From an uncultured Opitutaceae bacterium (GTDB lineage Bacteria; Verrucomicrobiota; Verrucomicrobiia; Opitutales; Opitutaceae): 64,000 nucleotides of DNA. Position numbers and translations under genes: made by a program. Location of the stretch: positions 1 through 64,000 of the forward strand of contig CALFNN010000092.1 of assembly GCA_937902925.1 (NCBI GenBank), given 5' to 3'. The notes below the pieces were generated by a model. The model did no database searches. It worked only from the letters and a program-made list of their open reading frames with translations, and was not told the origin of the DNA. Positions 1-64,000 of the stretch are shown here, piece by piece (position 1 is the stretch's first letter; every line of letters begins with the position of its first letter).

Positions 1-1409
1 CGCCGGCCGGGTTGCGGTTCAACATGAGTTCCTCGTGGTTCAGATGCATCATGTAATCCATGCCATGCGCCCGGCACCAATCCTCCATGGGCTTGTAAAA
101 ATTGTCGCGGAACATTCCGCTCCAGACGTCGAAATAATCGGCTCTGGCCCGCGTCGCTTCCGTTGAGAGCGGGGAACCGAAGAACTGGGCAAGGTAAGGC
201 TGCAGATCGTAGCCTTTTTGTTGTTTAAACGTCGCGAGCAGTTTGGGCGTCCAGGGAATGAAGCCGGTGAAGTCGGTTTCGTCGCCGCGAAAGCCGAGAA
301 TGGTTTTGCCGAAGTCTCCGCCGACATATTTCCCGTAAGCTTCCATCACGAGCTGGAGGTAGAGCGCTGTGGCCTCGGGATCCAAATAGTCGATGAGCGA
401 ATAAAAACTGTCCTTGTCCCGCGTGCCGTCCTCGCGTTGACCGAAGCGGGTGGGCGAGCTGCGATATATGTGGCGGACGAACGAAACTTCCCACGGACCA
501 TTGCCCGCGGGCGCGGTCCACGTGAGTTTTCCGTCGGGCGGCATCGGCACGACGGTGGTGGTCGGTGTGGGAGCGGGTGCGCCACCGCCTCGGCGTCCGC
601 CACCGGCTTGAACGTGAAGCCGGGCTTGGATGCGTTTGGTCCCCTCGGGCAGAGGTATTTTCAGGGTTTGGCCGGAGGTCACATTGTAACGCGCTTCGCC
701 GACACTGCCTTCGAAGATTGCGTCCCAGCTTCCGCCCGGAGAACCGACCCATTTGAATTGCCCGTCGGTCGGGAGCGGCACCTCGTGGTCCTCCGGGATC
801 ATCGCGAACATCGGCTGTCCCGGCCGCCGCTGGCCGTTTTCGGCGAGACCGGGGCCTGGCGCCGGGGCCGCCGCCCGAGGCACGGGTGCGACTTGCGGTG
901 GCTGGAGATTGGCCACGATGCCCAGCGTGTCAGGCGGCACCGCAATGGTCAGAGTCTGGCCCGCTTCGAAGGTGTAATGGGCATCGGCCACGATCGCTTG
1001 CATGCCCAGCTCCGGATGGCGTTTGCTGACCATGCCGCCAGCGAAACCGTCCGGATATCCGTCGTCGCCGTCGATCCACATTTTCATGCCGCGCTTTTTC
1101 AGCTCGTCCACCGCGACCTTCATCAGGTCAAAATATTCCGGCGAAAGAAATTTCACCGTGCGGCCGCCGGCGTTGATCATGTAAACGCTGCCACCGTTGG
1201 CGGCGGTGTTTTCGATGTCGGCCACGATGCGCTCCCTGGCCTGCGGAAATCCGGTGGCCCAGTGAATCGCGCCATACTCCTTGGGTGGAGAGGGGAACGC
1301 GGCGGCGGCTTCGGCCACGGTCGGCATGGCGATCTCCTGCCAGGGTTGGGCCGCATACATTCCGAAAGGCAACGCAACCAGCAACACGGGGCGGAACAAT
1401 GTTTTCATA
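1..1409 (-). CDS. GH106-like alpha-L-rhamnosidase, secreted, 5' part of gene (cut by window edge)
   Basis: The reading frame is open from the ATG at 1409 to the left edge, giving 469 visible residues; the C-terminus lies outside. The first ~19 residues (MKTLFRPVLLVALPFGMYA) look like a signal peptide, so the enzyme should be exported. A region near residues 110-124 (WIDGDDGYPDGFAGG) and a later stretch (GYDLQPYLAQFFGSP, then DYFDVWSGMFRDNF) match the pattern of the glycosyl hydrolase family 106 catalytic part, which removes alpha-L-rhamnose from plant polysaccharides such as rhamnogalacturonan. A Pro/Ala-rich stretch near residues 150-170 looks like a linker. It shares strand and theme with the GH29/GH28/GH43 genes 13 kb away. 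Family assignment is from remembered motifs; the active-site residues lie mostly beyond what can be judged here. Confidence 0.65.
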
Positions 1410-1527
1410 GGGAAAGCGACGGGACGCAAAATCGGCGGACCTGCACTGGACGGGGCGACGGTTGTTTTGACGAAAGCGAATGAAGTTGGCAATCCCTCTC
1501 CGACACGGGCACGCAAACCGCACGGGA

Positions 1528-1656
1528 CTATTCCGTCTCCACCGCTTTTTTCACCGCGTCACGACGGCGGAAATAATAAATCGCCATCCCGACCTGATAG
1601 ATGATCGAGACGAGCGCGAGTGCGCCGTTAGCCAAAGGTGAAAAAGGACCGGGCAT
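1528..1656 (-). CDS. Small membrane ORF or C-terminal remnant (42 aa)
   Basis: A short frame reads MPGPFSPLANGALALVSI... with one hydrophobic segment (about residues 12-28) followed by a basic, charged tail ending in KKAVETE. It could be the remnant of a longer membrane protein, because the flanking DNA carries other truncated genes. No ribosome-binding site is evident and no family is recognised. Function unknown; it may not be expressed. Confidence 0.25.
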   Translation of the reverse strand: MPGPFSPLANGALALVSIIYQVGMAIYYFRRRDAVKKAVETE

Positions 1657-1679
1657 CGTGGAAGCGCGATCGCTTTTAG

Positions 1680-1913
1680 CCCGTCTCGCTGGAGAGCCCG
1701 CTGGACCGCATCTTAATCCGCGATGGCGGCCGGATCGTTCCGCTTGCCACCCGCGAGATCGAGCGGATCGAGGCCGACGGCGATTATGCGGCGATTCGTG
1801 CCCACGGGAAAACCTTTCTCGTCAGCCTGCCACTCTCCGAACTCGAAACCAAACTCGACATTCGCACCTTTTCCCGCGTGCACCGCTCGCACCTGGTCAA
1901 TCCCCGCTTATAA
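1680..1913 (+). pseudogene. LytTR DNA-binding domain relic
   Basis: The frame from just after an in-frame stop at 1677 to the stop at 1911 encodes 77 residues that read as most of a LytTR DNA-binding domain: the start includes RILIRDGGRIVPLATREI, the middle RIEADGDYAAIRAHGKTFLV, and the end SRVHRSHLVNPRL, the typical 'F-x-R-V-H-R-S-x-L-V-N' core of LytTR/AlgR response regulators. The receiver domain and any start codon are absent, so this is the broken 3' end of a response-regulator gene. With the histidine-kinase relic 200 bp away it suggests decay of a former two-component system, though LytTR regulators normally pair with a different kinase type. Confidence 0.6.
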
Positions 1914-2097
1914 TTATCGTGAGGCGACGCGCGATGGGAGGCGCTGCTCAATGACCCGAAGAACAACGCGCCACTGTTTTGAGCTACGGCGTTTCCATGA
2001 CTTTGATTTCTGGGACACCTCATTTTCGTGCCAGAGATCGCATGAGGACGTTGCCCGAGCTTGGCGCGCGAGGGTTGGGACTGAGGCGCGTGGCAAC

Positions 2098-2736
2098 TCA
2101 ACAGAACTTCCTCCACGGCTTCTTTTCTGTCGGCTGTAATGACGCTCCACGATTCTCAGTTAGCCTCGCGCGGCGTCTTACGGCCTCCGGGGAGAATGAC
2201 TTCCAGGCGCTAATATCCGTCGCGACGAATTGCCCCGCACTGGGAAGAAACACCGAGACCGCTGTGCCCTTGCCTGCTTCTGTGCAGAGGCCAACCTGGC
2301 CGCCGTGCGCGCGGACGACTGAGCGCACGATGTCGAGGCCGAGGCCGGTGGCGCGTTTTTTAGTGGTGAAATACGGGTCGAAGACCTTGGCGACGTGCTC
2401 GGGCTTGATCCCGCTACCGTTGTCGCGCACCTCGAACTCGACGTAGTCGCCGGCGGGCAGCGGCGGCACCTGCTCGGCGGGCAGCGTGACGTTGGTGGCG
2501 CGGATTTGCACACGCGCTACGTGCGGCGGCGGCGGCATCGCTTGGAGGGCGTTGATGACGAGATTCGCGAATACCCGCAGAATCTGCACGCGATCCACCA
2601 TCACGGGCGCGATGTCGTCGCTCACCTCGAGCGTGATGGTGGCAAGGCCGGTACAACCCGTGATTCGGATCGAGTCCTCGAGAATCGCTTTCGGCTTGCA
2701 GACGATGGGAGCGATACAGAATGGGTTTTGCTGCAT
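2098..2736 (-). pseudogene. Histidine kinase ATPase-domain fragment
   Basis: A 212-residue frame holds a clean HATPase_c domain: N box (FANLVINALQAM), G1 box (VRDNGSGIKPEH), F box (FDPYFTTKK) and G2 box (GLGLDIVRSVVRAHGG). In this family the domain binds ATP and phosphorylates the dimerisation-domain histidine. That HisKA helix pair and any sensor region are missing, and the first ~20 residues (MQQNPFCIAPIV) do not look native. The last ~45 residues after FLPSAGQF also look like read-through. I therefore call it a truncated gene. A stand-alone ATPase domain protein is possible but less likely given the broken LytTR gene beside it. Confidence 0.6.
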
Positions 2737-3139
2737 ATTTGCTGTTGGGCGAGGTCGCTACCATACGCACGTAGTCCGTCCTGCCGACTATTTTTCACCC
2801 GAAATGCGCCGCGTTGATTGCCCCACGCGCGAGGGTCAGAAGGTAACGGCGGCGCTGCTCAATTTTATCGAGATGTTGCGATGACGTTCCCATTTGAAAC
2901 GCGAATTTTCTGGCCGTGCGAGCGTCTGGGGTTCGGCTTTGTGCTCGTCAGCACGACGGCGCCCCGACAAGAATCTCGCACCTCAATACCCCATGACCGC
3001 CGAAACCGAACGCACGAAAGACTGACAGGAAACTGGATTTTCAGGGAGGAGGGGTTTTCAGTTTGCTTCAATGCGCACTCGGTCCAATGCATCGTCTCGC
3101 AATCCGCCACAACCAACGAGTGAGGGAAGGGAACCTACG
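2737..3139. other. Intergenic stretch with no supported gene
   Basis: About 400 bases between the kinase relic and the amidohydrolase. Only short, composition-poor frames are present. One frame ends with a plausible protein-like tail (REGQKVTAALLNFIEMLR, stop near 2884), which could be another gene remnant, but nothing upstream supports it. The promoter of the amidohydrolase should lie here; I could not pick convincing -35/-10 boxes. Confidence 0.4.
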
Positions 3140-4327
3140 ATGGTCAACAGAATGTCTCGCCGGCAATTCCTTGGCACCGCCGCCATGGCGGGCGCCGCGC
3201 TTACAGGCATCGGTAACGCACTCGCAGCCGCGCCGGCCCCCAAGGGCGCTGAGGATTGGGATGAAAAAAACGGCCCAGCTCCTGCCGCGCCGGATGCCCC
3301 GCAGGCCCTGCCGCTACGTCCGGGCGCCATCCCCATCATCGACAGCCATATTCACCTCTTCGACCAAACCCGTCCCGTCTTCAGCGGCTACACGGGTGGG
3401 CTGTTCTACCGGCAGGTGAACAAGCCGTCGACGCCCGCGATGTATGCTGCGCTGGCGCGGCCCGCCGGAATCGTCGGCGCCATTGTGGTGGAATCTGCCG
3501 CCCAATTCATCGACGACAACCTCTGGTATCTGGAGGTCTCCCGCGACAATCCCATCATGGTCGGAGTCTCGGGGAACCTCGATCCAGGCTCGAACGATTT
3601 CACCAAATATCTGAACCACTTTCATCGCGACCCTCTCTTTCGCGCCATCCGCTCCAGCCGCTTCTACACCAGGGACGCCAGTGGCAAGGTTGCGCTCAAT
3701 CCGACCCAGGTCGCCAATCTGAAGCTGCTGGCGCAGGCCGACCTGGCGCTGGACACCGCCAACCCAAGCATGGACCTGATGAACGCCAACGTGATGCTGG
3801 CCGACGCCGTTCCAGACCTGCGCATCATCATGGACCACCTGCCAAGCTTCGATCCCACGCCCGACAACCAGGCGGCTTACGAGGCGGTGATCAAAGAGAT
3901 GGCGGCGTGCCCCAACATCTTCGTCAAGCTCACCGAGGTCTACCATCCCACGCCCGGCGACAACGGCATCATCGTGAAGAACTATGAGTTCCTGCGCGCG
4001 CGGCTGGAGCACCTGTTCCAGGCCTTCGGCGAGGACCGCGTCATGTTCGGCACGGATTATCCCAACAGCTACGGCGTGGCCACCATCTCCGAGGCGGTCG
4101 GCCTGATGCAGCAGTTCTTCTCCACCAAGACGCGCGCGCAGCAGGAGAAATACTTCTGGCAGAACTCCTCGAAGATCTACAAGTGGGTCCAGCGCTCCGA
4201 CGACCAGCCCACGCCGCTCGCCCAAGGAAAACCCGCTCCGCCTGCGCCAGCCCGTGGCGGCAGAGGAGGACGGGGAGGTCCTGGTGGTCCGGGAGCGCCG
4301 GGAGGCGGTCGGGCCGTTACTGGTTAG
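3140..4327 (+). CDS. Tat-exported amidohydrolase family protein (Amidohydro_2 type)
   Basis: A 395-residue protein starting at the ATG at 3140, preceded by the purine-rich ribosome-binding stretch GAGGGAAGGG. The N-terminus carries a twin-arginine signal (SRRQFLG, residues 6-12) followed by an Ala-rich hydrophobic segment, so it should be exported folded. The metal-dependent TIM-barrel signature HxH is at residues 70-72 (DSHIHLFD), and a late Asp lies in FGTDYPNS near residue 305, as expected for the Amidohydro_2 superfamily (decarboxylases, lactonases, dicarboxylate hydrolases). The last ~40 residues are a Pro/Gly/Arg-rich low-complexity tail. Substrate cannot be read from sequence. It is flanked by decayed genes on one side and the mobile island on the other. 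Confidence 0.8.
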   Translation: MVNRMSRRQFLGTAAMAGAALTGIGNALAAAPAPKGAEDWDEKNGPAPAAPDAPQALPLRPGAIPIIDSHIHLFDQTRPVFSGYTGGLFYRQVNKPSTPAMYAALARPAGIVGAIVVESAAQFIDDNLWYLEVSRDNPIMVGVSGNLDPGSNDFTKYLNHFHRDPLFRAIRSSRFYTRDASGKVALNPTQVANLKLLAQADLALDTANPSMDLMNANVMLADAVPDLRIIMDHLPSFDPTPDNQAAYEAVIKEMAACPNIFVKLTEVYHPTPGDNGIIVKNYEFLRARLEHLFQAFGEDRVMFGTDYPNSYGVATISEAVGLMQQFFSTKTRAQQEKYFWQNSSKIYKWVQRSDDQPTPLAQGKPAPPAPARGGRGGRGGPGGPGAPGGGRAVTG

Positions 4328-4440
4328 CAGTGGCGCGCGGCCAAAGAAGTGATCGCGTGAGCTGCATTCGCGCGTTCAATGGACCGTATTTGGGACGACC
4401 AAATCGCTGAGCCTTGGCCGAGCTAGGGGATTCCTCCCAG

Positions 4441-4754
4441 TATGTTGCGACGGAGTTATGTTGAGAGGTGAGCGGCAGGCCCTCTGAAATGTGAGCCGCC
4501 GTCTCAACATATTTTCGTTCGGCCAGCGGTCGCACTGCCCCGTGCTGGAAAGCGTGATTCGATTCCCCCAAGACGTGCGTCGGCCGGACCACACCGACGA
4601 AAAACAGGTCCGTGGGCTCCATGATGGGCACTCTGACGTCCGACCGAATTGCTCCTGCCGTCGCTCGCTTCGCACTAATAATTATGTTGCGACTCTTTAT
4701 CTCTCTACCGAGCAGAATGTGACTCCTACTCTCGCATATTTTTGTCTCAACATA
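4441..4754. repeat. MITE-like unit bounded by TATGTTG(C/A)GAC inverted repeats
   Basis: The 11-base motif TATGTTGCGAC / TATGTTGAGAC occurs five times: forward at 4441, 4457 (ending GAG) and 4683, and reverse-complemented at 4501-4511 and 4744-4754. The outermost copies face each other (TATGTTGCGAC at the left, GTCTCAACATA at the right) and frame a 314-base non-coding unit. Starting each end at TGTTG leaves TA on both flanks, which could be a target duplication. Multiple short binding sites in both ends is the layout of DDE-transposon ends. No transposase is inside, so it would be a non-autonomous relic. Confidence 0.4.
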
Positions 4755-4756
4755 CC

Positions 4757-4786
4757 GGGATATATGGCCTTCAGGCCATATATCCC
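4757..4786. repeat. Perfect 14-bp palindrome with 2-base centre
   Basis: GGGATATATGGCCT, then TC, then its exact reverse complement. It begins two bases after the repeat unit above. There is no run of T after it on either strand, so a rho-independent terminator is unlikely. A recombinase or transposase recognition site, or an operator, is possible. Confidence 0.45.
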
Positions 4787-5134
4787 AAACTGGCCCCCCA
4801 TTTTGAAACACCCAAATTAATACGCTCCGGCGCGCGCGGCGGGCCCCGGTGTGACGTTTTCCTGGTTCGTTCGCACTGGCCTGCCCGGGCTGCGATCGAG
4901 ACCGGCGGCCCTTCAGGGTAGGAGCCGCAGGGGCAAACACCGCAGGCAAACCGTTTAGCCAACAGTTAGGGTCATTGGGGGCAAATCTAGGGGTAATTTG
5001 TGTCCTGGTTTTTGCCGATAGTAACGTGTGCTCGCCAACGTTTCGTATTCGGGCTCCAACCGCGATTATTCAGTGAATCGTCGCCTAGAACCGGGCTTGA
5101 GCTCCGTCTCAGGCCACCGCAACGGCGGCCACGC

Positions 5135-6109
5135 TCAACGTTGATCTAGTGCCGTTGCCACTGCATTCCCAATTGAAGAAGCTGCATCATCGGTTGCATC
5201 AAGATAACCTTGGGCGACGCGTGAATCTTTATGTCGGGTAAATTTCATCAAGGTCTCAACTCCGTGCCCGGATCGATTCACCGCTCGGCCCGCCTCAGTG
5301 AACACCGTATGCCGCAACGCGTGGGGGTGAACTTTGTTCTTCCCGCGCACCTTCCTTATTCCGGCTTTCTTTCCGAGCGCGACAACGAGATCGTACACCG
5401 CCGTCGGGGAAATCCTCCCAAATCTCCCCGGAATCAAATTCGTGAACAGCGCCTTCGACGCGCACTTCGGCCGGACCCTGATCCATTCCTCAATCGCCAC
5501 CGCGCACTTCCTGGAAATTCCAACCCGTTCCTTCTGCCGCCGTCCTTTTGCCAGAATCCAGAGGGCAGGGGAGTCCCCATTTTCGAAATCGTCCAGGTCC
5601 AGCCCAACCAGTTCACGACGGCGTGAACCCGTTTCCGAAAAAACGCGAACGATCGCATAGTTTCTCTTTTCGGCGGATCCGGTGCCATCCTTTGCCACGT
5701 CGAGGATTTTTTTGAGCGCATCCATGCCGGGCCCGCGCACATCGTGGACTCGTTCCGATGGCAGTCCGGCCACGTCCAGTTCCCAGTTTATCATTCCGGC
5801 TCGACGTGCCTTTCGGACCAACCCACGGAGCACCGTGAGTCTCAGGTTAGCGGTGGCGGATCCGAGGCCGCGGCCGCCGACCAATTTGCCTGATTTATCG
5901 CGGGTGCCAGTCATCGAGCGTTTCCAGCGCGCCGCGCAATCATTGGCAGCATCGGCCGTCCGGGAGAGCAGGCGGTCGACGGCCGTCTGAATGTTTTTCC
6001 CGCATCGTGTGAACTCGGCAAAATCCAGCAGGCTGTGGCGGTAGTTGAGCGCGGTCATCGCATTTTCGCGATCGAGGTAGGCCGCCAGGAGTTTCTCCGA
6101 CCGGGTCAT
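5135..6109 (-). CDS. Tyrosine recombinase / integrase
   Basis: A 324-residue protein with an N-terminal SAM-like DNA-binding part (residues 1-110) and a C-terminal catalytic domain. The active-site set is complete: R163 (ETGSRRREL), K188 (WILAKGRR), H263 and R266 (HALRHT), H293 (FTRHKDS) and nucleophile Y302 (VAQGYLD). It should cut and rejoin DNA at an attachment site and is the only clearly active site-specific recombinase in the window. The start at 6109 is supported by a TATAAT box about 37 bases upstream. It lies at the left of the island, pointing away from the transposition operon. Whether it moved this island, or is itself a passenger, cannot be read from sequence alone. Confidence 0.85.
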   Translation of the reverse strand: MTRSEKLLAAYLDRENAMTALNYRHSLLDFAEFTRCGKNIQTAVDRLLSRTADAANDCAARWKRSMTGTRDKSGKLVGGRGLGSATANLRLTVLRGLVRKARRAGMINWELDVAGLPSERVHDVRGPGMDALKKILDVAKDGTGSAEKRNYAIVRVFSETGSRRRELVGLDLDDFENGDSPALWILAKGRRQKERVGISRKCAVAIEEWIRVRPKCASKALFTNLIPGRFGRISPTAVYDLVVALGKKAGIRKVRGKNKVHPHALRHTVFTEAGRAVNRSGHGVETLMKFTRHKDSRVAQGYLDATDDAASSIGNAVATALDQR

Positions 6110-6127
6110 GGCTAGAGGGAAAAGCGA

Positions 6128-6160
6128 GGACCGTTTAAAATGTCAATTATAGACGGTCCT
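6128..6160 (-). promoter_or_regulatory. Recombinase promoter with inverted-repeat operator
   Basis: Reading towards the recombinase, a perfect TATAAT lies at 6151-6146. It sits inside an exact 8-base inverted repeat, AGGACCGT at the gene side and ACGGTCCT at the far side, separated by about 18 bases. This is a plausible operator where a repressor would cover the -10 box. A matching -35 box is not obvious. Confidence 0.45.
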
Positions 6161-6184
6161 CAGGCGCCCGGGCACCGGGCGTGG

Positions 6185-6790
6185 GTGTCGATGTCGACAT
6201 ACACGTAAATCGTGGACTACGGGGCGTACCGACCGTTTCGGGCATTTAAATCGTGGACTTTCTACACTTAAATCGTGGACTTTTCGGGCCAGCGTTGACC
6301 GGAAGCAGCGTGTTATGAGCGTCACTGGCAGCGTCGCTCACCGGTCCGACTAAGGATGGGAAACGTGTCGCTGAAACGAGGGCGGCCACTTTCGGATCCG
6401 CGACGTCAATGCGCGACGGTGCTGGGTCGCAAACTCCAGAATCTTCCATTTGGGTGAACCATTCGATGGGTCGGGGCCGAGCAAACAATTATACGGCCGG
6501 GTCCGCATGGAGAGCGGAAGAAGAAATTCCGAAAGAGCCAGCAATACGACCTCGCGCGCAAGCACACCGCAGCGATTGAATGCTCGAGACGGGTCGAATA
6601 ACGGTTTCTCGAGCGCATCCGACTTCCCAGTCCTCATCGGCATTTTCGTCAGGCCCCTTTTCATGCGATGAATCTCGTGGAAAAAATCCGCGATTTACGG
6701 GCTAAAGTCCACGATTTACCTGTCGATTCTGCAAGTCGACACCCGCGCAAATCATTGGTGCCGAATAAACGATGGTCCACGAATTAAATG
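6185..6790. repeat. Two inward-facing clusters of TAAATCGTGGAC sites (transposon-end-like)
   Basis: Exact TAAATCGTGGAC copies occur forward at 6206, 6247 and 6269. Reverse-complemented copies lie at 6707-6718 (exact) and 6775-6786 (TAATTCGTGGAC), with a weaker one near 6691. Each cluster has GGTGTCGA outside the first exact site, at 6184-6191 on the left and its complement at 6736-6743 on the right, 13 and 16 bases away. The arrangement resembles transposon ends with several transposase-binding sites. The enclosed ~450 bases hold one minus-strand frame (6350-6664, 104 codons) that I do not recognise and do not call a gene. The rightmost copy overlaps the end of the downstream XRE gene. Confidence 0.5.
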
Positions 6791-7156
6791 CCAAGCGACA
6801 TTGGCAAATCGGTCCAGCATTTGCGGATCGAGTGTCCCGGCTTCGACCCGGCGAGAAATCTTGGCCAGGGGCGCGACAATTTCGGGGCGCATGGACAAGC
6901 AACCCAGCAACTCCTCGATCTTTTCCCGTGGGTCGTACTGGAGGAGATCGGTGACAGGCCGACCAATCGCCTCCGCCAGTTTCTGCATATGCAGCCGCGA
7001 GGGCATTCGCCGGTTGTGCTCGACGTCAGTCAGAAACGACGGCGAGAGGCCCGCCAACTTGGCAGCGCGGCGCAGGGACAGTGCCGCCGCGACGCGCGTG
7101 GCGCGAAACTGAGCGCCAAACGACTGCCGCGGGATGCGCGGCCAAGGCGAGATCAC
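6752..7156 (-). CDS. XRE-family helix-turn-helix regulator (second of a pair)
   Basis: A 134-residue protein with an N-terminal Cro/CI-type helix-turn-helix (about residues 13-70; FRATRVAAALSLRRAAKLAG followed by LSPSFLTDVEHNRRMPS). The rest is a helical tail with no named domain. The start overlaps the stop of the upstream XRE gene by four bases (ATGA), so the two are translationally coupled. The last residues (IRGPSFIRHQ) and the stop codon are encoded by the repeat copy at 6775-6786 and DNA beside it, so the C-terminus may have been rewritten when that repeat arrived. Likely a repressor of genes in the island; target unknown. Confidence 0.7.
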   Translation of the reverse strand: MISPWPRIPRQSFGAQFRATRVAAALSLRRAAKLAGLSPSFLTDVEHNRRMPSRLHMQKLAEAIGRPVTDLLQYDPREKIEELLGCLSMRPEIVAPLAKISRRVEAGTLDPQMLDRFANVAWHLIRGPSFIRHQ

Positions 7157-7542
7157 GGACGCCTCCGTTCGATCCTACCTAGTTCACGTGCCACGGATAG
7201 CGCGCCGCGCAGGACCGCCTTCTGTTCCTGGTGGTTCAACGTGCGCAGCTCCTTTAGCAGCCGGTCCACGGCTGAACTGCGCTGCGACTTAAATGCCGCG
7301 GGTGCATCGACCAGTTCATCGAGCGACAGGTCCAGCGCCGCACAACAGCGAATCAGGAAGTTCAGTTTCGGATCGGCGACCTTGCGTTCGTTGTGGCGCA
7401 CCAACGTGCGATCGATCCCGAGTTTTTTCGCCAATGCCACCTGGCTGAATCCTGCCGCCTGGCGGGCGGCGGCAAGACGTTCGCCGAAGGGCGTGCGTGG
7501 GTTTGGGGTCGTTCTGCCTCTCATTGGACTGAAATATAGCAT
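7153..7542 (-). CDS. XRE-family helix-turn-helix regulator (first of a pair)
   Basis: A 129-residue protein (123 if the ATG at 7524 is used) with a typical XRE domain at about residues 18-75: GERLAAARQAAGFSQVALAK, then KLGIDRTLVRHNERKVADPK. The C-terminal third is basic and helical. It is read first in a two-gene operon with the next XRE gene, by a four-base overlap. Two dissimilar XRE proteins in tandem suggest a hetero-regulatory pair or a control switch of a mobile element. The direct repeats at 7582-7650 lie just upstream and could be their operator. Confidence 0.75.
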   Translation of the reverse strand: MLYFSPMRGRTTPNPRTPFGERLAAARQAAGFSQVALAKKLGIDRTLVRHNERKVADPKLNFLIRCCAALDLSLDELVDAPAAFKSQRSSAVDRLLKELRTLNHQEQKAVLRGALSVARELGRIERRRP

Positions 7543-7581
7543 AGCCGATTCCCGTCGATGTGGGCCTGCGATTGCCGGGGT

Positions 7582-7650
7582 GGTCAGGATGTTCCCATTA
7601 GGCCTCGCGAGACTGGACTACGGCACTGGTTAGGATATTCCCATTATGCC
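7582..7650. repeat. Two 23-bp direct repeats
   Basis: GGTCAGGATGTTCCCATTA followed by GGCC at 7582-7604 recurs as GGTTAGGATATTCCCATTA followed by TGCC at 7628-7650, 46 bases apart, with 20 of 23 bases equal. They sit between the divergently oriented XRE pair and the 393-residue gene. They could be operator sites for the XRE proteins or one transposon end. Confidence 0.5.
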
Positions 7651-7763
7651 GCCCCGGATTCGCCATCCGAATAAACGACTTGACAGGTTTTCCCCTCTGA
7701 AAAGCCAGCCCTTTGCCGCCGCGAAAATCCCGACGGATGATGTGCCAGTAACTCCGCGCGCCG

Positions 7764-8945
7764 ATGTCTCGTCCCTTCCCACCGCATTTTCTCGGTTGGT
7801 TCGGTGTCACCTGTCCGATCGTGATCGCTGTGCTGGAGGCGATGAAGCGACCCAAGGCGATCCGGCGAATGCCGCCACAATATCAAGATGGGCTACAGGC
7901 CAGCTTGGCTTGCGATTTGGCCGAGCGCCTCAAGTTCGGAGTAGCGCTTGGGTTAGTTTTAGATCCGACGTTCGAGTCGCCTCTCTTTGACGAAATATGG
8001 GGGACGGGAAGTTTCAGGGTTTGGGTAGCGGAGACGGAATATTTAGAGCGAGAGGGCTGTTCCGTGAACGAGCCCACTCAGCCGATCGTGAGTCATCTTT
8101 GCCCAGCCAACGCTCATCCGGCTCCGCGATGGCAGCCGGGCGAGGCTTGGATGGAAAAATACGCCGAGGGGCTGCCCGCAAATTTTCTGGAGTTGGTCAC
8201 ACCAGAAACGCTCGAAAAGACTTTCTTTTGGAAACGAGGCGGGGCCTCCCAGCCAGCGGGAAGAATAGACCCCCAAAGCGTCGTCAGCGGCAGGAATTTC
8301 CTGCTGGACCAAGGGCCGCCCTATTACCTCCGAAACACCGATCCCGTCTGGTGGGCGGACTTCACGGGCAGGGTGATGAATCGCCTGGCAAATGAAGCGA
8401 TCGCGCGCTGGTGCAGTGTCAGAGATCGAGCCAACAATCTGTTGCTCTCTGACCGAACGGGCGACTTGCGAAAGTGGGACTACCACGCGGCGTCGCTATT
8501 CCTGGAATGCATCGCAGGAAGCAACCGCACGGCGGAAGTCTACGGCCTCCAGACGGAAGACGCCGAACCGCGGAAAATCAATGGTGCTCGTGAAACCTGC
8601 CGGCATCAGGACGACCACGTCTTGTGCTGGTTTGAGAAGATGGGGCTCCGCGTGAATCCTTACGCGCGATGGCTGCATCGACTGGTGGAGGTAAGGAGCC
8701 AGTCAACGGCATTCGTGGACTGGGAGGGGGTGAAAGCAAAAGCGGACCGCTTTGTCCCCGACAACGTGCTTGAAAGTGACGATCTGCGGCAGGCTCAACT
8801 CTGTTGGTGCCTCTCACGCCTGAATCCCGATCAATACCCGTATCGTCCTCGTTTCAGTTCCGCGATTGATCAAGAAAAAGGCGAGCAGTTGCTCCGCAGT
8901 TGGTGGGACCAAGTCAGAGCGGACCAATTCCGCCAATACCGGTAA
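7764..8945 (+). CDS. Unknown protein, 393 aa, island cargo
   Basis: A long frame with protein-like composition rich in Trp, Arg and Glu that matches no family I recognise. The N-terminus is uncertain. The ATG at 7764 gives a Pro-rich start, while an ATG at 7842 (MKRPKAIRRMPPQYQDG) follows GGAGG very closely and may be the true start. Visible stretches are PPYYLRNTDPVWWADFTGR and RLANEAIARWCSVRDRANNL; no signal peptide, membrane segment or catalytic signature stands out. It ends 145 bases before the transposition operon on the same strand. As cargo of a mobile island it could be a defence, accessory or target-related protein, but nothing in it shows which. Confidence 0.5.
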   Translation: MSRPFPPHFLGWFGVTCPIVIAVLEAMKRPKAIRRMPPQYQDGLQASLACDLAERLKFGVALGLVLDPTFESPLFDEIWGTGSFRVWVAETEYLEREGCSVNEPTQPIVSHLCPANAHPAPRWQPGEAWMEKYAEGLPANFLELVTPETLEKTFFWKRGGASQPAGRIDPQSVVSGRNFLLDQGPPYYLRNTDPVWWADFTGRVMNRLANEAIARWCSVRDRANNLLLSDRTGDLRKWDYHAASLFLECIAGSNRTAEVYGLQTEDAEPRKINGARETCRHQDDHVLCWFEKMGLRVNPYARWLHRLVEVRSQSTAFVDWEGVKAKADRFVPDNVLESDDLRQAQLCWCLSRLNPDQYPYRPRFSSAIDQEKGEQLLRSWWDQVRADQFRQYR

Positions 8946-9090
8946 AAAAAGTTCAAATCCGTTTTTGATAAACTTGCGTTGATCTGGGCCCTCAACCTAG
9001 AGCCTAGACATGCGAGTTTTTCATGAATTCTGCGTCCGTTCGCGTCGAGCGCGCACATCGTGAGACCCAACCCATTTTCGTGGATTCACG

Positions 9091-9744
9091 ATGGTCCGGG
9101 AGCTTTCAAACAAACACTTGCCGGCTGAAGCGGCCTACACCTATCGGTGGGACTTCTATTCAGCCCGCTTGAAGCGACTCGTTTCAGGAGCGGGAACACT
9201 AAAGTTGGATTATTTTATCCTACTGGAGTGCAGCCCCGAACTGGAGCATTATGAACCGTTCCCGAGTTGCGAAATGAAGACGGGTGCCGAAGCGGGCACC
9301 ATCCGAGCCGACGCCATTTTAACCAACCGCGACGGTGCGAAGTCACTCGCAATCGTCAGGGCCAGGCAAAGCCAGGTAGAGGCCGTCGGCGGAGAGGACG
9401 GCCTCCGCAAACAATGGGCCGCGACAAAAAAGCTGCGGTATGTCGAAGTCAGCCCGGAGGAAATCCGAGCGCCCAACTGCTACCTCTCTAACTGCTACAC
9501 GATGTTTCCCTGGCTGGCGGAATTGCACGAACCGTCGGCCGCGGACAGTCGTGTCGTGCTCGGCGCAATCGCGCAACTGTCGAAACCAGTGGGCCTGGAG
9601 AAGATCGCGCAGCTTACCGGTCTCCATTGCGAAGTGGTGATGGCGGTGGCGTGCCGCGCGCAGGCACGCGGCATCATCCAAATTGAGGAAATTCGCACGC
9701 GGAAACTGGACTATGATTCGCGAGTGTCCAGCCGCTCAGTCTAA
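9091..9744 (+). CDS. TnsA-like subunit of heteromeric transposase, probably catalytically degenerate
   Basis: A 217-residue protein directly before the TnsB-type gene. Residues ~20-120 can be fitted to the TnsA endonuclease fold: DYFILLECSPELEHYEPFPS matches the region where TnsA reads 'ERDFLLLLEFDPxVxxYEEQP', and TIRADAILTNRDG matches the strand with the conserved catalytic Asp. The C-terminal ~80 residues look like the winged-helix part that contacts TnsC. In active TnsA the nuclease uses Glu, Asp and Lys; here the Glu position in the first motif is not acidic (GTLKLDY) and the strand that should carry Lys reads SLAIVRARQS. It may be structural only, or more divergent than I can align by eye. 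Confidence 0.55.
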   Translation: MVRELSNKHLPAEAAYTYRWDFYSARLKRLVSGAGTLKLDYFILLECSPELEHYEPFPSCEMKTGAEAGTIRADAILTNRDGAKSLAIVRARQSQVEAVGGEDGLRKQWAATKKLRYVEVSPEEIRAPNCYLSNCYTMFPWLAELHEPSAADSRVVLGAIAQLSKPVGLEKIAQLTGLHCEVVMAVACRAQARGIIQIEEIRTRKLDYDSRVSSRSV

Positions 9745-9745
9745 C

Positions 9746-11647
9746 ATGCGCAACATCTTGCAGGGAGTCGACATCCGCCGGTTGGAGATGGATACGTGGC
9801 CAACCGTCGATGAAACGCTGCTCGATGCAGAGGAAAGAGAGCCATTCCGCCGTCGCAAATGCGCGGTCATCGCTGTCATCCGGAGCAATAGCGTTAATCT
9901 CGGCGCGGAAGAGAGTGGCCTCACGCCGAAGGAGGTACGGCGCGTCTTCAAACGCTGCCTCAAAATCCACCGCGACGGTCGGGTCACCGGCTTTCGGGCC
10001 TGCGTCCGCTATCACCGGATCAAGAATTACGAACTGAGCGATGAGACCACCACCGGTTACGCCGGGCTGCTAGGCCGGCTGTTTCGGAATTATCCCTCTA
10101 TTGAAAAGGCCCTGATCAGGTTTGCTACCTCCCGAAAAAACAGTGAGATGACGTTGCCCGTTCGAGTCTCAGACCTTTCCTTCAAACTTCTTGAGCTTTG
10201 TCGCGAGGTGGGGCTGGCAGCGAACGAGTATCCGCTTGCGGCGGTCGAGAGCGCGAGGAAGGCGCTCGAGGGTTGGTATGCGCGGTTGGCCGATTCCATG
10301 GGGCGGGGTTTTATCCGCGCTGAATTCGGCGAAGATGCCGCCAGGCAGTACGACGATGGGCTGGAGGCTTATGTCAGCTCGGTCGATCCGCACCGGATCA
10401 TGGTTTTCGACGAATGGACGGCGCACGCATTTACCGCCGTGGAGATTCCGCAGCCCGGTGGCGGAACGATGTGGGTGCCCATAAGCCGCTACAAGTTCAT
10501 CAATGGTGTCCGACGCGGTGATCACGTCGTTTGCGCCAGCCGACCGGTGTTGAGAAAAGAGCCCGATGTCGCGGAGTTTCTCGCCACCATTGAGGGCGCC
10601 ATCCGCCCTCATCGGCGACGGGAATTCACGGTTCCGGGTTATGCCTATCCGGCCACTCCGTGTTTCACGTCGGACACCCCGGGAGGTGAATGGCTGCTCC
10701 CAGATCTCTTGTATCTGGACCGGTCCCTTGTTCACCTTGCCGCAGAGAACCGAATCGCCATCACCAGAGGGCTAGGCTCAATCATATTGTATGGTCCGCC
10801 GCGCCGCCCCAGGGGGCGCGGCGACGTCGAAGCGCTGAATTCGTTCTTCGCGACCAAGGTCAGGAAGTTTCCTACGACAACCGGATCAGGCCCCAAGGAT
10901 CCAGTTCGACACGAGCCAGAAAAGGAAGCTGTCCGACTCCACTTTCATCACGACCTCCTGGCGCAGTTTCTGGAAATGCTACGCGTAGACTACTCTACGT
11001 GCGGGAAAAAGTCGCTAAAAGGGCATACGCCGATGGAGGTGTTCCAGCGGTGGGCGGGCAATTCGTGCACTATCCTCAGGCATTTGCCGCCGAGCCACCG
11101 CGACCAGTTCGCCCTCGCGGAATTGTGCGTACCCGTAACCATCTCCTGCGACCAAAAGAGCGGGAGGCAGCCGGTCGTTCGTTACAAATATGGCGAGTAT
11201 GTCGGTCCGCACTTGGCCAATATGCGCAGTCGCAACAAAGAGAAGTGCCTGTTGGTCCTCAACCGGCAAGCGGCTCACCTTGGGCGACTGTATTCGCTTC
11301 GGGAGCACGAGAAACACGAGATTGACGTGCTTCACACCCGCGGCGAATGGAAGGAACCCCACACGCTCCGCGAGCGTGAATTGTACTACGATTTCAAGGT
11401 GTCCCGGCAGCAGAAGCCGCGCGATCGAACAAAGTCGCGGACTCAGCAACTGCGCGAGTTCTGCGAGCGCCAAGCGGCTGCCGACAAGGACATGGCGCTG
11501 GTTTACGCCGACCTTAGCAAGCCGGCAGCCGAAGGCACCGCTGATCCGCTCGTCGAACCGCACGCCACGCAAGCGAAAGAGGTGCCTGAATCGTCCGAGG
11601 AAACTTGGCGAAAATTGAATTGTTTGTCGGAAAAAATCACGTGGTAG
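9746..11647 (+). CDS. TnsB/TniA-type DDE transposase
   Basis: From the ATG at 9746, one base after the upstream stop, the protein has 633 residues. An in-frame TTG at 9683 and an ATG at 9713 are alternatives. The size and layout fit TnsB: N-terminal DNA-binding helices, a retroviral-integrase core, and a basic C-terminal region. Catalytic residues are D222 (IMVFDEWTA), D325 (LLYLDRSLVH) and E362 (RGDVEALNS), with the last two 36 residues apart as in DDE enzymes. There is an inserted segment after the first Asp (PQPGGGTMWVP). It would bind the transposon ends and join them to target DNA. The extreme C-terminus (SEETWRKLNCLSEKITW) may contact TnsC. Confidence 0.85.
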   Translation: MRNILQGVDIRRLEMDTWPTVDETLLDAEEREPFRRRKCAVIAVIRSNSVNLGAEESGLTPKEVRRVFKRCLKIHRDGRVTGFRACVRYHRIKNYELSDETTTGYAGLLGRLFRNYPSIEKALIRFATSRKNSEMTLPVRVSDLSFKLLELCREVGLAANEYPLAAVESARKALEGWYARLADSMGRGFIRAEFGEDAARQYDDGLEAYVSSVDPHRIMVFDEWTAHAFTAVEIPQPGGGTMWVPISRYKFINGVRRGDHVVCASRPVLRKEPDVAEFLATIEGAIRPHRRREFTVPGYAYPATPCFTSDTPGGEWLLPDLLYLDRSLVHLAAENRIAITRGLGSIILYGPPRRPRGRGDVEALNSFFATKVRKFPTTTGSGPKDPVRHEPEKEAVRLHFHHDLLAQFLEMLRVDYSTCGKKSLKGHTPMEVFQRWAGNSCTILRHLPPSHRDQFALAELCVPVTISCDQKSGRQPVVRYKYGEYVGPHLANMRSRNKEKCLLVLNRQAAHLGRLYSLREHEKHEIDVLHTRGEWKEPHTLRERELYYDFKVSRQQKPRDRTKSRTQQLREFCERQAAADKDMALVYADLSKPAAEGTADPLVEPHATQAKEVPESSEETWRKLNCLSEKITW

Positions 11648-11653
11648 GATTTT

Positions 11654-12601
11654 ATGAGTACCCAAGCAAATCGAGTCGAAGAAAAAGTCTGGGATACTCC
11701 ATTTCCAACTCCGATGGCGCAGGATGTTTTCGCGTTCATGGGCCGTGTGATCGCGTTGGGCCATCCGGGAGGAGTGATCTACGCCCCAACCCGCACCGGA
11801 AAGACCCGGCTGCTCATGATGAGTGTCGAACGAGCCCAGTCCGTCAAAGGTCTGCGCAATAATTCCTTCGAGTCAAAAACGCTAGCGATTGATGCCACCG
11901 ATCGCCTGGTTCTTTCCGAGGGCGGTTTTTGGACGTGGTTGCTCGGCCAGGTGGGGCACCGCGAAGCACTAAGCCGATGCGGCCCGGCCAACAAGAGGCA
12001 TCTTGCAGTGGAATATTTCAAGGGACTAGCCAACACGATTCCCTCGGGGCGGGTTGTCCTGTTCGTCGACGAAGCTCAGCATCTCACGCTAGTGGAGCTC
12101 GGTTGGTTTGCCGACCTTTTTAACGCACTCGACAAGGCTGGCTTCAAACTCGTGCTTTTTCTCGTTGGCTCCTATCACCTTCAAAAATGGAACATCGAAC
12201 TCCAGGGCAAAGCGCACGCCCACATTCGTTCGCGTTTCTTTTCCCAAGAACACCCCCTGCGAGGCCTCGCAAATCTGGACGATTTCCGGCGCTGCCTCCA
12301 TCGGTACGACGCCGACACTGAACCGTTCGGCGGCCCGGAGACCTTCACGTCGCATTTTCAATCCGCGTGGCATGCCCAAGGCGGTCGGCTCGCCGACCAC
12401 GCCGGAGTCCTGAGACAGGCCTTCGGAGAGGCATGCGAGAGACTCAGGGGGTTTGAGGTGCCGATGGCGTACTTTGCGCTCGCAGTGCGCACTCTGCTCG
12501 ATCAGCCGCCCCTCAAGGAAGTGACCCTCGAACTGATGCGCACGATCGTCACCGGCACTCCCTTCGCCAAGAATTATGATCCGGGGCAAATCACGGAATA
12601 A
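11654..12601 (+). CDS. TnsC/TniB-type AAA+ ATPase, transposition regulator
   Basis: A 315-residue protein starting six bases after the TnsB stop. It has a Walker A motif (APTRTGKT, K50) and a Walker B motif (VVLFVDEAQH, with D139), then the arginine-rich and sensor parts of the AAA+ fold. Proteins of this family polymerise on DNA, carry the target signal from TniQ-type proteins to the transposase, and hydrolyse ATP to release it. Residues 1-25 could be the TnsB-contact segment. It overlaps the next gene by 26 bases, a sign of a coupled operon. Length is close to TniB of Tn5053/Tn6022 rather than the 555-residue TnsC of Tn7. Confidence 0.85.
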   Translation: MSTQANRVEEKVWDTPFPTPMAQDVFAFMGRVIALGHPGGVIYAPTRTGKTRLLMMSVERAQSVKGLRNNSFESKTLAIDATDRLVLSEGGFWTWLLGQVGHREALSRCGPANKRHLAVEYFKGLANTIPSGRVVLFVDEAQHLTLVELGWFADLFNALDKAGFKLVLFLVGSYHLQKWNIELQGKAHAHIRSRFFSQEHPLRGLANLDDFRRCLHRYDADTEPFGGPETFTSHFQSAWHAQGGRLADHAGVLRQAFGEACERLRGFEVPMAYFALAVRTLLDQPPLKEVTLELMRTIVTGTPFAKNYDPGQITE

Positions 12602-13250
12602 TGCGGGACCGGCTCCGCTTTCAGGCGCCGGTCCGTGCCTATGCGGTTTCGGCGCCTCATATCGCGCGACGGAATCGTTTTGGTGTATCGGCTCCAAGCT
12701 TTGTTGGGCGAACGGTCTCTCGGCTGCGAGGCTCAATGCCATTGTGTTTCCCCACCATCGACGTAGCCGATTTCACCCGCTGCTTTGCGCCGAAATGGCG
12801 GATTTCGCTGAACTCTCTACCTTGACCGGCATTCCTGCAGAAACTTTCCCTAAGGGCACTGGCCGTTGCCTTACTAAGAACCTAAAATTGTTGGACACTA
12901 TAGCGTACACCGACCTGCGGTTCTGCCCGCGGTGTCTCGCGAGCGGCTTTCATTCGGTGCTAATGCAATTTCCTCTGTTTGCACGCTGTCCGATCCACAG
13001 GCTTACGCTTGTCGATCATTGTAATACATGCGGCTGTGCGATTGAATATGCTTGGCCCGACAGCGCCTTAAAGGCGTTTCATTGCGCCTGCGGCGCAACG
13101 CTTTGGCAGCCGCGGCAATTTAGTCAGACCGCCGAAGTCGCGCACGAAAATCAGATGAAGGCTCTGTGCGACGATTCGGCCCGATGGATCGCGCGTACAT
13201 TGCGGATAGCGACCAACGGCGCCGCGCTTCACCGGAATGATATGCGCTAA
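12576..13250 (+). CDS. TniQ-family target-selection protein
   Basis: A 224-residue protein whose start at 12576 overlaps the ATPase gene. An N-terminal stretch (ATESFWCIGSKLCWANGLSA) matches the TniQ pattern 'ESLxSWLxRLAxxNGLS', supporting this early start. The TniQ zinc site follows: C117-x2-C120, H126, C138-x2-H141, C149-x2-C152, in the order seen in TniQ (CPxC...CPxH...CxxCG). A further C170/C172 pair may complete a second site. TniQ proteins bind TnsC and link it to a DNA-binding target selector. It is shorter than TnsD, which suggests that a separate partner supplies target recognition, presumably the next gene, with which it overlaps by 14 bases. Confidence 0.8.
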   Translation: MIRGKSRNNAGPAPLSGAGPCLCGFGASYRATESFWCIGSKLCWANGLSAARLNAIVFPHHRRSRFHPLLCAEMADFAELSTLTGIPAETFPKGTGRCLTKNLKLLDTIAYTDLRFCPRCLASGFHSVLMQFPLFARCPIHRLTLVDHCNTCGCAIEYAWPDSALKAFHCACGATLWQPRQFSQTAEVAHENQMKALCDDSARWIARTLRIATNGAALHRNDMR

Positions 13251-14124
13251 GTCTGAGGTTGGCGCGTTTGAGCAGCTTCTTGCTTCAGCTGAAGGGGCGG
13301 AGGTCTTACTGACACGAATCAGCGAAGGCCGTTTTTGGGAATCATGCAGGGGGTACACCGCCCCGAGGTCGATCAATCGCTTGCTGACAACGCTGAGTTT
13401 GCTGGTTCACGCGGCTCACTTGCGGGGGATTTTACCAAGGCGTATGCAACCCATACCTCGGCTCAGAGTAGGCGATGGCGATCAGGGTTCCGCGTTCGGC
13501 CTCAGTGACATCGTTCGAGTCGTCGATTACGCCAAATTGGACGACTCCAAAATCGGACGGCGGGTGTACGCGATCCTGTGGCTTAGCCTGGACTTGTATC
13601 TCACGCTCGAGGCACTTAGAGAACTAAGCATTCAAGACCTAGATTTGCCGAACGCGCGCATACGGATTCTAATCGGACGCGAACGCGCATTTGTCTGGCG
13701 TGAGATGGCTACTGCTACAGTCTCAGCGCTCTTGCGTTGGCTTGAGGTACGAAAAGCATGGGGCGACGAATGCCAGTCACCAGTCTTTACCAACGTCATA
13801 GAGCCGCATACAGCGAATCGACTCAGCACATTGCAGATTGGCCTGGATATCGTTCGGGCGTTCTCGCGAGTGAGGTTGAAGGGAGGGCATCGAACGCTAG
13901 TCAGTGTTTCGCGCAGAGAATCGGTTTTGAATGAGTTTGCCGTTAGCTTGTTGGCGAAGAGTGGTGTGGGGCGCACACCCAAAAATGCGCAGACAACCTC
14001 GGAACTTGTTGCGTTGGAGCGACGTTTCGCGCGGTTGGTTGTCGAGGACCGTGCGCGCATGTTTTTAGGCAACGTCGATGGGAACGGCAGTTCAACGTGC
14101 GCTGGACCGATCAGCTTACCGTAG
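13237..14124 (+). CDS. TnsF-like inactivated tyrosine recombinase, putative target selector
   Basis: A 295-residue protein read as the last gene of the operon. Residues ~90-260 follow the tyrosine recombinase core: a helix ending ELSIQDLDL where recombinases read 'ELxxLxxxDLD', a strand RIRILIGRERAFVWREM where the catalytic Lys lies, and GHRTLVSVSRRES where HxxR is expected. The key residues do not match: the first Arg position reads Thr (LYLTLEALREL), the HxxR Arg is absent, and no 'GH...Y' end is found. This fits TnsF of Tn6022-like elements, in which an inactive tyrosine recombinase chooses the target. Alignment is by eye, so the exact lost residues need checking. Confidence 0.6.
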   Translation: MICAKSEVGAFEQLLASAEGAEVLLTRISEGRFWESCRGYTAPRSINRLLTTLSLLVHAAHLRGILPRRMQPIPRLRVGDGDQGSAFGLSDIVRVVDYAKLDDSKIGRRVYAILWLSLDLYLTLEALRELSIQDLDLPNARIRILIGRERAFVWREMATATVSALLRWLEVRKAWGDECQSPVFTNVIEPHTANRLSTLQIGLDIVRAFSRVRLKGGHRTLVSVSRRESVLNEFAVSLLAKSGVGRTPKNAQTTSELVALERRFARLVVEDRARMFLGNVDGNGSSTCAGPISLP

Positions 14125-14224
14125 TCTGTTGACGGCGTCGGCCTGGTCGACTGCGTATTCGCGCCGCCTCAACGGAGGCTGAGGTACTTCGGCTCCACGT
14201 CTGAGGTCGGGCGGTCTGATGCAG

Positions 14225-14320
14225 CACTTTTGGTTCCGAAATGAGGGGAGGCTAAAGAGCCTTTTTGTCGGAACGACCACTTTTACTTCCAGATGCGACT
14301 ACTTTTAGTTCCGGATAACA
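14225..14320 (+). repeat. Candidate right end of the Tn7-like element (three CACTTTT(A/G)GTTCCGGA-type sites)
   Basis: Three direct copies of a 16-base site: CACTTTTGGTTCCGAA at 14225, CACTTTTACTTCCAGA at 14278, TACTTTTAGTTCCGGA at 14300. Five bases after the last copy the sequence ends in ACA at 14320, the expected terminus of a Tn7-type end (TGT on the other strand). The close pair near the tip plus a more distant copy is a usual arrangement of TnsB-binding sites. A matching left end was not found. Confidence 0.5.
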
Positions 14321-14390
14321 TCGGCCCGGCTCGATAATAGGAGTGAATTCGTCGTGACGGTTCCATCGCCCGTCGAAGACCGCAGCGCAC

Positions 14391-14573
14391 TCACGTCGCA
14401 TCGTCTTCTTTCCTTGCTTCGACGAGCGCCAAAATCGCAGCGCGAATCGACGGGGAAAGACTTGCCCACGCGAGGACGACCTTGGCCACATCTTCTCTTG
14501 CTGGGACGGCGGGAAGTGGAGAACTGCGTGGAACGCTCCTATTAGGTTCTCTCGCAAGTGCGTTGTCGTCCAT
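14391..14573 (-). CDS. Small ORF, 60 aa, helical
   Basis: Reads MDDNALAREPNRSVP, a Pro-rich middle, then an amphipathic helix (VVLAWASLSPSIRAAILALV) and a charged end. Small proteins of this look often sit beside integrase and tRNA attachment sites in planctomycete and verrucomicrobial genomes; that is memory, not proof. Ribosome-binding site is weak. Its upstream side abuts the tRNA-like fragment. Confidence 0.35.
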   Translation of the reverse strand: MDDNALAREPNRSVPRSSPLPAVPAREDVAKVVLAWASLSPSIRAAILALVEARKEDDAT

Positions 14574-14595
14574 TTCGTTATGGTTTCTGTTCGGA

Positions 14596-14621
14596 GGGTT
14601 CGACCCCCACCCCGGGCACCA
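14596..14621 (+). tRNA. tRNA 3'-end fragment (attachment-site remnant)
   Basis: GGGTTCGACCCCCACC followed by CCGGGCACCA reads as a T-loop (TTCGACC), the 3' half of the T-stem (CCCAC), a seven-base acceptor strand (CCCGGGC), the discriminator A, and CCA. The acceptor would pair with GCCCGGG, which is common in tRNA-Leu. The preceding ~60 bases do not fold as the rest of a tRNA, so only the 3' end is here, as left by integration of an element into a tRNA gene. Confidence 0.55.
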
Positions 14622-14638
14622 GCGCGAAACGGAGGGAC

Positions 14639-16393
14639 TCAGGCGCTCGTCGTCAGGCTGCGGCCGTGGATCGCGAAACCGTAGGCGTAGTCGCCGATTT
14701 TTTTCTCCGGCAGCGAAACGGTGAGACCCGCGGCGTCGCGGGTGAATTTCAGCGGTGCATCGAGGCCGAGCAGTTCGATCCGCTCGACGGCACCGGGCGC
14801 GTGAGGCGAACCCTCGGCCAGCGCCGTGAGGGTGAGTTTGCCGTCGTCCGGCCAGCCCATCGCAAAGGCATAGAGCGTCTCGCCCTTTTGCACGTAGCGG
14901 AAATCCTGCGGCGTATAGGGACGCACGTCGCGCGCGCCACCGAACTGGCCACGGGGCTGGGCGACCGTGGACGGTCCCTCGCCATAGGTTTTCCAGGGTC
15001 GCGTGCCGAAGATGCCCTCGCCATTGCGGTCCATCCACACCGTGAGGTTGGCGAGGAACTTGAGTTCGTCCGAGTCGGGCATGCCGTGGCCGGGCAGCGG
15101 AACGCTCAGTTGGAGATTGCCGTTCTTGCTGACGATATCGACGAGCATCTGGGCCACCTGCGACGCCGTCTTGTATTTGTGCTGCTCGAAAATGCTCTTC
15201 TGGTAGTGCCACGAGCCGATGCAGGTGTCCGTCTGCCACGGCCGGGATTCGCCGCCATTTGTGACCCCGCGCTCGACGTCGAGGAGCAAGGCGCCGCGCT
15301 GTTCGGCGTTGAGCCCCTTGGTCGCAAGCACGACGTCGAGTTTGCCGTTCCGCGCGACGCTGGTGTTGTAAAGATAGGCCGCGATGCGAAGGCCGATGTC
15401 GGTGGAGGGATAAATGGGCAGGACGGTGTCATCGAAATAAAGCAGGTCGGGGTGATGCTGGTCGATGAGGTCGATGACGCGGTTGAAAAACTTTTCCGTG
15501 AAGGCCCTGGCCAGCGGCGGGCTGCCGGTTTGCGCCCACGGGTAATGGCCCAGCGGGTGGTATTGCGCGTAAAGGTCCTGCGGATCGAGGCCCTCCCACC
15601 AGCGGCCTTTGCCATCGGACTTGGCGAGGAGTCCGTCGTAGTGCACTCCGGCCAGCGGCCCAGTGATGTCTGCTTTCTGGGCGTCCTGATACCAGCTCCA
15701 CGCACGGTCGCCATGGCAGGTCAGCGACAGGCGCAGGCCGGCGGCGCGGGTGGCTTTCGCCCAGCCGCCGATGATGTCCTTCCGCGGGCCGATGGCGACG
15801 GCGTTCCACGGCTGATACTTCGAGTCCCACATGTCGAAGTTGTCGTGGTGGTTCGCCATGGCCGCGAAATACTTCGCGCCCGCGCGCTTGTAGAGTCCGA
15901 CGAGATGCTCGGGGTCCCACTGCTCGGCCTTCCATTCGTGGATCACTTCCTTGAAGCCGAACTTCGACGGGTGGCCGTAGTGTTCGACGTGGAATTTGTA
16001 GATCGCGTTGGCAGGTTGATACATTTTCTGCGCATACCAGTCGCCCATCTCGGGCTGGCATTGCGGTCCCCAATGCGCCCAGATGCCAAATTTTGCATCG
16101 CGGAACCAGTCGGGCACCTGAAAGCCAGCGGAGAGCGACTCCCACGTTGGTTGAAACGGGCCCGCTGCGACGCCGAACCCCGGCGGAGCCTCGATCGGCG
16201 TCGGTGCGGGCGGGTAGGTGATCTCAGCCGTTGCAGACGCGGCCGTCGTGGTCGGCGTGGCTCCGGCGGCAGCAGCGTTGGGATCGTCCGCGGCGCGAAG
16301 TCCGGCGGGCAGCAAGCGGGCGGCGGAGGCCGCGCCCGCGGCCAGCGCAGAGGCTCTGATAAAATCACGACGGGTTAACGGAGATGACTTCAT
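14639..16393 (-). CDS. GH29 alpha-L-fucosidase, Tat-exported
   Basis: A 584-residue protein with a twin-arginine signal (TRRDFIRAS, residues 7-15) and an Ala/Thr/Pro-rich spacer to about residue 70. The catalytic domain begins with WFRDAKFGIWAHWGP (residues 96-110), the GH29 hallmark, continues with AKYFAAMANHHDNFDMWDS, and carries the likely nucleophile in PDLLYFDD (D321 or D322). GH29 enzymes release terminal alpha-L-fucose. A C-terminal beta-sandwich follows from about residue 480. It is the last gene of a minus-strand run with GH28 and GH43, so fucose on pectin or xyloglucan side chains is a likely target. The stop lies 17 bases from the tRNA fragment, at the island edge. Confidence 0.88.
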   Translation of the reverse strand: MKSSPLTRRDFIRASALAAGAASAARLLPAGLRAADDPNAAAAGATPTTTAASATAEITYPPAPTPIEAPPGFGVAAGPFQPTWESLSAGFQVPDWFRDAKFGIWAHWGPQCQPEMGDWYAQKMYQPANAIYKFHVEHYGHPSKFGFKEVIHEWKAEQWDPEHLVGLYKRAGAKYFAAMANHHDNFDMWDSKYQPWNAVAIGPRKDIIGGWAKATRAAGLRLSLTCHGDRAWSWYQDAQKADITGPLAGVHYDGLLAKSDGKGRWWEGLDPQDLYAQYHPLGHYPWAQTGSPPLARAFTEKFFNRVIDLIDQHHPDLLYFDDTVLPIYPSTDIGLRIAAYLYNTSVARNGKLDVVLATKGLNAEQRGALLLDVERGVTNGGESRPWQTDTCIGSWHYQKSIFEQHKYKTASQVAQMLVDIVSKNGNLQLSVPLPGHGMPDSDELKFLANLTVWMDRNGEGIFGTRPWKTYGEGPSTVAQPRGQFGGARDVRPYTPQDFRYVQKGETLYAFAMGWPDDGKLTLTALAEGSPHAPGAVERIELLGLDAPLKFTRDAAGLTVSLPEKKIGDYAYGFAIHGRSLTTSA

Positions 16394-16529
16394 GGGGTAA
16401 GGGTGCGGCGAGAGTTACGCTGCCGGGAGGATCCGCACAAGCCGGACTCTCGGGCGGAGTCACGTTGGCCTCGAATTTTTCGTCGAACAGTCCGGCTGGG
16501 GAAGGCGCGCGCTGATGTTGCGAGTCGAA

Positions 16530-17942
16530 TCACGGCGCCGTGTCTGGTCCGGGCGCGTCGGTGATCTTTGGGTCGCTGACGTCGATGAATCCCACGGCCG
16601 GCCGCGCGTCCGGCGCCTTCGTGGTGATCGAGACGCTGCGCAGAGTCAGTCCCTTGACGTGCCGCGCATACAGGCCGAACGACGGCACCGTCCCGCCAAA
16701 ACGGCTGTATTCCGGCCAGCCGGCCCGCAGGACTTCCGGCGTGAATTCGGCCAGCACGTTTCCGGCATCCTGCTTCGTGCCGCCACCGGGAAAGATCGCG
16801 CGGATGTCGCTGAAGGCGATGTCTTCGACCGGATGACCCGGCATGCCCGTGATCTGGAACCCACATGTGACCGCGGCGGGACCGGTGATGTCGGCGTCGT
16901 CGACGACGATGTTGCTAAACTGCAGGCCGCTGACGCGCTTCATCGGCGGCAATTCGCGCGGAGCGTCGACCCACGCGTTCTTCTGGCAGAACGTGAGGAA
17001 GACGGGGCGCGGGACGTTTTTCATGACGAGATTGCTGAAAACCATGTTCTTCATCTCGGCGCCCTCGTTCATCTGGATCTTGAGGCCGGAGTCGTTGTGG
17101 TCGCGGAACGAGCAGTTGCTCACGGCAACGTTCTCGAAATCGCCGCGCGAGAGCAGGCCGATGCGAACGCCGGCCCAACGGCTGGAAAAGGAACAGTTGG
17201 TGATGAGGACGTCGCGACAGGGTTTTTCGGGCAGGGACGTTTGGAGGCAGATCGAGTCGTCGCTCGTGTCGAAGGTGGAGTTGCTCACGCGCACTTTGGT
17301 GCAGCCGTCGAAGTCGAGGCCGTCGCCGTTGATGTTGGCGCGGCTGAAGATCGTGATGCCGTCGATGGCGATGTCGGAGCAGTAGCGCCATTCCGTCGTC
17401 CATGAAGCCGGGGCCTGCAGCGTGATGTCGCGCACGCGAACACCCGAACAGCCGATGAACCGGATCAGCTTCGGGCGGTTTTTCTGCGGGTCTCCCTTCT
17501 CGGGAAATGCCTTGCCCTGTCCGTCGATCGTGCCGTGACCCTCGATGGCGATGTTTTCGGCGTCCCGGGCGAAGATCAGGCAGCGATCCATATGCGGCTC
17601 GCCGCGATACATGGTGCGATCGGTGTCGGTCGCGTAGTCGGCGATCCGCGGGCTGCCAAGAAGGGCCGCGCCGGCATCGATGTTGAGGCGGACATTGCTC
17701 CGGAGGTAAATCGTGCCCGTGACGTAGCGGCCGCCGGCGACCAGCACGGTCCCGCCGCCGGCCGCGCTGCACTGATCGATCGCAGCCTGCAGCGGCCGGG
17801 TTTCAACCGTCTGGCCGTCGCCGCCCGCGCCGAAGGAGCGGATATCGTAAACCGCGGGGACGGCGGGTGCGACGGGCGCGCCGAGTCCTGCCGAGACGGC
17901 GGCGATGAGCGGCATGGCAAATCCGAGGAGGCGCAATTTCAT
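16530..17942 (-). CDS. GH28 polygalacturonase-like glycosidase, secreted
   Basis: A 470-residue protein with a signal peptide (about residues 1-22, ending SAGLGA). The start of the right-handed beta-helix reads VYDIRSFGAGGDGQTVETRP, diagnostic of GH28. Catalytic Asp candidates are D207 (NGDGLDF) and D228-D229 (DTSDDSICLQT). The usual GHG motif is replaced by RWAGVRIG, so it may act on rhamnogalacturonan or as an exo-enzyme rather than as a plain endo-polygalacturonase. The start overlaps the stop of the GH43 gene by four bases (ATGA), so these two are coupled. 136 bases separate it from the fucosidase gene. Confidence 0.87.
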   Translation of the reverse strand: MKLRLLGFAMPLIAAVSAGLGAPVAPAVPAVYDIRSFGAGGDGQTVETRPLQAAIDQCSAAGGGTVLVAGGRYVTGTIYLRSNVRLNIDAGAALLGSPRIADYATDTDRTMYRGEPHMDRCLIFARDAENIAIEGHGTIDGQGKAFPEKGDPQKNRPKLIRFIGCSGVRVRDITLQAPASWTTEWRYCSDIAIDGITIFSRANINGDGLDFDGCTKVRVSNSTFDTSDDSICLQTSLPEKPCRDVLITNCSFSSRWAGVRIGLLSRGDFENVAVSNCSFRDHNDSGLKIQMNEGAEMKNMVFSNLVMKNVPRPVFLTFCQKNAWVDAPRELPPMKRVSGLQFSNIVVDDADITGPAAVTCGFQITGMPGHPVEDIAFSDIRAIFPGGGTKQDAGNVLAEFTPEVLRAGWPEYSRFGGTVPSFGLYARHVKGLTLRSVSITTKAPDARPAVGFIDVSDPKITDAPGPDTAP

Positions 17943-19252
17943 GGTGACGATTTTGAAGAGGACTCACCGACCAACGGGCCTGCCGCGGTGGCTGCGTGCC
18001 GCCAGTGGGTCGGGACGCCATCGCGCAACGCGAAGGCGGGTTGCTCGTCGGCGACGACGATCGTGTCATCCGCGGCGAAATCGATCCGCACAAGCGCGGG
18101 CTTCTCGCGAAAGGGCGACGCCTCGTCGTTGCCGAAATACGTGCAATACCAGTGGCCGGAGCCGTCCTGAAAATAGTTCCCGCCGCCGCCGCACGGCACG
18201 GCCTCGTGCCACTGGCGATAGGGGCCGTAGATGTTGTCGGCGATCATGACCGCACTGCTGTAGCGACCGTTCCGCCCCGTCGCGCGGTCGATGCCACCGA
18301 TGAAGATCGCGCCGCCGAGATAATATTTGCCGTGGCGCTTGAAGAGCGACGCGCCCTCGAGTGCCGCGCTCTGGCCCTTGCCCAGCGCCTTCGCCTTGGC
18401 GAGGCTCGCGGGATCGATGGTCACCTCGTGCCCGGCATCGGCGAAGCCGCTCATGTCGTCCTTCATGCGATAAATCGTCGTGCCGCGGCCCCAGGTGAAA
18501 TACACCGCGCCGTCGTCGTCCTCGAACAGCGTGGCATCGATGCCGCCGGTCAGCCACGCGTCGGTCGTCGTCGGATTGGCGTAAGGACCTTCCGCCTTGC
18601 CGCTCGTGCTCCGCAAGATGCCGGTGCCGCCGTTCGGCCCGCCGCTCATGCAATAGGTCAGGTAGTAGTTGCCTTTGATGTAATGGATTTCGGGTGCCCA
18701 GACGTAGCGGCATTGTTTCTGCCACGTGCCGTCGCGGTCGATGTTCCAGATGACGCCGCGGTATTCCCAGCCGTGGAGATTCTGCGAGCGCCAGAGTTCG
18801 ACGCCGTCGTTTCGATCCCAGATGTTGTCGCCGGTCGAGCCAGTCAGGTAGAACCAGCCGTCGCCGCCCCGACGGATGATGGTGTCGCGAAGATGCAGCT
18901 CGAGCAGCGGCTTGATCGGCGGAAGCAGGCCGAGATCGATCACCGTATCGCTCGACGTTTCCTTCGCGTCCCAATCGAGCTGCCAGCCCGGTTTCGGATG
19001 CGGGCCCTTGTAACGCACGCCCTCGCGTCCGCTGCGCCAGCCACCCAGCCCTGGGCCGTGCACCGGTTCGCCCGGACCGCTGAAGCCGGAGTAAACGGCC
19101 GCCGGCGAGGTGAACGGCGGGGCGTCGCGGCCCGCCGGCGCGGGACTGGAGGCGGCATGGACTTCCGTCGACAAGGTGAGAGCGAACAGGACGAGAGTGA
19201 CGATGTTCGATCCGAAGCGAGCCGACGACGACATGCGCGATGATTTCCCCAT
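17939..19252 (-). CDS. GH43-type glycosidase (five-bladed beta-propeller), secreted
   Basis: From the ATG at 19252 the protein has 437 residues; an ATG at 19234 is an alternative. A hydrophobic signal (NIVTLVLFALTLSTEVHA) precedes an S/P-rich spacer. Blades of the GH43 propeller are seen as LRDTIIRRGGDGWFYLTGST, YVWAPEIHYIKGNYYLTYCM, GGIDATLFEDDDGAVYFTWG and AALEGASLFKRHGKYYLGGA. These include the 'DPxI' replacement near the start and the general-acid Glu in LEGASLFK. GH43 enzymes remove arabinose or xylose or galactose from plant cell walls. It is first in the operon with GH28 (four-base overlap). Exact substrate is not readable. Confidence 0.82.
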   Translation of the reverse strand: MGKSSRMSSSARFGSNIVTLVLFALTLSTEVHAASSPAPAGRDAPPFTSPAAVYSGFSGPGEPVHGPGLGGWRSGREGVRYKGPHPKPGWQLDWDAKETSSDTVIDLGLLPPIKPLLELHLRDTIIRRGGDGWFYLTGSTGDNIWDRNDGVELWRSQNLHGWEYRGVIWNIDRDGTWQKQCRYVWAPEIHYIKGNYYLTYCMSGGPNGGTGILRSTSGKAEGPYANPTTTDAWLTGGIDATLFEDDDGAVYFTWGRGTTIYRMKDDMSGFADAGHEVTIDPASLAKAKALGKGQSAALEGASLFKRHGKYYLGGAIFIGGIDRATGRNGRYSSAVMIADNIYGPYRQWHEAVPCGGGGNYFQDGSGHWYCTYFGNDEASPFREKPALVRIDFAADDTIVVADEQPAFALRDGVPTHWRHAATAAGPLVGESSSKSSP

Positions 19253-19344
19253 GAGGCGCGGGCGCGCAAGACATCTGCCACGGCCGGGCCGAACGACGTT
19301 GCGCTGTGGCGCGGTTTCCACTCCGGTGCGGTGGTCGTTTTGCC

Positions 19345-20355
19345 ATGCGCGCCTTCGTCCCGATCGCTTGTCTCGGTTTCGCCTTGGGTGGCTGCGCCCG
19401 GGTTGACCCCGCCCACACGCCGATCGCGGCCGGCGACGAGGTGACACTGGCGGAATGGCAGCGGACGGTCGCGAGCCAGTTACCGGCGGCCCAGCAGCAG
19501 GAATTCGCGGACGCGTTGCAGGAAATCCGGTTTCGCATCTCGGCGCGGCAGGAAGCGACCGGTCACGACGCGATCCAGGCCGCGTTGTGCAAGCACGTCG
19601 ACGGGCGCACGGTGAACGAAGTGGTGTTGCTCGCCGCCGACTTGAAGTTGCAGCGACTCGAGTCCGAGCAGAGCGAATTGCAGCAGGCGGTGAACACCAA
19701 CGCCCATCTCCTCACGCGACCGGGCGATCAGGCCGGCGCGGACTACCTCGAGCGAATTCGCGCCCGGCAGCAGCAACGCCTGGACGGGATTGCGGCCGAG
19801 ATCGAGCGGGCGAAGGCCAGCATCGCGGCGCACGGCGGAACGGAGCGGCCGCATCCGGAGACCGCGACCGCCGCCGCGCCGTTGGAAAAAATTTCTCGGG
19901 AGGACGCGCTGAAGCAAATGGCCGTCATGCTGCAGGAGCGCCGCGATGGCGGCACGCTCAAGTATGGCGCGTGGCCGGTGAGGTTCGACCGGGATGGTTC
20001 GCAACTGGACGGGGCCGAACGCCGGAGTTTCCTTGCCCGGAAGGCGGCGCTGGAGCCGGCGGGGAAGATCGCCATCGCCGTCCGGATCAAGGGTCATTGG
20101 CTGACATTCGAGGGACTCAACCAGGCGCCGGAGTTGCCGAAGTTCGCGCTGGCGAGCTTGACGGCGGAAGATCGGAAAAAATTCGAGGTGGACTGGGTCA
20201 ACGTCGAGGCGGAGTTATGGGCGCGAAAGGCGGCCGTGGATCTCGAAGGTGTAAACCCGGGCGGGCCGGTCCTGCCGGCGGGAGGCGGAGTGCTTCCGAG
20301 CGCTCCGGCGCTCGATATCGGGCGAGGGCCACCGGTGCCTCCAACCTCGCGGTGA
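19345..20355 (+). CDS. Lipoprotein of unknown function with a long helical region
   Basis: A 336-residue protein starting at the ATG at 19345, followed by a lipoprotein signal (MRAFVPIACLGFALGGCARV) with lipobox LGGC. Residues ~110-185 are Gln/Glu/Arg/Ala-rich and probably coiled coil (LQRLESEQSELQQAVN, YLERIRARQQQRLDGIAAEI). A C-terminal Gly/Pro-rich tail follows. It diverges from the GH43 gene; the two starts are ~90 bases apart. No family recognised; a cell-envelope role is likely from the lipid anchor. Confidence 0.7.
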   Translation: MRAFVPIACLGFALGGCARVDPAHTPIAAGDEVTLAEWQRTVASQLPAAQQQEFADALQEIRFRISARQEATGHDAIQAALCKHVDGRTVNEVVLLAADLKLQRLESEQSELQQAVNTNAHLLTRPGDQAGADYLERIRARQQQRLDGIAAEIERAKASIAAHGGTERPHPETATAAAPLEKISREDALKQMAVMLQERRDGGTLKYGAWPVRFDRDGSQLDGAERRSFLARKAALEPAGKIAIAVRIKGHWLTFEGLNQAPELPKFALASLTAEDRKKFEVDWVNVEAELWARKAAVDLEGVNPGGPVLPAGGGVLPSAPALDIGRGPPVPPTSR

Positions 20356-20451
20356 ACTCCGAGTGACCTACGGTGCAGCCCGGCCGCGCTTGCGCGATCT
20401 GCCTCAAATGACGGTGCCGGCCGGCCTACTACGTCCAAACCTTCCACCGAC

Positions 20452-21693
20452 ATGAAAGGCTTCATCTCGCTGAGATTTATTCCGCTGGTTGTGCTTTGCA
20501 CCGCGACCGCCTGGTGCGCGCCGACCGCGATCTACCAGCCGAATTATCGGCCGCTATCGAGCGGCTCCTGGGTCCAGGACAAGAATTTCTATGTTCTCAC
20601 CCTGCTGGAGCAGATCCCGGCGTGCCGCTCCGCGCTGGTTGGCAATCCCGCATTGGAGGCAATCCGTCAGGCGAAAACCAGGGATGAAACGACGATCGAT
20701 TTCGCGGCGATCGTTGCAGGCATCGGGTTCACCGACCAGGAAATCGAATTCGCCCGCTCGGCCCTGATCCAACGATTCCCGCGGAGCCCGGCACTGCAGG
20801 CCTTGGTCGAAGACCACCTGCGCCCGAGCGGCCGCTACAGCCAATCGGCGAACAAGACCGACGCCGAATTGCTCGGCGAGGCCTGGGTGGAGTCCGCCCG
20901 AGGCATCAACCGGGTGATCCGCCAGTTCGTCCTGGGGAAATCCGACAACAAGATCGACTCGTCGAGCTATGATCCGAGCACGCCGGGTTACCAGAAGATG
21001 ATCCTCGCCGCGATTGGCGCCTCAACCAAGGCGGCAAGGACCACGAAGGATGCGTTGTTCTTTGAACCTTCGCTGGATTTCGCTCTCCGCGTGCTGGCGA
21101 TCAACCGTCGCGACGAACCAGCCCGCCATGAGCCGCTCGCGGAGGGCGAAAATCGCGCGGCCATGGAGGCGGCCCGACACATCGATTGGACCGGGTTCAA
21201 ATACGCCTCGCTCCTCGTCCACGGTATCGGGCCCGACGAACCCGGCATCGCGATTTCCAACGGCAGCCACGAAAACTGTGCGACGGCGGCCGGGTTCTAC
21301 CACGCGGGGCTGGCGCCGGTGATCATCGTCTCGGGCGGCTATGTTCATCCCAAGCAAACGATCTTCTGCGAGGCGATTGAAATGAAGAAGGAACTGGTGC
21401 TGGTCTACGGCATCCCGGAATCCGCGATCCTGATCGAGCCGCAGGCGCGGCATACCACAACCAACATTCGCAACGGCGTTCGTCTGCTGCTTGCGGCCGG
21501 CGCTCCGCTGGCCAAGCCCAGCCTTTCCGTCGCGCAGAAACAACACATGGATCATATCGTCGCCGCCGAATTCCAGAAATACTGCCGCGAACATTTCGGG
21601 GTTCGATTCGGCCCGAGAACGAGTGACCATACCATCGAGTTCCTCCCCGCGACCGAGTGCATGCAAACCGGGGAAGATCCGCTCGATCCGTGA
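20452..21693 (+). CDS. YdcF/SanA-like (DUF218) exported protein
   Basis: A 413-residue protein with a signal peptide (residues 1-23, ending TATAWCA). The C-terminal half carries the DUF218 fold: YASLLVHGIGP, then VIIVSGGYVHPKQTIFCEAI, then YGIPESAILIEPQARHTTTN, the conserved 'SGG...E...ARHTxxN' pattern. DUF218 proteins (ElyC, SanA, YdcF) act in envelope integrity or lipid-carrier metabolism; the precise reaction is not established for most. The N-terminal ~200 residues are specific to this protein. It is followed by tRNA-Phe on the other strand. Confidence 0.75.
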   Translation: MKGFISLRFIPLVVLCTATAWCAPTAIYQPNYRPLSSGSWVQDKNFYVLTLLEQIPACRSALVGNPALEAIRQAKTRDETTIDFAAIVAGIGFTDQEIEFARSALIQRFPRSPALQALVEDHLRPSGRYSQSANKTDAELLGEAWVESARGINRVIRQFVLGKSDNKIDSSSYDPSTPGYQKMILAAIGASTKAARTTKDALFFEPSLDFALRVLAINRRDEPARHEPLAEGENRAAMEAARHIDWTGFKYASLLVHGIGPDEPGIAISNGSHENCATAAGFYHAGLAPVIIVSGGYVHPKQTIFCEAIEMKKELVLVYGIPESAILIEPQARHTTTNIRNGVRLLLAAGAPLAKPSLSVAQKQHMDHIVAAEFQKYCREHFGVRFGPRTSDHTIEFLPATECMQTGEDPLDP

Positions 21694-21779
21694 GCCGACG
21701 GGAACCGGATCGGAGAGCCTTCACGTCGCCCAAAAAGAAAACTTCCCGTGCAATTCTTTGCCTGGGAAGTCATTGAAAG

Positions 21780-21855
<76 letters not shown>

Positions 21856-21895
21856 GTCAACGGAACGGCGAACAAAGGGTGGGGCGACGAGCGCG

Positions 21896-24295
<2,400 letters not shown>

Positions 24296-24354
24296 GGTTG
24301 CAGAAAGCGTTTTTTCCCGGAATAAACCAGCTCCGAAACAACTCTGATTTTCGC

Positions 24355-24906
24355 ATGAGCAACGAGGTTTTCACGCAGCTGGTCGACGCGCACTATGCGC
24401 CGCTCTACCGCTTTGCGCTCAGCCTGGCCCGCAACTCGTCGGACGCGGGCGACCTCGTGCAGCAGACTTTCTTCATCTGGGCGACCAAGGGCCAGAGCCT
24501 GCGGGAGGCGGCGAAGGCGAAATCGTGGCTGTTCACGACGCTCTACCGGGAATTTTTGCGCGGCCGCCGGCGCGATGCGCGGGCGACCTCGATCGAGGAC
24601 CTGCCGCCGGGCGAACAGGATATCGCGGCGGAGGACGTGGACCGCGTCGCCCGCCTCGATGCCGCGACGGTGATGACGGCGCTGCAATCGGTGGACGAGG
24701 TGTTCAGGGCGCCGCTGACGCTGTTTTATCTCGAGGATCTTTCTTATCAGGAAATCGCCGAGGCGCTCGACGTGCCGATCGGAACCATCATGTCGCGGTT
24801 GTCGCGCGGCAAGGCGCAGTTGCGGGCGGTGCTCGCGCGGGAGGAGAGCTCGGCGCGGACCAAGGTGGTGTCGTTTCCCATTGCCAAGGGAGGGAGCCAA
24901 TCATGA
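24355..24906 (+). CDS. ECF-type RNA polymerase sigma factor
   Basis: A 183-residue protein starting at the ATG at 24355. Region 2 is seen as LVDAHYAPLYRFALSLARNS with SDAGDLVQQTFFIWATKG (residues ~8-45), and region 4 as LTLFYLEDLSYQEIAEALDV with PIGTIMSRLSRGKAQLR (residues ~123-160). These are the -10 and -35 binding parts of an ECF factor. Its stop overlaps the start of the next gene by four bases, and that gene fits an anti-sigma factor. The signal and regulon are unknown. Confidence 0.9.
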   Translation: MSNEVFTQLVDAHYAPLYRFALSLARNSSDAGDLVQQTFFIWATKGQSLREAAKAKSWLFTTLYREFLRGRRRDARATSIEDLPPGEQDIAAEDVDRVARLDAATVMTALQSVDEVFRAPLTLFYLEDLSYQEIAEALDVPIGTIMSRLSRGKAQLRAVLAREESSARTKVVSFPIAKGGSQS

Positions 24907-25640
24907 CCAACCAGGAGGCGAAATTCATCCTCGGTGTCTACCGGCCGAGCGGCGCGGATGCCGGCAACGCGACGTTTGGCGTCGCGCTGGAGCACGCGAA
25001 GACCGATCCGGCCCTCGGGGCATGGTTCGCCCGGGATCAGGCGCATGCGGCGGCGATCACGGCAAAGCTGCGCGAGATTGCGCCGCCGGCGGGGTTGCGC
25101 GAGGCGATCCTTGCGGGCGGTCGGCTGAGCGCGGTGCCGGAGCAGAATCGCCGGTCGCGCCTGCCGGCGTGGCTCGCGCTGGCCGCGAGCGTGGCGGTGC
25201 TGGCGACGATCGGAATCAAGCTCTGGCCGAACCGGGCCGCGGCGGAGGAGCAGCGGCTGGCGTTGTTCGCGATCGACGACGCGGCGCACGGGCGGCATGG
25301 CGGGCACGGGACCGCGGCGGGCGCGCTGCAATCGATGCTCAGCCTGGCGTCGACGCGGCTCGGCGGCGACCTGCCGGTGGATTTTGCCGCGTTGCAATCG
25401 ACCGGCTGCCGCACGCTGCGGGTCGAGGGCCACGACATGATCGAGGTCTGCTTCGTCCGGGACGGCTCGGAGTATCATCTCTACGTGGTGCAGCGTTCCG
25501 ATTTTCCCGAACTGCCGGCCAAGGACGGGCCCATCTTCACCGACCGGGAGGGGATGACCGTCGCCTCGTGGTCCGACAACCAGCGGCATTACATTGTCGC
25601 GAGCGGCAAGGGCCGCTCCGCGCTCGAGCACCTTTTGTGA
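24903..25640 (+). CDS. Probable membrane anti-sigma factor
   Basis: A 245-residue protein coupled to the sigma gene by an ATGA overlap. The cytoplasmic N-terminal ~85 residues are helical, with no zinc-binding HxxxCxxC motif, so it is not a ZAS-type factor. One membrane helix (LPAWLALAASVAVLATIGIK, residues ~87-106) follows, then a periplasmic domain with His-rich HGRHGGHG near residue 126 and Cys in STGCRTLRV and IEVCFV. The role is inferred from position and topology; the His/Cys content hints at metal or redox sensing. Confidence 0.65.
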   Translation: MTNQEAKFILGVYRPSGADAGNATFGVALEHAKTDPALGAWFARDQAHAAAITAKLREIAPPAGLREAILAGGRLSAVPEQNRRSRLPAWLALAASVAVLATIGIKLWPNRAAAEEQRLALFAIDDAAHGRHGGHGTAAGALQSMLSLASTRLGGDLPVDFAALQSTGCRTLRVEGHDMIEVCFVRDGSEYHLYVVQRSDFPELPAKDGPIFTDREGMTVASWSDNQRHYIVASGKGRSALEHLL

Positions 25641-25643
25641 GCA

Positions 25644-28424
25644 ATGACTCGCGCCGGGGAGCCAGGTGCGCAACGTTACGGTCCGCCGCGCACGATGGGT
25701 TCACCTGCCAAAGACATTCCTGGAGCCGAACAGCGACGGCTGGCCGAAGACGCCCGGCGCGAGAAAAACTGGAAACGCTGGGGTCCGTATCTGGCCGAGC
25801 GCCAGTGGGGCACGGTGCGCGAGGATTATTCGGCCGACTGCGAACCATGGAACTACTTCACGCATGAGCATGCGCGCGGCCGCGCCTACCGGTGGGGCGA
25901 GGACGGACTGCTCGGGGTGACCGACCGCGAGTGCCGGCTCTGCTTCGCGCTCGCACTGTGGAACGGGAAGGATCCGATCCTGAAGGAACGGCTGTTCGGG
26001 TTGACCGGGCCGGAGGGAAATCACGGCGAGGATGTGAAGGAGTGTTACTTTTACCTCGATGCGACGCCGACGCATTCGTGGATGCGGGCGCTCTACAAAT
26101 ATCCGCAGGCCGAATTTCCCTACGAGCGACTGCGCGCGGAGAACCGCCGGCGGGGCCGGATCGAGCCGGAGTTCGAGTTGCTCGACACCGGCGTGTTCGA
26201 CGGCAATCGATATTTCGATGTCTTCGCCGAGTATGCCAAGGCGGGACCGGACGACCTCCTGATCCAGATCACGGTCGCGAACCGCGGGCCGGAGGCAGCG
26301 ACGTTGCACGTCCTGCCGACGCTGTGGTTCCGGAACTGCTGGTCGTGGGGCTGCCGGCACGAAGGGTGCGAGGTGAAACCGAAGCTGCGGGCCGTCGACG
26401 ACCGGCGCGTGCAATGCGATCACGCGACGCTCGGACGGTATTTTCTCGAGCTCGAACCGGGCGCGGATGCCGCGGCGCCGCTGCTCTTCACCGAAAACGA
26501 GACGAACGTGGCGCGGCTGTTCGGCAGCCCGAACGACACGCCGTTCAAGAAAGATGCCCTCCACGACGCCATCGTGGGGGGCGACGCCGCGGCGGTGAAT
26601 CCCGCGCGGACCGGGACCAAGTGCGCCGCGCACCACCGGCTGGAGTTGGCGCCGGGCGAGGAGCGCGTGCTACGCCTGCGGCTCTATGCCGCGAGCGAGC
26701 GGCCGGCCGAGGCGTTCGGCCGGAATTTCGAGGAAACGTGGACGGCGCGGCGCGCGGAGGCGGACGAGTTTTTCGGCGCGTTACTCGGCGGCGCGAACTG
26801 GCACGAGACGCGCGCGCCATTCGTGCGGCCGACGAAGGCGCCGGCCGGCAGCGGAATCGACGGCGATGAGGCGCGGCGCGTCGCGCGGCAGGCCTACGCC
26901 GGGCTGTTGTGGTCGAAACAGTTTTATCATCTCGTCGTGAAGGACTGGCTCTCGGGCGATCCGGAGCCGCCGCCGCCGCCGGCGACCCGGCTGGCCGGAC
27001 GCAACAGCGACTGGCCGCATCTCTACGCCCGCGACGTGCTGTCGATGCCGGACAAGTGGGAGTATCCCTGGTTCGCCGCGTGGGACCTCGCGTTTCACAT
27101 GCTGCCGATGGCACGGCTGGACCCCGAGTTTGCGAAAGGGCAACTGAACCTGCTCCTGCGCGAGTGGTATATGCACCCGAACGGCCAGATGCCGGCCTAC
27201 GAGTGGAATTTCTCCGACGTGAATCCGCCGGTCCACGCGTGGGCCTGCTGGCGCGTCTACAAGATGACCGCGCCGCGCGGCGGCCGCGACCGCACGTGGC
27301 TGGCGCGGGTGTTCCAGAAGCTGCTGGTGAATTTCACGTGGTGGGTGAATCGGAAGGACGTCGAGGGCCGGCACCTGTTCAGCGGCGGATTCCTCGGGCT
27401 CGACAACATTGGCGTGTTCGACCGCTCGAAGCCGCTGCCGACGGGCGGCCGGCTGGAGCAGGCCGACGGGACCGCGTGGATGGCGTTTTACTGCGGCACG
27501 ATGCTCTCGATGGCGCTCGAGCTGGCCGAGGGCGACGCGGCCTACGAGGACATCGCGTCGAAGTTCTTCGAGCATTTCGTGGCGATCGCGGATGCGATGA
27601 ATCACGTCGGCGGCACCGGCCTGTGGCACGAGGAGGATGGGTTTTACTACGACCAGCTGCTGGTCGACGGCCGCGCGACGCCGCTGCGCCTGCGCTCGAT
27701 GGTGGGCATCATTCCGCTTTTCACGGTCGAACTCATCGACGAGGCGCGGATGGCGAGACTGCCCGGATTTGCGAAGCGCACGCGGTGGTTCCTGAAAAAC
27801 CGCCCGGATCTCGCCGGACAGATCTCGCATCTCGAGCAACGGGGCGGCCACGGGCAGTATCTGCTCGCGATTCCATCGCGGGCGCGCCTCGAGCGGGTGC
27901 TGCGCTTCGTGCTCGACGAGGCGGAATTTTTGTCGGCGCACGGCGTGCGGTCGCTGTCGCGCGCCTATCGCGAGCAGCCGTTTGTCCTGCGCTCGAACGG
28001 CGACGAATGGCGGGTGGGCTACGTGCCGGGCGACTCGGACAGCGGGTTGTTCGGCGGCAATTCCAACTGGCGCGGACCGGTGTGGTTTCCGGCGAACTAC
28101 CTGCTGATCGAGGCCTTGGAGCGCTACCACCATTTCTATGGCGAGAGTTTCACGATGGAGTTTCCCACCGGGAGCGGACGGCGGCTGACGCTGGCCCAGA
28201 TTGCGAAGGACCTTTCGCGGCGGCTCGTGACATTGTTTTTGCCTGGTGCCGATGGTGGCCGGCCGGCCTTGGGCGGCGAGCGGCGCTTTGCCGAGGATCC
28301 GCACTGGCGCGACTGGGTGTGGTTCCACGAGTATTTTCATGGCGACACGGGGCAGGGCTTGGGTGCGAATCACCAGACCGGCTGGACGGCACTCGTCGCG
28401 AGGTTGATCGAGGGCGCTGGCTGA
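25644..28424 (+). CDS. GH63-type glucosidase (MGH1-like)
   Basis: A 926-residue cytoplasmic protein, no signal peptide. The ATG at 25644 lies four bases after the anti-sigma stop; an ATG at 25695 (MGSPAKDIPG) is also possible. Signature stretches are RWGPYLAERQWGTVREDYSA, YRWGEDGLLGV and, near the C-terminus, GGNSNWRGPVWFPANYLLIE, which place it in the bacterial GH63/MGH1-like (alpha/alpha)6 glucosidase group. WDLAFHMLPMARLD and HPNGQMPAYEWNFSDVNPPV carry likely acidic catalytic residues. It probably hydrolyses an alpha-glucosidic oligosaccharide or glycosylated compatible solute; the substrate is not defined for most of these proteins. Confidence 0.8.
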   Translation: MTRAGEPGAQRYGPPRTMGSPAKDIPGAEQRRLAEDARREKNWKRWGPYLAERQWGTVREDYSADCEPWNYFTHEHARGRAYRWGEDGLLGVTDRECRLCFALALWNGKDPILKERLFGLTGPEGNHGEDVKECYFYLDATPTHSWMRALYKYPQAEFPYERLRAENRRRGRIEPEFELLDTGVFDGNRYFDVFAEYAKAGPDDLLIQITVANRGPEAATLHVLPTLWFRNCWSWGCRHEGCEVKPKLRAVDDRRVQCDHATLGRYFLELEPGADAAAPLLFTENETNVARLFGSPNDTPFKKDALHDAIVGGDAAAVNPARTGTKCAAHHRLELAPGEERVLRLRLYAASERPAEAFGRNFEETWTARRAEADEFFGALLGGANWHETRAPFVRPTKAPAGSGIDGDEARRVARQAYAGLLWSKQFYHLVVKDWLSGDPEPPPPPATRLAGRNSDWPHLYARDVLSMPDKWEYPWFAAWDLAFHMLPMARLDPEFAKGQLNLLLREWYMHPNGQMPAYEWNFSDVNPPVHAWACWRVYKMTAPRGGRDRTWLARVFQKLLVNFTWWVNRKDVEGRHLFSGGFLGLDNIGVFDRSKPLPTGGRLEQADGTAWMAFYCGTMLSMALELAEGDAAYEDIASKFFEHFVAIADAMNHVGGTGLWHEEDGFYYDQLLVDGRATPLRLRSMVGIIPLFTVELIDEARMARLPGFAKRTRWFLKNRPDLAGQISHLEQRGGHGQYLLAIPSRARLERVLRFVLDEAEFLSAHGVRSLSRAYREQPFVLRSNGDEWRVGYVPGDSDSGLFGGNSNWRGPVWFPANYLLIEALERYHHFYGESFTMEFPTGSGRRLTLAQIAKDLSRRLVTLFLPGADGGRPALGGERRFAEDPHWRDWVWFHEYFHGDTGQGLGANHQTGWTALVARLIEGAG

Positions 28425-28582
28425 CAGCGAACCCGGGATGAATTTGGCAGGCGTGCGTTTTGCAGGCATTTTTAGGTTCCGCCGAAAATGTCGGAAAATC
28501 TCCGCGACCGCGCGCACCGGGCGGGGGCCGGAGGGTCAAGCGGGTCGTGCACTCCAGTGCTTCCAACGGTCTGCTTCGCACG

Positions 28583-29020
28583 ATGCGCCTCCTGGGCGCG
28601 ACCGGGGCCTTGGCGCTCTCGGTGGCGGTGGCCTCGGGGTCCGAACGCTGGGAGACGCTCGAGGCGATCCATTGCGTGGAGAATCCGCACAATGTCACGC
28701 GCCCGGGTCTGTTTGGCGAACTGGGCGCCTACCAGTTTCGCGAGTCGACCTGGCGGCAGCACACCACGGTGCCATTCGCCCGGGCGCTCGATCGCGACGT
28801 CTCGGACATGGTGGCCGTCAGGCACTACGACTACCTGAAGCGCGGGCTGGAACGCGCGGGTCTGCCGGTCACGCCCTACAATATCGCGCTGGCGTGGAAC
28901 GGCGGCCTGGATGCGGCGGTGCGCGGTTGCGCGCCGGCGGCGGCGCGGGATTACGCGGAGCGAGTGGCGAACATCGCCGCCACGCTGCACCGGCCGGAAC
29001 TCGTCGCGAGCGTCCGCTAG
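28583..29020 (+). CDS. Small secreted lysozyme/transglycosylase-fold protein
   Basis: A 145-residue protein from the ATG at 28583, which gives a clean signal peptide (MRLLGATGALALSVAVASGS). An ATG at 28460 in frame would add a basic, non-signal-like stretch. The mature part has ERWETLEAIHCVENPHNVTR, GAYQFRESTWRQHT, and NIALAWNGGLDAAVRG, the layout of soluble-lytic-transglycosylase-like folds (catalytic Glu near the start, 'GAYQFRxSTW', 'YNxAWNGG'). It may cleave peptidoglycan or act as a binding protein. Active Glu likely lies in LEAIHCVEN, but this is by analogy. Confidence 0.6.
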   Translation: MRLLGATGALALSVAVASGSERWETLEAIHCVENPHNVTRPGLFGELGAYQFRESTWRQHTTVPFARALDRDVSDMVAVRHYDYLKRGLERAGLPVTPYNIALAWNGGLDAAVRGCAPAAARDYAERVANIAATLHRPELVASVR

Positions 29021-29090
29021 CGCGGGGCGGGTGGCGGCGCGCAGATTCGCCTTGGTTGCATCCGTGGATGCGCCAAGCTCGCGGTCGCGC

Positions 29091-31289
29091 ATGAAGTCCA
29101 GCCTGGCGTTTTTCAAACAGCATGTCCTGCCGGCGCTCGTCTGCTTCGCGCTCGCATATGCCGTCGGCCAGACCGAATGGGTGCAACGGGTGGCGAATCT
29201 CACGCTGGATTCGCGCACGAAGTTTCGCGCTCATTTCTTTCCGACCAAGCCGCGCGACGACGTCGCGGTCGTCGGCATCGACCAGGAGAGCCTGAACCAA
29301 CTGGGCCGGTGGCCCTGGGACCGCAATGTCCACGGGGATTTCCTGCAATTGGTCGGCCGGATGAAACCCAGCGTCGTGGCGTGGGATATTCTCTTCGATG
29401 ATCCGAGCGAGCACGACGCGCATTTCGCGGACGGCATCCGCAAGGGCGGGGCGGACGTGGTGCTGGGCGGGCAGGGCGTCGAGGCGGACCTCGGGATTCC
29501 GCCGGACGACGCGTCGGTGAAGAATTTCAAGCTCGCCCCGCTGACCCGGATCGAAGGCGACGCGACGAAGATCGTGACTTACCCGGCGATGTCGGTGCCG
29601 CATTCACCGCTCGGCGAGGTGGCCGACATCGGGTTTGTCGACACCCCGCCCGGTCCCGACGGATTTCGACGCGACGCCCCGCTGGTGGTGCGGATCGGGT
29701 CGCGGGTTTATCCGACGCTCGCTTTGCGCAGCCTCATGCATCACTGGCACCTCACGCCCGACCAGGTGACGGTGCGGCTCGGCGACGCGGTCGTGCTCGA
29801 GAGCGAGTTCATCAAGCGGCGGATCCCGATCGACGCGACCGGCGCGTTTTTCATCAACTACCGGCACGCGCTCGACGGGTTTTTGAACTTCGGCTACGGC
29901 GAGACTTTCGCGGCGCTCTACCAACGCATCGTGCAGAAGAAAACCGTCGACGTGCCGGAATTCACGGGACGCATCCTGCTCGTCGGGCAGACCGCCGACG
30001 GGCTCTCGGATTTCGGGCCCACGCCGTTTTCTGCGCTGACCCCGCTGGTGCTGGTCCACGCCAACGTCCTCGAGAACGTGCTGAACGAGGACTACGCCAC
30101 GCGGGCGCCGCCGGTGCCGATCTGGCTCGGCGGCTGCGCGATCACGGTCGCGAGCCTGGCGTTTTTTTCGAAGCGGAAGTTCAGCGGCCAGGTGCTGTTT
30201 TCGCTCGGGCTGCCGCTGGTTTACGGCATGATCTCGGCGCTCTTTTGGGCGAAGTTCAGCATCCGGGTGCCGATCGTGTGGCCGGTGCTGGGCTTCGTGG
30301 CGGCGCAGATTTATTCCGGCGGACGGCGGGTGCTGTCGGAGCAGCGCGCGAAGGAACAGATCAAGGGGATGTTCGGCACCTACATCTCGCCGGAACTCGT
30401 CGACCGGATGGTGGCGTCGGGCGTGTCGCCGCAGCTCGGTGGCCACGAGGAGGAAATCACGGCGTATTTCAGCGACATCCAGGGCTACTCGACCTTTTCG
30501 GAAAAACTTCCGCCCGCCCAACTGGTCGAACTGCTCAACGATTACCTGACCGCGTGCACCGACATCGTGCAGGAGGAGGGCGGCACGCTCGACAAATACA
30601 TCGGCGACGCCGTGGTCGCGATGTTCGGGGCACCGATCGCGCTGCCCGACCACGCCTACCGCGCGTGCGTGACGGCGCTGCGGGTGCAGCAGAAGCTCGA
30701 CGAACTCCGGGCCAAGTGGGAACGCGAGGGTGAGCGCTGGCCCGAGGGCGTGCGGCGGATGCGGTCGCGCATCGGGCTCAACACCGGCGCGGCCGTCATC
30801 GGCAACATGGGCAGCCGCACGCGCTTCAACTACACGATGACCGGCGACAACGTGAACCTCGCTGCGCGGATGGAGAGCGGAGCGAAGCAGTGGGGCGTCT
30901 ACACGATGATCACCGAGGCGACGAAGCTCGCGTGCGAACGGCACGGCGGGGACCGCATCGTGTTCCGCTCCCTCGGCCGCATGGTCGTCAAGGGCCGGAC
31001 GCAACCGTTGCCACTGTTCGAGCCGGTCGGCTTCAAGGAAATCATCGCGCCGCAGACGCGGCAGTGCATCGAGTTTTTCGAGCAAGGTCTCGCCAGCTAC
31101 TACGCGCGCGACTGGGATGCGGCGCTTGCGTGGTTCGGGAAAAGCCACGTCTTCGAGCCCAACGCGCCGGGCCGCATTCCCGGTGTCGTCAGCAATCCGT
31201 CGAAAATCTACCTCGGGATCGTGGCCGGGTTGAAGCAGTCGCCGCCGGCGGCGGAGTGGGATGGCGTTTTTGTGATGTCGGAGAAATGA
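29091..31289 (+). CDS. CHASE2-domain adenylate/guanylate cyclase
   Basis: A 732-residue protein from the ATG at 29091. An N-terminal membrane helix (VLPALVCFALAYAVGQ) is followed by an extracytoplasmic CHASE2 sensor (VAVVGIDQESLNQLGRWPWD with DRNVHGDFL). Two to three membrane helices then lie near residues 345-415. The C-terminal class III cyclase domain has metal-binding Asp in AYFSDIQGYSTFS and KYIGDAVVAMFGAP, and TMTGDNVNLAARME with the transition-state Asn and Arg; it should be active. The FecR-domain gene follows on the same strand, a pairing known in many bacteria. The signal sensed is unknown. Confidence 0.88.
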   Translation: MKSSLAFFKQHVLPALVCFALAYAVGQTEWVQRVANLTLDSRTKFRAHFFPTKPRDDVAVVGIDQESLNQLGRWPWDRNVHGDFLQLVGRMKPSVVAWDILFDDPSEHDAHFADGIRKGGADVVLGGQGVEADLGIPPDDASVKNFKLAPLTRIEGDATKIVTYPAMSVPHSPLGEVADIGFVDTPPGPDGFRRDAPLVVRIGSRVYPTLALRSLMHHWHLTPDQVTVRLGDAVVLESEFIKRRIPIDATGAFFINYRHALDGFLNFGYGETFAALYQRIVQKKTVDVPEFTGRILLVGQTADGLSDFGPTPFSALTPLVLVHANVLENVLNEDYATRAPPVPIWLGGCAITVASLAFFSKRKFSGQVLFSLGLPLVYGMISALFWAKFSIRVPIVWPVLGFVAAQIYSGGRRVLSEQRAKEQIKGMFGTYISPELVDRMVASGVSPQLGGHEEEITAYFSDIQGYSTFSEKLPPAQLVELLNDYLTACTDIVQEEGGTLDKYIGDAVVAMFGAPIALPDHAYRACVTALRVQQKLDELRAKWEREGERWPEGVRRMRSRIGLNTGAAVIGNMGSRTRFNYTMTGDNVNLAARMESGAKQWGVYTMITEATKLACERHGGDRIVFRSLGRMVVKGRTQPLPLFEPVGFKEIIAPQTRQCIEFFEQGLASYYARDWDAALAWFGKSHVFEPNAPGRIPGVVSNPSKIYLGIVAGLKQSPPAAEWDGVFVMSEK

Positions 31290-31478
31290 ATCCGCGGGCC
31301 GGGTGGCGTCCCCATCGACGGGCAATTTTTTGCGGAAATGGCGGCTGGGTCAGCGAGGTGGGAGCCTTGCCTCGAATCGTTTTTCGAGATTGCAATCACC
31401 TTGCCCGTCATGAGTATCCCGCTCGCGACTAACTCGTCCGTTCGACTTTTAATTCGCATAGCTCAAGCCGTTGCACCC

Positions 31479-32669
31479 ATGACACACCTAACTAGGAAGC
31501 TTCTCTCCACGATAGCCTTGGGCCTGATGTCCCTCGTGCTTTCCGCCGCCGTGGCGCAGGCGCAAGACTCAAAAATCGTCAAGATCATCGGCAATGCCCA
31601 AGGGGCCACGATTACACGCAACGGGGCGACCATTCAGCTGACTGAAGGCATGCCCATCCAGGTCAAAGACATCATTAACACCGGTGCCGGAGTCGATGTC
31701 TACGTCCAGCCCTACGCGGGTGTCGTTGCCACGGTGAAGCAGAATTCTCACGTCGGGGTGTCGATGCTGGCAGCTGATGATGCCGAACTCGACCTGACTG
31801 TCGCTGGTGGTGGCGGTAGCGTCGTGGCACAAATTGAGCCCAATAAAGGGCATAAATTTGGTGTGCGAACCCCGAAGGGCGTTGCGGCAGCCAAAGGCAC
31901 GGTCTACACGGTTGTGTCGGACGGTGTTACCTACCACGTGGAAACCTTTGCGGGTTCGGTTACCATCACCCCGATACCGGATCCTGCCAATCCCAACGCG
32001 CCGCTGCCCCCGGCGATTACACTGGGCGCCGGGACTTCGACTGGCGGGACCTCCGAACAAAATGCCGTCGCTGCATCCATCGCTCTCGCTGCGGTGGCTG
32101 TCGTGGCGCAGGACACGAATTTAGGCAGCGCCAGCACCACTGCCGGCACGGAATTGTCGGTTGTAATGAATTCCATCATCAAGAGTTCACCCGAAGCGGT
32201 TGGCACCGCGGTCGCGTCCGCGGCTTCGGCGGCACCGGGGCAGGCAACAAATCTCGTCCAGACTGCTGTTACCCAAGCCGCTAACTTGGCACAGTCCGGC
32301 TCGACGGTGTCCGTGGCTAACATCGCCCAGCAAGCGACCCAAGGTGCCACGACTGGATTGAAGAGCCCTGCCTCTGGCACGGAATCTCAAACATCGGGTT
32401 CAACGACCACAGCCACCACACTCGCGACCGCGGCTGTGAACGCGGCCAAGAGCGCGGGCGTCACCGACACAACCCAATTAAACAATATCGCGACGGGGGC
32501 CGTGACGGGGGCGGCCTCGGGATCGGGTCAGAATGCAACTGACATCGGAACCACGGTTCAAACGAATACCGCGACCTCTGTCAGCGCGAACCCAACGAAC
32601 ACGAACGCGAACGCGACCCCGATCACGACGATCGACCCGGGGATCAAGGTCAGCCCATCAGGGGGTTGA
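31479..32669 (+). CDS. Secreted FecR-domain protein with Ala/Thr-rich C-terminus
   Basis: A 396-residue protein from the ATG at 31479, giving a signal peptide cut near residue 28 (LSAAVAQA). Residues ~30-160 match the FecR domain (KIVKIIGNAQGATITRNGA, TPKGVAAAKGTVYTV), the fold of the iron-dicitrate anti-sigma's periplasmic part, used here without a membrane anchor. The C-terminal ~230 residues are low-complexity Ala/Thr/Ser/Asn-rich, probably surface-exposed. It lies 189 bases after the CHASE2 cyclase gene and is followed by a strong terminator. Confidence 0.75.
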   Translation: MTHLTRKLLSTIALGLMSLVLSAAVAQAQDSKIVKIIGNAQGATITRNGATIQLTEGMPIQVKDIINTGAGVDVYVQPYAGVVATVKQNSHVGVSMLAADDAELDLTVAGGGGSVVAQIEPNKGHKFGVRTPKGVAAAKGTVYTVVSDGVTYHVETFAGSVTITPIPDPANPNAPLPPAITLGAGTSTGGTSEQNAVAASIALAAVAVVAQDTNLGSASTTAGTELSVVMNSIIKSSPEAVGTAVASAASAAPGQATNLVQTAVTQAANLAQSGSTVSVANIAQQATQGATTGLKSPASGTESQTSGSTTTATTLATAAVNAAKSAGVTDTTQLNNIATGAVTGAASGSGQNATDIGTTVQTNTATSVSANPTNTNANATPITTIDPGIKVSPSGG

Positions 32670-32694
32670 GGAATTATCCGGTATCAATCGCGCG

Positions 32695-32721
32695 CGCCGG
32701 CCCTCGGGCCGGCGTTTTTAT
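32695..32721 (+). terminator. Rho-independent terminator after FecR gene
   Basis: Stem CGCCGGCCC / GGGCCGGCG with a minimal loop, followed by TTTTTATTT. It sits 25 bases after the stop. Confidence 0.85.
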
Positions 32722-32731
32722 TTCGGTCGCC

Positions 32732-32806
32732 GTAGAGCGTCTGTCTTGCGGACGCCGGATTCGGATGGCCCAAGGTATCACCGCGTCTGCAAGACAGACG
32801 CCCTAC
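32732..32806. repeat. REP-like inverted repeat
   Basis: A 24-base arm starting GTAGAGCGTCTGTCTTGC (32732-32755) and its near-exact complement ending AAGACAGACGCCCTAC (32783-32806), with two mismatches and a 27-base spacer. The arm also occurs alone at 55885-55908 with four differences, so this is a dispersed element, not just a terminator. Confidence 0.6.
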
Positions 32807-32822
32807 CATTTACGGTTCCGCT

Positions 32823-33284
32823 CAGAGAAACGACGCCTGCTTCGGGGCCTTCGCCGCGCGCCTTCTTCTTCGGCCGAGGCGTTGAGATGCCGCGGCGGTT
32901 TGGCAGCCTTGAGTGCCACCGCACTTTCGCGGTCGGTGACGATGCAGTCGCAGATCTGGTGACGCGCATCCGGAGCCAGTTCGCCGTGCTGCTCGTTTCG
33001 GCATAATCCGCGGGCCCGTAGCCGTGAATCCGGCCGGATTGGAGCGGTCTGGTCGTTCTGCGCGAACTCCTCGGGCTTGGCGGGATTGTAAACGGCACGA
33101 GCCCGGCCGCCGCCGCTTTTCACGACAGAAAAACCGGGACATCGCTTGGGCCGTCGGCGATGGAGGTCTTGTTGGGCCGCGGAATCCGCGGTCCTCGTCG
33201 GCCATCTCGAGTTCGCGTCGATCGCGGGATTCTTGTTCGAGTCCTTGTTGATTTCGAAGATGACGCGGGCCTTGGCGGTGTCGA
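32823..33284 (-). pseudogene. Decayed partial copy of the HAD phosphatase gene
   Basis: The ~460 bases match the 3' half of the intact HAD gene at 35208-36233: SVVKSGGGRARAVYNPAKPE here versus SVVKSGGGRAYAVYNPAKPE there, and ESAVALKAAKPPRHLNAS in both. Frames shift at least twice (for example a lost base where the gene reads WLRMHVHQICD), and the 5' half including the catalytic DFDKTL motif is absent. A REP-like repeat adjoins it. Confidence 0.85.
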
Positions 33285-33421
33285 CGCAGATTCCGTGCGT
33301 GGACACTCGAAACCCAACGCAAAAATTATGCGTTGACCGCCGCTTGGGATGATACTTATTCCCTCTCTTGTCTCTTCCTTCATCCTCGTGGCATCGGTTC
33401 AAACTGCGAATTATCTCATTC

Positions 33422-34225
33422 ATGAAAAACGCCATATTCTGCAATAAGCCCGTAGCGGATTCCATCCCTCGGATGCTGGGGTTCTCTGTCGGTCGCTCTG
33501 CCGTCGTGGGCCTGATCGCTTCAATTTGCCTCCTGCTCTCTCCAACAAGCGCGCGAGCGCAGCTCGATGCCAGCAATTTCCCGGCTGGCGCTGCAGGGGC
33601 ATCGACGATCCGCGATCTCGCGCTGACCAACGACGCCGCAACCCTCGCTTCGATCATCAACTTGGAGCAGAGCTTGAAAGACCAGCTGGCGGGTGCAACC
33701 GATGCGCAGAAAGACACAATCAATGGCCAACTGACTGCGATCGGAGCGGGAATCGCCCAAGCGATCGCTGCCAATCCGTCGACGCTTGCTACGTTTGTCT
33801 CTTTGTCTCAGAACTTAAACGGTCAACTGGCGGGCGCGACGAATTCCGAAGGTAGCATCCTCCGGAGCCAACTGGCCGCTATCGGATCGATGCTTGGTAG
33901 TGCGGTCCAATCCAATCCGGATTTGGCGGATCAAGTTCAAACGGGCCTCGTAGCTGCGGGGGTGCCGGGCGTCAATACGGCGTATGCCGCTACCACGGGT
34001 AACACCGTGACAGCCGCCACAGGCCCTGGCGGCGGTGGCGGCGGTGGCGGCGGGGTTGGTGGGCCGACGGGCGAGGCCACGCCCAGCGGCGGCACTGGCG
34101 GAGGCGGGAGTGGCGGCGGCAGCACTGGCACTGGCAACAGTGGCGGCGGTTTGACCGGTGGCGGTGGATCCGGCGGCGGTTCGGTTGACCCGGGTCTGAC
34201 GGCGGGCTCTGTTAGCCCTCACTAG
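33422..34225 (+). CDS. Secreted protein with Gly-rich tail, unknown
   Basis: A 267-residue protein from the ATG at 33422. The long N-terminal signal region ends near residue 45 (LLLSPTSARAQ). Two related segments follow: QLAGATDAQKDTINGQLTAI and QLAGATNSEGSILRSQLAAI, which look like an internal repeat of ~40-60 residues. The last ~90 residues are almost pure Gly/Ser/Thr, a surface-exposed or disordered tail. A terminator follows. It stands beside the FecR protein and a third small secreted protein, so a shared envelope role is possible, without further evidence. Confidence 0.6.
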   Translation: MKNAIFCNKPVADSIPRMLGFSVGRSAVVGLIASICLLLSPTSARAQLDASNFPAGAAGASTIRDLALTNDAATLASIINLEQSLKDQLAGATDAQKDTINGQLTAIGAGIAQAIAANPSTLATFVSLSQNLNGQLAGATNSEGSILRSQLAAIGSMLGSAVQSNPDLADQVQTGLVAAGVPGVNTAYAATTGNTVTAATGPGGGGGGGGGVGGPTGEATPSGGTGGGGSGGGSTGTGNSGGGLTGGGGSGGGSVDPGLTAGSVSPH

Positions 34226-34247
34226 CCCTCCAGTTCAGTTTCTCTAG

Positions 34248-34276
34248 AAACGCCGGGGTATAACTCCGGCGTTTTT
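34248..34276 (+). terminator. Rho-independent terminator
   Basis: Stem AACGCCGG / CCGGCGTT with a nine-base loop, then TTTTTT. It lies 23 bases after the stop of the Gly-rich protein gene. Confidence 0.85.
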
Positions 34277-34503
34277 TGTGCGCGAAGCAAGCCCATGATC
34301 TGTCAGGCCAGTTTTCCACATGGAGCGAAATCAGTCGGCCCTTTACCATTCGCATCCGGCTGATCGTTGTTGAAGCGGCGCCAACTGGGGTGCTGGCGGG
34401 AGCCTCGGGGAAAAAATTCTGTCGCTCAACGATTGGGGGAGTGTTTGTTGTTTCTGAACTATCTGCATCCTCGATGCGAAATATCGATCATGGACTGGTT
34501 CGG

Positions 34504-35103
34504 ATGAAGAACGCCGGCGTTATCCGGAGACTCGCTCTCGTGGCGACGCTCTTCGGCTCCACGGTTTGGGCGGCCGGCATCGTGCCGAAGGGAAAAACGA
34601 TCCGGCTCCGAACGAATACTTGCGTCTTCTTCGATTTGCAGGAGACCGTCGGTCGCGACGGGGCACCTTCCATGTGGACGGTGGAAACCGTCGGAGTGGT
34701 GCCGACGCCCAAAAGCGCCCTGGGGGTAATTGTGGATTCCTGGCTCGTTGGTGGCACCGTGACAGGCGTGACGGTCACTGAAAGAGGTTGGAACCTCGAC
34801 GTCGAAGTTGCCGATCTGGCGGTCAAGCCGAAAGACTCGCTGGCTCCATTGACGCTGCCTGCGCTGACCAACCTCCTCCAAGCCCAAGTGAGCCGGGCCA
34901 TCGCGCAAGCCATTGCAAAAGGAGTGCTGCCGGCAGGCAGCACCGTTCCCGTGGTTTCGGCGGATGGTCTCACGTCGGGCGAGGCCTGGGTAACCTACGC
35001 CGGAAGCGGTGCCACGCCCGTCACGCCCGACACGGCGGAACAACGGGCGCGCGCGGACGCCCGAGCTGCCGCCGAAAAACCCGAAGCGACCGGGAAACCT
35101 TGA
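34504..35103 (+). CDS. Secreted protein, 199 aa, unknown
   Basis: From the ATG at 34504, MKNAGVIRRLALVATLFGST is a plain signal peptide; an ATG at 34474 would add ten residues. The mature protein starts GIVPKGKTIRLRTNTCVFFD and has VDSWLVGGTVTGVTVTERGW near the middle and an Ala/Glu-rich tail. No known family comes to mind. It belongs to a run of three secreted proteins on the plus strand (31479-35103). The gene stops 104 bases before the convergent HAD gene. Confidence 0.5.
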   Translation: MKNAGVIRRLALVATLFGSTVWAAGIVPKGKTIRLRTNTCVFFDLQETVGRDGAPSMWTVETVGVVPTPKSALGVIVDSWLVGGTVTGVTVTERGWNLDVEVADLAVKPKDSLAPLTLPALTNLLQAQVSRAIAQAIAKGVLPAGSTVPVVSADGLTSGEAWVTYAGSGATPVTPDTAEQRARADARAAAEKPEATGKP

Positions 35104-35207
35104 GACTTACGCTCGAGAGATCGCCGCCGCGGTGGTGACTTTTTCCCGAATAGTGAAACCTCTGGCTGCGGTTCGATTTTCCACTCGCTCGAAATCGAGC
35201 AGGGCAT

Positions 35208-36233
35208 CTAGTCCAGAAACGACTCCTGCTTCGGCGCCTTCGCCGCGCGCTTGGCGGCTTCCTCCTCCGGCGAGGCGTTGAGATGCCGGGGCGGTTTTGC
35301 AGCCTTGAGCGCCACCGCGCTTTCGCGGTCGGCGACGATGCGGTCGCAGATCTGGTGGACGTGCATCCGCAGCCAGTTCGCCGTGCTGCTCGTCCCGGTG
35401 TAATCGGCGGGCCCATAACCGTGAATCCGGCCGGATTGCAGCAACCGGTCGTTCTGGGCGAACTCCTCCGGCTTGGCGGGATTGTAGACCGCGTAGGCGC
35501 GGCCGCCGCCGCTCTTCACGACGGAAAAACTCGGGACGTCGCTCGGGCCGTCGGCGATATAGATCATGTTTTGCAGCGGCACGCGCCGGTCCTCGGCGGC
35601 CATCTTGGCGTTGACGTCGATCGCGGGATTCTTGTTCGAGCCCTTGTTGATTTCGAAAATCGCGCGGGTCTTGCCCGTATTGTCGATCACCATGCTGATC
35701 TGCGCGATCTCGGCGGCCGCCTCGAAGGGCATTTCGTTTTGCTTCAGGAAGCCCGGTTGCAGCGGGTTCTCGATGAACTCGCAGGCCCAGATGCCGTCGA
35801 CGTATTTCGCGATCGCGCTGCCGCGCACCATCGGCGTGATGCCGGTGCTGACCACGTAGTGCTCGAGGGAAATATCGTGCTCCACGTATTTGGCTTTTTC
35901 CTGCACGAAGCCCTTCGCGCGATCGAAAAACTCCGGCAGGCCGGGGTAGAATTTGATGTCGGCGCCGCACTCGAACAGGATCTGGTTGTTCAACCCGGCG
36001 AGCTGGCCGGCCCGCACATAGGTGAGCAGATGGTTGAGGTAGCCGAGTTCGCCGACGAGCTTGTAGCCGCGCTTGCGGTATTGCTCCATCAGGGCGTTGG
36101 TCTCCGCCCAGAAATTTGCCTCGTCGATCCCATAGCGCCGGAAAAGCGGCGACTGCATGTAGTCCGGGATTAAGGTCTTGTCGAAATCCCAGATGAGGGC
36201 GATGGTGTTTTGCGTGAAAAGGGTCGTGGCCAT
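35208..36233 (-). CDS. HAD-superfamily phosphatase
   Basis: A 341-residue cytoplasmic protein. HAD motif I is IALIWDFDKTLIPDY (Asp nucleophile and acid/base), motif II probably YVVSTGITPMVRG, motif III a Lys in TRAIFEINKG, and motif IV IYIADGPSDVPSFS with the metal-binding acidic pair. It is larger than phosphoserine phosphatase, with a big cap after motif I (FRRYGIDEANFWAETNALM). Substrate unknown. Its 3' half has a decayed copy at 32823-33284. Divergent from prfA, 112 bases away. Confidence 0.8.
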   Translation of the reverse strand: MATTLFTQNTIALIWDFDKTLIPDYMQSPLFRRYGIDEANFWAETNALMEQYRKRGYKLVGELGYLNHLLTYVRAGQLAGLNNQILFECGADIKFYPGLPEFFDRAKGFVQEKAKYVEHDISLEHYVVSTGITPMVRGSAIAKYVDGIWACEFIENPLQPGFLKQNEMPFEAAAEIAQISMVIDNTGKTRAIFEINKGSNKNPAIDVNAKMAAEDRRVPLQNMIYIADGPSDVPSFSVVKSGGGRAYAVYNPAKPEEFAQNDRLLQSGRIHGYGPADYTGTSSTANWLRMHVHQICDRIVADRESAVALKAAKPPRHLNASPEEEAAKRAAKAPKQESFLD

Positions 36234-36345
36234 TCTTGATCAGCACCGCTAGGCGGATTCGCCTCGCGAAACGATTGCCGGCAGCCAAGCCGCAACCCGC
36301 GGCCCGCGCAATTCGCAAATCGCCGCCCGCGCCCTCCCGCTTTCC

Positions 36346-37467
36346 ATGGACGAACTTCCCGCTCTTGCTCCTTTCCAGCGCCGCCTCGACGAACTCGGGG
36401 CGCAGATGGCGGAGCCGTCGTTCTACGCGAATCCCCGCCGCGCCGCCGACGTGACCCGCGAGCACCAGAAACTCACGCAACTTGTCGCCGACCACCAGGC
36501 CCACGATCGCCTCGAACGCGAGCTGGCGGAGACTGGCGCGCTCGCGAAGGACCCGGCGGCCGACACCGCGATGCGGGAGCTCGCGGCCGCGGAGATGCCC
36601 GAACTTCAGCGCCGGCAGGCGGCACTGCGCGAGGCGATCCTGCTGGCCATGATCCCGCCGGACCCGACCGATTCGCGCAACACGGTGATGGAAATCCGCG
36701 CCGGCACGGGCGGCGACGAGGCGAGCCTCTTCGCGGCGGAGCTGTTCCGGCTTTACTCGAAATATGGTGACGCGCGCGGCTGGAAAATCCAGCCGATGAG
36801 CAGCAGCACGAGCGAGCGCGGCGGATTCAAGGAGGTGATTTTTCTCGTCACCGGCAGCGACGTTTACCGGCAGCTCAAGTTCGAGAGCGGGGTGCACCGC
36901 GTGCAACGCGTGCCGGTCACCGAGGCGAACGGCCGCATCCACACCTCGACGGTGACGGTGGCGGTGCTGCCGGAGGCGGAGGAGGTCGACGTGCAGATCG
37001 ACCCGCAGGATTTGGAGATCACGGTCACGCGGGCGAGCGGTCCGGGCGGGCAGGGGGTGAACACGACCGACTCCGCCGTGCAGATCAGCCACAAGCCGAC
37101 CGGCCTGATCGTGACCTGCGCCGATGAGCGCTCCCAGCTCAAGAACAAGGCGAAGGCGATGACCGTGCTGCGTTCGCGGTTGCTCCAGCGCCGCCAGGAC
37201 GAGGAGCGGGCAAAATACGCGGCGACGCGTCGCTCCCAGATCGGCTCGGGCGACCGCAGCGAGCGGATCCGCACCTACAATTTTCCCCAGAACCGGCTGA
37301 CCGATCATCGCATCGGCCTGACGCTTTACAACCTGCCGCAAGTGATGGAAGGCAACATCGACGCGATCATCGCCGCGCTGCAAAAGGCGGACTACGAGGA
37401 GAAACTGGCCGCGCTGACCGGGCATACGTTTGCGCCGGCGGGCCGGGCGGTGACGGACGACGATTGA
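36346..37467 (+). CDS. prfA: Peptide chain release factor 1
   Basis: A 373-residue class I release factor. GGQ is at residues 234-236 (GPGGQGVNTTDSAV), in the position expected for RF1. The stop-codon reading motif is PVT (QRVPVTEANGRIHTS) where RF1 proteins have PxT, which distinguishes it from RF2's SPF. It terminates translation at UAA and UAG. The stop is one base before the start of prmC, whose product methylates the GGQ glutamine, a classic pair. Confidence 0.97.
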   Translation: MDELPALAPFQRRLDELGAQMAEPSFYANPRRAADVTREHQKLTQLVADHQAHDRLERELAETGALAKDPAADTAMRELAAAEMPELQRRQAALREAILLAMIPPDPTDSRNTVMEIRAGTGGDEASLFAAELFRLYSKYGDARGWKIQPMSSSTSERGGFKEVIFLVTGSDVYRQLKFESGVHRVQRVPVTEANGRIHTSTVTVAVLPEAEEVDVQIDPQDLEITVTRASGPGGQGVNTTDSAVQISHKPTGLIVTCADERSQLKNKAKAMTVLRSRLLQRRQDEERAKYAATRRSQIGSGDRSERIRTYNFPQNRLTDHRIGLTLYNLPQVMEGNIDAIIAALQKADYEEKLAALTGHTFAPAGRAVTDDD

Positions 37468-37468
37468 A

Positions 37469-38314
37469 ATGCTCACCGTCCTGGAGATTCTCAAGCGGAC
37501 GACGGATTTCTTTGCGGCGAAGGGGATCGAGTCGCCCCGGTTGAACGCCGAACTGCTGGTCGGCCACGCGCTGGATTTGAAGCGCATGCAGCTCTACCTG
37601 CAGTTCGAGCGGCCGCTCACCGAGGTGGAGCTGGAGCGGATCCGGCCGCTGGTTCGACGCCGCGGGCAGCACGAGCCGCTGCAATATGTCGTCGGCGAGA
37701 CGGAGTTTCACGGGCTGAAGATCAAGGTCGATCGCCGCGCGCTCATTCCCCGTCCGGAGACAGAGCTGCTCGTCGAACTAGCGGTTGCCGCATGCCCGTC
37801 GCCACCGGCACGCGCACTGGACCTGGGCACGGGCACGGGCGCGATCGCGCTGGCGCTGGCGAAACTGTCGCCGGCGGCAAGCGTGACGGCGGTCGACGTT
37901 AGCGAGGATGCGCTGACCCTCGCGCGCGAGAACGCGACGCTGACGGGGCTGGCCGACCGGGTCGCGTTCCTTCGCTCCAACTGGTTTGAGCAGGTGCCAG
38001 TTGGGGAGAGATTCGAATTGATTGTCGCCAATCCTCCCTACCTGACCGCCGGAGAAGTCGCGCAAGCCGCGCCCGAGGTCCGCGCTCATGAGCCCGCGAT
38101 GGCGTTGGTCGCAGGTGACGACGGTTTGGCCGACTTGCGGACGATCATTGCGACCGCGCCGCGGTTTCTGGCGGCAGGCGGGGTGCTGGCGGTGGAGACG
38201 GGGATCGCGCAGCACGCCCTGCTGTTACCGCTGGCTCGCGATGCCGGTTTCCCGCACATCGAGTCGCGACCCGATTTGACGGGGCGCGACCGCTTTGTCC
38301 TGGCCCGCCTCTAG
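37469..38314 (+). CDS. prmC: Release factor glutamine methyltransferase
   Basis: A 281-residue protein with the PrmC N-terminal helical domain (residues 1-75) and a Rossmann methyltransferase domain: ALDLGTGTGAIALALAKLSP for SAM binding and the catalytic NPPY at residues 188-191 (IVANPPYLT). It adds a methyl group to the GGQ glutamine of release factors. The gene follows prfA directly. It converges on the protease gene. Confidence 0.96.
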   Translation: MLTVLEILKRTTDFFAAKGIESPRLNAELLVGHALDLKRMQLYLQFERPLTEVELERIRPLVRRRGQHEPLQYVVGETEFHGLKIKVDRRALIPRPETELLVELAVAACPSPPARALDLGTGTGAIALALAKLSPAASVTAVDVSEDALTLARENATLTGLADRVAFLRSNWFEQVPVGERFELIVANPPYLTAGEVAQAAPEVRAHEPAMALVAGDDGLADLRTIIATAPRFLAAGGVLAVETGIAQHALLLPLARDAGFPHIESRPDLTGRDRFVLARL

Positions 38315-38321
38315 GCAACGT

Positions 38322-40556
38322 TCAGCCGCCGGCGGCGGAGGTGAGTGGCGGGCGATTGGCCGCCCACAATTCCTTGTTCCGGCCGAGTGCGATTGCGTCG
38401 CTGACGACCCGCAGCGATTCGCGCAGATGAACGTCGGCCTTGGCGTAGGTGTCGCTGTCGTCGTCATCCAAGCCAGAATCGTCGTCCTCGTCCGTGCTGT
38501 CGTCCTTCTTGGGCGCCTTGATCTTCGGCGGGCGCGGCGGACCGAGGCGGAATTCCTTCACCGGATAATCGCCTTTCGCGAGAACATCCTTCTCCGCTTT
38601 CATCTTCTTGCGGAAGGCGTCGTCCTCGTCCTTCTGCTTCTTGCGTTCGTCCAAGTTGACCGAAATGAGCTTCTGTTCCTGGTGAATTTTGAACCAGTCG
38701 ATGTTCTGCCGGAGGTAGGAAAACTCCTCGAGTTTGTTCTGGCGCTCGAGGCTGGCCTGCCGGAGGGGCGTGAGGATCTTCGCGTTGAGTGGGGCGCCGT
38801 CGAAGAAGCTGGTGGGAATCTGGTCCCAGACGAGCGCGTGGGGCAGGGCCGCCTCGCCGATGCCGCTGATATAGTCGTCGACCGAGGGCAGGACGATGTC
38901 CGGCACCACGCCGCGGTTCTGGGTCGAGGCGCCGCTCGGCAGGTAATATTTTTGGATCGTGATCTTGGCGGCGCCGGTCTTCACCGCCTGGCCGGTCTTG
39001 GGATCGACGGAGCTGGCGAGATCGCGCGAGAGGAGCGACTTCATCTCCACCACGGTTTGCACCGAGCCCTTGCCATGCGTGGAACTGTCGCCGATGACGA
39101 CGGCGCGTCCGTAGTTCTGAAGGGCGCCGGTGACGATTTCCGAGGCGGAGGCGCTGAAGCGGTCCACGAGCACCGCCAGCGGACCGGAATAGGTGACTTG
39201 CGAGTTCTCGTCATTGTCGACGTGGGTTTCCCCGGTGGAATCCTTGACCTGCACGATCGGGCCCTGAGGAATGAACAGCCCGGCGAGGTCGATGGCCTCG
39301 GTCAGGTAACCGCCGCCATTGTGCCGGAGATCGAGGACGAGGCCCTGGATGTTCTCGTGTTTGAGTTGCCCGATCAGCATCGCGACGTCCTTGGAGGCGC
39401 TGCTCTTGTCGGAATCGGTGTCGCCCTCGTCGGTGTCGCTGTAGAAGGCCGGCAACGTGATGACGCCGATCGGCTGCTGGACGCCCTCGGGGCCGGGCAC
39501 TTGGAAGACCCCGGCGTGGGCGCGGGCGGAATTGAGCTTCACGGTATCGCGGGTGATCACGATCTCCTTGCGGGTCGAAGGATCGGTCGCGTCGGCGGGC
39601 TGGACGATCAGGTGGACGTGGGTGCCCTTGTCGCCGCGGATCATGTCGACGATCTTGCGCAGCTTCATGCCGAGGATTTCCACGGGCTCGGCGCCGTCCT
39701 GTCCGACGGCGATGATCTTGTCGGCCGGCTTGAGCTGCCGGCCCAAATCGGCCGGGCCGCCCGGCACGATCTCCTTCACGCTGCAAACGTCGTCGTCGAC
39801 GCCGAGGAGCGCGCCGATCCCGACGAGCTTGAGCTTCATCTGGATCGCAAAGTCCTCGAAGGTGTCGGCGGAGAAATACGTGGTGTGCGGATCGTAGAGA
39901 TGGGCGATCGTGCTGAGGTAGGCCTCGGCGAGATTGCCGCCGTCGGTCTCGGCGTTCGACTTCAGCCACCGTTCATAGCGCTTGCGGATGATCGTCTTCG
40001 CCTCCTCGAGCGTTTTCTTGTTCAGCATCTCGCCGACCAGGTCGAATTTCAGCCGCTTGCGCCAGAGATCGTCGGCGGCGGCCTCCGAGGACGGCCATTC
40101 GGACTTGGTGCGGTCGATGCGATACGATTCCTCGGCCGAAAAATTGAGATCCTTGTCCAGCTCGGCGAACACCCAGTTGATCCGATTTTTCACGCGGGTG
40201 TCGTAGACGTAATAAATCTCGTAGGCGGGATCGATGTTCCCGAGCAAGGAGGCGTTGTAGTAAATGTTCTTCGCGTATTTCTCGGAGAACGCGGCCTTGT
40301 CGCTGTTGAGGAAAAACAGGTGCTGGGGATCGAGCTCGGCCATGTAGTCGGGCACGACCTCGGCGTAGTCCTCCGGACGCACGGCGTCGCGGTTGTAATG
40401 ATAGCGCTCGAGCAGCTGGACGAACATGCGCGCCTCGGTCGCGAGCGTCTTGTCCGTGGTGAACTTGCGGTCGCCTTGGGCGAACGCCACCGCCAAGGTT
40501 GCCAGGCCGAACAGGACAACCGCCAGACGGCGGCGAAGGGTGGGGACGCAGGTCAT
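38322..40556 (-). CDS. prc: Tail-specific (C-terminal processing) protease, S41
   Basis: The ATG at 40556 gives 744 residues with a signal peptide (LAVVLFGLATLAVAFA); the ATG at 40613 would place 19 residues before it. Order: an N-terminal helical domain, a PDZ domain (VCSVKEIVPGGPADLGRQLK), and an S41 catalytic domain. That domain carries the Ser in VDRFSASASEIVTGAL and the Lys in DSSTHGKGSVQTV. A C-terminal region follows whose end is acidic (DDSTDEDDDSGLDDDDSD). Periplasmic protease of the Prc/Tsp type that trims lipoproteins or peptidoglycan enzymes. The size matches long Prc rather than short CtpA. Confidence 0.92.
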   Translation of the reverse strand: MTCVPTLRRRLAVVLFGLATLAVAFAQGDRKFTTDKTLATEARMFVQLLERYHYNRDAVRPEDYAEVVPDYMAELDPQHLFFLNSDKAAFSEKYAKNIYYNASLLGNIDPAYEIYYVYDTRVKNRINWVFAELDKDLNFSAEESYRIDRTKSEWPSSEAAADDLWRKRLKFDLVGEMLNKKTLEEAKTIIRKRYERWLKSNAETDGGNLAEAYLSTIAHLYDPHTTYFSADTFEDFAIQMKLKLVGIGALLGVDDDVCSVKEIVPGGPADLGRQLKPADKIIAVGQDGAEPVEILGMKLRKIVDMIRGDKGTHVHLIVQPADATDPSTRKEIVITRDTVKLNSARAHAGVFQVPGPEGVQQPIGVITLPAFYSDTDEGDTDSDKSSASKDVAMLIGQLKHENIQGLVLDLRHNGGGYLTEAIDLAGLFIPQGPIVQVKDSTGETHVDNDENSQVTYSGPLAVLVDRFSASASEIVTGALQNYGRAVVIGDSSTHGKGSVQTVVEMKSLLSRDLASSVDPKTGQAVKTGAAKITIQKYYLPSGASTQNRGVVPDIVLPSVDDYISGIGEAALPHALVWDQIPTSFFDGAPLNAKILTPLRQASLERQNKLEEFSYLRQNIDWFKIHQEQKLISVNLDERKKQKDEDDAFRKKMKAEKDVLAKGDYPVKEFRLGPPRPPKIKAPKKDDSTDEDDDSGLDDDDSDTYAKADVHLRESLRVVSDAIALGRNKELWAANRPPLTSAAGG

Positions 40557-40695
40557 GGGTAGGATTAGAGTGGGATCGAGCGGCAATGTTTCACGCATTT
40601 GTGCCGGATTCAAGGCGTGAGCGGAGATCGCTTCGCATCCGGGCCAAAAAACCCTTTAAGGTCGGGTCGCGGCGGTCGACAACCGGCGGACCGGT

Positions 40696-41574
40696 TCACC
40701 GGCGGCTGAGCAAATCCTTGGCCTCGTCCAGGACCCGTTTTTCCTCCGCCGTGAGGGCGCCGAACCCATGGCTGTTGATCTTGTCGAGAATGCGATCCAC
40801 CTCGGCGCGCAGGTCGTCGCGACGTCCGGCGCCGGCCGGGAGGCTGGGCGCCGCCGCCGCGGCCTTGCGGCGGCGTTTCATCCAGCGGGGAAGCTCGATG
40901 TCGACGCCGCGCTGCAGGGACGTCCAGTCCGCGTCGTGAACATACCGGAAATACAGCCAGCCCACGAGCATGCCGCCCAGGTGAGCGGAATAAGGGGCGG
41001 AAGCCACGAAATCCCGGCCGGGAATCTCGCTGAAGAGAAATCCGCACAGATCGACGCCGAGGACAACCCATGCGATGTATTTCGGGCGAGTCGTGACCGG
41101 GAGGATGAAAAAAACGAGGAACGAGATTTCGCGATTGGGAAACAGGCACGCGAAGACGATCAGGTAGCACACGAGGATCGGCGTGCCGCCGATGACCTCG
41201 CCGCCGCGGTTGAAGTTCAGGGCGAACCAGGCCAGTCCGCCTCCGGCGATCGCCGCGAACGTCAGCCGTGCAAGCCGGCGCTCGCCCAACTGGGGCAGAA
41301 GTTCGCGACCCAGAAAGAACACGCCGAGCATCACGCAAAGGAGGTGGAGAACGCCGGCGTGAAGGAGCGGGTAAGTGACGAGCGTCCAGACAAAGCCGCT
41401 CTTGAGCGCGGGTGCGGAGAGCGCGGCAAAGTAGGCGAAGCTCCCCGAGTGAAACCAGATCGCGACGACATTCTGGACGATGAACCCGGCGATCGTCGCC
41501 GACAACAACCAGACGAGGAACGAGGTCCTTTCCCGCTGGTAGTCATCCCGCATGTAGGGCCGGTCGTAAAGCAT
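40696..41574 (-). CDS. Rhomboid-family membrane protein, catalytic Ser apparently replaced
   Basis: A 292-residue protein from the ATG at 41574, with about six membrane helices (FLVWLLSATIAGFIVQNVVA, HLLCVMLGVFFLG, LARLTFAAIAGGGLAWFALN, ILVCYLIVFACLF, FLVFFILPVT, and a last helix with the His in AHLGGMLVGWL). The rhomboid GxSG motif should be in EVIGGTPILVCY; Ser is Thr there. A C-terminal soluble part ends HGFGALTAEEKRVLDEAKDL, seen in many verrucomicrobial rhomboids. Probably a pseudoprotease, or the motif is misaligned. Confidence 0.8.
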   Translation of the reverse strand: MLYDRPYMRDDYQRERTSFLVWLLSATIAGFIVQNVVAIWFHSGSFAYFAALSAPALKSGFVWTLVTYPLLHAGVLHLLCVMLGVFFLGRELLPQLGERRLARLTFAAIAGGGLAWFALNFNRGGEVIGGTPILVCYLIVFACLFPNREISFLVFFILPVTTRPKYIAWVVLGVDLCGFLFSEIPGRDFVASAPYSAHLGGMLVGWLYFRYVHDADWTSLQRGVDIELPRWMKRRRKAAAAAPSLPAGAGRRDDLRAEVDRILDKINSHGFGALTAEEKRVLDEAKDLLSRR

Positions 41575-41726
41575 TGCCGGCACGTTAGCGGACCGGATTG
41601 CAAACACAAGCCAGCTCCCAAAATCCGTGCGGATTGACCGTCGATTCACCTCGGGCGGCGGCCGGGCGTCATCGGTTGCAGCCCGCTTGACAGGCCTGGG
41701 GAATCTTCCCTTTGTTCGGGCACCGT

Positions 41727-41963
41727 ATGGCCAACAAAGCAGACAAGTGGGCCCCGAATGCAGCGGGCAAATTTTACGTGGATCAGCAGTGCATCGACTG
41801 CGACCTGTGCCGCGAGACCGCCCCGGCCTTTTTCACGCGCCACGACGAGGGCGGCTACTCCTTCGTGCACAAGCAGCCGACCACGGAGGAAGAGATTGCA
41901 CTGTGCATGGAGGCGCTCGAAGGGTGCCCGGTCGAGGCCATCGGCAACGACGGCGACGAATAG
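41727..41963 (+). CDS. Small 4Fe-4S ferredoxin
   Basis: A 78-residue protein from the ATG at 41727. Cysteines C22-x2-C25-x2-C28 (QQCIDCDLC) with C67 (EGCPVEAIG) form one 4Fe-4S site; C60 may be a spare. The single-cluster, short form resembles ferredoxins used as electron carriers. No partner enzyme lies next to it. Confidence 0.88.
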   Translation: MANKADKWAPNAAGKFYVDQQCIDCDLCRETAPAFFTRHDEGGYSFVHKQPTTEEEIALCMEALEGCPVEAIGNDGDE

Positions 41964-41983
41964 GATCCGGCCCCGCAAATCCG

Positions 41984-42017
41984 CGCCCCGGGTCCCCGAT
42001 CCGGGGCTGTTTTTTGG
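41984..42017 (+). terminator. Rho-independent terminator
   Basis: Stem GCCCCGG / CCGGGGC around GTCCCCGATC-type loop, followed by TGTTTTTT. It ends the ferredoxin transcript. Confidence 0.8.
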
Positions 42018-42056
42018 CCGGAAATCCTTGTTAAGTAGTATTTGAAAATAAAAAAC

Positions 42057-42086
42057 AGCAGGCTTGTTTTCGCGGAATCGCCTGCT
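42057..42086 (+). promoter_or_regulatory. 5'-UTR hairpin before the TonB-dependent receptor
   Basis: AGCAGGC and GCCTGCT, a perfect 7-base stem with a 16-base loop, ends 14 bases before the ATG at 42101. The A/T-rich run before it (TTTGAAAATAAAAAACAG) could hold the promoter. The space is too short for a cobalamin riboswitch. Confidence 0.4.
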
Positions 42087-42100
42087 AGCGGTTCACGGCG

Positions 42101-43936
42101 ATGAAAACCCTTCTTGTCTTTTCGTTGGTGGGCGCCGCGCCGCTGGCCGGGTTCGCCCAGAGCGCGATCGTGAGCCTGCCGGAGGTGACGGTGTATTCGC
42201 CGCGGGTGGCGAACCAGTCCCCGGTGGGCACGTTTGCCATGCCGGTGTCGGCGCTGCGCTACGAGCCGCGCGTCGACCTTCAGGCCCGCAATCTGGCCGA
42301 GGCGCAGGCGGATGTGACGATTCGCGGCGGGATTTTTGAAAACACCGGCTTCCGGCTGGGCGCCGTGTCGCTGCTCGACCCGCAGACGGGACACTACCTC
42401 GCGGAGATGCCGGTGGCGCCCGCGATGCTTGGCGCTCCCGAAATCCTGACCGGCGCGGACCAGGCGACCGGGACGATCAATTCGACCGTCGGGGCCGTGG
42501 ACTACGGCTGGCGCCCCGTGCGGACGGCGGGTGCGGCATCCATCGGCGCCGGCCAGTATGGGCTGCAGCGCGAGGAGTTCTATCAGGGTTACGCCAGCGA
42601 CCAGCAACTCGGCGGGCAGCGCGTGGCGGCGGACGTGGCGTGGGCCCATTCGCAGTCCGACGGCTCGGTGCCGTTTGGCGACAGCAACTTCGATCGCGTC
42701 AACGGCCGGGTTCAGTTCGCCGGCAAGTCGTCGCAGACCGACCTGTTCGCCGGCTATCAGGCGAAGTTCTTCGGCTGGCCGAACCTCTACACGCCGTTCA
42801 ACTTCGACGAAACGGAGAATCTCGAAACGCTGCTGCTGGCGCTCAACCATCGCACGGATCTCGGCGGTGGTGATTTCTTCGAAGGCGGCCTCTACAACCG
42901 GCGCAACAAGGACGACTATGCGTTCAACCGTTTTGCGCCCGTCGGGGCGGTGCATCCGTTCCAGCACACGACGTGGGAGACGGGCGGGGCGATCGGTGGA
43001 CGCGCGACGGTCGGGGAGTTCGCGCTCAATTACCACGGCGAGGTCATGACGGACGACCTGCACTCGACCTCGCTCACCTTCGGCACGTTTCACCAGCGCA
43101 CAATCTCGAAGCTCGCCCTCATTCCGGAGAAGGCCTGGAGCCTCGCGGCGGGCGATCGCGTGCGGGTGAAGGCCGGCCTGACCTACGACGATTCGAATCA
43201 CGGCGGATCGGCCGTCTCCCCGGTGGTCGAGCTCGCCCGCGAGCAGGACTCTGCTCCCGTGCGGCGCATCTACGTGAGCTACGCCGAGAGCAGCCAGTTG
43301 CCGAGCTACACCGCGTTGAACTCGAGCCCCACGTCGGGCCTGTTTCGCGGCAACCCGAACCTCGGGCGCGAGACGAGCCGCAACCTCGAGGCCGGTGCCA
43401 GCGGCCTGCTCGCGGGATGGACGGGACAGGCGGCGCTGTTCTACCGCCGCGACGACGCGCTCGTCGACTGGACGTTCCAGCGCGGCGTGACGGCGCGCAC
43501 GGCCAACGCGGTCGACGTCGATACCACCGGCTTCGAGGCCTTCGCGCGCCGGTCGTGGACCGCGATCGACCTGGTGCTCGGCTACACCGCGCTGACCAAG
43601 GACGCCGATTATCGCGGCGCCGCCGTGGACGCGAGTTTCTACGCCCTGAACTACGCGCGCCAGCGTTTCACGGCGGCGATCACCGCGCGCCTCGGCCATG
43701 GTTTTGAACTGCGGATGGACAACGTCGCCCGCCTTCAGGCCGACAATCTCCTGCGCATAGTCGGGGGCAATCAGGCGGTCACGAGCTCGCTCGGACTGGC
43801 CTTCCGCCCGGCGGAGTGGCGGGGCTTCGAGCTCACGGCGCAGGCCGACAACCTGTGGAACTCGAGCTTCCAGGAAGTGCCGTCGGTGCCGGCGGCCCGG
43901 CGGCAGCTTTCGTTTGGCGCGAGTTACGTCTGGTGA
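42101..43936 (+). CDS. TonB-dependent outer-membrane receptor (BtuB-like size)
   Basis: A 611-residue protein with a signal peptide (residues 1-19, ending LAGFAQ). The TonB box region is LPEVTVYSPR, followed by a plug domain (LAEAQADVTIRGGIFENTGF) and a 22-strand barrel ending in the aromatic terminus GASYVW. It should import a siderophore, cobalamin or a glycan with TonB energy. The plug is short and the size close to BtuB; no ligand clue is visible. Confidence 0.85.
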   Translation: MKTLLVFSLVGAAPLAGFAQSAIVSLPEVTVYSPRVANQSPVGTFAMPVSALRYEPRVDLQARNLAEAQADVTIRGGIFENTGFRLGAVSLLDPQTGHYLAEMPVAPAMLGAPEILTGADQATGTINSTVGAVDYGWRPVRTAGAASIGAGQYGLQREEFYQGYASDQQLGGQRVAADVAWAHSQSDGSVPFGDSNFDRVNGRVQFAGKSSQTDLFAGYQAKFFGWPNLYTPFNFDETENLETLLLALNHRTDLGGGDFFEGGLYNRRNKDDYAFNRFAPVGAVHPFQHTTWETGGAIGGRATVGEFALNYHGEVMTDDLHSTSLTFGTFHQRTISKLALIPEKAWSLAAGDRVRVKAGLTYDDSNHGGSAVSPVVELAREQDSAPVRRIYVSYAESSQLPSYTALNSSPTSGLFRGNPNLGRETSRNLEAGASGLLAGWTGQAALFYRRDDALVDWTFQRGVTARTANAVDVDTTGFEAFARRSWTAIDLVLGYTALTKDADYRGAAVDASFYALNYARQRFTAAITARLGHGFELRMDNVARLQADNLLRIVGGNQAVTSSLGLAFRPAEWRGFELTAQADNLWNSSFQEVPSVPAARRQLSFGASYVW

Positions 43937-43981
43937 GCTTTGCGGTTTGACAACCGCGCCGGCTCGCTGGTCTTTCGCCGC

Positions 43982-46039
43982 ATGCCGGACAATCCGTTTC
44001 TCGATCCCGCTTTTCACATCCGCTGGTCGGCGCTCACGCCCGACCTGATCGACCCGGCGATCGAGTCGGCGCTGACGCGCGCCCAGGCGGCCATCGACGA
44101 GATCGCGGCCTGCGGTCTTGGTGCGCTGACCTACGAGAGCACCTTTCTCGCGCTGGAGCATGCCACGGAGGAGCTCACCCAAGCGTGGGGCAAGGTCAGC
44201 CACCTGCAGTCGGTCGCCGACTCGCCGGCGTTGCGCGAGGCACACAACGCCATGCTGCCGAAAGTCTCGGCGTTCTTCGCCGGCATTCCGCTCAACGCCA
44301 CGCTCTGGCGGCGCCTGAAAACGTTCGCCGACTCGCCGGCGGCGCGCGGGTTGACGGGTATCCACCGCCGCTTCCTCGACGAGACCGTGGCGGATTTCCG
44401 GCAGGCGGGCGCCGACCTCCCGCCGGAAAAGCGCGCGCGACTGGAAGCCCTGCAGACCGAACTCGCGCAGCTCACGCAGAAGTATTCCGAGAACGTGCTC
44501 GACGCGACCAACGCCTGGCAGCTCATCGTCACCGACGAGGCGCGGCTCGCCGGCCTGCCCGCCCATGCGAAGGCGGCGGCGCGCCGCAGCGCGGAAGCGA
44601 AGGGCGTGGTCGGCTGGCGGTTTACCCTGCACCAGCCGTCGCTCGAACCATTCCTGACCTACCTCGCGGAAGATGCGCTGCGGCGCGAAATGTGGACGGC
44701 GTCGGCCGCCGTCGGCGCCCGGGCGCCGCACGACAACGCCGGGCTTGTCGGGCGGGTGCTCACGTTGCGGGCGGAAAAGGCGGCGCTGCTCGGCAAGGAG
44801 CATTTCGCCGATCTCGTGCTGGAACGCCGGATGGCGAAGTCCGGGGCGCGGGCGCTGGCGTTCATCGACGACATGCACGACCGGGCGCGCGAGCCGTTTG
44901 CCCGCGAGTGCCGCGAGCTGGAGGAATTCAAGGCGCGGCTGGGCGGCGGTTCGCCGACACGACTCGCGCCGTGGGAGATCGGCTTTTGGGCGGAAAAGCT
45001 GCGGAAGGAGCGATACGATTTCGACGAGGAGATCCTGCGGCCGTATTTCCCGATGGATCGCGTGATCGCCGGCCTCTTTGAGCTGGTGGGCCGCGTCTTC
45101 GGCTTGCGCGTCGAGGAAAGGCGCGACCCGGCGGTCGAGACGTGGCACCCCGAGGTGAAATTTTACGACGTGCACGATGCGCGGGGCCGGCACGTCGGAT
45201 CGTTTTACGCCGACTGGCACCCGCGCGAGTCGAAGCGCGGCGGGGCCTGGATGAATTATCTCCTGACGGGCGGACCGCGGCCCGACGGCACGCGCGCGCC
45301 GCACCTCGGGCTGATGTGCGGCAACCTGACGCCGCCGGCCGAAGGCAAGCCCGCGTTGCTCACGCACCGCGAGGTCGAGACGGTTTTCCACGAGTTCGGG
45401 CATTTGCTGCACCACTTGCTCGGCGAGGTGGAGATCAAGTCGCTCAACGGCGTCAACGTCGCGTGGGACTTTGTCGAGCTGCCGTCGCAGATCATGGAGA
45501 ACTGGACGTGGGAGCGCGAGAGCCTCGATCTCTTCGCGCGGCATTTCGAGACCGGGGCGGCGATCCCCGCGGAAATTTTCGCGAAGATGACGGCGGCGCG
45601 GAATTTTCGCGCGGCGTGCGCGACGATGCGCCAGGTGGCATTCGCGAAGATGGACCTGCTGCTGCACACGCGGACCGGCGAGTTTGCGGGCGAGGCGGAC
45701 GTCGAGGCGAAGGCGCGGATGGCGATCGCCGACTGCCTGATTCCGACCGAGCCGCCGGCGCCAACGCCGGTCAAGCGGTTCACGCACGTGTTCGCCGACC
45801 CGGTCGGCTACGCGGCGGGTTACTATTCCTACAAGTGGGCGGAGGTGCTCGACGCGGACGCGTTCACGCGGTTCAAGCGGGAGGGGATTTTCAACGCGCG
45901 GATCGGAGCGGCGTTCGTCGAGCACATTCTCAGCCGGGGAAATTCGGCCGATCCCGCGGAACTGTATCGGGCATTCATGGGTCGAGAGCCTGACCTCAAC
46001 GCCCTGCTGGTGCGCAGCGGTCTGGCGCCGGCTGCGTAA
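43982..46039 (+). CDS. M3-family oligopeptidase
   Basis: A 685-residue cytoplasmic protein from the ATG at 43982. The zinc site is HEFGHLLHHLL (HExxH) with the third ligand Glu in SQIMENWTWERES. The N-terminal helical domain and PDLIDPAIESALTRAQAAID match oligopeptidase A (PrlC) of the thimet family, which cleaves short peptides including leftover signal peptides. Followed by tamB after 30 bases. Confidence 0.92.
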   Translation: MPDNPFLDPAFHIRWSALTPDLIDPAIESALTRAQAAIDEIAACGLGALTYESTFLALEHATEELTQAWGKVSHLQSVADSPALREAHNAMLPKVSAFFAGIPLNATLWRRLKTFADSPAARGLTGIHRRFLDETVADFRQAGADLPPEKRARLEALQTELAQLTQKYSENVLDATNAWQLIVTDEARLAGLPAHAKAAARRSAEAKGVVGWRFTLHQPSLEPFLTYLAEDALRREMWTASAAVGARAPHDNAGLVGRVLTLRAEKAALLGKEHFADLVLERRMAKSGARALAFIDDMHDRAREPFARECRELEEFKARLGGGSPTRLAPWEIGFWAEKLRKERYDFDEEILRPYFPMDRVIAGLFELVGRVFGLRVEERRDPAVETWHPEVKFYDVHDARGRHVGSFYADWHPRESKRGGAWMNYLLTGGPRPDGTRAPHLGLMCGNLTPPAEGKPALLTHREVETVFHEFGHLLHHLLGEVEIKSLNGVNVAWDFVELPSQIMENWTWERESLDLFARHFETGAAIPAEIFAKMTAARNFRAACATMRQVAFAKMDLLLHTRTGEFAGEADVEAKARMAIADCLIPTEPPAPTPVKRFTHVFADPVGYAAGYYSYKWAEVLDADAFTRFKREGIFNARIGAAFVEHILSRGNSADPAELYRAFMGREPDLNALLVRSGLAPAA

Positions 46040-46069
46040 TTCGAGGTCGCGTGGGGCCCGAAGTCTCCC

Positions 46070-49000
46070 ATGCGCCGCCGTCTCCGAATCATTCTCACCG
46101 CCGTCGCCGCGGGCGCGGTGGCGCTCGTGCTGACGGTGCCATGGTGGCTGGGTGTCGCGGTGAAGACGGCGGGACCGCGGTGGGGTTTGACGGTGGGGAA
46201 TTACCAGCGGGCCGGCTATGCGCGTTTCGTCGCGACGGACGTAGTCTACCAGCGGAAAAACGTGCGTGTAACGGTCGCGCTCGTGGAGGCCGACACGCCG
46301 ATGCTATGGCTGTGGCGGCGCGGGATCGGCAAGGTCGGGAGCGTCACCGTCGGCCGCTGGAAGGTGGACGTGACGGCGCCACCGGTGCCGGCGCCGCCGG
46401 CCGCCGCGTTGGCTCGCGGGTGGATGCCGCTCCGAACGACGTTGCAGCGCGTGGCGGCTGGGCTCGACCGCTGGCTGCCGCGCGCGAAGCTCGGCGAGGG
46501 GACGGTGAACTGGCCCCGGGGTGGACTTTCGCTGGCGGGCGCGACGTGGGACAAGCGGACGCTCGCGGTGCGCGCGTTGAAACTCGGATCGCTGGCGATG
46601 GACGGCTCGGTGGCGGTGCCGGCGGAAGGGGATGAGTTTCGACTCGCGGCAAAAATCCCGGAGCAAGGTGGCGGTGCGGCACTCGTCGACCACGCCGGAA
46701 ATATCTCGGGCGACGTGAGCTGGTGGGAACAGCGAGCGACGGTGACGGCCCGGTTTGGCGAGGCGGGTTGGCTGCCGGCAGAGGCGTCGTTCCGTGCGGA
46801 CAACTGGTCGGTGCCGGCCAGCCGATTGAAGCTCGGGGAACTTTACGCGGCGGTGCGCGGCAACGCGCAAATCGACTGGAGTGCGAAGGCGTTCCACGCG
46901 GACGTGGCCGTGACGGGCGAGCCGCTGGCCGACAAGAAGGCCCCGCCGTTGCAGGCGACCCTGCGGGGGCGGGGCGACCTGCAGGCGTTCACCGTGGAGA
47001 CGTTGCACGCGACGCTGCCGGGGATGGTCGCGGACTTGAGCGCGCCGGTGACAATCGAGCGGGCGGGAAAATTCCGCGAGGGCGCGGCGCACTTCACGGC
47101 GCAGGTGGATTTGGCCAGGCAGCCGTGGTTCGCGGCACGCGGCGCGGTTTCGGTGGAGGCACGGTTAAACTCGGGGGCGGGCGCAGCACCGGCCATGGAG
47201 TTCAGGGCGACCGCGCACGACGTAGTGGCGGAGGAAGTGGCGATCTCGGACGCGGACGTGGCGGGACGGCTCACGTGGCCCCGGATCCAAGTGACGACGG
47301 CGATGCTCGTCGGGGCGGAAGGAGAACACCTGCGCGGGAGCGGTGGCTGGGATTTTCGAACGAAAGAGATGCTCGATGCCGCGATCGAGGGCGAGGTGCG
47401 GCGGGCGACGGTCGAGCGCTGGTTGCCGGCGCAGCCGCGGTTCGACACCGTCGCAGTGAGCGCGCGCGCGAACGGACCGCTGGCGAGCGTGAAGCACGAA
47501 GGCGAGGCGAAGGCGGAGGGCGTGACGTTTCCCTCGATGAAGCCGCTGACGTTCACCCTGGCGTGGAACGGAACGGGGTCGGCGATCGAGAAATTTTCCG
47601 CCACCGTCGCGGCGGCGGCAACAAAGCTGACGGCGGCGGGGGCGGTGGACCACGACGCGCTGCGGCTGACCGCGTGCGAGCTGACCCAGGGCGGGGCGAA
47701 GCGGTTGCGGCTCGCGCAGCCGGCGACCGTGGTCTGGCGGCCGGCGTGGAGAATCAAAGGGGTGAAACTCACCGGGCCGACGAGCGGGCTCGACGTGGAG
47801 ATGACGTGGGGCGCGGCGGGGCGAGTGGCGGTGGAGTTGCGCGGGTTTTCGTCGGCGTGGCTGGGCGACCTGATCGATCTGCCGGGGCCGCCATGGGAAT
47901 TAAACGCAATGAAACTCACCGGTGACTGGGATCGCGGGCCGATGACGTTCACGGCGTCGGCCGGTGCGACCATTGCCCTCGGCGACGAGCGGAAAGCGGT
48001 CGTCGACCTGTCGGCGCGCGGCGGCAAGGACGGATTGCAGCTCGAGGCGTTGCGCGTGGCGGAAGGGGCGGCGGCGATCGTGACCGCTGCCGGACGCGCG
48101 CCGGTAACGCTGAGTCCGGGTTCGATGCCACTGGTTCGAATCGACCCGGGTGGGGCGCTCGCTCTCGATGCGGCGACCGAATCGAACGCGACGTTCTGGC
48201 AGAAGCTCGCGGCATTGACCGGGTGCGAACTCGTCGATCCGGTCGCGACCGCACACGTCGCAGGCACGTGGGCGCAGCCGTTGGGCGACGTGCGGTTGCA
48301 GGCGACGCGCGTGGCGGTGGACGCGACGCGCATCAAGCGGCCGGTGCCGACGGTCGAGGGACTGGACGTCGCCGTGACGGGCGATCGCGACGGCGTGCGG
48401 CTCGATCGATTTGCCGTGAAGGTGGAAGGTCAGCAGGTGAGTGCGCACGGCCGGCTGCCGATGGGCCGGGGAGACTGGAGCGAAGTGGCGAAGCAGCCGG
48501 TGGCGTTCCTGCAGCGCGCCGCCGAGGTTCATCTCGAAGTGCCGGAGGCCGAGGTTGCGGTGTTCGCGCGGTTCCTGCCGGCATTTCTCGCGCCGCAAGG
48601 CCGCGTGGAGTTGAACGTCGATTATCAACGCGGCGCGATGGACGGGATCCTCCGGTTGCGAGATGCGGCGTCGCGTCCGCTCGGGCCGCTCGGCGTGTTG
48701 CAGGAAATCAGTGCGGAGGTGCGGCTGGCCGGGCGCAAACTTGAGCTGACCAAGGTGACCGCGATGTCGGGGGGGCAACCGGTGACGCTGACCGGGTCGG
48801 TGGAACTGCCCCCGGTGAACGCGACTGGCGCCGGAGCGACGGCGGCGGCGCGCTACGACCTCGCGCTGCACGGCGAAAACCTGCCCTTCGTGCGGCAAAC
48901 GGGCCTCCTCGTGCGCGGCGACCTCGATCTGAAGTTGCAGACGCCGGCGGGCGCGACGCCGCAGATCGGCGGAACGGTGCGACTGCGCGACAGCCTCTTC

Positions 49001-49774
49001 CTCGCGGACGTGCGGTCGTTCCTCGATCGCAGCGGCGGCGCCAACCCGGCGCGCCGGCCGCCGTATTTTTCGGTGGGAACGCAGCCGCTCGACGAGTGGA
49101 GGCTGGCGATCGACGTGAGTGGCGCGCGGTTCCTGCGGCTGCGGACGCCGGTGTTCAGCGGCGTGGTCTCGGCGCGCTTCCGGCTGGGTGGCACGCTGGG
49201 CGAACCGCGGGCGACGGGCGAGGCGACGATCGACGAGGGGCAGGTGTTGATGCCGTTCGCGAGTTTCGACGTGAAGGAAGGCGCCGTGCGGCTGACGCAG
49301 GAGAATCCCTATGAGCCGAGCGTGTTTGTGCGCGGGACGGGCCGGCGCTTCGGCTACGACCTCAGCCTCGAGGTCAGCGGCGCGGCGACGAAGCCGACGG
49401 TGACATTGTCGTCGAGCCCGGCGCTCGACTCGGAGCAGGTGCTGCTGATGGTGATGACCGGCGCCGCGCCGTCCAACGAGATCAGCTACTCGGGCACGCA
49501 GCGGGCCACGCGCATCGGCGCCTTTCTCGGGCAGAGCCTGCTGAACACGTTTGGCGGCGATCCCGCCAAGGCGGACCGACTCACGATCACGTCGGGCGAG
49601 CAAGTTTCGCAGCAGGGCAAGGAAACCTACGGCATCGAATACAAGCTCGCCGACCGCTGGACGCTCGTGGGCGAATACGACGAGTTCGACGACTACAACG
49701 CCGGGATCAAGTGGCGGGCGTTTCCCGCCAAGCGCGACAAGGAGGCGCCGGCTGGCGGTCATGCGGAAAAATAG
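46070..49774 (+). CDS. tamB: Translocation/assembly module TamB-like protein
   Basis: A 1234-residue protein with one N-terminal membrane anchor (IILTAVAAGAVALVLTVPWW) and a very long region of beta-rich repeats, ending in the DUF490/TamB domain (LIITSGEQ-like LTITSGEQVSQQ, KETYGIEYKLADRWTLVGEY). TamB forms a groove that passes phospholipid or protein from the inner to the outer membrane together with TamA. The stop overlaps the tamA start by 14 bases, so they form one unit. The order tamB-tamA is the reverse of E. coli. Confidence 0.9.
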   Translation: MRRRLRIILTAVAAGAVALVLTVPWWLGVAVKTAGPRWGLTVGNYQRAGYARFVATDVVYQRKNVRVTVALVEADTPMLWLWRRGIGKVGSVTVGRWKVDVTAPPVPAPPAAALARGWMPLRTTLQRVAAGLDRWLPRAKLGEGTVNWPRGGLSLAGATWDKRTLAVRALKLGSLAMDGSVAVPAEGDEFRLAAKIPEQGGGAALVDHAGNISGDVSWWEQRATVTARFGEAGWLPAEASFRADNWSVPASRLKLGELYAAVRGNAQIDWSAKAFHADVAVTGEPLADKKAPPLQATLRGRGDLQAFTVETLHATLPGMVADLSAPVTIERAGKFREGAAHFTAQVDLARQPWFAARGAVSVEARLNSGAGAAPAMEFRATAHDVVAEEVAISDADVAGRLTWPRIQVTTAMLVGAEGEHLRGSGGWDFRTKEMLDAAIEGEVRRATVERWLPAQPRFDTVAVSARANGPLASVKHEGEAKAEGVTFPSMKPLTFTLAWNGTGSAIEKFSATVAAAATKLTAAGAVDHDALRLTACELTQGGAKRLRLAQPATVVWRPAWRIKGVKLTGPTSGLDVEMTWGAAGRVAVELRGFSSAWLGDLIDLPGPPWELNAMKLTGDWDRGPMTFTASAGATIALGDERKAVVDLSARGGKDGLQLEALRVAEGAAAIVTAAGRAPVTLSPGSMPLVRIDPGGALALDAATESNATFWQKLAALTGCELVDPVATAHVAGTWAQPLGDVRLQATRVAVDATRIKRPVPTVEGLDVAVTGDRDGVRLDRFAVKVEGQQVSAHGRLPMGRGDWSEVAKQPVAFLQRAAEVHLEVPEAEVAVFARFLPAFLAPQGRVELNVDYQRGAMDGILRLRDAASRPLGPLGVLQEISAEVRLAGRKLELTKVTAMSGGQPVTLTGSVELPPVNATGAGATAAARYDLALHGENLPFVRQTGLLVRGDLDLKLQTPAGATPQIGGTVRLRDSLFLADVRSFLDRSGGANPARRPPYFSVGTQPLDEWRLAIDVSGARFLRLRTPVFSGVVSARFRLGGTLGEPRATGEATIDEGQVLMPFASFDVKEGAVRLTQENPYEPSVFVRGTGRRFGYDLSLEVSGAATKPTVTLSSSPALDSEQVLLMVMTGAAPSNEISYSGTQRATRIGAFLGQSLLNTFGGDPAKADRLTITSGEQVSQQGKETYGIEYKLADRWTLVGEYDEFDDYNAGIKWRAFPAKRDKEAPAGGHAEK

Positions 49775-51869
49775 ACGCATCGCTCTTGTGCTCGGATGGC
49801 TGGCGATCGCGAGCGGCGTTCCCCGGGTCGCGGCCTGGCCGTGGTCAAAGCCGTCGATCGTGAGTGTGTCGGGCACGGGGGTTCTTCAGGACCACGAACT
49901 CGGGCTCTCGCTCGCGCGGCTGCTCGGGGCCGATCACCTGGCGACGCTCGACGCGAACGCGGTCGAAGACGCGGCGGTCATCCTCGCGTCGACCCTCGGC
50001 GAGCAAGGCTTCCAGAAACCACAGATCGACGTCGAGGCGACGCTTGGCGATGGGACCGTCAGAACGTTTCCGTTCGACGTGACCATGCAAAAGCCGGTGC
50101 CGCGCCCGCTGGCGGCGCGCGAGGTGAAGTTTCGCGTCAAGCCGGGCGTGCGGTGGCATGTCGACGCGGTGGCGATCGCGGGCCTGACGGTCTTCCCGCT
50201 GAAGGAAGCGCGGGCATTTTTTCACACCGAGGCGCTGTTGATCGGGCGGGCGAAGGCCAACGCCTACTCGCCGTCGCGGCTCAGCCGGGCGGCGGACGCG
50301 CTGCTCGGCGAACTCCGGCAGCGTGGCTACGCGGAATCGTCGGTCCGGGCGGAGCCCGCCCGCGTCGACGAACGGACCGGCGCGGTGGCCGTGCATGTGA
50401 CGGTGAGCGAGGGTGCACGCTGGGAACTGACGACCGTGAACTATGCGGGCGGGGAAGGGGCCGGGGTGACGCGGCCGGCGGCGAAGGACTGGACGGGTGG
50501 CCCCTGGTCACCGACGGTGCAGCAGAACCTGACCGAGGCGATCCGGCGGGCGTTTTTCGAAAAAGGTTATCCCGACGTCGCGATCCGGCTGACCGCCCAG
50601 GCCGGCCCGCCGCACGATGGAAAAAAAGACGTGACGGCGCTCGCGACCATCGAGCCGGGACCGGAAGTGAAGGTCGGCGTGGTGCGATTCGAGGGCAAGA
50701 CCGCGACGCACGAGTCGGTGTTGCGCCGCCGCGTGGAGGTCGCGCCGGGGGAGCCGTTGAACCCGCTCGCGATCGAGCACGCTCGCTACCGGATTTCGCG
50801 GCTGGGTGTGTTCGAGACCGTCGATGTGCATTACGATCCGCCGGATGGTCCGACGCGGTCGCCGGTGTTTGCGCTGCAGGAGGGACCGCGTTACGAGACC
50901 AACCTGCTGCTCGGCTACGGAAGCTACGAGCAAGTGCGCGGCGGGGTGGAGCTGCGGCAAATGAATGTGTTCGGACTCGCGCACCAGAGCCGGCTCGAGG
51001 TCATCCAGTCGATGAAGAGCACGCAGGGCGACTACACCTACACGGTGCCGGAGCTGTTTGGCGAATCGCTCGACGGCTCGGCGAAATTGTTCGGGCTGCA
51101 GCGGCAGGAGGTCGCGTTCCAGCGCCAGGAATACGGCGCGACCGTGAGCCTGAAGCGGGCCCTCGCGGGCATCGGCGGCGATGCGACGGTGGGTTACACC
51201 TTTCAAGCGCTGCGCAACCGGAAGAACGGGCTGTCGACCGACACGACCGACGAGAAGCAGGTGAACGCGGCGAGCATCGATTTCGGGCTGGCGGGCGACC
51301 GGCGCGACAACCCGCTGCGGCCGAGGCGCGGCTACCACTGGTCGGCACAGCTCGAGCTGGCGCATCCCAATCTCGGCGGCGCGGCGGAGTATCAGCGCGT
51401 CGAACTGGCGGGGGCTTATCACACGCCGTGGGGCAGCGGACGCTGGCTGCACGTGGGGCTTGCGCACGGGGTGATCACGACGTTCGGCGCGTTGAACGAC
51501 GCGGACCTGCCGGTCAACAAGCGGTTTTATCCGGGCGGCGACAACAGCATCCGCGGTTACCAGCAGGGCGAGGCCGCGCCGCGCGGCGCGGACGGACGAT
51601 TCCTCGGCGCGAAAAGCTACGTGCTGTTCAACCTCGAGCTCGAGCAGGCGGTGACGCCGAACTGGTCGGTCGTGGCGTTTGGCGACGCGCTGGGCGAAGC
51701 GGCGCAGTTGCGGAATTATCCGTTCGACGAGCGGCTGTATTCGGCCGGGCTGGGCGTGCGCTACCAGACGCTGATCGGGCCGGTGCGCGTCGAGTATGGC
51801 CGGAACCTCAGCCCCCGCGCCGGCGATCCGCCGGGCACGTGGCAGGTGTCGATCGGCTATCCGTTCTGA
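49761..51869 (+). CDS. tamA: TamA/BamA-family outer-membrane protein (Omp85)
   Basis: A 702-residue protein from the ATG at 49761. A signal peptide (ALVLGWLAIASGVPRVAA) precedes POTRA domains (VKFRVKPGVRWHVDAVAIAG, PEVKVGVVRFEGKTATHESV) and a 16-strand barrel with the Omp85 lid motif in KRFYPGGDNSIRGYQQGEAA (RGY). It ends in the aromatic PGTWQVSIGYPF. It folds autotransporter-type or other beta-barrel proteins with TamB. Confidence 0.9.
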   Translation: MRKNRRIALVLGWLAIASGVPRVAAWPWSKPSIVSVSGTGVLQDHELGLSLARLLGADHLATLDANAVEDAAVILASTLGEQGFQKPQIDVEATLGDGTVRTFPFDVTMQKPVPRPLAAREVKFRVKPGVRWHVDAVAIAGLTVFPLKEARAFFHTEALLIGRAKANAYSPSRLSRAADALLGELRQRGYAESSVRAEPARVDERTGAVAVHVTVSEGARWELTTVNYAGGEGAGVTRPAAKDWTGGPWSPTVQQNLTEAIRRAFFEKGYPDVAIRLTAQAGPPHDGKKDVTALATIEPGPEVKVGVVRFEGKTATHESVLRRRVEVAPGEPLNPLAIEHARYRISRLGVFETVDVHYDPPDGPTRSPVFALQEGPRYETNLLLGYGSYEQVRGGVELRQMNVFGLAHQSRLEVIQSMKSTQGDYTYTVPELFGESLDGSAKLFGLQRQEVAFQRQEYGATVSLKRALAGIGGDATVGYTFQALRNRKNGLSTDTTDEKQVNAASIDFGLAGDRRDNPLRPRRGYHWSAQLELAHPNLGGAAEYQRVELAGAYHTPWGSGRWLHVGLAHGVITTFGALNDADLPVNKRFYPGGDNSIRGYQQGEAAPRGADGRFLGAKSYVLFNLELEQAVTPNWSVVAFGDALGEAAQLRNYPFDERLYSAGLGVRYQTLIGPVRVEYGRNLSPRAGDPPGTWQVSIGYPF

Positions 51870-51942
51870 GCGCGAAGGGAGTGGCGGGGCGCCGAAAAAT
51901 CTTGTCGCCGCGGGTGGCGAACACGGCGTAGTGGAGCGGATC

Positions 51943-52395
51943 ATGATCATCGCCGATCTCGCAAAAATTCCCGGCGGCACGTTTCCCGCGCGACGCTGGG
52001 GCCGCGGACTCGTGGGCCAACTCGGGCAGCCGATCCCCGCGAAGGGTTTTTCCATGGGTTACTCCATTCTCGAGCCGCGCGGCGGCCAGGTGCCGTGGCA
52101 CAACCAGGAGCAGGAGGAGGTTTACTTCATCGTGCAGGGCGAGGGCGAAATCTGCGTCGGCACCGAGCGCAGCCCGATCAAGGCGGGGCAGGCGGTGTTC
52201 ATGCCGCCGACGCTTTTTCACCAGCTCACCAACACCGGCGACGAGCCGATGCACATGATTTATGTCTACTGTCCGGGTGGCGACGTGGCGCACTGGCGGC
52301 AGGAGTTGAACGGCACGCTGCCCAAGGCAGGCGAGGGCGGCATCCCGCCGCTGCCCGCCGGCGCGCAGCCACAGTGCACGAAGCGGCCGGAGTAA
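51943..52395 (+). CDS. Cupin-domain protein
   Basis: A 150-residue protein from the ATG at 51943, preceded by GTGGAGCGGATC with a GGAG core. The cupin barrel has PWHNQEQEEVYFIVQGEGEI (motif 1: His, Gln, Glu) and PPTLFHQLTNTGDEP (motif 2, His). One metal site is likely. Substrate unknown; similar small cupins include sugar isomerases and dioxygenases. Confidence 0.82.
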   Translation: MIIADLAKIPGGTFPARRWGRGLVGQLGQPIPAKGFSMGYSILEPRGGQVPWHNQEQEEVYFIVQGEGEICVGTERSPIKAGQAVFMPPTLFHQLTNTGDEPMHMIYVYCPGGDVAHWRQELNGTLPKAGEGGIPPLPAGAQPQCTKRPE

Positions 52396-52447
52396 AGCAG
52401 GGAGCCGGAGGCTAAGAAGCCGGAAACGGGTTCCGGCCTGCCGCCGG

Positions 52448-53113
52448 TCAGGGGAGTTGGACGGTTGCCGCCATCTGGTTCAGCTGCGGCATGATCGCCT
52501 TCACGTCCGCCAGCGGGCCGCGCGTAAAAAACATCGCGTAGCCCTTCTCGCCGAGGATCCGGATAAAGTGCTCCGTCATCACCTGGTTTCCCTGCGTGAA
52601 GACCGCGAAATAAGTCAGGGCCGGGTGACCGTTGATCTGCGTGAACTCGAAGCTCTCCGGCACATTTCTGTAGTCGGTCAACCCGTTGCCGGTTCGCAAT
52701 TTTTCCTTCGTCAGGGCGGTCGCGCGAAAGAAAGCCTCGGTGGCGTCCGGTGCGGGCGGGCCATCCGGTGGTGGCGCGCCCACGGTATACAGCTTGTAAT
52801 ACATGCTGGGAATGGCGCGCGACGTCCGCGGCGGACTAAAGAACACCGTGTTCTCATGGTTGTTATCGCCCCAACGCTGCGCGTTCCGCACCGACCAGCC
52901 TGCGGGATACGTGACGGACACGCCGAACACCACATCGTGGAAAAGATTGTTGGGCTGAAGCACCTCGCCCAGGGACATTTGCGGGTAGGTGGCGGAGGCG
53001 AGGTTGGTTTCGAGAGACGAGCCGGGTTCGGCGGACACGAGCGGCGTCGTGAAAGCGGTCGATCCGAGGCAGCACAAGGCGAGCGCGCGGACGATGACGA
53101 GGTAGGATTTCAT
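52448..53113 (-). CDS. Secreted protein, 221 aa, unknown
   Basis: From the ATG at 53113 the first residues are a signal peptide (LALCCLGSTAFTTPLVSA). The mature part has DVVFGVSVTYPAGWSVRNAQ, NVPESFEFTQINGHPALTYF, and ADVKAIMPQLNQMAATVQLP. This 'TYPxGW ... hPAxxxxF' pattern is typical of secreted proteins of the DcrB/PsbP-like fold; exact function unknown. Confidence 0.6.
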   Translation of the reverse strand: MKSYLVIVRALALCCLGSTAFTTPLVSAEPGSSLETNLASATYPQMSLGEVLQPNNLFHDVVFGVSVTYPAGWSVRNAQRWGDNNHENTVFFSPPRTSRAIPSMYYKLYTVGAPPPDGPPAPDATEAFFRATALTKEKLRTGNGLTDYRNVPESFEFTQINGHPALTYFAVFTQGNQVMTEHFIRILGEKGYAMFFTRGPLADVKAIMPQLNQMAATVQLP

Positions 53114-53243
53114 TTTTGGGGTGGGGTTGGGGCGCCGGCGTTGAAAGCGTGGTGGATCGGATGGCCGGTGTCGAGGACCCCGCGGAGGGCAAATGGACGG
53201 CTTACCGGCGGCACGAGGCCTGGAGGCGGAAGGCTGCCTGCGC

Positions 53244-53900
53244 CTACGACCAGATGACCTTGCCGTCGGGTTCGATGGCGAACGCGTGTTCGTCGAGCAA
53301 TCTGCCAAGGACTTCCTCCACTTTTGCCGGCGACGACTCCTTGCCGAGCGCGGTCTTGATGTGGGCGCGCAGCGCCTTTTCCGTCGAGGGGCGATTACCG
53401 TTGATGGGATTCTTCAGGCGGGCGATCACGGTGGGGCGCTTGTCCTCGGTCGGCTTCCTCGTGGAAACGGGCGTCTTGGTTGTTGCCGCGATTTTCGTCG
53501 TAACGACCGGTCGGGAGCGCGGCAGGAAGGAAAGAAGATGAAAGGCTTCAGAACGGAACACCTTGACGCCCTGCGCCATCACGTGGCCGATCATCGGGTC
53601 GAAATCGTGATCCTTCGAAACGATGTGAAATTGCGCCGCGGGCCACTGCTGAACCGTCCGCCCGAGATGGAAGACGAGGGTGAGATCGAGCGCGTTGTGT
53701 CCGGTCGCTCCGACCTCGACCAATTCGACCTGCGCGGCCAGCCGGTGAATTTGCTGCACGAGAGGCAGGTCGAGTTTCTTTTGGTTCTTCCCGATGAGCA
53801 AGGTGACGTGAACGGGCCTGCCCTCCACCAACCCGAGATCGATGTCGGGGACATTTTCGAAGTCCACGAAGACGAAGTGGGCAAAGGCATCGAGGGGCAT
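53244..53900 (-). CDS. NYN/PIN-like domain protein
   Basis: A 218-residue protein from the ATG at 53900 (MPLDAFAHFVFVDFENVPDI). HFVFVDFENVPDIDL with Asp and Glu/Asn, ATGHNALDLTLVFHL and HIVSKDHDFDPMIGHV are the acidic positions of the NYN/PIN nuclease fold, which cleaves RNA. A basic Thr/Lys-rich linker (VVTTKIAATTKTPVS) leads to a helical C-terminal domain (LRAHIKTALGKESSPAKVEE) that may be a winged helix. Possibly an RNA-processing or toxin-like enzyme; no antitoxin gene adjoins. Confidence 0.68.
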   Translation of the reverse strand: MPLDAFAHFVFVDFENVPDIDLGLVEGRPVHVTLLIGKNQKKLDLPLVQQIHRLAAQVELVEVGATGHNALDLTLVFHLGRTVQQWPAAQFHIVSKDHDFDPMIGHVMAQGVKVFRSEAFHLLSFLPRSRPVVTTKIAATTKTPVSTRKPTEDKRPTVIARLKNPINGNRPSTEKALRAHIKTALGKESSPAKVEEVLGRLLDEHAFAIEPDGKVIWS

Positions 53901-54084
53901 GGGAGGGATGGCCGCGGGCACTGTGCCCGCGAATCCAGCGAATGTCGCGGAGAAACTCAGACGTGCCGGCGCGCAGTTTTATCCCCTGTCCTCCGCGAGC
54001 GGCCCGAGATGATGCGGACAAATAAACGCGAAACCGCGGAGGGGAAAGCGCGGTCGGTGGGGCGCCGCTCTCGATCTTCGGGGT

Positions 54085-54501
54085 TCAGTTTTTAACGGCG
54101 GCAATCAGCGCCCGGATCATTCGCCAGCCGAGGAGGTAGTCGACCGCGACGAACTGGTGCACGGCCACGATGAACCAGAAAACAAATTGATAACCGAGCT
54201 TGGAGCATTTGTGGCGGAGCCGCTGCTGAGCGAGAAACGCTCCCGGCCAGCCACCGGCGAGTTCGCAGAGATGCAACATCGCTTCCGGCTCCCGCCAGCC
54301 GCCCGCCCGGGCGCGTCGCTTGTCGATGCCGTAAAACAAATAGGTGAGACCCGAGGCCAGCGCGGTCCACCCGACGAGCAGCCAGATTCCGCTTTTTCCC
54401 GTGAACCGGACGCCGGCGATCCCCGGCGCAACCAGCAACGCCACAAGCACCGCGAGGTGCACCGATCCAATGCGGCCGGCGCCGGTGGTTGACTTGTCCA
54501 T
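54085..54501 (-). CDS. DUF1294 membrane protein
   Basis: A 138-residue protein from the ATG at 54501. Membrane helices are near residues 12-27 and 35-52, and 100-118. The DUF1294 signature is FYGIDKRRARAGGWREPEAM, then LCELAGGWPGAFLAQQRLRH and KLGYQFVFWFIV. Function of the family is unknown; it is often found as a small membrane partner in many bacteria. Confidence 0.85.
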   Translation of the reverse strand: MDKSTTGAGRIGSVHLAVLVALLVAPGIAGVRFTGKSGIWLLVGWTALASGLTYLFYGIDKRRARAGGWREPEAMLHLCELAGGWPGAFLAQQRLRHKCSKLGYQFVFWFIVAVHQFVAVDYLLGWRMIRALIAAVKN

Positions 54502-54700
54502 CAAGAAAGAAACGTTCCCGGAAAATCGTCCGGTCACAAGCCCGCGCAGACGGGGCACCGATGGCGGCGTCCGCGGGAGAAACCGCCGGCGGGCTTTTTC
54601 GCCCGCTTGATTTTCCCGTCCAAACCCGGGGCGTCCCCGGTCGAAAATTAGCGTGGATTAGCGCGGCAAACCCGCTTTCGCTTCCGGCTCTTTCCTCGAC

Positions 54701-55849
54701 ATGACCACGCATAAAATCGGCATCATCATGAACGGCGTCACCGGACGCATGGGCACGAACCAGCATTTGCTGCGTTCGATCAAGGCCATCGTCGACCAGG
54801 GCGGCGTCAGGCTCGGTGACGCCGAGACGATCCTGCCGGACCCGATTCTCGTGGGGCGGAGCGAGTCGAAGCTGGCGGCGCTCGCCGCCCGCGCGGGCGT
54901 GAAGCGTTTCACGACGAACCTCGACACGGCGCTCGCCGATCCCGCCAACCAGATCTACTTCGATGCGACGCTCACCGGGCAGCGGCCCATTGGCGTGCGC
55001 AAGGCGATCGCGGCGAGGAAACACATCTACTGCGAGAAGCCGACCGCGACGACGTCGTCCGAAGCGCTCGCGCTCGCGAAGGAGGTGACGGCGGCAGGAC
55101 TCAAGAACGGGGTCGTCCAGGACAAGCTCTGGCTGCCGGGGTTGTTGAAGTTGAAGTATCTGATCGACACCGGGGTTTTCGGGAAAATTTTGTCGGTGCG
55201 CGGTGAATTCGGCTACTGGGTGTTCACGGGCGAGCACGAGAAGTTGCAGCGGCCGTCGTGGAACTACCGCAAGGAGGACGACGGCGGCATCATCGTGGAC
55301 ATGCTCTGTCACTGGCAGTATGTCGTCCAGAACCTGTTCGGCGACATCAAGTCGGTCTCGTGCCTCGGTGCGACGCATGTGCCGCAGCGGTGGGACGAGA
55401 GTGGCAAGCCCTACAAGTGCACGGCCGACGACTCGGCCTATGCGACCTTCGAATTGGCGAATGGCACGATCTGTCATTTCAACTCGTCATGGTGCGTGCG
55501 GGTGCGGCGGGACGACCTGCTCACGCTCCAGGTGGACGGGACGCACGGGACGGCAGTCGCGGGGCTGCGCAATTGCACGGCGCAGCATCTGGCCGCGACG
55601 CCGCGCTGCGTCTGGAATCCGGATGTCGACAGCCCGATCAAATATGCGGATGGGTGGACGACCGTGCCGAACCAGGGCGACTACGACAACGCGTTCAAGG
55701 TGCAGTGGGAGCTGTTCCTGCGGCATGTGGTGAAGGGCGATCCCTTTCCTTGGTCGCTCCTCGAGGGGGCAAAGGGCGTGCAACTGGCGGAACTCGGGCT
55801 CAAGTCGTGGGCGGAGCGCCGCTGGGTGGATGTGCCGAAGCTGGGGTAG
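54701..55849 (+). CDS. Gfo/Idh/MocA-family NAD(P)-dependent oxidoreductase
   Basis: A 382-residue protein. The N-terminal Rossmann domain starts IGIIMNGVTGRMG, where the glycine-rich loop is GVTGRMG, and has the family's Lys motif KHIYCEKPTATT (EKP, near residue 110). The C-terminal alpha/beta domain includes EDDGGIIVDMLCHWQYVVQN, with the conserved Asp/His pair, and ends KSWAERRWVDVP. It most likely oxidises or reduces a sugar or inositol derivative, which fits the glycan theme of the region. No operon partner. Confidence 0.88.
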   Translation: MTTHKIGIIMNGVTGRMGTNQHLLRSIKAIVDQGGVRLGDAETILPDPILVGRSESKLAALAARAGVKRFTTNLDTALADPANQIYFDATLTGQRPIGVRKAIAARKHIYCEKPTATTSSEALALAKEVTAAGLKNGVVQDKLWLPGLLKLKYLIDTGVFGKILSVRGEFGYWVFTGEHEKLQRPSWNYRKEDDGGIIVDMLCHWQYVVQNLFGDIKSVSCLGATHVPQRWDESGKPYKCTADDSAYATFELANGTICHFNSSWCVRVRRDDLLTLQVDGTHGTAVAGLRNCTAQHLAATPRCVWNPDVDSPIKYADGWTTVPNQGDYDNAFKVQWELFLRHVVKGDPFPWSLLEGAKGVQLAELGLKSWAERRWVDVPKLG

Positions 55850-55884
55850 GGCGGAGGTGCGAAAGGGACGCCCAGGAGAGCCGG

Positions 55885-55908
55885 GCAGGGCGACCGTCTG
55901 GCAGACGC
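55885..55908 (+). repeat. Solo REP-like half element
   Basis: GCAGGGCGACCGTCTGGC followed by AGACGC matches the arm of the inverted repeat at 32732-32806 at 20 of 24 positions (in the orientation of the right arm's complement). It is in a 260-base gap between two plus-strand genes. Confidence 0.45.
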
Positions 55909-56112
55909 CGCGATGCGAAACCGTGTTCGACGGCGGCGTCAGCCGGCCGATGCCGGCGGAAAACGGAGCCAGGTAGAAAATAATTATCTCGTTTCCAAAC
56001 GCCCGATTTACGCTGGCAAACGGTGCGTTTTGGCTAAGGTGTGGGGCGCGTCCTCCGTCCGGCGGGCGTGATCGGCGAAACAATCCAGTTTATCTTCAGT
56101 CTACTTTTTCAA

Positions 56113-56841
56113 ATGAGCACCTCCATCTTCATGGCCGCGATTCACCTGGGCGGGGGATTCCTTTCTCCCGGCGTCCTGTTCCTCCTGGTCATCTTCATGA
56201 TTCCCGTGTCGCTCTACGCGCAGTTCCGCGTGTCGAGCGCTTACAACAAGAACGCCCAGATCCGTTCGCGGGGCGGCATCACCGGCCGCGAGGCGGCCGA
56301 GGCGGTGATGAATCGCGCCGGGATCACCGACGTGACCATCGAGATGACCGGCGGTCATCTCACCGACCATTACGACCCGATCAACAAGCGACTGGTGCTC
56401 TCGGAGGAAAACTACCGGGGCACGAGCCTTGCCGCGCTCGGCGTCGCGTCGCACGAGGCGGGCCACGCCATCCAGCACAAGGTCGGTTACTCGATGTTGC
56501 ATTTCCGCATGGCGCTGGTGCCGGCGACCAATTTCGTCTCCCGGGTCGTGCCGATGGTTTTACTCGTGGGCTTTTTCTTCGCGCGCGGTTTAAGCGGACC
56601 GCTGCTCGACGTCGCGATCATGTGCTACGCGGTGATCACGCTGTTCCAACTCGTGACCCTGCCGGTGGAGTTCGATGCGAGCCGGCGCGCGAAAGTGCAA
56701 CTCGTCGAGCTGGGCATCCTCGATCGCGACGAGATGCCCGGCGTCAACGAGACGCTCGACGCCGCGGCGCTGACCTACGTGGCGGCGTTCGTGAGTTCGC
56801 TGCTCTACCTGCTCTACCTGCTGTCAGCGCGCCGCAACTGA
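56113..56841 (+). CDS. Membrane zinc metallopeptidase (DUF1294-unrelated; YugP/Zn_peptidase_2 type)
   Basis: A 242-residue protein from the ATG at 56113. The HExxH zinc site is VASHEAGHAIQHK. Upstream are a membrane helix (VLFLLVIFMIPVSLYA) and SAYNKNAQIRSRGGITGREA; downstream are helices VSRVVPMVLLVGFFFA and ALTYVAAFVSSLLYLLYLLS. This matches PF04298 putative zinc peptidases such as YugP. Substrate unknown. It converges on the M48 gene. Confidence 0.88.
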   Translation: MSTSIFMAAIHLGGGFLSPGVLFLLVIFMIPVSLYAQFRVSSAYNKNAQIRSRGGITGREAAEAVMNRAGITDVTIEMTGGHLTDHYDPINKRLVLSEENYRGTSLAALGVASHEAGHAIQHKVGYSMLHFRMALVPATNFVSRVVPMVLLVGFFFARGLSGPLLDVAIMCYAVITLFQLVTLPVEFDASRRAKVQLVELGILDRDEMPGVNETLDAAALTYVAAFVSSLLYLLYLLSARRN

Positions 56842-56907
56842 GCGCGATGCGATCCGGGCGGCGCGGCCGCCGGCCGGGGTGAAGCGGAACCGCGAGAAAC
56901 ACCGGCG

Positions 56908-57729
56908 CTACTTCACGAGAACCGGGACCGGCTTGATCTTGGCGTCTTCCTGCGCCCGCAACGCCTCGGGCATTTCCGCCTCGAGCGCGGCGATGCGCTC
57001 GGGGTTCGAGGGGTGCGTCGAACCGAACGCGGACTCCGGTTGTCCGTTGCCTTCCTCCTCCTCGAGTTTTTCGAGGACCTTGATCGCCTCGTGTGGATCG
57101 TAGCCGGCGCGCGCCATATAGATGAGGCCGATGTGGTCGGCCTCCTTTTCCTTTTTGCGGTCGAAGGCGAAGCCGCTCGCCTCCGAGCCGATCCCATAGG
57201 CTTCCATGACGGCGGTGGAGGTAAGCAACCCGGCGCCGGAGCCCATCAACGCGACGCCGCCGATCAAGCCGCCGGTGTTGAGCGCCATCTCCTGCGAGAG
57301 TTGCTCGTGAATGTGTTTCGCGGTCACGTGGCCGATCTCGTGGGCCATGACGGAGGCGAGCTGGTCGTCGTTCTGGACGATTTTGAACAGGCCGGTAAAA
57401 ACGCCGACCTTGCCGCCCGCCATGGCGAAGGCGTTGATCTGGGGATTGTCGAAGAGGACGAATTCCCAGTCGGCGTCGGGCATGTCCCAGATTGGGACCG
57501 CCCGCTGGAGGCGCTCGCCGACCCGCTGGAGCTCGGCGTTGAGATCCTTGTCGTTCGAGATGCGGTTGTGCGCCTTCATCTCGTCGAAGGCTGCGATGCT
57601 CATCTTCGTCACTTCCTTGTCGTCCACGAGGCTGAGAGAATGGCGCCCGGTGACCGGAACCTGATAGCAACCGTGAAGGAGCAGGGCGGCGGGGACGACC
57701 GCCAGAACGGAGAGAAGCTTCGTGTTCAT
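56908..57729 (-). CDS. M48-family metallopeptidase lipoprotein
   Basis: A 273-residue protein with a lipoprotein signal (LSVLAVVPAALLLHGCYQVP; lipobox LHGC). The zinc site is MAHEIGHVTAKHIH (HExxH) with a third Glu ligand in KEKEADHIGLIYMA. It is a periplasmic quality-control protease of the LoiP/YcaL/BepA group without the TPR part of BepA. Upstream DNA (57730-57868) lies between divergent genes. Confidence 0.9.
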   Translation of the reverse strand: MNTKLLSVLAVVPAALLLHGCYQVPVTGRHSLSLVDDKEVTKMSIAAFDEMKAHNRISNDKDLNAELQRVGERLQRAVPIWDMPDADWEFVLFDNPQINAFAMAGGKVGVFTGLFKIVQNDDQLASVMAHEIGHVTAKHIHEQLSQEMALNTGGLIGGVALMGSGAGLLTSTAVMEAYGIGSEASGFAFDRKKEKEADHIGLIYMARAGYDPHEAIKVLEKLEEEEGNGQPESAFGSTHPSNPERIAALEAEMPEALRAQEDAKIKPVPVLVK

Positions 57730-57868
57730 GGAGTGGGAGGGGCGACGGCGCCGGGGAGACTGATAAGCGGACGGGCGGGCATGGCAAGCGCGCGAGAACC
57801 CCGGGTGCGACTGTTACCGCGGACGAAGGTTTCACGTCTTGCGGCGAGGTATTTATGACCTTTGCAAT

Positions 57869-57885
57869 TTGGCACGAACTTAGCA
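57869..57885 (+). promoter_or_regulatory. Sigma-54-type promoter
   Basis: TTGGCACGAACTTAGCA has the invariant GG and GC separated by ten bases, and matches TTGGCACG(N4)TTGCA at all but one position. Transcription would start near 57896 and run into the TPR gene at 58000. Confidence 0.6.
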
Positions 57886-57999
57886 TGGTAACGCCGCTGT
57901 TACCGTTCTCTGCTGGCTAACTGAACGAGTTGGCTCGAAGTTCGTCTAACGCCGCCAATATTTCCCTCCTGAAATTGCCTTCGACGGCCCCATATCCCC

Positions 58000-59709
58000 A
58001 TGGCTGAACAAATCGACCCTGCTCCCCCCAAACGGCGTCGCGTCATTCACTGGAACCCCGAGGCTGGTCGCGAGACCGTGCAGCGCCGATGGTCGTGGAA
58101 GCGGATCGTGGGTTGGACGGTCGGCGGTTTCTTCGGTTTGTTGTTCGCCGCCGGCATCGTCATCCGCGTGACGAAGGCGATCATGGGCCCGGACGTGTTC
58201 GCGTCGCAGGCGGAAATCGCCGCCGCCCAGGGCGCGGAGGATTCGACCTCGGGCTATATCAGCGAGACCAAGGCGGCTTATGCGCACGAGAACGCGGCCA
58301 AGGCGCTCGCGGACCTGCGCCGGCTGCCGACCAATCATCCGGTGCAGGTGGAGCGCCTGGTGCTGATCGAGAAATCGTTCCAGGACGGCGAAGCGCTCCT
58401 GGCCTCGCACGAATTCTCGAAGGCGTTCGCCGCCTTCCAGGCGCTCAACAGCGAGATGGCGGCGTTCAGCAAGAACGTCCAGCTCAAGCAGGAGGCGCAG
58501 CTCGAGGAAGGAAAGATCCAGGTCCGGATGAAGGACCTCGAGATCGCGCGCAGCCTCGCCCCCGGCACGCTCGAGGCGGCGATGGACGACGCCGCCGAGG
58601 GCCGGCGGCTGATGAATGACGGCAATTTCACGAGCGCGAAGGATGTCTTCGACCGCGGGTTCGCCGAGCTGAGCAAGGCGGAGCAGGCGCTGGCCACGTA
58701 TGTGCGCGACAACCTGCTCCTCGGCCAGGAGGCGCTCGCGAAGGGTCAGCGCGACGCCGCCAAGCAAGCCTTCAACGCCGCGCTCGAAAAGGCGCCGGGC
58801 AACGACGATGCGCTCCGCGGCTTGAAACGGGCCGAGACGATCGATCGCGTCTACGCCCTGCTCCTGCAGGGCGAGTCGCTGGAAAAGCAGGGGCAATACG
58901 CGCTGGCGGCGGAATCCTACGGGAAGGCATTTTCGCTCGATGGCTTTTCCGCGGTGGCGCAGGCGGGCCAGTCCCGGGCCGCGCGACTCGAGAAGGAGAC
59001 GAAATTCGGCAACGCGTATTCGGCGGCGCAGGCGGCGTTCAAGCGGCGCGATTGGGACAAGGCCATCGCCGAGGCGGAGAACGCGTTGAAGGTCTACCCG
59101 CAGAAGACGGATGTGCAGGCGATGCTCAAGTCGGCGAAGGAAAACGCCCACACCGATGCCGTGAAGAAGGCGCTGTCGAAAGGCTACGCCTACGAAAACG
59201 ACCATCAGTGGAAAGAGGCGCTGGACGCCTATCGCGAAACGCTCCAGCTCGAACCGGAGATGCGCGATGCGGTCGAGGGTTACATCCGGTGCAGCACGAT
59301 GATCCGCACCCTGATCCAGTTCAACACCCTCATCGAGAACGCGCAGCAGCTGGCGAGCAAAGCCGAATTCCAGGCGGCCATCCGCGCTTTCAGCCAAGCC
59401 GGTGACATCAAGCCCAACTACCGGTTGCCCAACGAGGATCAGGTGCAGCAACTGGGGGCGTTGCTGAAGTCGCAGAGCCAGCCGATCGAGGTCATGTTCA
59501 AGTCCGACGGCAAGACGTGGTTCTCGATCACCAATTACCGGATGCCGACCCAGATGGAATCGGCCACGGTGAAGATGTATCCGGGCGACTACGAAATTCG
59601 CGGGACGCGCAAGGGTTTCCGCGATGTCCTGATGTTGCTCCAGGTGAGGAACGGAACGCCCCCGCCCACGGTCACCGTCGTGTGCAACTACTCCTCCGAA
59701 CGAAGCTGA
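58000..59709 (+). CDS. TPR-repeat membrane protein
   Basis: A 569-residue protein with a short basic cytoplasmic start (KRRRVIHWNPEAGRE), one membrane helix (IVGWTVGGFFGLLFAAGIVI, near residues 41-60), and a long run of TPR-like helices (FQALNSEMAAFSK, ALAKGQRDAAKQAFNAALEK, GQYALAAESYGKAFSLDGF, RRDWDKAIAEAENALKVYPQ, HQWKEALDAYRETLQLEPEM). A C-terminal beta-rich domain follows (SATVKMYPGDYEIRGTRKGF) with a PEGA-like look. It is first in a run with two secreted proteins and probably a scaffold for a surface complex. Confidence 0.75.
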   Translation: MAEQIDPAPPKRRRVIHWNPEAGRETVQRRWSWKRIVGWTVGGFFGLLFAAGIVIRVTKAIMGPDVFASQAEIAAAQGAEDSTSGYISETKAAYAHENAAKALADLRRLPTNHPVQVERLVLIEKSFQDGEALLASHEFSKAFAAFQALNSEMAAFSKNVQLKQEAQLEEGKIQVRMKDLEIARSLAPGTLEAAMDDAAEGRRLMNDGNFTSAKDVFDRGFAELSKAEQALATYVRDNLLLGQEALAKGQRDAAKQAFNAALEKAPGNDDALRGLKRAETIDRVYALLLQGESLEKQGQYALAAESYGKAFSLDGFSAVAQAGQSRAARLEKETKFGNAYSAAQAAFKRRDWDKAIAEAENALKVYPQKTDVQAMLKSAKENAHTDAVKKALSKGYAYENDHQWKEALDAYRETLQLEPEMRDAVEGYIRCSTMIRTLIQFNTLIENAQQLASKAEFQAAIRAFSQAGDIKPNYRLPNEDQVQQLGALLKSQSQPIEVMFKSDGKTWFSITNYRMPTQMESATVKMYPGDYEIRGTRKGFRDVLMLLQVRNGTPPPTVTVVCNYSSERS

Positions 59710-59726
59710 CGGCTTCAAAATCTTCC

Positions 59727-60530
59727 ATGCACCTTCAGCCCTACTGCAGTCTGGCGGGTGCCGTGCTGCTGCTTGCAGCCACCCCGGTTCCCGCCCAGAC
59801 GAGTTCCACGCGGACAACTCCGTTGCCGGCCTCGCAGAAGACCGATCCCACCCGCCGCACCTCGACCGCCCGCGGACCGTTGCCGGATCCGGCGTTGCTC
59901 GACGGATCCGCCCAGCCGCCCGAAAAGAAGCCCGACTACGGCATGCTCGGCGAGTTCGAGCTGCCGGGCGACGAGAATTCGAAAAGCGACAAGGTCGGAG
60001 GGCAGAGCCAGCCGCAGGGTTCGCCGTCCGGTGGCGGGCAGCAATCCTCCGCCCAAGGTGGCGGCGGCGCCTCCAATGGGGCGCAGCAGGCGGGAGCCCA
60101 AGGCGGGGGCGGACCGACCGGTGGTCCCCAGCAGGCCTCGGCCCAGGGTGGCGGGGCGGCTGGTGGCGCGCCGCCGCCCAATGGCCAGCAAGCGGCGCAG
60201 GGAGGGGCGGCCGGCGGGGATTCGCCGGTGCAGAACGATCCCAACGCAAAAGCCGACGGCGCCCAAGTCGCGGGACTTTCGGGTGACGGCGATACCAGCG
60301 GGCAGAGCGGGGCGGGAGGGGCCGATGTGCCGAAACCCCAACAAGTGGCGCTTGGCGATCCGACGATGCGAATCAAACCCGCGGCGAATGCGCCCGGTGT
60401 CGTCGGGGGCGTCACGGCGGGCAACACCCAGCAGATGGAAAGCAGGGTCGGCGGCGGCATGGGTTCCGGCGGTTCCCGGGACGGCAAGAACAGTTCCGAA
60501 AAAGGCCGCGTCATGCCCGCCGGACTGTGA
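59727..60530 (+). CDS. Secreted Gly/Gln/Ala-rich protein, unknown
   Basis: A 267-residue protein with a signal peptide (LAGAVLLLAATPVPAQ). The front ~70 residues read PDYGMLGEFELPGDENSKSD, and most of the rest is repeated GGGAAGGAPPPNGQQ-type low complexity. The end (AANAPGVVGGVTAGNTQQME) may be a small folded part. It follows the TPR gene by 17 bases. Function unknown; an extracellular matrix or surface role is plausible. Confidence 0.5.
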   Translation: MHLQPYCSLAGAVLLLAATPVPAQTSSTRTTPLPASQKTDPTRRTSTARGPLPDPALLDGSAQPPEKKPDYGMLGEFELPGDENSKSDKVGGQSQPQGSPSGGGQQSSAQGGGGASNGAQQAGAQGGGGPTGGPQQASAQGGGAAGGAPPPNGQQAAQGGAAGGDSPVQNDPNAKADGAQVAGLSGDGDTSGQSGAGGADVPKPQQVALGDPTMRIKPAANAPGVVGGVTAGNTQQMESRVGGGMGSGGSRDGKNSSEKGRVMPAGL

Positions 60531-60564
60531 GCGATTTTCACCCATCCGGCTTACCCCTTTCACA

Positions 60565-61665
60565 GTGAAGAAACCCCTCTCGATTTTGTTGTGCCTCGGC
60601 CTGCTGGCCGCGGCCGGCGTGGTGCGAGCCACGACGGTCATTTATCCGGTCGAAGCGATCGACGACCTCTGGAATCTCAACGCCGACGACTTCAAGCAGA
60701 AATACAGCGGCATCAACATCACGGGCCTGGGTCCGAGCGACGAAGGCTGGTATGTCCGCTATCGCCACGAGAATCTCACCTACATGTTCGGCCCGCTGCC
60801 GGACAGCGAGGCGGCGCGGAAGAAAAAATGGGACCTCGAGACCGTGCGCGACGCGGCGATCCGGAACCGGCCTTCGCTCGCGAGCAGCAAGGTCGATTAC
60901 GTCAAGTTTACTTATTCCGGCGTCTACGGGAAGGGAGGCGGCGATACGCCTTATGTCGGCGGGCGCTCGAAGGACGGCAAGAACGGGCCCGACGGCGATC
61001 TCGATGGCGATGGCATCCCGAACGCCAAGGACGATGACATGGACGGCGATGGCATTCCCAATTCGCAGGATCCCGACATCGATGGCGACGGTATCCCCAA
61101 TGGGAAGGACGACTATCCGTATGGCGACAAGGCGGGAGTCGAAGGTGCGGATGGCAACGGCACTGGCAATGGGAAGGACGGACTTGCCGGCGACGGATCG
61201 GGCAAGGACGGTTCCGGCAAAGACGGCAGCGGGAACGGCAAGGGCGACAAAGCCGGTGGACAGGGCGACCAGTTGGCCGGCACCGACGGAAACGGTGACG
61301 GGACGCAAGGCGGCCAGGGTAGCAAGAGCGGCAGCAAGAATGGCTCCGGCACTGGTGGCGACGGATCGGACAGCTCGAGCGGCCAGCAAGGGGGTCAGCA
61401 GGGCGGGACCCAGCGCGTGGCGTCAAACCAGCGTGGCGGTTCCAGCGGCTCGCAGGGCGGACAGCAAGGCGGCCAACAAGGTGGCCAAAGCGGGCAGTCG
61501 GGTCAGCAGGGCGGAAGCCAGGGCGGTGGCGGCCAGCAAGGAGGTCAGCAAGGGCAGGCCGGCCAGAGTGGCGGCCAGGCCGGACCAAGTGGCGGCGGGC
61601 AGGGAGGCGGGGGCAATCCGCTCCAGCTCATTGGCGCGCTACTGAAGATGATTCTTGGGCTTTAA
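60565..61665 (+). CDS. Secreted protein with calcium-binding type-3 repeats and Gly/Gln-rich tail
   Basis: A 366-residue protein from a GTG at 60565, which gives a signal peptide (LSILLCLGLLAAAGVVRA). A folded N-terminal part (residues ~23-120) has VYPVEAIDDLWNLNADDFK-type sequence. It is followed by three thrombospondin type-3 repeats, DGDLDGDGIPNAKDDDMDGD and DPDIDGDGIPNGKDDY, which bind calcium. The last ~170 residues are Gly/Gln/Ser-rich and highly repetitive. It ends the run with the TPR protein. Surface or matrix protein by appearance. Confidence 0.65.
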   Translation: MKKPLSILLCLGLLAAAGVVRATTVIYPVEAIDDLWNLNADDFKQKYSGINITGLGPSDEGWYVRYRHENLTYMFGPLPDSEAARKKKWDLETVRDAAIRNRPSLASSKVDYVKFTYSGVYGKGGGDTPYVGGRSKDGKNGPDGDLDGDGIPNAKDDDMDGDGIPNSQDPDIDGDGIPNGKDDYPYGDKAGVEGADGNGTGNGKDGLAGDGSGKDGSGKDGSGNGKGDKAGGQGDQLAGTDGNGDGTQGGQGSKSGSKNGSGTGGDGSDSSSGQQGGQQGGTQRVASNQRGGSSGSQGGQQGGQQGGQSGQSGQQGGSQGGGGQQGGQQGQAGQSGGQAGPSGGGQGGGGNPLQLIGALLKMILGL

Positions 61666-61795
61666 TCTCGGCCGCAGGCAGGCCTCGTGTCGGGTTGAGT
61701 CCGGCCGGCCGGCCGGCAAAACCGTTGCTTCCTGTGCTGACGCGCAGGGCGATCGCATTTCGTAGTCCGCCGTGTGAGCGCCGGGAGGCGGAGTT

Positions 61796-62809
61796 CTACA
61801 AGTCCTGCAGCGCAATAAATGCGCCGCCGTGACGGTAACAAACTTCGCGCATCAGGTTCGCGAACCTGAGCCCCGTGTTGAACATCGAGAACGTATAGCG
61901 GATCGTCGTCGGGAAACCGACTGCGTTGATGACGATCTTGCGGTGCCCCTCGGCATCGGCGGGATTCAACTGGTCGAGGGTCTTGATGACGGCGTCGGCC
62001 GAATCGCTCGTGTTGAACTCGTCACCGAAAACATAGATGCCCATTTTCATCTCCGGGTTGCCCGGATCGTAGAGCGAACGGATGGCGCGATAGATGCCGG
62101 GCACGGGGTTGCTGACGGTGTCCTGATTGTAGCGGCGCAGCGTGCGGCGGATTGCGTCGCGGGTGTCGCGCGAGTCGGGCATCCAGCCCATCGCGCCGTT
62201 GCGTCCGCTATTCAGGATGAAGCGGCCGTCCGCATCGATCACCTGCACACCGTCGACCGTGGGATAAACATCGAGCACCTCCTCGATCTTCCGGATGGCG
62301 ATCGGCCAAAGGCCATCGGTGTTCGGATCGCGCATCGAACCGGATGTATCGATGACGAAGGCGATGTAGTTACTGCCCACGGGCAGTCCGACCGGGAGCG
62401 GCTTCACATCAGGCAGGACCATGTCCGGCTTCTTTTGGCGCGCGGCGATTTCCTTTTTCAGGTCGTCGATGTCGACCAGCATCGCCTCCTGGCCCTTCTT
62501 CTCCAGTTGGAGCTGCCGGTCGAGGTCGTCGAGCATCGCATGGATCGAATCGTTCTTGATCCGGGCATCAGTCACGAGAGTGGCGACGCGGGCGTTGCTC
62601 CGCTCCAGGTCCTCCTTGCTGGAGCTCAGCTTGGCGATCTGGAGAAGCTGCGCGGCCATGATGTTCCGCAGGTCGGCGAGCGCCTTGAGTTTTTCCTGTT
62701 CGCGCGAGTCGACGCTCAGCACGAAAATCAGGATGATCGCCCCGAAGCCGCAGCAAATGCAGTCGAGGAAGGCGAGGCTGAAGACGTTGGTCTGGCGGCG
62801 GCGGATCAT
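61796..62809 (-). CDS. VWA-domain protein with N-terminal membrane anchor (MIDAS intact)
   Basis: A 337-residue protein. One N-terminal membrane helix contains a Cys pair (SLAFLDCICCGFGAIILIFV), then a coiled coil of ~100 residues (LQLEKKGQEAMLVDIDDLKK), and a VWA domain with an intact MIDAS (YIAFVIDTSGSMRDPN). It overlaps the upstream VWA gene by four bases. The layout resembles MotB/ExbD-like anchoring of a sensor or scaffold. Function unknown. Confidence 0.75.
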   Translation of the reverse strand: MIRRRQTNVFSLAFLDCICCGFGAIILIFVLSVDSREQEKLKALADLRNIMAAQLLQIAKLSSSKEDLERSNARVATLVTDARIKNDSIHAMLDDLDRQLQLEKKGQEAMLVDIDDLKKEIAARQKKPDMVLPDVKPLPVGLPVGSNYIAFVIDTSGSMRDPNTDGLWPIAIRKIEEVLDVYPTVDGVQVIDADGRFILNSGRNGAMGWMPDSRDTRDAIRRTLRRYNQDTVSNPVPGIYRAIRSLYDPGNPEMKMGIYVFGDEFNTSDSADAVIKTLDQLNPADAEGHRKIVINAVGFPTTIRYTFSMFNTGLRFANLMREVCYRHGGAFIALQDL

Positions 62810-63876
62810 AGGTCGGGCCAGGATTTCGAGGGGCTGACCATCGCGCCCCGGGTGGCGTTGGCGAGTTCCCAGTAGAGGGCGGGAGCGGCCGGGTCGCCGC
62901 CGAGGAGCGGGAAAAGGATCGTGCTGACCGGGACGCGCGGCGGGAGCTGCTTCACAGCGATCTCGAAGAACCGGATGCGCTGCTCCTCGCCGACGTCGCC
63001 GTCGTAAGGCAGCGACTCGCTCTTGGTCGGCAGCCCGTCCGTGAAGAGCACGATGCTGTCGGGCAGGCGCGGCAGGTAGCGCACCGCGGTGAAGGCCTTC
63101 TCCATGTTGGCGCCGCCCTGCGGGACGACCTCGTCGAGTTGCTTGACGATCGCATTGACGGTCGCCTTGTCCGTGGTGCTGAACCACTCGTCGCCGCGAT
63201 CGGGCAGGACGGGCACGGTATCCTCGCCGAAGAACAGGATCTGGAAATGGGTGTTGGGGTCGAGCGAGGCGATCATCCACTTGAGTGCCTGGATGGTCCG
63301 CTGCCATTTCGGAGCCGCGCGCTTTTGCGCGTCGGAATCCGACAGGCGGGCGGCCGCCGCATCGATGGTCTCGTCGAGCATGGAACCAGAGGTGCGCACG
63401 AGGAAGACGATGAACTCGCCCTGCAGGCGGACGCCGGTGAGATACTGGCGGCGGTCGATGTTGGGGATCGGGACGGGGGCGTGATCCTCGGTGGGCAGGT
63501 TCTTCTTTTCGCCCAGCAGGGTGTTGAGCGCGTCCTTCATCGCGCCCGTCTGCTGCAGCATCAGCAGCAGTTCGCGGCGGCGGTCGGTGAGTTTCAACTC
63601 GTCCTGGTTGTTCTTCGCGTTCACGTCCTGCAACTCGAGCTGGGCGGCGGCGAGGACCTTCGAGAGACGGTCGAGGTCGACCTGGCTGACGTTGATCTGA
63701 CTGGAGAGCTGCTTCACGCGGTCCTGCAGCTCGTCGATGCTGGCCTTGTCGACGTTCTGCTTTTGCGAGACCGTCAGGATGAACACCAGGATCATCGCGC
63801 CGAAGCCGCAACAAATGCAGTCGAGGAAGGCGAGGCTGAACACCTCGGTCTCGCGACGCTTGCCGGCGATCGACAT
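62806..63876 (-). CDS. VWA-domain protein with N-terminal membrane anchor (MIDAS Asp replaced)
   Basis: A 356-residue paralogue of the gene it overlaps: the same membrane segment (SLAFLDCICCGFGAMILVFI), then a coiled coil (LQDRVKQLSSQINVSQVDLD), and a VWA-like domain. Its MIDAS line reads FIVFLVRTSGSMLDETI, so the first metal-binding Asp is Arg, though LPDSIVLFTDGLPTKSES keeps a later Asp. The pair may form a hetero-complex in which only one subunit binds metal. It is the upstream partner of an ATGA-coupled operon. Confidence 0.75.
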   Translation of the reverse strand: MSIAGKRRETEVFSLAFLDCICCGFGAMILVFILTVSQKQNVDKASIDELQDRVKQLSSQINVSQVDLDRLSKVLAAAQLELQDVNAKNNQDELKLTDRRRELLLMLQQTGAMKDALNTLLGEKKNLPTEDHAPVPIPNIDRRQYLTGVRLQGEFIVFLVRTSGSMLDETIDAAAARLSDSDAQKRAAPKWQRTIQALKWMIASLDPNTHFQILFFGEDTVPVLPDRGDEWFSTTDKATVNAIVKQLDEVVPQGGANMEKAFTAVRYLPRLPDSIVLFTDGLPTKSESLPYDGDVGEEQRIRFFEIAVKQLPPRVPVSTILFPLLGGDPAAPALYWELANATRGAMVSPSKSWPDL

Positions 63877-63895
63877 GGGAGAAGGACGACGGGGT

Positions 63896-64000
63896 TTACC
63901 GGTGGGCGCCGTTGGCCCCCGGGCAGTGCGCGAACAAGACCTCGACCGCGGCCGGACCGCAGCGGATGGTCAGCCGGTCGCCGGCCTCGACGGCGACGCG
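63896..64000 (-). CDS. 3' end of an unknown gene, cut by window edge
   Basis: The minus-strand frame RVAVEAGDRLTIRCGPAAVE, ending FAHCPGANGAHR, stops with TAA at 63898. It is the C-terminal 34 residues of a gene whose start lies to the right. It stands 19 bases before the VWA operon on the same strand, so it is probably its upstream member. Too little is visible to name it. Confidence 0.55.
   Translation of the reverse strand, partial: RVAVEAGDRLTIRCGPAAVEVLFAHCPGANGAHR

Follow-up and report, generated by a model that had tools for sequence, protein, structure and literature searches.

An inactivated tyrosine recombinase, possibly a target selector, at the end of a compact Tn7-like transposition operon

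What could a recombinase that has lost its active site do at the end of a transposition operon? This question is raised by a 64,000-nucleotide stretch of DNA from an uncultured Opitutaceae bacterium (the window), in which a compact tnsA-tnsB-tnsC-tniQ element, Tn7-like by sequence and with an intact DDE motif in TnsB, ends in a 295-aa open reading frame (ORF) lying exactly where an earlier note had described a recombinase-fold protein without its active site (Table 1). The note had also called it the last gene of the operon, which is correct: it follows tniQ, and read directly from the sequence its ATG sits 14 nt inside the tniQ end, in a different frame. Its own frame has no stop in 295 codons, compared with 5–16 stops in each of the other five frames, and none of 5,000 base shuffles of the ORF kept the frame open.

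Table 1. Features of the window around the transposition operon (YR, tyrosine recombinase).
Feature	Coordinates	Strand	Basis
Active YR	5135–6109	-	PF00589, 6.6e-18; 5' end faces Tn7-like element
Degenerate, possible left end; 152 bp from the outermost site-like sequence to tnsA	8933–9085	+	weak
tnsA-like, E-x-K nuclease motif degraded	9091–9744	+	alignment of 67 TnsA-like ORFs
tnsB, DDE transposase; D243, D346 and E383 invariant in alignment	9683–11647	+	
tnsC, AAA ATPase	11654–12601	+	PF13401, 5e-12; alignable with relatives
tniQ, short, 224 aa; 14-nt overlap with dead-YR start	12576–13250	+	PF06527, 2.6e-7
Dead YR derivative, TnsF-like position	13237–14124	+	YR HMM, residue losses, AF2 model
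Probable right end: three TnsB-site-like repeats, ending ...GGATAACA	14227–14320	+	

Pfam gave a sub-threshold match of the ORF to PF00589 (Phage_integrase; E 0.12, residues 105–201), NCBIfam a weak match to a tyrosine-type invertase (0.061) and a PHROGs search no match. As these results are weak alone, descent from YRs is drawn from two other searches. In tblastn against plasmids the matches were genuine YRs (best E 4e-4), and an HMM built on eight active YRs, with the ORF excluded, ranked it at 2e-22 in a search of 5,461 ORFs, aligning residues 28–216. Direct homology searches found no homologue in phages, viral contigs, 95 close relatives or PDB sequences, and 388 genomes of the phylum yielded weak partial matches only, several of which were ordinary YRs. 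The protein is a single example, with no orthologue in the 95 close relatives or in 71 related elements.

A single-sequence AlphaFold model was useless (pLDDT 38). AF2 was rerun with a 42-row alignment comprising the dead protein, the active YR of the window and 40 YRs from viral contigs. Block-mean pLDDT was then 82–97 for residues 91–210, 63–83 for most of residues 11–90 and 66 for residues 211–220; from residue ~221 onward it was mostly <50, and the last ~78 residues are the expected place of HxxR and the Tyr. The top Foldseek match of the model was XerA (5.6e-6), followed more weakly by Cre and XerD, and VIA-align gave Z 15.7 over 185 residues for XerD and Z 12.8 for XerH, the reference structure used by the TnsF paper itself (see below). 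Because the input alignment consisted of YRs, the model is biased towards the YR fold; it shows compatibility with this fold and supplements, but does not replace, the sequence evidence. Together, sequence and model identify the protein as a YR derivative in fold and descent. The recombinase fold that the earlier note had recognised holds for residues ~11–217, which are modelled confidently and overlay on XerD, and is not confidently kept in the C-terminal third. Since the confident fold stops at ~217 and pLDDT is low after it, the protein is best described, from sequence and model, as a partial catalytic domain, its C-terminal third diverged or lost, together with a small core-binding part, not as a whole fold with point losses.

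Loss of the active site is seen column by column in the alignment of 42 YRs. The Arg I position, three before the motif Glu, is R in all 41 other sequences (R163 in the active YR of the window) and T123 here, as the earlier note had read it. The motif Glu (41/41 others) is replaced by A126, and the catalytic Lys (40/41 others) is lost, its column holding G147. Both further losses that the note had claimed, the HxxR Arg and a Tyr-ending motif, were also confirmed: HxxR is absent from the entire 295-aa sequence, and Tyr occurs at positions 40, 98, 111 and 121 only, with none beyond Y121. Different MAFFT alignments placed the C-terminal third differently, so that residue-to-residue replacement in this part is uncertain and the absence of the motifs is certain; an Arg put near the HxxR column by one alignment was discounted, as the protein contains no HxxR. 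Judged by its residues, a protein without the R-K-H-R-(H/W)-Y set is not an active YR enzyme.

The other YR of the window, as the note had stated, is different, since it retains the full catalytic set (R163, K188, H263, R266, H293 and Y302). In a maximum-likelihood tree of 63 YRs, both window proteins fell in one plasmid/phage-type clade, with 100/99 support against other YRs; the branch of the dead YR is very long, at 3.6 changes per column, and this tree does not settle its exact sister. The aligned YR relatives are catalytically intact or nearly so, by which the loss of catalysis looks derived in this lineage; no intermediate between active YRs and the dead YR was found. The earlier note had placed two recombinase-fold proteins with opposite fates in one island. 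They do share a clade, but the active YR, ~3 kb from tnsA, is probably outside the Tn7-like element, whose right end is probably at ~14320 and whose left end most likely comes shortly before tnsA (~8.93 kb, a weak call). Between the active YR and two XRE-type regulator genes there are six AAATCGTGGACTT-like sites, three per orientation (6207–6282 on the plus strand and 6684–6785 on the minus strand) and in pairs 21–22 bp apart; these sites might mark a resolvase/att region or, alternatively, a small non-autonomous element whose ends are TnsB-like.

The probable right end is marked by three CGACnACTTTTnnTTCC-like units at 14227, 14280 and 14302, the last two 22 bp apart, which are the sole matches in 64 kb and all lie within 88 bp. 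Several relatives terminate soon after tniQ in TnsB-site arrays. For example, at the right ends of loci L062 and L065 a pair of TGACGACTTTACTTCG-like units, 23–24 bp apart, lies ~100–130 bp past the tniQ ORF, and that of L037 has two units 22 bp apart. By comparison with these arrays, the window element most likely has its right end at ~14320. The call rests on clustering, unit similarity and spacing, since a PWM derived from Burkholderiales TnsB sites fails to rank the three window units. IS21 genes flank L037, but an IS21-type end is an unlikely identity for the array, as L062 and L065 have a similar unit and spacing directly after tniQ. With the right end at ~14320, the dead YR would be an extra gene gained between tniQ and this end. 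By analogy with relatives, in which the distance is about 150–165 bp, a degenerate left end is likely ~150 bp upstream of tnsA; an exact search found neither this end nor a target-site duplication, which in a Tn7-like transposon would be 5 bp. The stop codon of a 393-aa ORF (7764–8945) falls at the probable left end.

A precedent for such a gene is tnsF of Tn6022. It overlaps the end of the short tniQ that it immediately follows, and its product, TnsF, has an inactivated YR domain, interacts with both DNA and TniQ, and is required when the element transposes into comM (Faure et al. 2023, PMC10293859). In the literature searched, TnsF is the one case described of transposon target selection by a dead tyrosine recombinase. 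The window protein is similar to it in two respects: within its tnsABC-tniQ operon, its gene likewise follows a short tniQ immediately and overlaps it, and the protein also has a partial catalytic domain with the catalytic chamber missing. In contrast, TnsF is 476–498 aa long and has an N-terminal multi-zinc-finger region (~199 aa), whereas in the 295-aa window protein YR homology begins at ~28 and there is no CxxC pair. In pAB3, TniQ (371 aa) and the following gene (476 aa) overlap by 8 nt, and the 476-aa protein (Tn6021) was taken as TnsF by position and its zinc-finger-rich N-terminus; the window protein showed no similarity to it (hhalign probability 0.2, BLASTP E 92) in this comparison with a single sequence, which has weak sensitivity. 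The window protein is much closer than TnsF to ordinary active plasmid/phage YRs. With those of cyanobacterial and Azospirillum plasmids, and with the active YR of the window, it shares clade and core fold, although it differs from them in the lost catalytic residues, the diverged C-terminal third and the long branch. Membership in the TnsF family was rejected for want of detectable similarity and zinc fingers. Since the protein is not of this family, yet operon position and logic match, the best reading is that an inactivated YR was recruited independently to partner TniQ; by this analogy it looks like a reinvention of the TnsF trick, with the partner acting as target selector.

YR descent and fold, an active site lost in a frame that stayed open, the overlap with tniQ, the position before the right end and the TnsF precedent together lead us to favour, with modest confidence, a domesticated target selector of the compact Tn7-like transposon, which would bind a specific site and recruit TniQ-TnsC. 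DNA binding, contact with TniQ and the targeting role are what we infer from these features. The earlier note had likewise expected a target-site reader of a protein that keeps a DNA-binding fold but has lost catalysis, and such a role is plausible. The core-binding helices and the first two-thirds of the catalytic domain would supply sequence-specific DNA binding; the protein may bend the bound site and pass it to TniQ-TnsC, which would then load TnsB. By descent, the site should resemble the core site of a plasmid/phage YR. If true, a second and apparently unrelated case would mean that TniQ can take recombinase-fold proteins as partners on more than one occasion, and that a zinc-finger-free selector of 295 aa can consist of little beyond a DNA-binding core.

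Dead YR folds also serve as repressors, as in MrpR/YopR of SPbeta and SroF of phi3T (MrpR: PMC10516654), which use a YR fold for DNA binding without recombination, as proposed for the window protein, and are among the structural matches of its model; they regulate lysogeny and have no link to TniQ or transposition. The window gene might then encode a repressor acting on the transposition operon or on genes nearby. We consider this unlikely: the three matches rank below XerD, XerA and Cre, the dead-YR gene overlaps tniQ and closes the operon, and the two XRE-type regulators (6752–7542) are already present.

Related operons were gathered from plasmids, from relatives' genomes and by scanning 84,980 species genomes; just two further genomes came from the samples of the class and the phylum, and viral contigs scanned for TnsB yielded no relative. 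None of the 71 related loci has a YR derivative comparable to that of the window after tniQ. TniQ of the relatives falls in two sizes, short (about 212–259 aa) and long (about 436–570 aa), and the window TniQ (224 aa) is without the long C-terminal region found in many of them. The idea that TniQ and the dead YR (~519 aa summed) represent a split long TniQ was rejected, as the C-terminal regions of relatives show no similarity. Loci with a TniQ too short for target selection have been reported by Faure et al. (PMC10293859). A short TniQ is also seen in Burkholderiales relatives without a partner gene, which indicates that a short TniQ alone does not require a partner.

The TnsA-like protein of the window has lost the E-x-K motif, as have those of most Burkholderiales relatives, whereas Bacillota and Nitrospira relatives mostly keep it, a pattern suggesting that transposition probably became replicative inside a single clade. 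Transposition by the window element would then probably be replicative and need resolution, and a tyrosine or serine resolvase is usually present in Tn7-like elements that have no TnsA (PMC8649781). Besides, both window YRs share one clade, so the dead YR might be an accessory or structural subunit in cointegrate resolution, acting with the active YR or with a host YR. Such a role appears improbable for a protein that is without the nucleophile, whose gene overlaps tniQ and is unlinked to that of the active YR, itself probably outside the element. The ORF may instead be functionless and in decay, having once been a resolvase gene or a captured YR gene. This would fit the very long branch, the C-terminal third without detectable homology and the lack of a clear left end, but is also improbable given 295 codons free of stops and frameshifts despite the loss of catalytic residues, a start codon within the tniQ end and a confident fold over residues ~11–217.

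The surroundings of the relatives bear on how a selector of this kind may have arisen. Counted over 68 non-duplicate loci related to the element, YR genes lying no more than 800 bp from the gene block had their 5' end facing the element in 9 cases and facing away in none (expected ~2.7 each), the cases being partly dependent, as L055 and L061 look like one insertion and L031 was counted twice. The relatives that adjoin the 5' end of YR genes are L002, L032, L034, L055, L061, L031, L036 and L056, and the clustered neighbour YRs are mostly of a single family. A YR gene appears to be interrupted by the right end in L034, the tniQ end lies ~100 bp upstream of a YR start codon in L055 and L061, and the left end abuts a YR gene in L032. 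This arrangement resembles that of the TniQ-bearing Tn5053/Tn402 elements, 'res-site hunters' that target resolvase-occupied res sites in the account given in PMC11406308 (citing Minakhina et al. 1999). According to that account their guide is an external resolvase acting in trans at res sites, whereas the guide proposed for the window element is an inactive YR in cis. YR-gene adjacency, loss of E-x-K, and the resolvase and Tn5053 literature suggest that the lineage may be steered by recombinases, with the window element bearing its own inactive guide. A more far-reaching reading, which we offer as possible but doubtful, is that this Tn7-like lineage hunts YR sites: a YR of the host or of a plasmid, bound upstream of the gene that encodes it, would guide the short-TniQ relatives in trans, and the window element would have internalised the guide by capturing a plasmid/phage-type YR and discarding catalysis, a second independent TnsF-like origin with the precursor still visible. 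The link of short-TniQ relatives to YR genes makes it testable how elements with a too-short TniQ find their targets, a question raised in PMC10293859, and whether guidance in trans by a recombinase precedes capture in cis.

Two further observations concern mobile elements in the same genome. At 14597–14621 of the window there is a 24-nt fragment resembling a tRNA 3' end (GTTCGACCCCCACCCCGGGCACCA), 21 nt of which recur near recombinase genes on another contig (G000:C52, locus L015); from this recurrence, it is probably an attachment-site remnant of an integrative element. A second element, TnsA-less and Tn5053/Tn402-like, is present on contig G000:C87 (locus L163, 5924–10763) and has a divergent tyrosine recombinase of 340 aa and a tniQ of 398 aa.
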